34,234 nucleotides of DNA from Chromera velia. Its lineage: Eukaryota; Sar; Chromeraceae. The stretch covers positions 1 through 34,234 of the forward strand of contig JAHBMJ010001202.1 of NCBI GenBank assembly GCA_018398765.1. Reading direction: 5' to 3'. The notes beneath the pieces were generated by a model. The model was not told the origin of the DNA and ran no database searches. It saw only the letters and a list, made by a program, of their open reading frames with translations. Shown piece after piece: positions 1 through 34,234 of this stretch (positions within the stretch are counted from its first letter, which is position 1; every line of letters starts with the position of its first letter). The position numbers and the translations under genes are program-made.

Positions 1-235
1 CACCCCCCCACACACAGACAGGCGGACAGACATAGACACACACACAAATACACACACACACACACACACACTCACTCACTCACATACACGCACAGATACA
101 CGCACTCGTACATACATACACTCAGATGCACACACACACACACACACACACCAACCACATCAACAACACATTACACACATACACACGCATGAAAGATGCA
201 TCCATACACGCACGACGCACACATACGTATTATAC
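1..235. repeat. CA-rich microsatellite block
   Basis: Imperfect (CA)n, with CACT and CATA variants, fills the left edge. The purest runs lie near 41-73 and 127-152. Reading frames across it only translate the repeat (Thr/His alternation). It probably lies in an intron of the minus-strand RING gene, because that gene's last visible exon ends at 266 with a GTGAGT donor facing this block. Confidence 0.9.
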
Positions 236-265
236 ATGCGACGACTCACTCACTCCCACACTCAC

Positions 266-2248
266 TGACCCCAGCGGCCCTGCATCCCGAGGAATCTTGG
301 CGGTGTTCCTGATCATAGTCCACTGCCCTGCCTGGATCCGTTCGGCGACGCTCACACCCCCAGGAGCAGGCGCAAAGCCGCTCACGTTCTGCTGTTGCTG
401 TTGGGGGGGTCCGCTTACAGCAGTTGGAGCGATGGCAACAGCAGGGGTCGTCGGGAATGGACCGCTGAGGTGCGGGTGCGGTATGAGAGGGTGGCCCGCT
501 GCCTGCGTCGATGCCGGAGGGTGGAAAGGGGCTCCCGACTGTGAGGGTTGGAGGGCCGGTCCTAGCCCAGGGACGGAACGTGAAGAATGTCCGGGGGCGG
601 ACGGGGGAAAGGCAGGAGACGCCATCCCAGCAGATGCTGGCGGAGGAAAAGAAGCAGAAGGGAGAGCGAGAGCACTCCACCCTTCCCCCCCTCCTGCTGC
701 TGCAGGGATGAGAAAAGCGGGCAGTCGAGGATCGGGTTGGTCAGTCGTTCGATCTGCTGCTGCTGCCGTGTGCACTGCTTGCTGCGGGTTTGCATAGGGA
801 GACGGAGAGGTCTGCAGAGGCCCTGCATTCAACACAGAGGCGGAAGAAGAAGAGGACAGGGGGGCCGCTTGTCCGGAGATAGTCGCCCTTCCATTTCCTC
901 CATTTGACATGCCACCCGTGCCCCAACAACTCAATCCAATCTGATCCCCCGTCAAGGCGCCAGACCTGCCCTCCGATCGTTGTTGAGAGACCCTCAGCAG
1001 ACTCGATGAGGCCACATCACTTTGATGAATCCTGGCTCTTGCCAAGACGCCGCTACTCGAAGAAGTCCCGTGGGGGTGTCCAGACGCTGGAGGTGGAGCT
1101 GTTTGCATGTTGGTGGACGGAAAGGGAGGAGAAAGTTTGGGGGGCCCTGCAGCAGCAGGCCCGTTGCTGCTCCTGTACACATGGCCAGCCTGGGGGTATT
1201 GTAGGACCGGACCCTGGGACACAATCTCATCCGGAGTCCGCCCCCCCTGACCCGGAGCCTGAGACAACACCCCGTGAGATCCTTCCCCAGCTGCAACTGT
1301 TGCTGTTGATTGCGTGCGAGCAGAAGCCATAAAGAGACCCTGAGAGAAAGGGAGAGAGAGAGAGAGAGAAGGCACGCAAAAGAGGACAGAGGGGGGAAGA
1401 AGAGCAGTGAGTGAGAGGAGTGGAAGAAACACACGGAAACCCAACCGAATTCGCGATTGTGCTGTTGTCGTGCAAAGGAGGCGAACTTGAGCAACAAATG
1501 CATTCAATCAAATGGGCAGGTGGGTAAGAACAGGTTTTTATGAATCTATTGTCAAGGCCATTTACGCCACCTTCGTATCGTAGCATCATTCAAATGTGCA
1601 ACGAGGAGAGTGCAGCAGAGGGAAACGAAAAACCCTCAACACACTCGCACGCACATACACGCATACACGTTTGCTTGCAAAGACGCACGTACGCATTCTC
1701 GTATCGGCTGGGCAGAAGCAGATGATGATCATGATGACACCAGAGGGTCACGGAAAAAGCAAAAGATGAGTGCACCGACCGACCGACCAAGGGCTCTTCT
1801 GCCGTCGTTTCCAGAGACCTCCTAACGATCTGGGAGACGCCAGTTTTCCAGAAGAGGAGGTCAGTCAAGTGCTCTAAGGTTGCACATCGATGTACCTGCA
1901 TCAACGGAAAGAGAGCAGCGCGGCACAAGTATGTACGAGAGAAAAGCAAGGCACAGAAAAACGGACATCAGACAAAGGAAAACAGACATCAGAAAGAACC
2001 GAAAAACCCTTAAAGCCACGACTGACTTCTGGAGTTTCCCTGTTACAGATAGGGCACCTGCACGGCGCTAGGGCAGAAGCATAAGTGCCACACTCGCAAC
2101 ACACGAGGTGGCCACAGCTAGCTAGTAAGAGAGGTTTCCTTAAAAACCGGCCACAAGCGCTACAGAGAAGGGCAAGCTCCACCTCGTCCCATGCTTTCAT
2201 GAGAGCGGCCCGATCGGATGTGCAGGCCAACTCTCCTGCTGTATGCAT
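266..2248 (-). CDS. RING-finger protein with long disordered tail, 3' end outside window
   Basis: Two exons are visible. The 5' exon (2248 to 2027) encodes a C3HC4 RING: CSAC, then C-G-H, CCEC and CRCPIC in order, covering about 2164-2045. It ends at a GTCAGT donor in phase 0. The next exon (1339 to 266) follows a strong CT-rich tract plus CAG acceptor, also in phase 0. It encodes about 358 residues of Ser/Pro/Ala/Gly/Gln-rich sequence with no fold I recognise, including a run of five Gln. It ends at a GTGAGT donor, so the gene continues past the left edge. RING fingers of this type usually act as ubiquitin E3 ligases; that role is inferred from the family. The start at 2248 is the first ATG before the RING, but an acceptor just upstream could make this an internal exon. 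Starting translation inside the second exon at 1330 would lose the RING. Confidence 0.6.
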
Positions 2249-2808
2249 GGAAGTAGAGCTGTTCGTCTGCTGAGCTGGGTCGTTTTGGTGGAAACACAAA
2301 CGTTACTGCACCGAAGAGGTCGCTAGCAACAGCAAGACTTGGTGATGCTTTCAATCTGCATGATTGACACTGAAAACGCAAATTTCTACTTTGGATCCTC
2401 CGGTCATGAAAGGGTGTGCAGTGACACGAGCATGCCCGCTTCCAGCTTCCACTTGACTACTTCCTTCCTTCTTCAGATAACCTCTGCTCTCTGTCACGCA
2501 TGCGGCACCACGCAGATCGAAGACACACTGAAGAGCTCTGTGCTGCAGGTTCAGAAGAACAGTTCAAAAAGTGCATGCATCTGGATTGCATCTGGCGTCT
2601 CAACCCTATAGGCTTAAAGCCCTAAGATGAGAGGTGGGTCCAAAAAGCATTTGTTTGTTAAAATTACTCAAAAATATGCTGAACGGGCCCTAGCTTTAAA
2701 AAAACTTAAATTCACTAAAATCGACTGAAATTATAACTAAAGTCAGAAACCGCTCGATCCTAGTTCTTCAATTTGCCTTTAAAAGACTGTAGCTCTGACT
2801 TGAATTGA
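2249..2808. other. Intergenic, nothing recognised
   Basis: No convincing exon or RNA gene is visible. From about 2640 to 2800 the sequence becomes AT-rich. It may contain the 5' flank of the RING gene (reading left) and the left flank of the transposase relic (reading right). Confidence 0.5.
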
Positions 2809-4201
2809 TTGATAGAAACTAGGAAAATGATGAAACTAGAAGAGATCACGTCTCTTCTTAGTGTTCTAGACTTTATCCGGAACACTCCTTCTACTAAACT
2901 TTTTCACACGCTATGCAAATGGATGCTCCTATCCACCGTAAAGACTTGCGATTGCAGAAAAAACTTCAAGACATGGAAAGAAATCCGGGAGGGAGTTTCT
3001 GATTAAATTTTGCAGAGTCTCTTGAATTGGAACCAAGGCAAATATACCTGCAGGTCAACAAGGTATGGAGGAGATGCAGGAACTATCCTTGACAAACGTA
3101 TTTCACAGCTCAGTTTCCCAGCAAAAATCTGTCTCCTCTGAACCTTTACTGAGACCATCCCCCCTAAGCAGGCCTGGGCGCTCCTGTATACAAAAGGACT
3201 GAAAGAATTTGAATTCTCTAAAAAACAAGTACGGAGGTTCTACAGGCATATCCGAACATACACACGTGACTACAATCTGTTGGAGGAGAGTTTGGGAGGG
3301 AACAAGCTCGGAGGCCATCACACGTATGAGAAGGATGAAGAGTGCGACTGCCCTGAAGTTAGAAATGAAGACTTGAAAGAACCTCTCTTTGGGAAGTCAT
3401 GTGAGTGGCAGACACAAAAGGAGAATGAATCTCGGCTGACCATCTGTCAGGTCAATAAACGCCAGTCAGCGCGGCTCACGGCTCCGATCCATCGCCCTGC
3501 AGGCACACAGCTCAGCCGCACACAGGCATGCACGTATGTATATATACGTACGCGCACATATCTACCATACACATGTATCAATACAATCAACACACATGCT
3601 CGCGTATACACAGACACGCAGACACACAGATCGACATACAGACAGATGTACAGAGACATAGACATAGAGACAAATAGACAGATATACACACTGACTCACT
3701 GACTGACTGACTGCGATTTACACATGCATGCACAAACCCACAACCGAATGTATGAGTACATTGCTGATCTCTGATTGATCTGTGTGTGCAGGCTGCTTTC
3801 AGACGCACTTCAAGCTGAAGCAAGACACCGCTCAGGCGACTGGTCAGCCAGTGTGAAAGCAGACTCAAATGGAAAACTGGGTGTGTGGATGTATGGATCA
3901 GCACACCGGCAGGTTTCACTTCCGGATCATGCCGCCAGGTAGATGTGCACGGATGAAAAACGAATTGACTGGCTTCGTTTTGGAGGTGTGCGATCCATGC
4001 ACCTTTTTAGTTTCTGATGCACTGCGAGCAGACTACTCTTGCACACTGGCAAGAGCAGGCATTCTACACAAAAGTGTGAAGCACTCAGGGGGAAAAAGAG
4101 TTTTAGAAAAAAAGGATGAGAGCGGGGCTGTATTGTATACGCAGCGTATTGAATCTCTTTGGAATCGAATTCAGTTCTTTCTTGGTGTCTACAACTTGTA
4201 G
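2809..4201 (+). mobile_element. Merlin / ISXO2-like DNA transposon relic
   Basis: The block at 3869-4201 matches the ISXO2-like (IS1016/Merlin) DDE transposase core as I know it. It has an opening 'NWVCGCMD' strand, then VSDALRADY with the second catalytic Asp (residue 50 counted from the Met at 3869), and TQRIESLW with the catalytic Glu (residue 95). Upstream, about 3145-3470 carries a helix-turn-helix-like stretch (SKKQVRRFYRHIR) leading to a Leu-Gly-Gly segment and EPLFGK, the region where the first catalytic Asp normally lies. The two blocks are separated by simple repeats (3530-3715) and a plausible intron acceptor at about 3790. A TGA at 3854 interrupts the frame just before the core. 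The stretch 2809-3006 could be the N-terminal zinc-ribbon part, but this is weak. I found no terminal inverted repeats, so the element ends are not defined. Decayed element is the likeliest reading; a domesticated gene is possible. Confidence 0.5.
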
Positions 4202-4228
4202 AGGCAGCAGCCTAGAAGCGACTTACAG

Positions 4229-5576
4229 TTGCAATGGATATAGAGATGGAACGAGAAGATCTTTCAGAGACCGCAGTCAGGCTTTGCAAAGTTGATTGAA
4301 GCAATTCGGTTGGTTCAGTCAGCCACGGGCTTTCCTGCTGTCTTGCGAAGGAAGAAGAATGTGGAAGAGGAAGAAGAAACGGAAACCGAGAAAGAAGAAG
4401 AGGCACCCATTCAAAAAAAAACGCGTCAGACAGAAGAAGACAGTGGAGAAGAAAAGGATGCTGACATGTCTGCCGCGGCATGCGTGCCGGGTTCCTCTGC
4501 TTCCTTCTGCTGAGGTCTTCAACAGCCTTCTTTATGATATCAGCCCCTCTTTGTCTGGCGGCTCGAAGCTTTTGATCAACCTGCATATGCACATACATGA
4601 AGAACGAAAAGAAAAATGCATGCATGTATATCCATGTAACACTGTATGCATTTGCAGCGCAATGGATTTAGAAAAAAAAAGACTGACACGCGGAGGTGGG
4701 GTTGGGGGGTGCCGACAGTGTTCATGTTTCTTCTCTCCATGACAGCTGGCACAGAGAAGCTCACAACAGAGAAACTCGTTGATGAACCCTGGCAGCTGCC
4801 TCTTTGCATCCTCTGGAGCGACCGGCCAGTACATGTCCGAGAGGGCGGTCTTTGGAGCATCGCTAATCTTCGGCTGTTCAGGCAGAGGCAGACAGGTGTG
4901 GTAAAAGTGGTGCTGTGCAACAAAGAGAACGATCACCTCTGTTGTTTCACTATCATGGGAGGCCAGGACTGTCTCCTCGCCCACTTCTCTCCGTTTTGTC
5001 TGCCTGTCAATTAGAAGGGCTGCATGACAGACCAGACACTTGTTTCCATTTGCTGTGCGACAAATTGTAAGAACTAATCTACGTTTTTCATCTTTCTGCC
5101 AGACTGGCCAGAAAGGATTCTCAATGATACTCAGAATTATATATGCACCTCATGTTTTTGTATTGTTCTTCTACTATAAAGAGATGTAAGGTCGGAAATT
5201 GCTTTCTCAGGTGCTGATAGTCTAGTAAAAGCCATTAAAGTCGGGAAGCGTCTGAGTAGCTGCAGTGTTCTCTTTGTTTTCCTTTATGAGAAGGGTAAGT
5301 AGAGCCTGGAGGGCTACCATCACCCTATCTGTATTGCCCGTGAAGTCAACAGGGCGCATAGGCCCTCTGTCATCCCTCTCTTTCGTGATGATCTTGGGTG
5401 TGACACAAATCTTAAAGGGAAAAACTTGTCAATGAGTTTAGGTTACGAAGGCGGGACTCTGGAAAGTTGCAGAGTCTACTAGAAGATACAGAGGCACACT
5501 TACCCCCAGAAAAGAGGAGAGCGCTTTCATCAAATCTTCAGTTGACCCCTCCAGGATCACTTGCAAGCATTTCTTT
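4229..5576 (-). CDS. Vps8/Vps41-like protein, C-terminal exons with RING-H2 (partial)
   Basis: Visible exons on the minus strand: 5576-5504 (phase 0 out, GTAAGT donor), one starting at 5410 after a TTTAAG acceptor (end unclear), 5052-4688 (GTCAGT donor), and one from 4580 after a TATGCAG acceptor, open to a GTAAGT at 4228. The third exon reads CLVCH, an insert, then VIVLF..QHHFYHTCL and finally CELLCASC. This is the cysteine/histidine pattern of the RING-H2 found at the C-terminus of Vps8 and Vps41, subunits of the CORVET and HOPS tethering complexes on endosome and vacuole membranes. The Cys that normally precedes the first His (x-C-x-H) is Ala or Gln here, and the loop after CLVCH is long. 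The preceding exons are helical, as expected for the end of such a subunit. The last exon is rich in Arg/Lys and then loses similarity. The 5' end is not identified. It could be another RING-H2 protein. Confidence 0.4.
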
Positions 5577-6031
5577 CTAGGCCCGAAACCATTGTGTTCA
5601 ACGACTGCTTCCACTCATACTAAATTTGCGGAAATCAAAGGAAGAATAGATTGCAGATTCTCGACTTCACAGCAGAGTAGAGAAACAGACATGGTACATA
5701 AAGTAGAGTGACGCATCATGCTTGAGAGCTAAGCGTTTGTTTCTTTGCTTGCCTCCAGTTCCGATCTCAGAAAGAATTTTGGCCGGAGAGACTGCTTTCT
5801 CAGTCAGGACGTCGACTGCATGATTAAAAAAGAGCTCCCAGGATTAATTGTAGGGCCTCTAAAGGAAGAGAACAGGAAAAGAAAAGCAGTGGTGCAAATT
5901 ACACGAGATAGACATAGAGCTACTGATGTACGGATATGACATCCTTGGACAGAAGTACGTTTGTTATCGTTTGTTCGACCAGTGATGTCAGTGTAGGGAT
6001 AAAGTCTCTGAGAGGAAGATTCGCGGAAACC
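5577..6031. other. Intergenic or intronic, nothing recognised
   Basis: No exon with good splice signals or family similarity is seen. It may include further 5' introns of the Vps8/Vps41-like gene on the minus strand. Confidence 0.4.
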
Positions 6032-6245
6032 AATGGCCCCGGAATTTTAAGCGGGGGGCACTTATATGTATTAATAGAACATGTTAGAACCGGTTGGGGA
6101 CGCATCCATGCATGCAACTTAGTGCCCCGGGCCCCCGCGCGCCATGCACCTGTGGGGTATTTCTGTTTTGTAAGTGCCCCCCGCTTCGCTTTCCGGGGCC
6201 ATTTCTGTTTTGTAAGTGCCCCCCGCTTCGCTTTCCGGGGCCATT
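6032..6245. mobile_element. Short inverted-repeat element (MITE-like)
   Basis: The left end (6032-6064) reads AATGGCCCCGGAA, then AAGCGGGGGGCACTTA. Its reverse complement recurs at the right end, twice in tandem (6171-6203 and 6213-6245, a 42-bp period). These are roughly 33-bp imperfect terminal inverted repeats around a roughly 100-bp core with no coding content. I could not define a target-site duplication. The same terminal motif occurs again near 30306-30326, so this is a family. Confidence 0.6.
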
Positions 6246-6605
6246 CCCTATATAGCTGTTGTTGGATGTTGTGTTGGATGTTGTTGGGCCATGTTGGGTC
6301 GTCTCTTCAATTTTTGTTTTAATTTGGACGTCCCGTCTCCACTCACATCCACTCACCTCTTCGCGATCGAATTGATCAGATTTCGACAGATCACTGCCAC
6401 TACTGTAAGATTGACAGGGTTGATCAGCGTCTTTGAATCATAGAAAGCTCCCATTCATGCAAGCGCACGAAGTGCTGTGACTCCAACCGACGATCTGCCG
6501 ACGATATATTCTTTTCGCCTTGAGCAACACTGACACTGAGACAGAAGTTCGATCTGACTCAGATTGAGGGCCAGACAAAGAGAGATTGAGAAGGGAGAAA
6601 GGAAA
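6246..6605 (+). promoter_or_regulatory. 5' flank of the Mpo1-like gene
   Basis: About 360 bp lie between the MITE and the ATG at 6606. There is no gene in it. CG-containing 'CGATC' words recur (6363-6500), but no TATA box or other defined element can be called. The leader just before the ATG is purine-rich. Confidence 0.3.
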
Positions 6606-7217
6606 ATGGGATCGGTGGTGTCTCTTGTAAAGTCTCCATCCTTCAAGGAGGCTTATGACAGTCTGGTATGTAAATTGTATGCTGGCTATGGAGCATACCA
6701 TCACGATCGTGTGAACCAGTTGATTCACGTTGTTTTCGTCCCTTCCATTCTCGGCAGTCTGATGGGACTGTTTCTGTACCTGCCCATTGAAGGGACACAG
6801 GTCTCCTTCCTCGGCATGACACCGACGTGGGGCTGGCCTGCTCTGCTTCACATTCTTCTTCCCCTCTACGCAGACCTCCCCGGCGGTGCAGTGACCCTTG
6901 CTATGTACATCGGTCTGCTGAAGGGATCGGCTGAAATGTTCAAATTTTTGGGTTCTAACGAGGCGTGGAAGTGGTTCCTTTTCATCCAGCTGTTCTCGTG
7001 GGTTGCACAGTTCTACGGGCACGCGGTACACGAGAAGAGGAGACCTGCTCTGATGGACAACCTGCTTCAAATCTTTGCAGCCCCCTTCTTTGTCACTTTG
7101 GAGGTTCTCTTCGCCTTAGGGTACAAGCCTTGGCTGAAAAAGGCATGTGAGGCGCGGGTGGGTGCAATGTTGAAAGAGCTGCGGGCGCTTGACGCAAAAA
7201 AGAAACAAAAAAACTAA
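6606..7217 (+). CDS. Mpo1-like (DUF962) membrane dioxygenase
   Basis: An uninterrupted 203-codon frame with no introns. It belongs to the Mpo1-like/DUF962 (YGL010w-type) family. The N-terminal motif is YHHDRVNQLIH (Asn37, His41) followed by VFVP. A second motif is GHAVHEKRRPAL (His139, His142, Glu143). Hydrophobic membrane segments lie at about residues 41-60, 78-105, 121-137 and 153-172. Yeast Mpo1 is an ER-membrane, Fe2+-dependent dioxygenase that shortens 2-hydroxy fatty acids by alpha-oxidation in the phytosphingosine degradation pathway; conserved His residues are thought to bind the iron. Length and motifs are complete for the family. The C-terminus is lysine-rich (KKKQKN), which would suit an ER membrane protein, although it is not an exact KKxx signal. 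ATG 6606 was chosen because the family motif starts about 30 residues later and the upstream in-frame leader has no ATG. It is the one clearly intact single-exon gene of the window. Confidence 0.92.
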   Translation: MGSVVSLVKSPSFKEAYDSLVCKLYAGYGAYHHDRVNQLIHVVFVPSILGSLMGLFLYLPIEGTQVSFLGMTPTWGWPALLHILLPLYADLPGGAVTLAMYIGLLKGSAEMFKFLGSNEAWKWFLFIQLFSWVAQFYGHAVHEKRRPALMDNLLQIFAAPFFVTLEVLFALGYKPWLKKACEARVGAMLKELRALDAKKKQKN

Positions 7218-7612
7218 AGTGTCTCTGCTTCAGGTGAAGCTCAGAAATGAAAGAGAGTCTTGGGAAGGCCCAAAATGCAATCGGGAAGTAAAGGCCGACC
7301 CGCTCTCAACGGCGTTCAAAAGGCGACATTTTTTTTTTTTTTTGCTTTTTTTCGATTTCGAATCAGTAGCGTGATCGATGCTGGGTGTTCCTGGAGGGAA
7401 ATTATTCGGAATGGATGGCGCTGACGGATCGCGGGACACACTGTCGGATCGAGCGCTCCTTCGATCGTTTTTCAATTCATGTAATCATTCATCTTTAATT
7501 TCAACTTGCATGAAGAAGCGATCGACGGCTTGAAAATTAAGTTCTCTGAAACCGTCGGACGGACTCTTCTCTGAAGCTCTCGCTGAAGAACATTCTGGTA
7601 CCATTCATTCTC

Positions 7613-7684
<72 letters not shown>

Positions 7685-7852
7685 CGTGCGTGTGTGTGTG
7701 TGTGTGTGTGGCGTTTCCCTTTTTTTCTTTTTTTCTGTTTTTTCTCTCTGTCTTTCCTCCTTTCCTTCCTTTCTTTCCTACTTTGCTTTCTTGCTTGCTT
7801 GCGTTCTGTAATTCATTCTTTCCTTTTTTCCCCTGTCTCTTTTTTCTTTCTG

Positions 7853-7904
<52 letters not shown>

Positions 7905-8270
7905 TCATTCATTCACTCATTCATCATTTATTTATTCTCTCTTATACGCTTTTTCTCCTCCTCCCCGTCTTCCCCCCCCCCCCCTTTCTCTCTCTTTCTC
8001 AGTCTTATGTTTCTTTCTCAATCTCTTTTTGACGGCCAACTCGGTTCGGTTCGTTTAGAATAACGTATTTTTTATCCCTGCTGGAGACGTCTAGTCAAGC
8101 CTGTCAAGGACTTGAACTCCAGTTTAGAATATACAGATGTAAATCTGTCGCTTGGCTGGTTCTAGCTGGTTCTTCTGTATTCCTTGAATTTCCTTCCACT
8201 CCTCCGTTTATGATCTTTTCAATAAAAACCACACAAAGTGATCTAATTAAAGTGATCACTGAATTATAAC
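7218..8270. repeat. Intergenic microsatellite cluster
   Basis: After the Mpo1-like stop there is a T-run (7330-7350). Then come (CT)n at 7617-7648, (GT)n at 7649-7709, a T/C-rich stretch, (TTTC)n at 7853-7903, (ATTC)n at 7904-7930 and a poly-C run near 7974-7984. No gene is supported; long frames here only translate the repeats (Cys-Val, Phe-Leu-Ser). Confidence 0.85.
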
Positions 8271-10706
8271 TGATGATGATGATGAGGTGACTTAACCCAC
8301 CAGCCATCGTATCCCAATGGTAAAGGGCAGTTTGTGAGCATTCATGTCATATTGCAAGCTAGGAGCACGCTAGCGAATGCTCACCTAAAGTGGCCGAACT
8401 TTAGGACTACTAGCTAGTAGAACACTGCTCCCCAGGATTGATTAGTCCGGTCCTAGGCATGCAGCAATGAGGGCACTGGCCTTTCGGGCATCCCTCTGAA
8501 GAAGAAGCGAAAAGTACCGCCTTACCCGCTCCTCAGCCTGCCCCACCCCCCTACCCCCTCGGGCTTCCTGTTTCTCTTCATACTCACACACTTCTTCTAT
8601 CGACATACACTCCAGTCGCCTATACCAGAGATTACTCAATCTCCCCCGCGGCCCCTCCGTTCGGACATAAGTTGTCAGACGGTGAATCGGATCGTCAATC
8701 CATTTCTTCCAACTTTTCTCTTCACAGGCTTTGCAGATTGATTCAACCCTCCCCCCATGGTTTGCCCCCCCTCTAACAATGGCGCACAACAAAGGGCGGA
8801 AAACTGCCCCAGGAGAAGATAAGAACTACTTGGGAAGAAGTTTTGCCGAGGCAGACCATGAGCCCCCCTTCCCCTCCACCAAGCTTCCGAGAACCAATTT
8901 TGCAAAGCGTTTGCTACTACTATTCTCCTTCTGATATTCGGTCAGACAAGCAGAGTCTGACGGAGGGAAAGACACACTCCCATGTATTCCTTGTCTCCCC
9001 TGCCTCCCCCCTCTCCTTTCTGTAATGGAGACCAGGTTTACCCAGTCCCCCATCTATTCGTTCACCTCTCTATTTCTCGCTCCCCTTTTCAGCTTGCTAT
9101 CTGATATTCTGAAATCGACCTCATCTGGTTCATCTTCCAGGAGGGCAGGACTGACCGGTTGCACAAGCTTCTTTGCAGACCCCGACCACGCCCTTAACTC
9201 CCCGGCCCCTCCTGTGGCATGCCCACAATCATGCTTGAGGCAAAGCTAATCGAGCAAGGGAGAGACTTTTCAAATACTCCCCCACTCTGACACTGAGAAT
9301 CTCTCTCATAGGCCTCAGCCCAATGGCTGCAAGGGTGGGAAACACAAAAGAATTCCAGGGCAGACGGAGAGACCAACGCACACAACGAAGCTGGAGGGAG
9401 TCTAAGCATCGGATGTCAGATTCTTGAATGGGGAGAGCTTCAAGGGAATAGGTGGTGGTGGGCTCCCACATCCCCTTAAAAAGGAACATGCGACTATGGG
9501 GGGAGAGCATACCTATTGACACACACAGACCCATAGCCCCTCTAACTCCCCTTTCTGTGGCTCCAAATCTGGCGGTCACAGACTTGCGGGGGTTCGTATC
9601 AGAAAAAACCTGACAGCCAAGATATCTGTAACAGTTACTCTCTACCCACTCGACCGTCTGATCCTTGAAACGAATTTTATCTACCCCCTCTCTACCTGCC
9701 AATCTCATCACCTTTGTCTTCTTCAGATTCACCATCAGCCCCCACTTGTCACAATAGGTCGCGGCCCATCCATTCTAAAAAAATTGGTAAGGGGTCTTCA
9801 GCTCGGGAATATTTGGGTACCACCGTATTAAAGACTAGAGAAAATCAGCCTTCGATGGGTCAGATGTTTTGATTTCAACAGTGTTTTTTGCCTTATTTGA
9901 GCCTTTATGGAAAAGTTTGGTAAGAGGGGGGCAAAAAAAGGAAAATTTGGCAGGGGTTTTAAAGTTCTGGTACTAAAAATTCCCGAGTGAATGGGCCATG
10001 CAATAGGTAGCCAACCGATCAATCCTCTTCTGAAGGTCTTGGAGGGAGTGTCCAAAGATGACAAGGTCATCGGTATATCCAATGCTCTCCAGCAGTAGGT
10101 CTCCTAACCTCACTTCTGTTGGGGGTGTGTCTGGGGAAGAAGAGTTTAAGGCTCTGGGCTGAGCCTCTAACTCCCCGGGCCCCTCCATTGGGCGTTGGCT
10201 TCCTCGGGAAGGTTTGCTCGTTCCTCTTACTAGAGCTCCCTGCATTGAAGGCTAATGGAGGTATGGATCTGATTTTTATTGATAAAGAGAAGAAAGAGAA
10301 GAGGAGAGAGTGGGTCCCCTTGCTTGACTCCTGTTCCTTCCTCAAACATATTGTCCGAGCCCTCAATCTTTCCCATTACTTTGACATACATTACATAAAT
10401 CATTCGAATATCCCCCTCCCCCAGCCCTTCTTCTTTAAGCTTCTCTATCAGTTTTTTTCTGTCTACTTTGTTAAATGCCTTACTGAAGTATACAAAGGAA
10501 GCAAACAACGGTCTCTTCTTATTTTTTGCAGTTTCGGATAAAACAAACAAAGCATGAATCGCCTCTCTAGTTCCGACCCCTTTCTTGAAGCCTATCTGTC
10601 TGTCATCGATCCTCGTTCTCAGACGGAGACGAGAATCTATAAGTAGGGCAAAGAGCTTGGCAAGAAGGCTTGCTATGTGTATGAGCCTCTATTCATCCGC
10701 TAATAG
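8271..10706 (-). mobile_element. Non-LTR retrotransposon (LINE), decayed and 5'-truncated
   Basis: Read on the minus strand, the reverse transcriptase begins near 10680 (LLAKLFALLIDSRL, then RQIGFKKGVGTREAIHAL). It continues through FSKAFNKV and GVKQGDPLSPLLF (about 10470-10290), then YTDDLVIFG (about 10080-10050) and a thumb-type segment DKWGLMVNLKKTKVM (about 9750-9700), followed by a C-terminal domain down to about 8442. Breaks: a TAG just before the first block, a frameshift near 10240, the inserted MITE at 9760-10000, and further frame changes between 9228 and 8792. The 3' UTR holds the palindrome CTACTAGCTAGTAG (8407-8420) and ends in a short (ATC)n tail (8271-8284), typical of LINEs that end in microsatellite-like tails. 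No endonuclease domain is visible. A second copy of the 3' end lies at 25423-25660. Confidence 0.85.
9760..10000. mobile_element. 241-bp hAT-like MITE inserted in the LINE reverse transcriptase
   Basis: It is flanked by the 8-bp direct repeat CAATAGGT (9752-9759 and 10001-10008). The ends are imperfect inverted repeats: GGCCCAT near 9763 against ATGGGCC ending at 9997, continuing inward as CTCGGGAATATTTGGGTACC against CTCGGGAATTTTTAGTACC on the other strand. Removing the element and one repeat restores an uninterrupted reverse-transcriptase reading frame. An 8-bp duplication with short inverted ends fits the hAT superfamily. It has no coding content. Confidence 0.85.
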
Positions 10707-10710
10707 AGAC

Positions 10711-12154
10711 TCAGGCGTCGTCTGTGATAACCGGTAAGCCGAGCTCTTCTGTCCAGCTTCTGATTGGGCCTCTCACACTCTTGTGGGGCCGTGTTGGAAT
10801 GAATTCGATTTTTTTTTCGCAGTCAGCCTGCAGTACGGCCGATTCGGAAGTTGAGGCAGACCTGGCAGTGCAGCTCTCTGCTCTCTCGTCAGTCTGTTTT
10901 TTGAATACCGATGACACTAGGCTTCTTGGTGTCATGTCTCATATTTGTTCAGTAAAGGAAGACTGTCCGAGATGAAGTGCCGCAGTCGGATCATCTAGAC
11001 CTCTATTTGCAGTGTCGTCGCTAAGAAAGGGCAATTCATTCAGGCCCTCAACCACTTCAGCTGCTGCCGTCATGTCTTTTTCGCAAACCTCATGGCCCCT
11101 TACTTCTCGATTCAAGATTGAAGTTCCTTCAGTCTGATGAACAGGCCGGTCCGCTTTAAAAGAACAGACTGCTTGTTCCATCGTATCGTGGTGATGTTTT
11201 TCGGATCCCTTCTCTGTTTGTCCTTCACGTAGCACTTCAGGCTGCTCCGTTGCCGCCACCGACAAGGAAGGCCCACTTTTTGGAAGGCCCGACTTGGAGT
11301 TGTTGTCGGCCGGCATGTCGTGATTGTCTTCCCTCCTAGACAGCAACAGGTCTGACATCGCTTCGGTCTCTTCTCTTTCTCTGCTGAAAGAAATTCCTCC
11401 CGAAACGTCAGCGGCTCTGGACAGAAAAGCATTCAAGTCGTTATTGGTATCCGTCTGAATTTCTGCGTCTTTTGTGTATGGTTTTTCGGTTTGCGTTCCT
11501 GCCTCCATAGTAAGAGAGACAGTCGGTGGCAGAGTGAGTTTCAGAAGGTCGTTGGTGTTCGTTCCTCTTTTGGCTGTTGTCGGTCTCCTGTCCCCACCTT
11601 AAGGCGACATCTTCGTCTGGCAGCTTTCTGTCTTCTTCTCTCCATGAACCGCATTACTAAAGGTGACTACCGAAGTGGCTTCAGTGTCGTCCTCTGCTGG
11701 CACTGCAAGAACACCGTAAGATGACCGTGATGGCACTTTACGTGGATCAAAGAGGCTCCAAGGGTTGCCTGTTGTTCCTAGAGAAAACGATCGTAACTGT
11801 CTTGCCCGTTAGCTCGAGAGGAGAAACCCTAGGCGCCAGAGGAGCTGGAGCTTGTTCTGACCGCTGCTGTTGCTGCAGAAATTGGGAAAACATTTCTTGC
11901 ACTCGTTGCAGAAGCTCGTCTTTGAGGTCAGTCATCTGTTTTTGCGTGTGGACAATGTTATTTTGGTTCTCACGTAGCTGGATCAGTCTCTAATTTTTCT
12001 CACAAAGCTCTTTCTTGAAGTCTTTATGCCTCTGCGGGCACGATTGAAAATGTTGGTAAAGATACCTGGAGTCCTTACACTGTTTGCTACAGTGTTGGTA
12101 TACATAAGACTGGGCCAACGGAGTTGTTACAATGACCACTGCTGCTGTACTCAT
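10711..12154 (-). pseudogene. Broken zinc-finger/coiled-coil ORF next to the LINE
   Basis: From an ATG at 12154 the minus frame encodes about 50 residues with a Cys/His cluster (QHCSKQCKDSRYLYQHFQSC, then PQRH). After it comes a Gln/Glu/Leu-rich coiled-coil stretch ending in four Gln. A TAG interrupts at about 11989. After 11757 the frame shifts and continues through a TAA (about 11600) into a hydrophilic segment (11508-10939) with 'AEIQTD'-type repeats. A TGA at 10939-10941 then separates a last open piece ending at 10711. That makes three stops and one frameshift. It could be the ORF1 (gag-like) part of the adjacent LINE, since it lies immediately upstream on the same strand, or a host gene into which the LINE inserted. 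I do not recognise a specific family. Confidence 0.5.
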
Positions 12155-12239
12155 CGTTTTGTTCCTTTTTTTCTTGCTCTGTCATGTCTTTAGATCAGAA
12201 ATGCACGTGCAGGGCCTCAGCTCGTAGACCTGCCCCCCC
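12155..12239. other. Short spacer before the minisatellite
   Basis: Unique sequence between the ATG of the broken ORF and the first minisatellite unit. It may be the 5' leader of that ORF. Confidence 0.4.
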
Positions 12240-13340
12240 TTAGCTGCCGTATAGATCTTCCGAAGCGCTTTCGAAAACCCCTACCAGATCCATGTTAGAC
12301 CCACTCCAGACCCGCCCCCCCTCCTGCACAGATCTTCCAAAGATCCCTGCTAGACCCCTTCGAGACCCGCCCCCCCGGCTGCACAGATCTTCCAAAGACC
12401 CCTGCCAGACCCTTTTAAGACCTGCCCCCCCTGCCGCACAGATCTTCCAAAGACCCTTGCCAGACTCCTTTGAGACCCGCCCCCCGTGCCGCACAGATCT
12501 TCCAAAGACCCCTGCTAGACCCCTTTGAGACCCGCCTCGTGTGCTGCACAGATCTTCCAAAGACCCACTTCAGACCCGCCACTCCTGCACATCTTCCAAA
12601 GACCCCTGCCAGCTAGACCCCTTCGAGACCTGCCCCCCCTGCCGCATAGATCTTCCAAAGACCCTTGCTAGATGCCCCCTCCGGCCTGCTGCACAGATCT
12701 TCCAAAGACCCTTGCCAGACCCCTTTGAGACCTGCCCCTCCTACTGCACAGATCTTCCGGAGACCCCTGCTAACTAGACCCCTTCGAGACCTGCCCCCCC
12801 TGCCGCATAGATCTTCCAAAGACCCTTGCTAGATGCCCCCTCCGGCCTGCTGCACAGATCTTCCAAAGACCCTTGCCAGACCCCTTCGAGACCTGCCCCC
12901 CTGCCGCATAAATCTTCCACAGGCCCTTGCTAGACGCCACCTCCGGCCTGCCGCACAGATCTTCCAAAGACCCTTGCCAGACCCCTTTGAGACCTGCCCC
13001 TCCTACTGCACAGATCTTCCGGAGACCCCTGCTAACTAGACCCCTTCGAGACCTGCCCCCCCTGCCGCACAGATCTTTCAAAAACCCTTGCCAGCTAGAC
13101 CCCTTTGAGACCCGCCCCCCCTGCCGTATAAATCTTCCAAAGACCCTTGCTAGACGCCACCTCCGGCCTGCCGCACAGATCTTCCGAAGACCCTTGCCAG
13201 ACCCCTTTGAGACCTGCCCCTCCTGCCATACAGATCTTCCGGAGACCCTTACTAACTAGACCCCTTCGAGACTTGCCCCCCCTGCCGCATAGATCTTCTA
13301 AAGACCTTTGCTAGACGCCTTCTCCGGCCTGCCACACAAA
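12240..13340. repeat. Higher-order minisatellite, about 53-56-bp units
   Basis: About twenty tandem units are built round CAGATCTTCCAAAGACCC plus a variable half. That half is either 'AGACCCCTTYGAGACC' with 'TGCCCCCCCTGCC', or the 'CCTCCGGCCTGC' variant. From about 12613 a three-unit block of about 161 bp repeats: the word CTAGACCCC recurs at 12613, 12774, 13036, 13095 and 13256, and two of the intervals are exactly 161 bp. The unit length is not a multiple of three and several frames on both strands stay open, so I do not call it coding. Confidence 0.9.
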
Positions 13341-13660
13341 TCTTCCGGATCAACACGTTGGCGCCTGCCCAGACGCATCCTAGATCTCTACAGGACTCCC
13401 CTCCTTCAATGTTCCTCGCCAGGTCTTCTCTGTAGGCCATGCAACGTTGCCCGTCATGCAGGTTTTTCATTGACCTCCCAACGTTGTCCGCCAGACATTC
13501 CCCCAATGCTGCCTGTCATGCAGATCTTGTGGATGCAGTTGCCCGCCAGACCTTCGGTAGACCCCGCCAAGGTTGCCCGCCAGATCTTTTGCAGACCTGG
13601 CTCGCCCACGCGTCCTGCGGAAATACGACGAATCTCGCGATCTCTGTAGAATTCTTGAAG
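13341..13660. repeat. Degenerate continuation of the minisatellite
   Basis: Words such as CAGATCTT, GCCCGCCAGA and GACCCCGCC recur at irregular spacing, with increasing divergence rightward. This looks like the decayed edge of the array. Confidence 0.5.
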
Positions 13661-14416
13661 GAATCTGAATTTCACGTACAACCGTTATGGTCTTCTTAGT
13701 AGCTTAACCCTCGAGGCCTGGAGCACCACGAAGGTGTCGATCAGCGGTTAAGAGCTCCGGAACTTCCGCGAGTTCCGGTCAGTGAACGCAGGCTCTATGT
13801 GTACGTCGTCTCACCCTAAAATTTCTTTAGCATACATTAGCGGTAGCCATCCACGGTGCATGCATGGATGGATAGCCGGCACCGCATGGCCGTCAGCTTA
13901 GCAGAAATGCGTACATGACCGTGCGGCGGGGCACGAGCCTGCATGTACATTTTTAGAGGTTACATACATGCTTGTGCCTAGTCTAGCAGGGAGTGGAACG
14001 CTCCATTCGATATCATAAATCACCAGAACTAGCGTCTTTATCCGTTAACTGTCTTCTTCCATAAATTTATGAAGTTCTTTCTAAATACTCCTGTGCATTT
14101 CAGGTAGAGGGGCACCAGCTGCCGCTAAGCTTGATTGGCGTTGTCGGACTGTGATCCACTGTGGAGAAAGCGGCCGTGGGGCAGCAAGGCCTTTTCCCTG
14201 TTCAACTGGAGGAGACCGTCTCTTTAGTGTTCTTACAGAGCCTGTCGTCAGCATTGGTGCTGTGACGTAAGGAGAGCGGTGGCTTGGCCCAGGGGCATAC
14301 GTATTAGACCGTATTAGATATTTTGGGGAGCGTTCGACCGCTGTCGTCATGCTTTCATCGCAGCTGCTTGAGACGATGAGGGACGTTAAAGCAGGATGTA
14401 GCTCAGCTAGCTCTAC
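13661..14416 (-). other. Spacer with a small unrecognised minus-strand ORF
   Basis: From 14350 to 14081 the minus strand holds an 89-codon open frame, rich in Ser, Pro and Arg, of no known family. It starts 67 bp after the end of the nuclease frame, on the same strand, so it may be a third ORF of the cassette. The rest (13661-14080) has no gene. A tRNA-like word (CAGCGGTTAAGAG near 13742) and the palindrome-rich 'GGTGCATGCATGG' (about 13856) were seen but not resolved. Confidence 0.35.
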
Positions 14417-15613
14417 TTAGAGATGTGGTGGAATGGACAGCTGAAAGAATGTTGCGAGTTGAGAGCTAGGCGTACAGTCAGCTAGCAACTCAGGTTCGTA
14501 GCTAGGTTTTTCTGGAGGTCCTGGTCTCAATGAAATAGATTCCACCCCTGCTTGAGGCTCTACCTTAACTGTTGATAAGCTTGGTTGTGAGCTTTCTTCT
14601 TCTTCCTATTTATCAAAGTCTAGAAGCTGAAGCTGTTCATCAAGCAGCTGAACATCCTTTCAAACCTTGAGGTGGTATTCGACGAGCAGTTGGTCGCCTG
14701 TCCCCTAGCCTGTCCCTCGAAAGTTATCCGCAGGGACCCATTGAGGGTTTTCGTTACCTAGTGGATAGTCCTTCCACAGGACTTTGTACCTATTACGCCT
14801 TTCATCAAAATTTAGGATCTCTTCAATCTCCCAGTCTGAGTCTGCTTCCAGGTCTGTTTCTATGCTAGCTTCAAACTGCTGCGGGTTAAGCGTAGGCTCT
14901 AGGTCGACCGATACTCCTTTGGCTCTTAAGTACTGGCGGAGCAGATCGGCATCCCCCAAAGCCGGTGTTTGGTAGTCAAAGCTGGCCATCCACCGAATTT
15001 CCTGAACGTTCATCATTTTAACCTGTTCATTCCCCCGCTTCTGCTGTAGTTCACGGGCTGCTTGATTGGTTTCTTTTTTATGTTGCCGGAGACTCATGTA
15101 TGATAGGATTCTATGTTCCTCTTGGAACCATGATAACCATCCGGGTAGAAGAACTACGTCCAGCCTGGAGTCTAGGACATAATCCGGTAAAAAGTGAATA
15201 TTGGACCACAATAGATAACTATCGATTCGGTAAACCTCTTTCATGATGTGGTCCCAAAAAGATTGGAACGTCGCTAATACATATGCTCTAAGAACGTTAA
15301 TCAGCCATTCTTGTCGGGACTCAAAGAGCTGGACTAGGCTTTTGAGCTTATAGTCACTGAATAAGTCGAGGAGCAACCGTTCTAAATGGTCCAGCCGCGT
15401 TTGCGTGACCCCAGGCGGAAATACTAGGATACAGATTATGTTGAAGCCCCACAGATAGCATAAGTGGTACTGGTCTAGTCTACGGTCTGGATTCTTTAAC
15501 GTACTACCAATTTTGATAAGAGAGAGAGACGCTAGGAATGCATGGTTTTCTAACGTATAGAGAATTGGACGGTTTACGTTGATTAAACATACAATAGCTC
15601 CACCAGCAGGCAT
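14417..15613 (-). pseudogene. GIY-YIG-type nuclease with C-terminal chromodomain, in-frame stops
   Basis: The open frame from ATG 15613 to the TAG at 14705 encodes 302 residues. Residues 5-90 resemble the GIY-YIG/T5orf172-type fold. There is a first strand 'AIVCLINV', then IKIGST (33-38, the YIG strand), an Arg pair (44, 45), a hydrophobic strand IICILVFP and an acidic helix with Glu78 (LERLLLDLF), where the metal-binding Glu is expected. The middle (about 90-215) is helical and unrecognised. After an acidic linker, residues 259-302 are a chromodomain: DWEIEEIL, then YKVLWKDYP and PQWVPADNF. The TAG sits in a 12-bp tandem duplication. Beyond it the same frame continues (LLVEYH, the expected last chromodomain helix) to a stop at 14417, crossing a TGA (14660) and a TAG (14606). 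Proteins of this class cut DNA, and chromodomains bind methylated histone tails. The combination suggests a chromatin-targeted mobile-element nuclease; that function is inference. Confidence 0.65.
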
Positions 15614-15658
15614 ATTTTTTTCCTTCTATCTTACAGGGCGGTGTGCAGAGGCAATGAC

Positions 15659-17128
15659 CTACGCTGCGTGATCGTGCATGCCTAGGCGCATGCATAACAT
15701 TGAATTATGAAGATGCTCGGCAACTTGCCGATCAAAGCGCAAAAGGTCGGCGTTTTTGTTCCGGAGGAGACACTCCAAAGTACCTCCTGTTTCAAAAATA
15801 CAGTGCGCATCACGCGCTAGTTCTAGAAGGCCGCAAAGTTCTGCTAGTATTGAAGGAGAGGCCAGTGGGGCAATGGGATTAACTTAAACGTCTAGGTTTT
15901 CTAGAGGCTGTGCTAAGACTGCAGTCTGTATACGGATCTCCATGCAGGAATCGGTGATACGCTCAAGAAGCCGTTTATACTCAAGAGGGATGACGGAAAG
16001 GAAGAGATAATAGTGGACCATACTTAGAGCTTGGAGAGCCCATAACCACCATCCGCCAACGCGCCTATAGGCGTAGGATATTAAAAACAATAATCAAAAC
16101 AAAAAAAAAATGACTATATGATTCAAATACAAAAAATGTAAAGTTTGACCTATAGGTTGCTACGAGGACCTTCCGGTCACCTAAAAACGTGTTCAAAAAT
16201 TTAAATGAATTGTTTTGGGATTTTTGAAAGCAATTGTATGGATTTTCATGAAGATGAATTCTGAAGTTAGTCTGTATACGATAGGCTAAATTATATAATT
16301 TTTGTATTTCCTTCTTCAAGAATTTTGACACCTTCAATCGGCACCTCCGTCTATCCACCGACCCACCCATTGTTTCCTGCCGGCATCTTCATCTTTTTTC
16401 TTCTATTTTTTTGGAACTCTGAAAGCTTCGCCGCCTTGACGACCCTGAAAATATTTTTAAAACGTGTTCTGTCATTGTTTTCAATCATGAGACTAAAAGT
16501 TGCAGTCTTTGTACTTCGCTCACACCTAGGCTCACACCCACCCGTTCTCCTTAATGATGTTGCCAGCATCATCGTTGAATGGTCTTCTTCTTGCTTCTTC
16601 AGGCAGTCCTAACATACAGCATAAAAACGTTGGTTACCAAAGGGATTGGTAGGGATCGGTCGGTATGTAAAATTCAATTCTAGCGTCACTCAGTAATTTG
16701 AGATTCATTTGAATTCATTTCAGTCAGTTCCGTGCGTAGACTTCCGTCTCTTCTTATGGATCTCTGTGGATCTTTATATAAAAAACTAAATTTTAATCAT
16801 CATTCTCTTTATAAAGCTGATTAAACCTCCTAGTAAACTTTAGTTAGAACTTATGTCTTAACTAGTGTCTTGATTTATATTTAGATGGTTTCAAAAATAA
16901 AAAAACCAAAATCAAATATTTAAACAAAAACAAACCTAAAAAATGACGTTATGTTTTATTATTTGATTTTGATGTCCTACGCCCAGCAACGCGCGCTAAC
17001 GACTGCATACACTGTAAAATACCTGTGGCTTGCAGACCGCGTTCTAGTGCCATACTAGGAAAAAATTCAACCAAGTCTACCGAGACATTATCTAGTAAAT
17101 TTTCATCTAGCGCATCAAGCAGGTTCAT
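15659..17128 (-). pseudogene. Unrecognised ORF upstream of the nuclease, split by a transposon
   Basis: The frame starts at ATG 17128 (MNLLDALDENLLDN) and runs to the transposon at 16986. It resumes at 16064 and continues in the same frame (GGWWLWALQALSMVHYYLF, EYKRLLERI) to a TAA at 15884. Past that stop the same frame stays open to 15659 (LAELCGLLELARDAHC, then RFDRQVAEHLHNSM). The pieces together give about 185 residues, helical, of no family I recognise. It ends 45 bp before the nuclease ATG, on the same strand, like a compact viral or mobile-element gene pair. Codon choice differs from the host genes here: CTA leucine codons are common, as in the nuclease frame. Confidence 0.5.
16065..16986. 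mobile_element. 922-bp non-autonomous DNA transposon
   Basis: It is bounded by the 8-bp direct repeat CAACGCGC (16057-16064 and 16987-16994). The terminal inverted repeats are imperfect, about 30 bp: left CTATAGGCGTAGGATATT followed by A-rich sequence; right, on the other strand, CTGGGCGTAGGACATCAAAA. The interior is AT-rich with no recognisable transposase. The insertion splits a reading frame that rejoins exactly when the element and one repeat are removed. An 8-bp duplication allows hAT-, P- or Merlin-type families. Confidence 0.8.
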
Positions 17129-17401
17129 CGAAGGTTACAAACGGGATAAGGTAAAAAGGGATAACTAGAGTGCTTTGGGGGGGATGATGGGCTAGAAAGT
17201 CGGCGATGAGCGATCGAGCGGGCGGGGGAAATACATGTTGTCTTTTTTTATAAGAGAAATACATCTACACTCATTTATACTATATGTACGAGGCATTACG
17301 GCTTAGTGAGTAACACAAACAAAGTAGTATCTAGATCTAGATCTATATTCATTCTCTCCTTCAACACGCATCAAAGCATTCGATTGCGCACGTGTCGATC
17401 G
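17129..17401. other. Spacer between cassette and large gene
   Basis: Upstream of the cassette's first ATG and downstream of the large gene's stop. It contains ATCTAGATCTAGATCT (about 17329-17345) and AT-rich sequence. I see no gene and no inverted repeat that would define a cassette end. Confidence 0.4.
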
Positions 17402-20400
17402 TCAAGCTGTTGCAGACAGAGCGTCCATTTTTGCTCTGATCTCCAGGATCAAGTCGGTTGGTGGTGAAAGGCCTCCCTTCCAGTACCACCGCGTCAAGCA
17501 TTCTCGGTAGAGAACTGCTTTCTGAAGAGCAATTGTTGCGTGTCCATGTTGCCACCGCGCTTCAGCTACATCCGTTTCGTTTTTCACCCGTTTTGTCCCT
17601 GCAGTCGACTTCCATACAGGAACCAGTTCGTACAGCTCGGGATTGTGCAGTTTCAGCTGAAAGAAAAAATAAAAGTCACAATACAGCGAATGCGCAACCT
17701 TCCGGATGCTCGTTGTTGCGTTTTTGACATCTTCGTCAACCAGGTTGCCGAACTCCTTATCAAGAGTCTCCACTTGAGGTGTCCAGGCGGCTTCTGGGCG
17801 GTGATGAGCCTTCTCATGCGTCGTGCTTGAGACCCCATCGCCATCCTCTTCGCGATTGGGCAGACTGGTCGACCATCCTGCCCCCTCGTTCTCGGGTTGA
17901 ATTTCCCCGGAATGCAAGGAGCGCTTGCCTTCTACGTGTTCCCACACAGCGAGCGGCTGAGGAAGTGGTACCTGGTCCGGGAGGATACAATACTGAATTG
18001 ACGAAAACTCGTCTTTACAGTCTTCGATTGCCTTTTTCAAAACGGCGTAGATTTTTCCAGCCCCGTCTTCAGAGCTGGTGAAGAAATCGACACAAATTTC
18101 AGACTCTCCCTCTCTCAAAGGAGGACAGTCCCCAAAGGCGGTCAACGTGTGAAACGTGAGAAGCCGCGCCAGGCGCCCGCGGAAGGACTGGTCTTCCCCA
18201 TCCTTCAATCTCAGGCGTGCCGTGACCTGTCGACCCTTCGCTGCAAAAGCACACCCAAGCACACGCCGATCTGAAGAACATGGCAGCACCGAATGCATGC
18301 ATCCTGCAGAATTAAATTCTTGGTCGAAGGTTGCAGAAGCCAGCCTGTGGACTATCACACAATGGCCGACACGCAGACACGTGGGGTCACGTATCGGAGG
18401 CCGCCACACACAAACGCATTCACGGACAGAACCCCACAACCAGGTCATCACGCTAATCTCAAGACATGGCGACGTCGAACGCATGCTGGAGAAAACCCGG
18501 GAAAGGCCCGCAGACACTCAGAGGCGCAACAGACCAAGACCAAGCCTCTTGACGCAGGCACACACGCTCTCACGGCACGCATGCTCAGGCTGCCTGAGCG
18601 TTCCATCTGTGCACCGACCACCGAACACCCGACCAACAGCCACACACGGCACGCGCATGTCAATCTAAAGAGATGGAGGTGCCGAGTATACGATGGAGAA
18701 TTTTTCGTGCGGACAACAAGAAACAGAAAGAGGGGGCGGGAAGCCCGCAGACACTGCGCTCAGGCGTCTCGAAAGCGGAACGAGTGTCGGAACGACGCAG
18801 TCGACCCTGAGTCACACACGTGAACGAGCACCACACACACACACACACGATCCAATCCGACCAGCCAGACCGTGACGAACGCGATCGACCTTCAGCCACG
18901 CACGTGAGCGATCACTAGACAGACATGCAGATCCAGTCCGACCACCGAGTGTATGATGGAGAATTTTTCGTTCGGACGACAAGAAAAAGAAAGGGGGGGC
19001 GGGAAGCCCGCAGACACTGCGCTCAGGCGTTTCGAAAGCGGAACGAGTGTCGGAACGACGCAGTCGACCCTGAGACACACGTGAACAAGCACCAGACGCA
19101 CACGCCTATGCACCGAACACCCGGAGGTCTCGGACCAACAGCCATTCGATCACACACAGCTGCCGTCAAGCTAAAGAAATGGAGATCTCGAACGTATCAT
19201 GGAGAAATTTTCGTTCGGCCGCAGTCGATCTTCGGGCACACCAGACACAATCCGACCAGCCAGATGGACGCAATCGACCTTCAGCCACCCAGACACACAC
19301 GACGACAAGCCAAACGGAACGACGCAATCAACCTTCAGCCACGCACATACGTGAACGAGCATGCACCGAACACCGTAGGACCAACAGCCAGCCATTCGAT
19401 CACACACAGCTTTCGGCACTTCAGTCCGCAGCCACAGAGACAGGTAGCTGACGGTCACGCGCGGACGCACGCACGCGAGAAAGAAAGTCGATCTAAAGAG
19501 ATGGCGGAGACTGATGTCTGCTGGAGAAATTTGGGGGGGGAGACGATGCGCACGCGGGAAAGGCGAGAGAAAAGCTCCGAAGATGACAAGTTGCGCCCAT
19601 TGCCCGATCGAGGATATAAGACTCAAGCACGCACTGACCTTCTGCCGGCGGAGCTCCCCGTTTCACGAGCCCCCCCCCACAGCTCTCTCACATCTCCTGA
19701 ACTGAACTCGTTCAAAACATTGACTCGTTCTGCATCTTCAGCCAGGCACGTCTGCAATTCATCTTTTGAAGTACAGCCAAGCACTCGATTGAAGAGAGCG
19801 TCACCTTCCGCTGGCCATCCAATCTTTTCAAGTTTCCCGCGGAGGGCTTCGGAAGTCGTTCCGTTTCCGTAGTACGCGTGGGCGAGCCGGTTCTTTGTCT
19901 TGTTCGACAGCGCCCACTCTGCACCACGCAAGGAGTCGATCGGCAACGACAGGATGCACAGATGGAATGGGGAGGAGACGGCTGGGGAAAGGAGAACGAG
20001 AGGCGGAGAGCCAGTACCACAACCGCGATGAGATGCGGTGAGAACAGCAGAGCACCCAACCACGGACGCAAACGGATGCCGACCTCGAGTCTCGACGACT
20101 GCCGATCAAAATTGAACAAAAGAAAAACCGACCTGCAGCAACGCCGGTGTCCGCAAACGTCTCGTCTCCTCGCACACCGTCGCAGAAGTGCTGCACAGAG
20201 GGGAGAGAAGCACAGGGTGCAATGGATAGCGCAGGTCAACAGAGAAAGCGGAAGCAAGGGGGCGCCGACTCACCGCTTTCTCAATCTCCGATCTGGTGTC
20301 CAGCTTGCAGCCATCACGCCCAGCCACACGTTTCTTGAGCCCTGCAGGCAGGTAAACGAGAGACGGAATGCGAATTATATATTTAGAGCCCACAGGCGTG

Positions 20401-23400
20401 TGCAGACTGCGCGCGCGGAAGGAGAGAACCCTAACGTACCCTGTGCAGGTCCTCCTTGGGGGGAACCTCGCCAATCCGACGCGAGTCGCCCTCGCCTGCC
20501 TCCAGAGCGAGCTACAGCACCCCCTCCCCTGCCTTCCGCAAGAAGATCCTCCGTACCTGAATGCAGTCACGCATGAAGCTGTGAATCGACCGCGACTGCA
20601 AGAGCACAGTGAAAAATGCACATGTACCCGCCGAAAAGAAGTGCGCACCTGCCGAGAAGAAGTACAGACCTGCCAAGAAGAAGAGCGCACCTGCCAAGAA
20701 GAAGTGCGAGCCTAACTAGAGAGAGGGAGTGCGTTCCTAGCTGCCAAGCTGCCAAGCGGAGCTGCACGCTGGGACCACAGATCACTGCAGCCTCGACGAG
20801 CTCGAACCAACGAATCAAAAGAAGAAGGAGGGAAGCACCACACTTTGTGCTGCTGGCAAGCAGACGACCCACCTGCGGCACTCGTGCAGATGTTCAAACA
20901 AGCGCCAGAAGGGGCCTGGGCCTGCACGCAGCGGAGGAGAGTGGGAGAAGATAGATACACGGACAGGCCGGGGGCTCAGACACATACAGAGAAGGAGAGG
21001 GCCGGCACCGGTCGACAGCTGACTGACCTCTTTTCGAAGGGCTGCGAACGCCTTAGACCCCATGTTCAGCTGCCGGAAGGCCTTCTCGCGACGGTCCACG
21101 GAATCTATGGAGAGATCCAGAGGAGGAAGAGACAGTCAAGTGAGAGAAGCCAGGCGAAGAAGAGAATCGCAAGGAGAAGAGGCCCCGCTGAGGCTAGATG
21201 AAAAACATAGCCAGCAGAACCGGCAGGGGACCCGAAGAGAGCCGACTCGCAGCTTTCGGCTGGAGCTTCCGACCGTGAGAGGCGATGCAGGCAGAAAACA
21301 CAGCATCGGCCGACAAAAGAGAGAGAGACGGGCAGGAAGGCAGAGAGACTTCCGAATGGGGGTGGCAGTCTTCAAATCGAAGTGTGACGGACCCACGAAG
21401 GTGAAAGCACCTTACAGGTAACCGACCGAATCAACGGAAAACCGACCTGCGTCAACGCCGGCGTCCACACCGTCCCCGAACCTCTCGCCTCCTCGCACAG
21501 CGTCGCGAAAGTGCTGCAGAGAGGAGAAGGAAGCACACCGTGGAACGAAATAGCGCAGGCTGGACCCAGCGGAGACAAGAGGTGGAGGCCGCCGACTCAC
21601 CGCGTTGTGGAGCTTCGACGCCAGGTTCGCGGCAGAGCCATCACGCCCACCCAGAAGCTGCTCGAGGCCTGCAAGCAGGTGAAACGAAAGACGGATTGCA
21701 GTCAAAGAGTCAGAAAGAGTCTCAACACGTCAGCGGACACAGAGCGCGTACGTGGAAGACGCAAAGGACACCCGCTGACCGACGTACCTGGTCCCAGGGC
21801 CTGTGCATGGCCTGCAGGCTCGACTCCTCCCCCGGCACCCTCGGAATGCCTTCCGCCGGGACCGCCACCTTCCGGAGGGCTGTGAGACATCGGTCCCCTG
21901 GGGTTCTCGAGGACTTCGGGCGCACGGAAGGGCAAGGCGACAGTTAGAAGGCATGAGCACGGAGACAGCCAGAAAGAACGCAAGCGGACGGAGAGAGGCG
22001 GGGCAAAAACGAGCAGACACCTGGAGAGAGGAAAAAGCGAAGACCCGACACCAGAGATCTGTGCGATTGGAAGCTGAAGAACCCTGCCCTCTTTTCGTTT
22101 TCCATCGCGGGTCTGCTCGGCGAGACTGCCAAAGCTAAAGAACCGCACGTCCTTTTTTGCGCGTCAATTCGGCCAGACTGCGAAAGCTAAAGAGCCTTGG
22201 TGTACTCTGCATCCTTTTTCGCGCATTCAATCGGTCATACTGAAAAAACCGAACTGAAAAGCGAACCTGCCGACGTGTCATCTTCTTGTTGGAGAGAGAC
22301 CCGCACTCCCTTGCACTCCGATTGTCCTTCCCAGAGGTGCGACTGCAAGCTGCCTGCAACAACCGTGCATACGGACGGAGCACAGATAGGAAAAAGAATC
22401 TCTGCGAGCTCTGATACCTCGCGGAAGCATCTAAAGCGACAGTCAAAGAGCAAGAGAGAGTCTCGACACGCCCGAAGAAATGGGCGTGCACGGAAGATGC
22501 AAAGGACACCCGCTGACCGACGTACCCCGTGGAGGCCTTGCAGGCTTGGCTCCTCTCCGCCACCTCCCCGCACCCCCGAACAGCCCGCTCCCGGGGCCGC
22601 CACCTTCAGGACGGCCATGAGCTCCCCTTTGGTTCCTGACAACTGCAGGAAAAAAAAGCGGAAGCGAACTCATGCATGAGCACGGAGACAGCCAGAAAGA
22701 ACGCAAACAGACGGAGAATGGCGGGGAGAAAACGAGCGAACACTGGGAAAAAGCGCAGAAGAGCAGGCCCCCATACGAGAGACCTGTGCGATTGGGAGCT
22801 GAAGAACCCTGCTCTGCTCTCTTTCGTTTTCCATCGCGGGTCTGCTCGGCAAAGCTGAAGAGCCTGGGTGTACTCTACGTCATTTTTCGCACGTTTGTTC
22901 GGCCAGGCCAACTGAAGGAAGAAAAACCTGCCGACGTACTGTCGTCCTGTTGGAGGGAAACCCGCACCCTCACGCGCTCCTTGGACTCCGACTGTCCTCC
23001 TCGCAGGTCCACCAAGCCGGCTGAGAGACGGAGCAGACGCAGAAAACACAAGTGAGCTTCGATTTCTCGCAGGAGAAAGAAAAACCGAGAAAAGCGGAAC
23101 GACATTCCAGACAGGCATTCCCGCATCGACGTACTGCATGGCTGTACCAAGAACAAGCAGTCATGCGGCAAGAACACGAAGACGGACCTCTCAAGTTCCC
23201 GTCGTCAGCTCCCCCTTTGCCCCCTCCGCTCTGGATCTTCGCACCTGCAAAGAGAAGAGATCGAAGGAGACCTCATGCGTGTACGCTAGATGCGCCCGGA
23301 TCGACTGCATCGAAGTCTGTCTCATCCACACAACAGCACTCCCTCGTGTTCTGACTGCAGCCTACGCGAAATTTTTCAGCCGGAAGTACACCGCAGGAGG

Positions 23401-24502
23401 ACCCACCTACCTGTTGAAACACCGCCTCGCTGGGAGGCTGAGTAATCCCCGTTCCCGTGGAGCGGTGTCGCCTCCCAAGTGCTCCGACGGCCCATCCTGG
23501 CCCCTGCAGAGACACCGCTTCATCGAAAGACCGTGAGGGCGTCTACTGGTCTCGTGCGGCAATGACGGGAAACGAAGAGCCACCGACGGAAAAACCGGGG
23601 AAAAGCGACAGGCACTAGCAACAAAAAGCTAAAGAACCGTTTCGTACTCTAGTGTTTCTGCACTTCTCGTGCCCACAAGACCAAGAAGGACCGCAGGGAA
23701 AAAAGAAAGAGTCGCCGCTGACCTTCACATCCCGGATCCCCCAGAGACCCAAGATCCTTAGTACACCCCAGTTGCGCTCTACACCTCGCTCCTGCTCTAC
23801 ACCCCTCTCCAGCACTACACCCCTCTCCCGCTCTACACCCCTCTCCAGCTCTACACCCCTCTATTGCTCTACACCCCTCTCCAGCTCTACACCCCACTTC
23901 AGATTTGTTCCATCCCAGCCGGACCCCCGCACCTGCACATAGAGAACGCACAAGAAACTGCTGTCTAGTTTTTTGTGCAAGCTCGTCAGCATGAGGAAAA
24001 GGCAGCTGCTGTTTCGCTCTTGGAAAAAAAATGCGGGGCTGCCGAAGATCTGCGGGCAGGGTGGGAGTAAAGGCATCTGAACAGCATGGCCGTGATGCTG
24101 AAGGTGTGATGAGCAGGTCTAAAAGGCGGCCAGTCGACGGGTGCGTGGGCGCCCGAAAACGGCAGCGTGCTGGAGAGATGGATACGAGCCCCCGATACAG
24201 ATGAGCAGAACAAAAAGCTGCAGGGTGCTGACCTTCTTTTTCTTTCAGCTCAGAAACCTCGTCTCGCTTCCATTCCGAGAATTTTGCGGGTACACTTTTC
24301 CGTTGACTTTCTCTGCGAGGGCCTCTTCACGTAGTTCTTCCTCTTTGCTCTCGTAGCCCTTCGCAGCCACCGGAGTTTGGATGTCAAAGCGTTCATGCCC
24401 TCCCTGTGCGTCATTTTCCTCTTCAAAGTGAGGGCTCTCAGATAAATCGTCATATCCAGCCACAACCCGCTGAACAATTTGACTGATGTTCGAGGTCGAC
24501 AT
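17402..24502 (-). CDS. Large multi-exon gene of unknown function
   Basis: The proposed first exon starts at ATG 24502 (MSTSNISQIVQRVVAGYDD) and is acidic. Supported internal exons on the minus strand include 22642-22526, 22353-22267, 21879-21788, 21668-21601, 21513-21447, 21104-21028, 20921-20873, 20341-20274, 20190-20133 and 19918-19692. The 3' end is 18303-17699 plus 17656-17402, joined in phase 0 across a 42-bp intron. Phases agree along 20341-20133-19692 (1 to 0 to 1 to 0) and across the final intron. The 19918 exon (EWALSNKTKNRLAHAYYGNG) and the last exon (ELYELVPVWKS, then RWQHGHATIALQKAVLYREC) look like ordinary folded sequence, but I know no family. Several internal exons are duplicates of each other. 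The full chain of exons is not resolved: 22.9-24.2 kb and 18.3-19.7 kb are uncertain, and this could be two genes. Confidence 0.4.
18684..19097. repeat. Two 150-bp direct repeats with a 264-bp period
   Basis: 18684-18834 and 18948-19097 are nearly identical. Both contain GATGGAGAATTTTTCGT and the shared core GCCCGCAGACACTGCGCTCA. Weaker relatives lie near 18478, 19194 and 19506, so this looks like an old tandem array within an intron of the large gene. Confidence 0.8.
20133..20341 (-). repeat. Duplicated exon pair, copy 1
   Basis: Exon 20341-20274 (68 bp; LKKRVAGRDGCKL, then SEIEKA) and exon 20190-20133 (58 bp; HFCDGVRGDETFADTGVAA). The 68-bp exon enters in phase 1 and leaves in phase 0; the following one enters in phase 0 and leaves in phase 1. 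The pair is therefore symmetric and can be duplicated without a frameshift. It is homologous to 21668-21447. Confidence 0.6.
20634..20712. repeat. 21-bp tandem repeat
   Basis: About 3.7 units of AAGAAGTGCGCACCTGCCGAG. The unit is a multiple of three. On the minus strand one frame reads LALLLGRCALLLGR and stays open, so it could be coding, but the flanking splice phases do not decide it. Confidence 0.7.
21447..21668 (-). repeat. Duplicated exon pair, copy 2
   Basis: Exon 21668-21601 (also 68 bp; LEQLLGGRDGSAANLASK) and exon 21513-21447 (67 bp; HFRDAVRGGERFGDGVDAG). Splice phases are the same as in copy 1, with shared GRDG and H-F-x-D-x-V-R-G motifs. The introns between the two exons are also similar to copy 1. 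Confidence 0.6.
23776..23901. repeat. 18-bp minisatellite
   Basis: About seven units of CTCCAGCTCTACACCCCT. On the minus strand one frame gives six-residue GCRAGE repeats with no stop, and another gives GVELER with one TAG. Possible exon of the large gene; frame not decided. Confidence 0.75.
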
Positions 24503-25422
24503 CAAGGGAAAGGTCAGTCAAACGTGTTCTCCAACTATGTACACAAATAAGGGGATAAGGTCCAGAAGCAGCAATGTCAATACTTCTTCAGCTTGAAAGC
24601 AGTTAGACGATATGGGACTAAGCGAATACATGTGTTGATATATGGACAGTTGAAAGTCTTCCATACAAGAAGCCTTCGTACAACATGTTTATCTTCAGGG
24701 TCTTTCAAGCCGGTTGGGGACGAGTGTAGTTCGAAAATAAAGGAGCCGGTTGGGGATGGAATCCATCTTCAAAGTCTTTCAAGCCATGCAGTTACATGGG
24801 GACGGAGATAAAGAAGCCGGTTAGGGACGGAATTGTATTAACGTGATACACCCAACTAGTTGGGTGAGTGCCTCGGGGGGCATCAGTGGTTTGAATTATA
24901 ATTCTTAACACGTCTCGACCGTGTATGTTTATGCAAGTGCGCGCTGTCTTAGGGCTCCCAAGCCGGGCTGAGCTGCCCTCCGGGGGGAAATGTATATTGA
25001 CTCACCTTGCATGATTCCACGAATTAATTCCACGAATTAATTCCACGCTGACATCAATCTCCCCCCCAAAAAATAGAGAGTGATCGCGCGACTTCCGATG
25101 CGATAGGTGCGCACGAATGGCAGGAAATGCGAAAAAAGTCCTGGTCGTATCGCGGGTGAACACCATAATCACTACAGTAGAATTCCCACATTGCATTGTG
25201 CACAGTATAGGAATTTCGAATTTGTCTATATCGATTGTCATCGTTCATTATCATCGCCATGATAAAGTTATACAAACCGGATTCACAGTACTACTACAGT
25301 AGTTAACAGTAATTATAGCCTAAAAAACTATACATACTGATTCCTATATTGTGAATAAACATTTTTTTCTGAAATCTAGTAAAATCACTATTTCTAACGA
25401 CTTGATCGTCCTAAAGTGTTTT
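24503..25422. other. Intergenic, 5' flank of the large gene
   Basis: No gene seen. It contains three copies of a GCCGGTTGGGGACG-type word (about 24709, 24744, 24816), also found at 6088-6102. It also holds a perfect palindrome CACCCAACTAGTTGGGTG (24849-24866), and a 13-bp tandem ATTCCACGAATTA at about 25014-25047. The word CTAGTTGGGTGAGTGCCTCG (24856-24875) recurs on the minus strand at 30521-30540 with one mismatch, so part of this is a dispersed repeat. Confidence 0.5.
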
Positions 25423-25660
25423 GCTAGCTATATAGCTAGCTAGTACTAGCTAGTACGTCATCTTAAACTTCGTCGCTTAGTTCGGCCGCTTTATGTGAGC
25501 AATCGCTTAGTGTGCTCTTAGATTAATCTGACAATCTGATTTGCAATATCACCATAACTTGAATGCACACAGATTGTTTTTTTGCCATTGGATGACATTT
25601 TGGGTTACGATAACTGCTGGGTTAAGTCGATCACCTCATTATCATCATCATCATTCTACT
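25423..25660 (+). mobile_element. 5'-truncated second copy of the LINE 3' end
   Basis: Plus-strand sequence matches the minus-strand 3' UTR of the LINE at 8271-8440 in order. Shared steps are a CTAGCTAGTA palindrome, TTCGGCC, CTTTA.GTGAGCA.TCGCT, TGTGCTC or CGTGCTC, TGCAATAT, CCATTGG, TGGGTTAAGTC, CACCTCAT and an (ATC)n tail. Only the untranslated end is present, as expected for a truncated reverse-transcribed insertion. Confidence 0.75.
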
Positions 25661-26700
25661 CTCATTATAACATAACATGACACTAGATCAAACCCATCTA
25701 TCAACTTCGATCCTACTTAGTGTAAGTTGAGCTGCGTGACCTATATAAGCCTTGACAAATTAAATAAAACTTCAAACTTGGATCAAAGGAGTACTTGCTC
25801 AATACTTAAAGATGATAGACAATGCAGAGCTCAGTACAGACAAGTTGGTTATATTTTATTGTGATTCACTTTAGGGATTTATTTCAGTATATTAGTTATA
25901 CAACTTACTTGAAATAATTTGTTATTCATATACATATATTTGAAACAAATTAATGCATTCCAATGTGTAACATTATGTGTTTTGAGCAGCCATGCATCCG
26001 TCTTGTGTTCCCCCCTTAACGAATCTGGCTACCGGTCAACACTTTACATAGCCGTCATGTACTCGTGCAGAATGAAATTGCACACAGCTTTGCAGATCGT
26101 ACAAAACCGTCTTCTTCCCAAGCATGCAAATGCGAAAGACTTTCGTCACTGGCCGGAGCGGTGTACATGCCAGTTGTTTCGGAATGCATGGCTCGTTTTT
26201 CCCTTGGTCGTCGATCCTCTATTGCAATTGCCCTTTTTCTTTTTTCTCCAATGAAACCAGACAAACAATCAAAAAGACAAACAACCAGCAGTACAACGAG
26301 AGAGTTCATGAACAGTTACTTATTTAGTGACTTAAAAAGACGCACCAAGCAAACAACGCATTCATTCATTCATCCATTCTTGCTCCGCCTCAACGTTGAG
26401 GCATTTCTGCGCGCATTGTCGATGTACATTCATTCATTCACTCATTCATTCGTTCATTCATTCGTTCGCTACTCAAAAAACGCGTCATGCACTTATTTAT
26501 TTCATTTCCAACACATCAGAGCGACTCGCCGGCCCGAGACGCGAGCGGTCGCCCTTAATTTCACACTCAGAAAGAATCTCTGGAAAGAAAGAACAGAGGC
26601 TGTAGAGAGAGAGAGAGAAACGGTGCCGCAACACAACGCGTCTCCCTCCCTCCGCCCTAGCTCTCGGCTTCTGGGTTGCTCCCCGCCGGGATCCGATCAG
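25661..26700. other. Intergenic downstream of the YCF54 gene
   Basis: AT-rich to about 25960, then sequence without recognised exons. (ATTC)n microsatellites occupy 26358-26376 and 26425-26466. Confidence 0.5.
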
Positions 26701-29040
26701 TTAACTGCTGCTGTTGGGTGGCGCCAATTGTGGCACCTCTGTGAACCTGAGGGGGCCCCCGATCATCGTGTCGCGGAGGCGCACCTTCAGATATCTGCAT
26801 GCGGAAGGAAGGAAGGAAGGAAGGAAGGAAGGAAGGGAAGGAAGGAAGGGAAGGAAGGAAGGAAGGAAGGAAGGAAGGAAGGAACAAGGCGGGCGGGTAG
26901 GGGATGATCGATTCATGTGGCAGAGAACGCACAAAAAAAGTACAAAGAGAGAGACGCAAACAGTAAGAATGTCAGAAAACGATATCTGTTGTAAACATCA
27001 AAAAACACGAAAGAAGGAAGGAAGGAAGGACAGAAAGAAGGGAGGGAAGGAAGGAAGGAAGGACAGAAAGAAGGGAGGGAGGGAAGAAAGGAAGGAAGGA
27101 AGGAAGAACGGAAGGAAGGAAGGAAGGAAGGAAGGAAGAACGGAAGGAAGGAAGGAAGGAAGGAAGGAAGGGAAGGAAGGAAGGAAGGAAGGAAGGGAAG
27201 GAAGGAAGGAAGGAAAAAGAAGGAAAAACGCAGTCGAGAAAACGCAGTTCATAGATATATTTATTTTTACTTCTTAGAGGGACTTTGCGTGTCTAACGCA
27301 ACTCCTCACCTGACGTATTCAAAGTCCGTCGTCAGAATTGTGAACGTTTTCTCTCCTGCAGAACAAACAAAAAAAGTACAAACACACAGAGAAAGAGAGA
27401 CTGTCTGCATGCTATAATAATATTCGCACTTCGTGGAAGAAATGCGGGGAGGAGGAAACGAGGATCAGGCAGAAGGGCGGAATCCTTTTTTACTCTTCGC
27501 CTTCCTGCGACAAGCTGAGCGTATAGATGGCGGTTGATGTTGCTCTCTCTCTCTCTCTCTTGTGTCTTCACTTCGGCCGCCTAGCTGGACGGACATTCAG
27601 GGGACTCTCCAAGTAGATGATAAGCCGGGGCCCCTCCTTCTGGAAGGACCCCGTTTTTTTCCTCATTCAGTCAAGAGTGTGTGTGTGAATAAGATAAGTG
27701 TGCAGCGACGCACCGATGGAATGAATGAATGAATTGCACTTTTTCTTTCCATTTCATATTTGCTGTCAGACAAAAAAGAAAAAAAACCGTTTCCGGCTTT
27801 GAGAACAGCTAGAAAGAAAGAAATACTTCTCAGTGAATGCATCTGGACCGACCCTTGAGACCGAGGTGGCTCGCTAGCCGCACCTGGCCTTCGCTTGCCA
27901 AGTTGCTGCACGCACACACACACATACACGCACGCACACACAGAGCGAAGGTAGTACGGTAGAAGTCGTTGGATCACACACAAAAGGACATCTACAAGTC
28001 ACTGAGGGTACTTTCTGCAAAAGATGTGAGCAGTGTGTGTGAAAAAAAAAAGACATGAGAAATGAGGGCGCAGACTTCTCTCTCAAGATGGAGCTTTTGC
28101 CTTTTGCGCGACGGGGAGACAAGCAGGGGAGAAAAAAAAATGAGCACAGAGAGCTGAGCGGCTCCACAGAGATCCCTTCTCCCCTCGGTTGGTCAAACAA
28201 ACAAAAGAGGTGCTTCGTCTTTCCCTCTTCCGCCTTTTGCGAAACGAAACCGATTTGTATGTGCTGGCATGAATGGAATGAGAGCATGCATGCATCCAGC
28301 TCCAGAGACGGGAAGGACAGGACAGGACGGACCTGAGAAAGTAGGGGTGCTCAAGGACCCAAAAATCGAACGGTTGTCCGTCTCTGGTGGTGCACTGCAG
28401 ACAAGGAGACAGGACATGCATGGATGGACATCAGCGATCCCCGAATAGAATGCAAACGATGACTGATCCACCCTTGCTTTTTGTAAGGAAGTGTTGCTTG
28501 CTTTCATCATCAGAATGCAAGTAGCGTTCGGGTTTTTGCTTTATTGTGTCGTGAACCTTTAGCGTTTTGGCCATACGCAAATCCTCATGCATGCGGTCTT
28601 TTGACAGCTCGATCGAGATCCCCCCATGGTGGCGGTGCGGTGAAACAAATCAGAAGAGAAGAGAAGTGCAGGACGAGAAAGAAGAGAAAGTCAGACAGGA
28701 AGAACAAAACAGCGGGCTGGGCACCATGAACAGGACCAAGAACGCACCCCCGACTTTTGACTGTCGCTGTTTGTTTGTTCGACTGACTGACTGACTGACT
28801 GACTGATTGACTGACTGACTGACTGACTGACTGACTGACTGACTGACTGACTGACTGACTGACCATCGATCTTTCTCTGAGAATTTCCTCCGTGGGCTCC
28901 TCATAGAGAAATTCTCTTTCCGGAACGATGGCGTAGAAATATGCAGGTCCAACCTTGGGCAGCCTGCAGCAGAAAGGAGGAAACAGGACGAGAAACGGCA
29001 CGAGGGTACAAAGAGGCACTACAATCACAAAAGGGGGTTG

Positions 29041-29112
<72 letters not shown>

Positions 29113-29927
29113 GTATGAGAGAGCCAAACAGCACAGAAAAAGGTTATTGTACAAACCAAATTCAGTAAGAGGAGACAGGCCAGAAGTCATTGTATCACGC
29201 TTTGGTCTGTGTCGCTATAGGTCTTTCTTTTCCTGCATCCTCTTCCCTCTTTCAACCCATCTTCCCCCTTCCCCCCAAATTTCATGGAGCGGCACTCGAC
29301 TGTCTCCAAGAGACACAGACACCCAGCTGCCCTTGTTGCTGCCTGTGGACTAACTGACTGACTGACTCGTCCAATGGTTTTGCAGTCTGCGCAACCTTCT
29401 TCTTGATCTCTGCAAGAATCCATCAGCGACATACAACGGAATTTAAGTGGCAGCTTGTCGATCCAGGCAGGCACCTTCCTTGCGAGTGCACGGTTCTTTC
29501 GACCTCGAGGAAGCCGATCGAGGAAACGCGAAGAGAATCCGAAGCCAGAAAGCATACCGCTTTGCTCATTTCTCACAACAATGCCGTGCATACAAAAGGA
29601 AACGACCAAGGAGGGTTTCATTTCTGCGCCGACTCCTGTTTACTGACTTTTGATAACCTTCTTCCTCACAACTTTGCCCTCCGCCGTGGCCGTCTCCGGT
29701 GCAGCTGCCTCTGCTGTGGCCTGGAGCAGCCGCGTGGCCATGCGACTACTTGACCGGGAGGGCACAACTCTGCATCACATGCAGTCATACGGATCACAAG
29801 AGATGAGCCAAAGGAGGCAAGCAGATGTCGGAAAGGAGATGGGCAGACAGACTCACCGGTGTCCTTGGAGGTGAAACCCAGAGACGGATGCGCAAAACAG
29901 CGCCAGCAGCACCACGCAGAGCATCAT
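26701..29927 (-). CDS. YCF54: Ycf54, chlorophyll-biosynthesis cyclase subunit, plastid-targeted
   Basis: Eight exons fit in consistent phases: 29927-29857, 29769-29648, 29409-29367, 28963-28864, 28394-28333, 27905-27853, 27355-27310 and 26794-26701. Total 591 bp, 196 residues plus stop. The mature part has the Ycf54 pattern: AYFYAIVPEREFLYEEPTEE, ILRER, FDFWVLEHPYFL, FTILTTDFEYV and LKVRLRD. Ycf54 supports the aerobic Mg-protoporphyrin monomethyl-ester cyclase (with AcsF/CHL27), which makes the fifth ring of chlorophyll in the plastid. The N-terminus (MMLCVVLLALFCASVSG) is a signal peptide, with Phe directly after the likely cleavage point. It is followed by an Arg/Ser/Ala-rich then Lys-rich stretch, the bipartite leader expected for a complex red plastid. 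The start was chosen at the first of two adjacent ATGs before the hydrophobic core. Three donors read GTCAGT; the last intron's pyrimidine tract is a (TTCC)n microsatellite. The organism call rests mainly on this gene. Confidence 0.88.
26807..27222. repeat. (GGAA)n microsatellites in the last YCF54 intron
   Basis: Two arrays, 26807-26884 and about 27011-27222, the second with GGGA and GACAGAAA interruptions. On the coding (minus) strand these are (TTCC)n pyrimidine runs. The first lies just before the GCATGCAG acceptor at 26795. Confidence 0.9.
28781..28863. repeat. (ACTG)n microsatellite starting at a splice donor
   Basis: About twenty units with one ATTG variant. On the minus strand it reads (CAGT)n and begins exactly at the GTCAGT donor of the YCF54 exon 28963-28864. 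Confidence 0.9.
29038..29111. repeat. (TG)n microsatellite in a YCF54 intron
   Basis: About 35 units of TG with a few CG changes, in the intron between exons 29409-29367 and 28963-28864. Confidence 0.9.
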
Positions 29928-30875
29928 GACGCACAGGATGAGTCCTAGGCAGTCCGAATCGTCCTTCCACACGCGCCTTCTAGACGTTTCACAGATCAAT
30001 CGAGGAGGTCAGATTGTCTCTCTTTGCACAGAAGTTCGCAGTTTGTACTTCGTAGCTAGTGGGTGACAGTGGGTCAGCAGCAGACGCGATGGCCGGGACC
30101 ATGTGCACGTTCCGACGTAGAGAGACTTTTCGCGGGGGCCTCGGCACGTCTCATGCAGACCATGCATGCAGGGGCCACGTCAATGCATGGATGGGGCTTT
30201 CGCTCTGTATTGAAAATTGCGTGACGCACCGTCTCCCGGAAAGCGAAAATATAACGAAGACAGATACAGAGGGCGTCGAATTTAAATATATTTTATACGA
30301 ATTAAAAGTGTCTTTCCGGGGCCATTTTGTGTAATTTATCTTTCTGTATCTGGAGAGACTGCTTTTCAGTCTCAGAGGGCAGCTCAGAGTGCAAGAAGAG
30401 GCCCCATCCTCTTTCTTACATGAATTTTCACATAACATATGTTCTCACACTAATTATATATATATATATAATTAACGTACGGCCCCGGGCGCGCTCTTGC
30501 GTCTCACCGCTGAATGGTTGCGAGGCACTCACCCAAATAGCTGTGTGTCATGCCGCGACGCTCCATTGAAGGGAGGCGTATCAGTGTGTACCCACAGAAT
30601 TCTCCTCTTCCAGCAGTCTCTGAATTTGAAAATCAGCAAACAGTAAGTAGCTCACATCTTCCTGCGTGTGTTTAAGAGATTTCCAGTGTTTAAGCGTTGC
30701 TTGACATATCCTGTCAGAAAAAAGTCACCCGAACTGTCGCAATTCCCCAGTTCTTTTCTGACATGGAAATGTGCGCACGTGTGTGTACGTACACACTTTC
30801 TCTGTAGACTTTTGTTAAGTGAAAGGCTGCTCTGAAGCGTGAACTTGGAAGATCCTTTCCCTGACAATACCAAAA
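29928..30875. promoter_or_regulatory. Shared upstream region of two divergent genes
   Basis: About 950 bp lie between the YCF54 ATG (leftward) and the ATG at 30876 (rightward), so it should hold both promoters. Contents seen: the short inverted-repeat element at 30236-30326, an (AT)n run at 30453-30472, and the dispersed word at 30521-30540. No TATA box or transcription start can be assigned with confidence. Confidence 0.4.
30236..30326. mobile_element. Relative of the 6.0-kb MITE
   Basis: CCCGGAAAGCGAAAATATAA at 30236 faces AAGTGTCTTTCCGGGGCCATT (30306-30326). The right side equals the terminus of the 6032-6245 element with an internal deletion of its CCCCCGCTTCGC part. The left side is a shortened inverted copy. 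About 90 bp, no coding content. Confidence 0.5.
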
Positions 30876-32458
30876 ATGGTGAAGAGGCAATCCTCCGTCG
30901 TACCAGAAGCTGCTCCAGCAATGACAAAGCAGCAGATGGTGAGTTTGCAGTCTTTTGCTCGACAACATAAACTCATTGTGTTATGAGCAACACGCAAAGT
31001 CGCTTGTCTCTGATCTCTTGCAGGAAGCATTATCTCAACTTAATTCGCTGAGAGACTTGTCTTCTGAAGCTTGGGGAGTGTTTTTGTCATGCCGCTTTTG
31101 CCTCTGGATGTGAAATACGGTTCTTGTGGTGCTTTTGGATTTACGTACATTTTGACTCAATTCTCCTCTCTACTTCATGTATCTCTGAAATTCGATGCCG
31201 AAAATGCTTCCTCTTTTGTTTCCAATGAGATTCACACACAAGTCTTCAAGTTAGAGACAAGTTTTGACCAGTGATTGGGAGTTGCGGGTGTTCACGACTT
31301 TAAGCAACAGTGCAACTCCCTGTTTTGGTTTTCTGTGTACACGTCTCTACGTCTCCAGTCTTCACGAAATTTGTCTGTTTCTGCTACTTCTGTTCCCTTC
31401 TGTCGCTGCAGGCCCGTATGGAGAGGTTCAGGAATGTGAAGTCCATTTCGGATCTGAGAAAGCTGGTGTACAGCAACGTGGAAAAGCGGAAACCGAAAGT
31501 TGTTCTCTCAAGTGGGTCACACACTTTCTCTGCTTCTGTATAGAATCTCTCCTTCAACCCAAACGCCAGCACATGCACGCAGGACGTGCACTCACACACC
31601 CGCAGCTGCAGAAGAAGTTTGTACTTTCCTTCCCTCTTGTGCTGAAGCATGTGTCACTGGATCACTCGCTTCGTGTCCCTCCGTGTCGCTTCTTCCCTTT
31701 GGTTCTCAGATGATGATGCAGGCCGCTCTCGAGTGTTCATGCCACTCATTGAAGTGCTCCGTGGTGGAACCCACCACTCGACGACCACCTCGTCTGGTGC
31801 AGCAGTGAGTGGGTAGTCATCATGCACACGTGTGTCTGCATGTGTCTGTATCTGCGTGTGTGCAGGGGAAGAGAGACGCTTGATTTTCACGGAGCTTCCA
31901 GAGATTCGGAAGAAGGAACAGAAGGCGAGGGAGGACAAAGTGAAAAAAGAGAATGGCGTCACACTCAAGGCTGCCCGACGCATTATGTCAGTCAGTCAGT
32001 CGATCGAGGGGAGTCAAGCTGACTGGACTAGCTCGAATCCCCGCATTTTCATAGAGGGATCGCGTGTTTTGAGAGCGCTTCTTGTCTGCATGTGATCTCT
32101 CTTCTGACCGGACCGAATTCCTTTGCCCACCCTCCTGCCTGCCTGCGTGCCTGCACGCGGTGCGTTGTTCTTCACTTGCCTCCCTCTGTCCTTTTTCTTT
32201 GCCCTCGCAGTCAACGGGAAGAGGTTCGAAAAAACTGGAAAGGCAGATGGGCCGTTCCGAAAGCCCCCAAGATCCCCTTCCCCTTCATGATGTCATACGA
32301 GTACCTGAACTCATACGTGTACGATTCTTTTCGGTGGCAGAAACCGAAGAAGGTCAGCATGGCGCAGTTGCAGGTCGCAAGAGAGAGAGAACAGAACAGA
32401 ACTGAGGTGGTGGAATGATGAGCTTTTCCATTTCTTGCTCCGCCCCTCCCCCCCGGGG

Positions 32459-32501
<43 letters not shown>

Positions 32502-34234
32502 CGCGTGTCGATGTGTGTGAAAGAGGAATCTGTTCAAGAGGCGGATCAGCGTGTGTTCTGCCCCTCCTGTGGCATATCCTTCCTTCCGGGAGAGAGAAAA
32601 AGGGCGGGGGGGGAAGCAGCAGCCGTGGGCCCCTGAGCTCTCTCCCTTTTTTCCCCTCTTTTCCTTTCCTTACGCCATCTGCTGGGTCGGTCAGTTTGTG
32701 CCCTCTCCTTCCTTCCCTGACTGCCTGATTGCCTCCTCGTACCCTCACTCTCTCCCCTTCTTTCCCTTCCCTCTTCCGCACATGCTTGCATTGCTTTGCA
32801 TTGCAGCCTCGATCAGGCGGTCTTTCCGTTCTGCGCGGTCAGTCGACTCCCATCCCTCCCATGCACAGCCAGAAAGAGAAAGAAAAAGAGAGACAGAGAA
32901 AGCAAGACAAGGAGGAAAATGACTGGAAGGAACTCCGTGAGGAGGAAGCTTGTTACAGTTCTTGCGGTTTTCCTGGGCACATAATCCTGTTCTTTTCCCA
33001 CGCGCAAGACAGGCAGGGTGGATCGGGCATTACTACTCGAGCCACAGACGCAGGCAGACAGTCAGGATGAACGAGGCCAAGAGTTGACCGCATGCAAAGA
33101 TCACGAGGGGTGTGATGCGCTAGGAGCGCTTTGGTTTGCTTACTTGCCTGTGTGCGCAGTGTTCTCTCTCACCCTTCCATGTCCCTGTCCCTTATTCCAC
33201 ACATGTTTGTTTGTGAGGCATGTGCGCTAGATGTCTCATCCCCCCACGCCTTCTGAATCCTTTCCCCTCAACTGACCGACAAATGAACGAACGAACGAAT
33301 GGATGGATGGATGGATGGATGGATGCAGATCATCAACGGGTTCTGGCAAAGACCAGACAGCAGACCTCGCTGCTCAACGGAGAGCAGAGAAAGATTTTCG
33401 CAGTCAAGAAGACGCGAGCAGAGAGGAATGCGGAAAAACTGGCCGCTGCGGCTGCAGCAGAGGCAGCGGCGCAACTCGCGTCCACGGCTCCACTTTATCG
33501 CAACGCAAAGGAATTGATTGCCGGCGCTCGTGCTCGTGGTCGGGTCTCAGAGTCGGAAGGGCCCCGGCAATTGCGTCGGGGTAGTGCCGCAGTGGGCCCT
33601 GAAGGCCCCCGGTCTCTTCTGGCTGCTGCATCCACACGTGGTCGTGGAAGGGGGGGTGGTCTTTCCGGGGTCACACGGGGTCGGAGAGGACGGGGGGCGG
33701 CACAGTCAGCTGGCACAGTGCGGGGGGAAAGTGGATTTGGCCACCCTCTGGATCGCATTCCCCCCGACAGTTTGCAGTTGAAGAATTACAGAGGGAATGG
33801 AAAGTTGAGGGCGGCGATTCGATTCAACCTACCGCCAGGCCTGGAGGGAGAAGGGGGGGATACGGCGGAAGGCCCGGGGAAAGGAAATAAGGGAAAGGGA
33901 GACATTGGGGTCGGGCGAGCGGGTCGTGTGATGCCGCCAAGCGCTCGAGGAAATTTGCCAATGCACAGGTATCATCCTTTCCCCCCCCCCCCTCATGCAC
34001 AATCCCCCTACGGTCCCTTCGCCCCGTTGCATCCCTGGCATTTTGCCTACCCACCCTTCATGCACCCGCCCACTTCCATCTCCCCCCTCCCGCCAGCGCA
34101 ACAGCAGCAGCAGCAAGAGCAGCAGCAGAAGGACCCGACACAGACACAGACACTTCAGACAAAAGGTCCTGCTGAAGGGAAAGGGAAAGAGGGGGGTGCA
34201 AAGTCCTCCTCAGCTGCTTCACCGCCCCCCCCCC
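30876..34234 (+). CDS. Eight-exon gene of unknown function with RGG and Pro/Gln-rich tail, 3' end outside window
   Basis: Exons with agreeing phases: 30876-30938 (MVKRQSSVVPEAAPAMTK), 31024-31077, 31412-31511, 31710-31804, about 31874-31986, 32211-32352, 32807-32936, and 33329 open to the window end. The exon at 31874 needs an unusual GGGAAGAG acceptor, or else a GTGCAG donor at 31797 paired with the GCAG acceptor at 31865. The protein starts basic, has a block 'RVFMPLIEVLRGG', then 'FPFMMSYEYLNSYVYDSF' and a charged helix (KEKEKERQRKQDKEE). It ends in a long low-complexity tail: Ala-rich, then Arg/Gly-rich (RGRGRGGG, RGRRGRG), then Pro/Tyr/His-rich, then Gln-rich. RGG tails are common in RNA-binding and nuclear proteins; I see no known folded domain, so no function is assigned. 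At least 530 residues lie in the window. Confidence 0.65.
32464..32506. repeat. (TG)n/(CG)n microsatellite in an intron
   Basis: About 15 TG units followed by (CG)n, inside the intron between exons 32211-32352 and 32807-32936 of the plus-strand gene. Confidence 0.9.
33281..33325. repeat. (GAAC)n and (GGAT)n microsatellites next to an acceptor
   Basis: Short GAAC repeats are followed by six GGAT units that run directly into the GCAG acceptor of the last visible exon (33329). The acceptor therefore has no pyrimidine tract. Confidence 0.85.

Follow-up and report, generated by a model that had tools for sequence, protein, structure and literature searches.

A decayed GIY-YIG–chromodomain gene in Chromera velia and its likely place in a family of mobile DNA elements

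Could a nuclease that carries a chromatin-reading domain be the hallmark of a mobile DNA element? This question is raised by a locus in Chromera velia, on a stretch of 34,234 nucleotides (assembly GCA_018398765.1, contig JAHBMJ010001202.1, positions 1 to 34,234) that was analyzed as a whole and is called the window here. An original prediction, made from the letters alone, had placed a GIY-YIG-type nuclease fused to a chromodomain at 14417–15613, with these two parts alone, and had proposed a homing nuclease or a new mobile-element endonuclease. We found that the plus strand of 14417–15613 is full of stops and that the frame sits on the minus strand, where it runs without a stop from 15625 to 14708 and is closed by a TAG at 14707–14705; counted from the first methionine (15613), the protein has 302 residues. 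On balance, we favor the reading that this ORF represents a decayed copy of a gene that is the signature of a mobile DNA element family. The gene consists of the following parts:

14708–15613, minus strand: GIY-YIG–chromodomain ORF, 302 aa, shortened by the TAG (translation, Pfam, genome matches)
15302–15559, minus strand: T5orf172/GIY-YIG domain, residues 19–104, with K34, G36, R45, E78 and E102-W103 (Pfam profile, relatives, genome-wide model search)
14708–14842, minus strand: chromodomain, residues ~258–302, with cage residues W261, W280 and Y283 (Pfam, relatives, residue alignment)
14324–14707, minus strand: decayed C-terminal tail of the same gene (tblastn with the open L022 protein)

The window protein retains Tyr19, Lys34-Ile-Gly36, Arg45 and Glu78. 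When compared with Pfam, it reached E = 0.0017 for T5orf172 over residues 19–104 (19.3 bits, 0.7 bits short of the cut-off of 20), as well as E = 0.01 for MUG113 and E = 0.011 for Chromo (residues 262–297), both under the Pfam cut-off. Both domain calls are nevertheless settled, because better-kept relatives score strongly: T5orf172 was found over the cut-off in L025 (E = 1.6e-8) and in residues 1–292 of L022 (E = 4.3e-6), and Chromo was found in L042 (E = 2.7e-10) and L036 (E = 8.9e-6). A chance origin of the ORF is ruled out by its 134 matches in the source genome. The predicted fusion is thus borne out, on the minus strand, by profiles, residues and relatives. The two parts do not stand alone: a middle region separates them, a tail follows the chromodomain, and the gene is often paired with others, most often one for a primase-helicase.

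T5orf172 belongs to the GIY-YIG superfamily. A search of the whole 178-Mb genome with the T5orf172 model returned five places, all above the cut-off and all five being copies of this family, although only these 5 of the ~92 family loci gave matches. In the Pfam scan, no T5orf172 match was found in L024, L036, L010 or L017, and L042 and L043 reached only E = 0.06–0.08; none was reported for the full 462-aa L022, though its first 292 residues matched. Of six aligned N-terminal domains, four matched at E ≤ 0.1. When 39 copies, of the ~92 loci, were aligned, the Arg45 column held Arg in 36 of the 37 copies with data, the Glu78 column held Glu in 33 of 39 and Lys in the other 6 (among them L022, the copy bounded by inverted repeats), and the Glu102 column held Glu in 38 of 39. 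We take Arg45 and Glu78 to be the catalytic residues of the GIY-YIG domain. The profile match together with this Arg and Glu would place the domain in the GIY-YIG superfamily, as a T5orf172-type member, and in most copies examined the nuclease domain looks intact in design. The single-sequence AlphaFold2 model was poor except over the chromodomain (mean pLDDT 41.8; below 50 at residues 12–58 and 79–186), and thus also over residues 1–95, for which the original prediction had called for a fold comparison. Foldseek with this model against the PDB found nothing at E ≤ 0.001, and the 50 matches listed included no GIY-YIG structure. A sequence search likewise matched no solved GIY-YIG structure.

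For the chromodomain, a profile built from twelve family rows matched MPP8 among the solved structures (E = 5.5e-9), together with HP1-type, Clr4 and SUV39H1 chromodomains, and in the MPP8 alignment, the F/W/Y residues of the cage positions line up. Residues 261, 280 and 283 presumably form the methyl-lysine aromatic cage. They are conserved throughout: position 261 is W, F or Y in 34 of 34 copies (5 copies with a stop there were set aside), position 280 is W in 26 of 26 (13 set aside for the same reason), and position 283 is Y in 39 of 39. Foldseek listed chromodomains at probabilities of 0.75–0.9, but with weak E-values (0.3 or more; 0.46 or more for those of HP1, MPP8 and Rhino). By profile and residues, the domain is predicted to be of the H3K9me-reader kind, with both the Chromo profile and the three-residue aromatic cage of a methyl-lysine reader, and it looks sound in design. 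An element carrying it may select its landing sites by reading chromatin.

How common is the gene, and in what state are its copies? The 134 matches of the window protein to its own genome correspond to ~92 loci on 84 contigs. The locus count combines these matches with one locus from a further search, and the matches are lower bounds; the figure is approximate, since C3114 and C3700 represent one place on overlapping contig ends and insertion-split loci may have been counted twice. Most of the listed matches hold stops; a few long ones, on C1391, C1089, C1667 and C3114, have none across the aligned part. L022, an open protein of C type, has 462 aa and a tail C-terminal to the chromodomain. 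In a tblastn search, its residues 1–393 aligned to the window from 15613 to 14324; because this homology continues beyond the TAG, the window copy is decayed, and three stops lie inside its stretch 14591–15610.

From mutual alignments, the copies were sorted into families A (which includes the window), B, C, D and E. Family E is ~33% identical to the window protein, and the two domains recur together across the families. Copies aligned over their length carry both, as the original prediction requires; in L025 and L036, a stop separates the two domains. Another 11 matches (E = 6e-5 to 6e-4) covered only the chromodomain part and presumably represent other chromodomain genes. The copies on C1667 and C3114 are 98.8% identical with differing left (5′) flanks. 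In the four of nine pairs for which dS could be computed, dN/dS was 0.11–0.24, one of these pairs being near saturation, which points to past purifying selection on the gene. The idea of a new mobile-element endonuclease is therefore well supported, the gene being dispersed, multi-copy, mostly decayed, formerly under purifying selection and, in one copy, bounded by inverted repeats.

Among the 39 copies aligned, the stops in decayed ones fall mostly at Trp and Gln codons (85 of 118), with TGG changed to TAG 36 times and to TGA 4 times, and C/T differences are more frequent when the next base is A or G than when it is C. RIP-like hypermutation was considered in view of these stops, but the bias in C/T context (CpA, CpG) is modest, and the idea is simply recorded here. 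Tandem arrays were considered too, as five contigs (C1698, C2812, C3477, C243 and C376) each hold two true copies in the same orientation; the idea was dropped because, in C243, the shared stretch is little more than 4.7 kb, far below the copy spacing of 13.5 kb.

Do the copies lie within an element with recognizable ends? Inverted repeats of at least 50 bp were looked for in nine contigs. On C1391, inverted repeats (332 alignment columns, 78%) enclose an open nuclease gene and a primase-helicase gene within 8,487 bp. On C2799, inverted repeats (248 columns, 84.7%) enclose only a primase-helicase, in 3.8 kb, with no nuclease match. A 31-bp stretch (93.5%) is common to both sets of ends, which also share ATGACACTTATGACAC in mirrored copies. 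Genome-wide, with at most one mismatch, ATGACACTTATGACAC occurs at 24 places, compared with 2 for its reversed control. These places are on 15 contigs, 7 of which carry a nuclease or primase-helicase gene; without the two source contigs, the figure is 5 of 13, at distances of 0.4 to 25 kb. Such terminal inverted repeats (TIRs) were not found in the other seven of the nine contigs scanned, including the window; C2955 and the window gave only short unrelated pairs, and some stretches may be too short. A TIR search of five B-type contigs returned only 11–15-base matches, apart from a single 30-base match at 80%. By eye, no target-site duplication was seen at the TIR elements of C1391 or C2799. 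As a separate observation, L035 holds a second inverted-repeat element of 1.2 kb (8224–8501 and 9160–9439) beside the primase-helicase element, and near matches to the 16-base motif ATGACACTTATGACAC lie in or next to it.

The primase-helicase was identified from a stop-free frame of 809 aa with PriCT_2 (E = 5.8e-16), Prim-Pol (E = 3.2e-8) and D5_N (E = 9.6e-5) above the cut-off and DUF5906 (E = 1.4e-4) under it. Two genome searches with its parts gave 42 loci; the window has no match, and the copy on C1391 is itself interrupted. At 22 of the 42 loci, the gene lies 3′ of the nuclease gene on the opposite strand, tail-to-tail, and in 20 of these 22 the spacing is 995–1227 bp (1330 and 5414 bp in the other two). 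Of the other 20 loci, 8 show a nuclease match at a different place on their contig, and 12 show none. Other partners take the same place in other families. In family E, an AAA-type ATPase stands there, tail-to-tail with the nuclease gene at 7 of the 9 ATPase loci (one of them 5.6 kb away). In four of the five family C copies, the partner is an apparent long zinc-finger/coiled-coil gene, as judged from neighboring frames, the C-terminal part of which is tail-to-tail with the nuclease gene at 6 of 14 loci. In family A, as in C1400, a related zinc-finger/coiled-coil gene lies downstream on the same strand (C1400 ORF L046:2005-2652:- matches L032:2391-3179:- at E = 9e-13). These counts take one or two matches per locus and use 9 of 13 ATPase matches, 14 of 19 zinc-finger/coiled-coil matches and part of the primase-helicase matches; those left out are further matches of loci already entered.

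Two minor features of these loci may be added here. On C3314 (L041), a 95% inverted repeat (494–3280 and 7227–10000) carries two primase-helicase copies and is either a real palindrome or an assembly artefact. In family E, a ~96-bp unit recurs upstream of the nuclease gene (L044 5144–6156, L045 ~3851–3925, L043 356–441), and C1710 has ten more matches to it, C3426 one, and C3114 a single partial unit; these are possibly promoter or origin repeats.

The evidence that links the nuclease gene, the primase-helicase and the TIRs comes from one element whose ends are visible and from the 22 pairings. Best explained, in our judgment, the copies belong to a TIR-bounded, apparently capsid-less DNA element with a nuclease steered by chromatin marks, an account to which we give somewhat better than even chances. 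Cutting, binding and transposition are activities that we infer here from sequence. Extrachromosomal copies of the element, from TIR to TIR, would be made by the primase-helicase, and the chromodomain would bring the protein to nucleosomes that carry methyl-lysine marks. The GIY-YIG domain would nick or cut the target, and perhaps the element ends too, and the copy would be joined in without a fixed target-site duplication. Insertions would, as a consequence, collect in silenced chromatin.

Might the primase-helicase with its TIRs be the real element, and the GIY-YIG–chromodomain gene either its passenger or a separate, second element frequently carried alongside? We consider this a serious alternative, if not a likely one. 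A TIR element of 3.8 kb with the primase-helicase alone does exist, the nuclease gene also stands tail-to-tail with the ATPase or the zinc-finger/coiled-coil gene at the loci given above, and ~70 of the 92 nuclease loci are without a tail-to-tail primase-helicase match. On the other hand, 20 loci from diverged subfamilies keep the same geometry and spacing, which argues for inheritance as one unit, and the three families with their different partners have the nuclease gene in common. The view that the nuclease mobilizes the element in every lineage is most strongly opposed by the Lys at the Glu78 position of the TIR-bounded copy and by the nuclease-free primase-helicase element.

If the favored account of a chromatin-steered DNA element holds, it may, more tentatively, define a new class of eukaryotic DNA transposon. 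Such an element would be TIR-bounded and self-replicating (Prim-Pol/SF3), with a GIY-YIG domain as its sole recombination enzyme, a histone-methylation-reading chromodomain choosing the sites, and a replication partner whose place an AAA ATPase or a zinc-finger/coiled-coil protein can take. Chromodomain-guided insertion, which is associated with retrotransposon integrases, would then have had a separate origin, on a nuclease of quite another kind. A testable case of a small DNA element joining virus-type replication to histone-mark targeting would also be at hand, together with a naturally occurring GIY-YIG nuclease able to read a chromatin mark.

Several of these features are shared with viruses, and the copies could instead be capsid-less derivatives or pieces of a polinton-like virus (PLV) or virophage lineage, which we regard as rather unlikely. 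According to passages of PMC12721341, PMC4642659 and PMC3671162, PLVs, polintons and virophages encode GIY-YIG and primase–SF3 helicase proteins, with a C2H2 Zn-ribbon fused to the GIY-YIG domain in the case of Mavirus and OLV. TIRs occur in these groups as well. The resemblance extends, in the source passages, to Tlr elements (Preplasmiviricota), to a C-terminal nucleic-acid-binding module on the GIY-YIG proteins MV06 of Mavirus and OLV1 (a Zn-ribbon there, a chromodomain here), and to the expansion of PLV-type elements in protist genomes. Both the primase–SF3 helicase and TIRs (in two of the nine contigs) were found here, as shared features that are insufficient for membership. However, the packaging ATPase (A32) model PF04665 had no match in the genome at E ≤ 0.01, and no capsid gene was recognized among ten frames of the C1391 element, which gave no match in a Pfam scan (one is the primase-helicase's own end and three are antisense to it). 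IMG/VR viral contigs, in scans suited to close relatives, returned no relative of the fusion protein or of the primase-helicase. The elements here also differ from PLVs in having swappable partner genes and, going by the PLV passages, in size (3.8–8.5 kb compared with 14–40 kb). Among phage records, the nuclease had no match, and nine records weakly matched the primase-helicase (22% identity over 40% for the top one); prokaryote genomes gave 17 pattern matches, none of them a relative of the fusion protein.

A retroelement origin was weighed as well. In chromoviruses (Ty3/gypsy), the integrase carries a chromodomain at its C-terminal side, and the title of Gao et al. 2008 states that retrotransposon integration is directed to heterochromatin by chromodomains. 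The arrangement here is similar in that the chromodomain is C-terminal on an enzyme thought to act on the target; the enzyme is, however, a DDE integrase in chromoviruses and a GIY-YIG nuclease here, no reverse transcriptase was seen in the element, and no rve integrase match was found in the proteins scanned, in which the chromodomain follows the T5orf172 domain. Penelope-like elements, in the passage of PMC6431247, share a GIY-YIG endonuclease within a eukaryotic mobile element; they differ in that the element here has a DNA replication gene where no reverse transcriptase was seen, and a chromodomain. The same passage describes giant Penelope-like terminons with stand-alone GIY-YIG, Rep and coiled-coil genes, and the family E copies begin at different points within the 96-bp tandem unit, so that the genes could be accessories of such a retroelement, mobilized by its reverse transcriptase. 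We find this quite improbable: the scanned frames (of at least ~105 aa) of the TIR-bounded C1391 element gave no reverse transcriptase match, and the reverse transcriptase recognized close to the window gene, in a decayed frame matching RVT_1 (10230–10688, E = 3.7e-12), is LINE-like, as judged by eye. Finally, an ordinary, immobile host gene family would fit the purifying selection, and host proteins also have chromodomains, but ~92 loci, most of the listed matches with internal stops, near-identical copies with different flanks and inverted repeats round one copy leave that reading barely credible.

Has such an architecture been described before? The nearest published fusion found is a bathyarchaeal protein in which a URI/GIY-YIG domain is joined to Cren7 (passage of PMC5906684). 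It likewise unites a GIY-YIG nuclease with a small chromatin/DNA-binding domain, and differs in being archaeal, a single instance, with Cren7 in place of a chromodomain and, in that passage, no mention of mobility. In the partial literature coverage available, with subscription papers mostly outside it, searches on GIY-YIG, T5orf172, homing endonuclease, Polinton or primase-helicase–TIR with chromodomain did not find the architecture described. The suggestion of a homing nuclease is not supported, no intron or intein context having been noticed in an analysis directed at other features.

Around the gene, the window holds further remnants of the family and sequences of other origin:

15719–16063, minus strand: 3′ part of the ORF1 remnant (the protein upstream of the nuclease gene), 63% identity to L017 ORF1
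16065–16986, no strand assigned: 922-bp insertion splitting ORF1, with imperfect TIRs and an 8-bp duplication, GCGCGTTG, at 16057–16064 and 16987–16994
16982–17231, minus strand: 5′ part of the ORF1 remnant (alignment); the match enters the insertion by a few bases
13599–14323, minus strand: 3′ stretch common to window-subfamily copies; alignments to L003, L005, L007 and L018 stop at 13599
10939–12161, minus strand: approximate decayed start of the zinc-finger/coiled-coil gene, estimated from the C1400 alignment

In A and B copies, the nuclease gene is preceded by ORF1, which has no Pfam match. The 922-bp insertion is a separate short transposon outside the element, hAT-like or MITE-like in look. 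On the other side of the gene, window positions ~13596–11512 align to C1400. Two apparent ends were rejected as termini: the one at −685 is the start of ORF1, and the one at 13599 is a junction in some copies only.

Other sequences were noted in passing. A tandem array of a 55-bp unit (~19 copies) occupies 12296–13322, and related sequence lies 3′ of the gene in C1581 and C1400. The decayed reverse transcriptase spans 9229–10688 on the minus strand, its second part (9229–9774) matching RVT_1 at E = 0.14. Rfam gave no matches in the window, L034, L039 or L037. Just upstream of ORF1, a 371-aa open frame (17402–18517, minus strand) has no Pfam match, and its N-terminal end overlaps a repeat found upstream of the gene in C243, C376 and C3740. 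At 6558–7217 on the plus strand lies an Mpo1-like gene (PF06127, E = 7.5e-18), which is probably a host gene.
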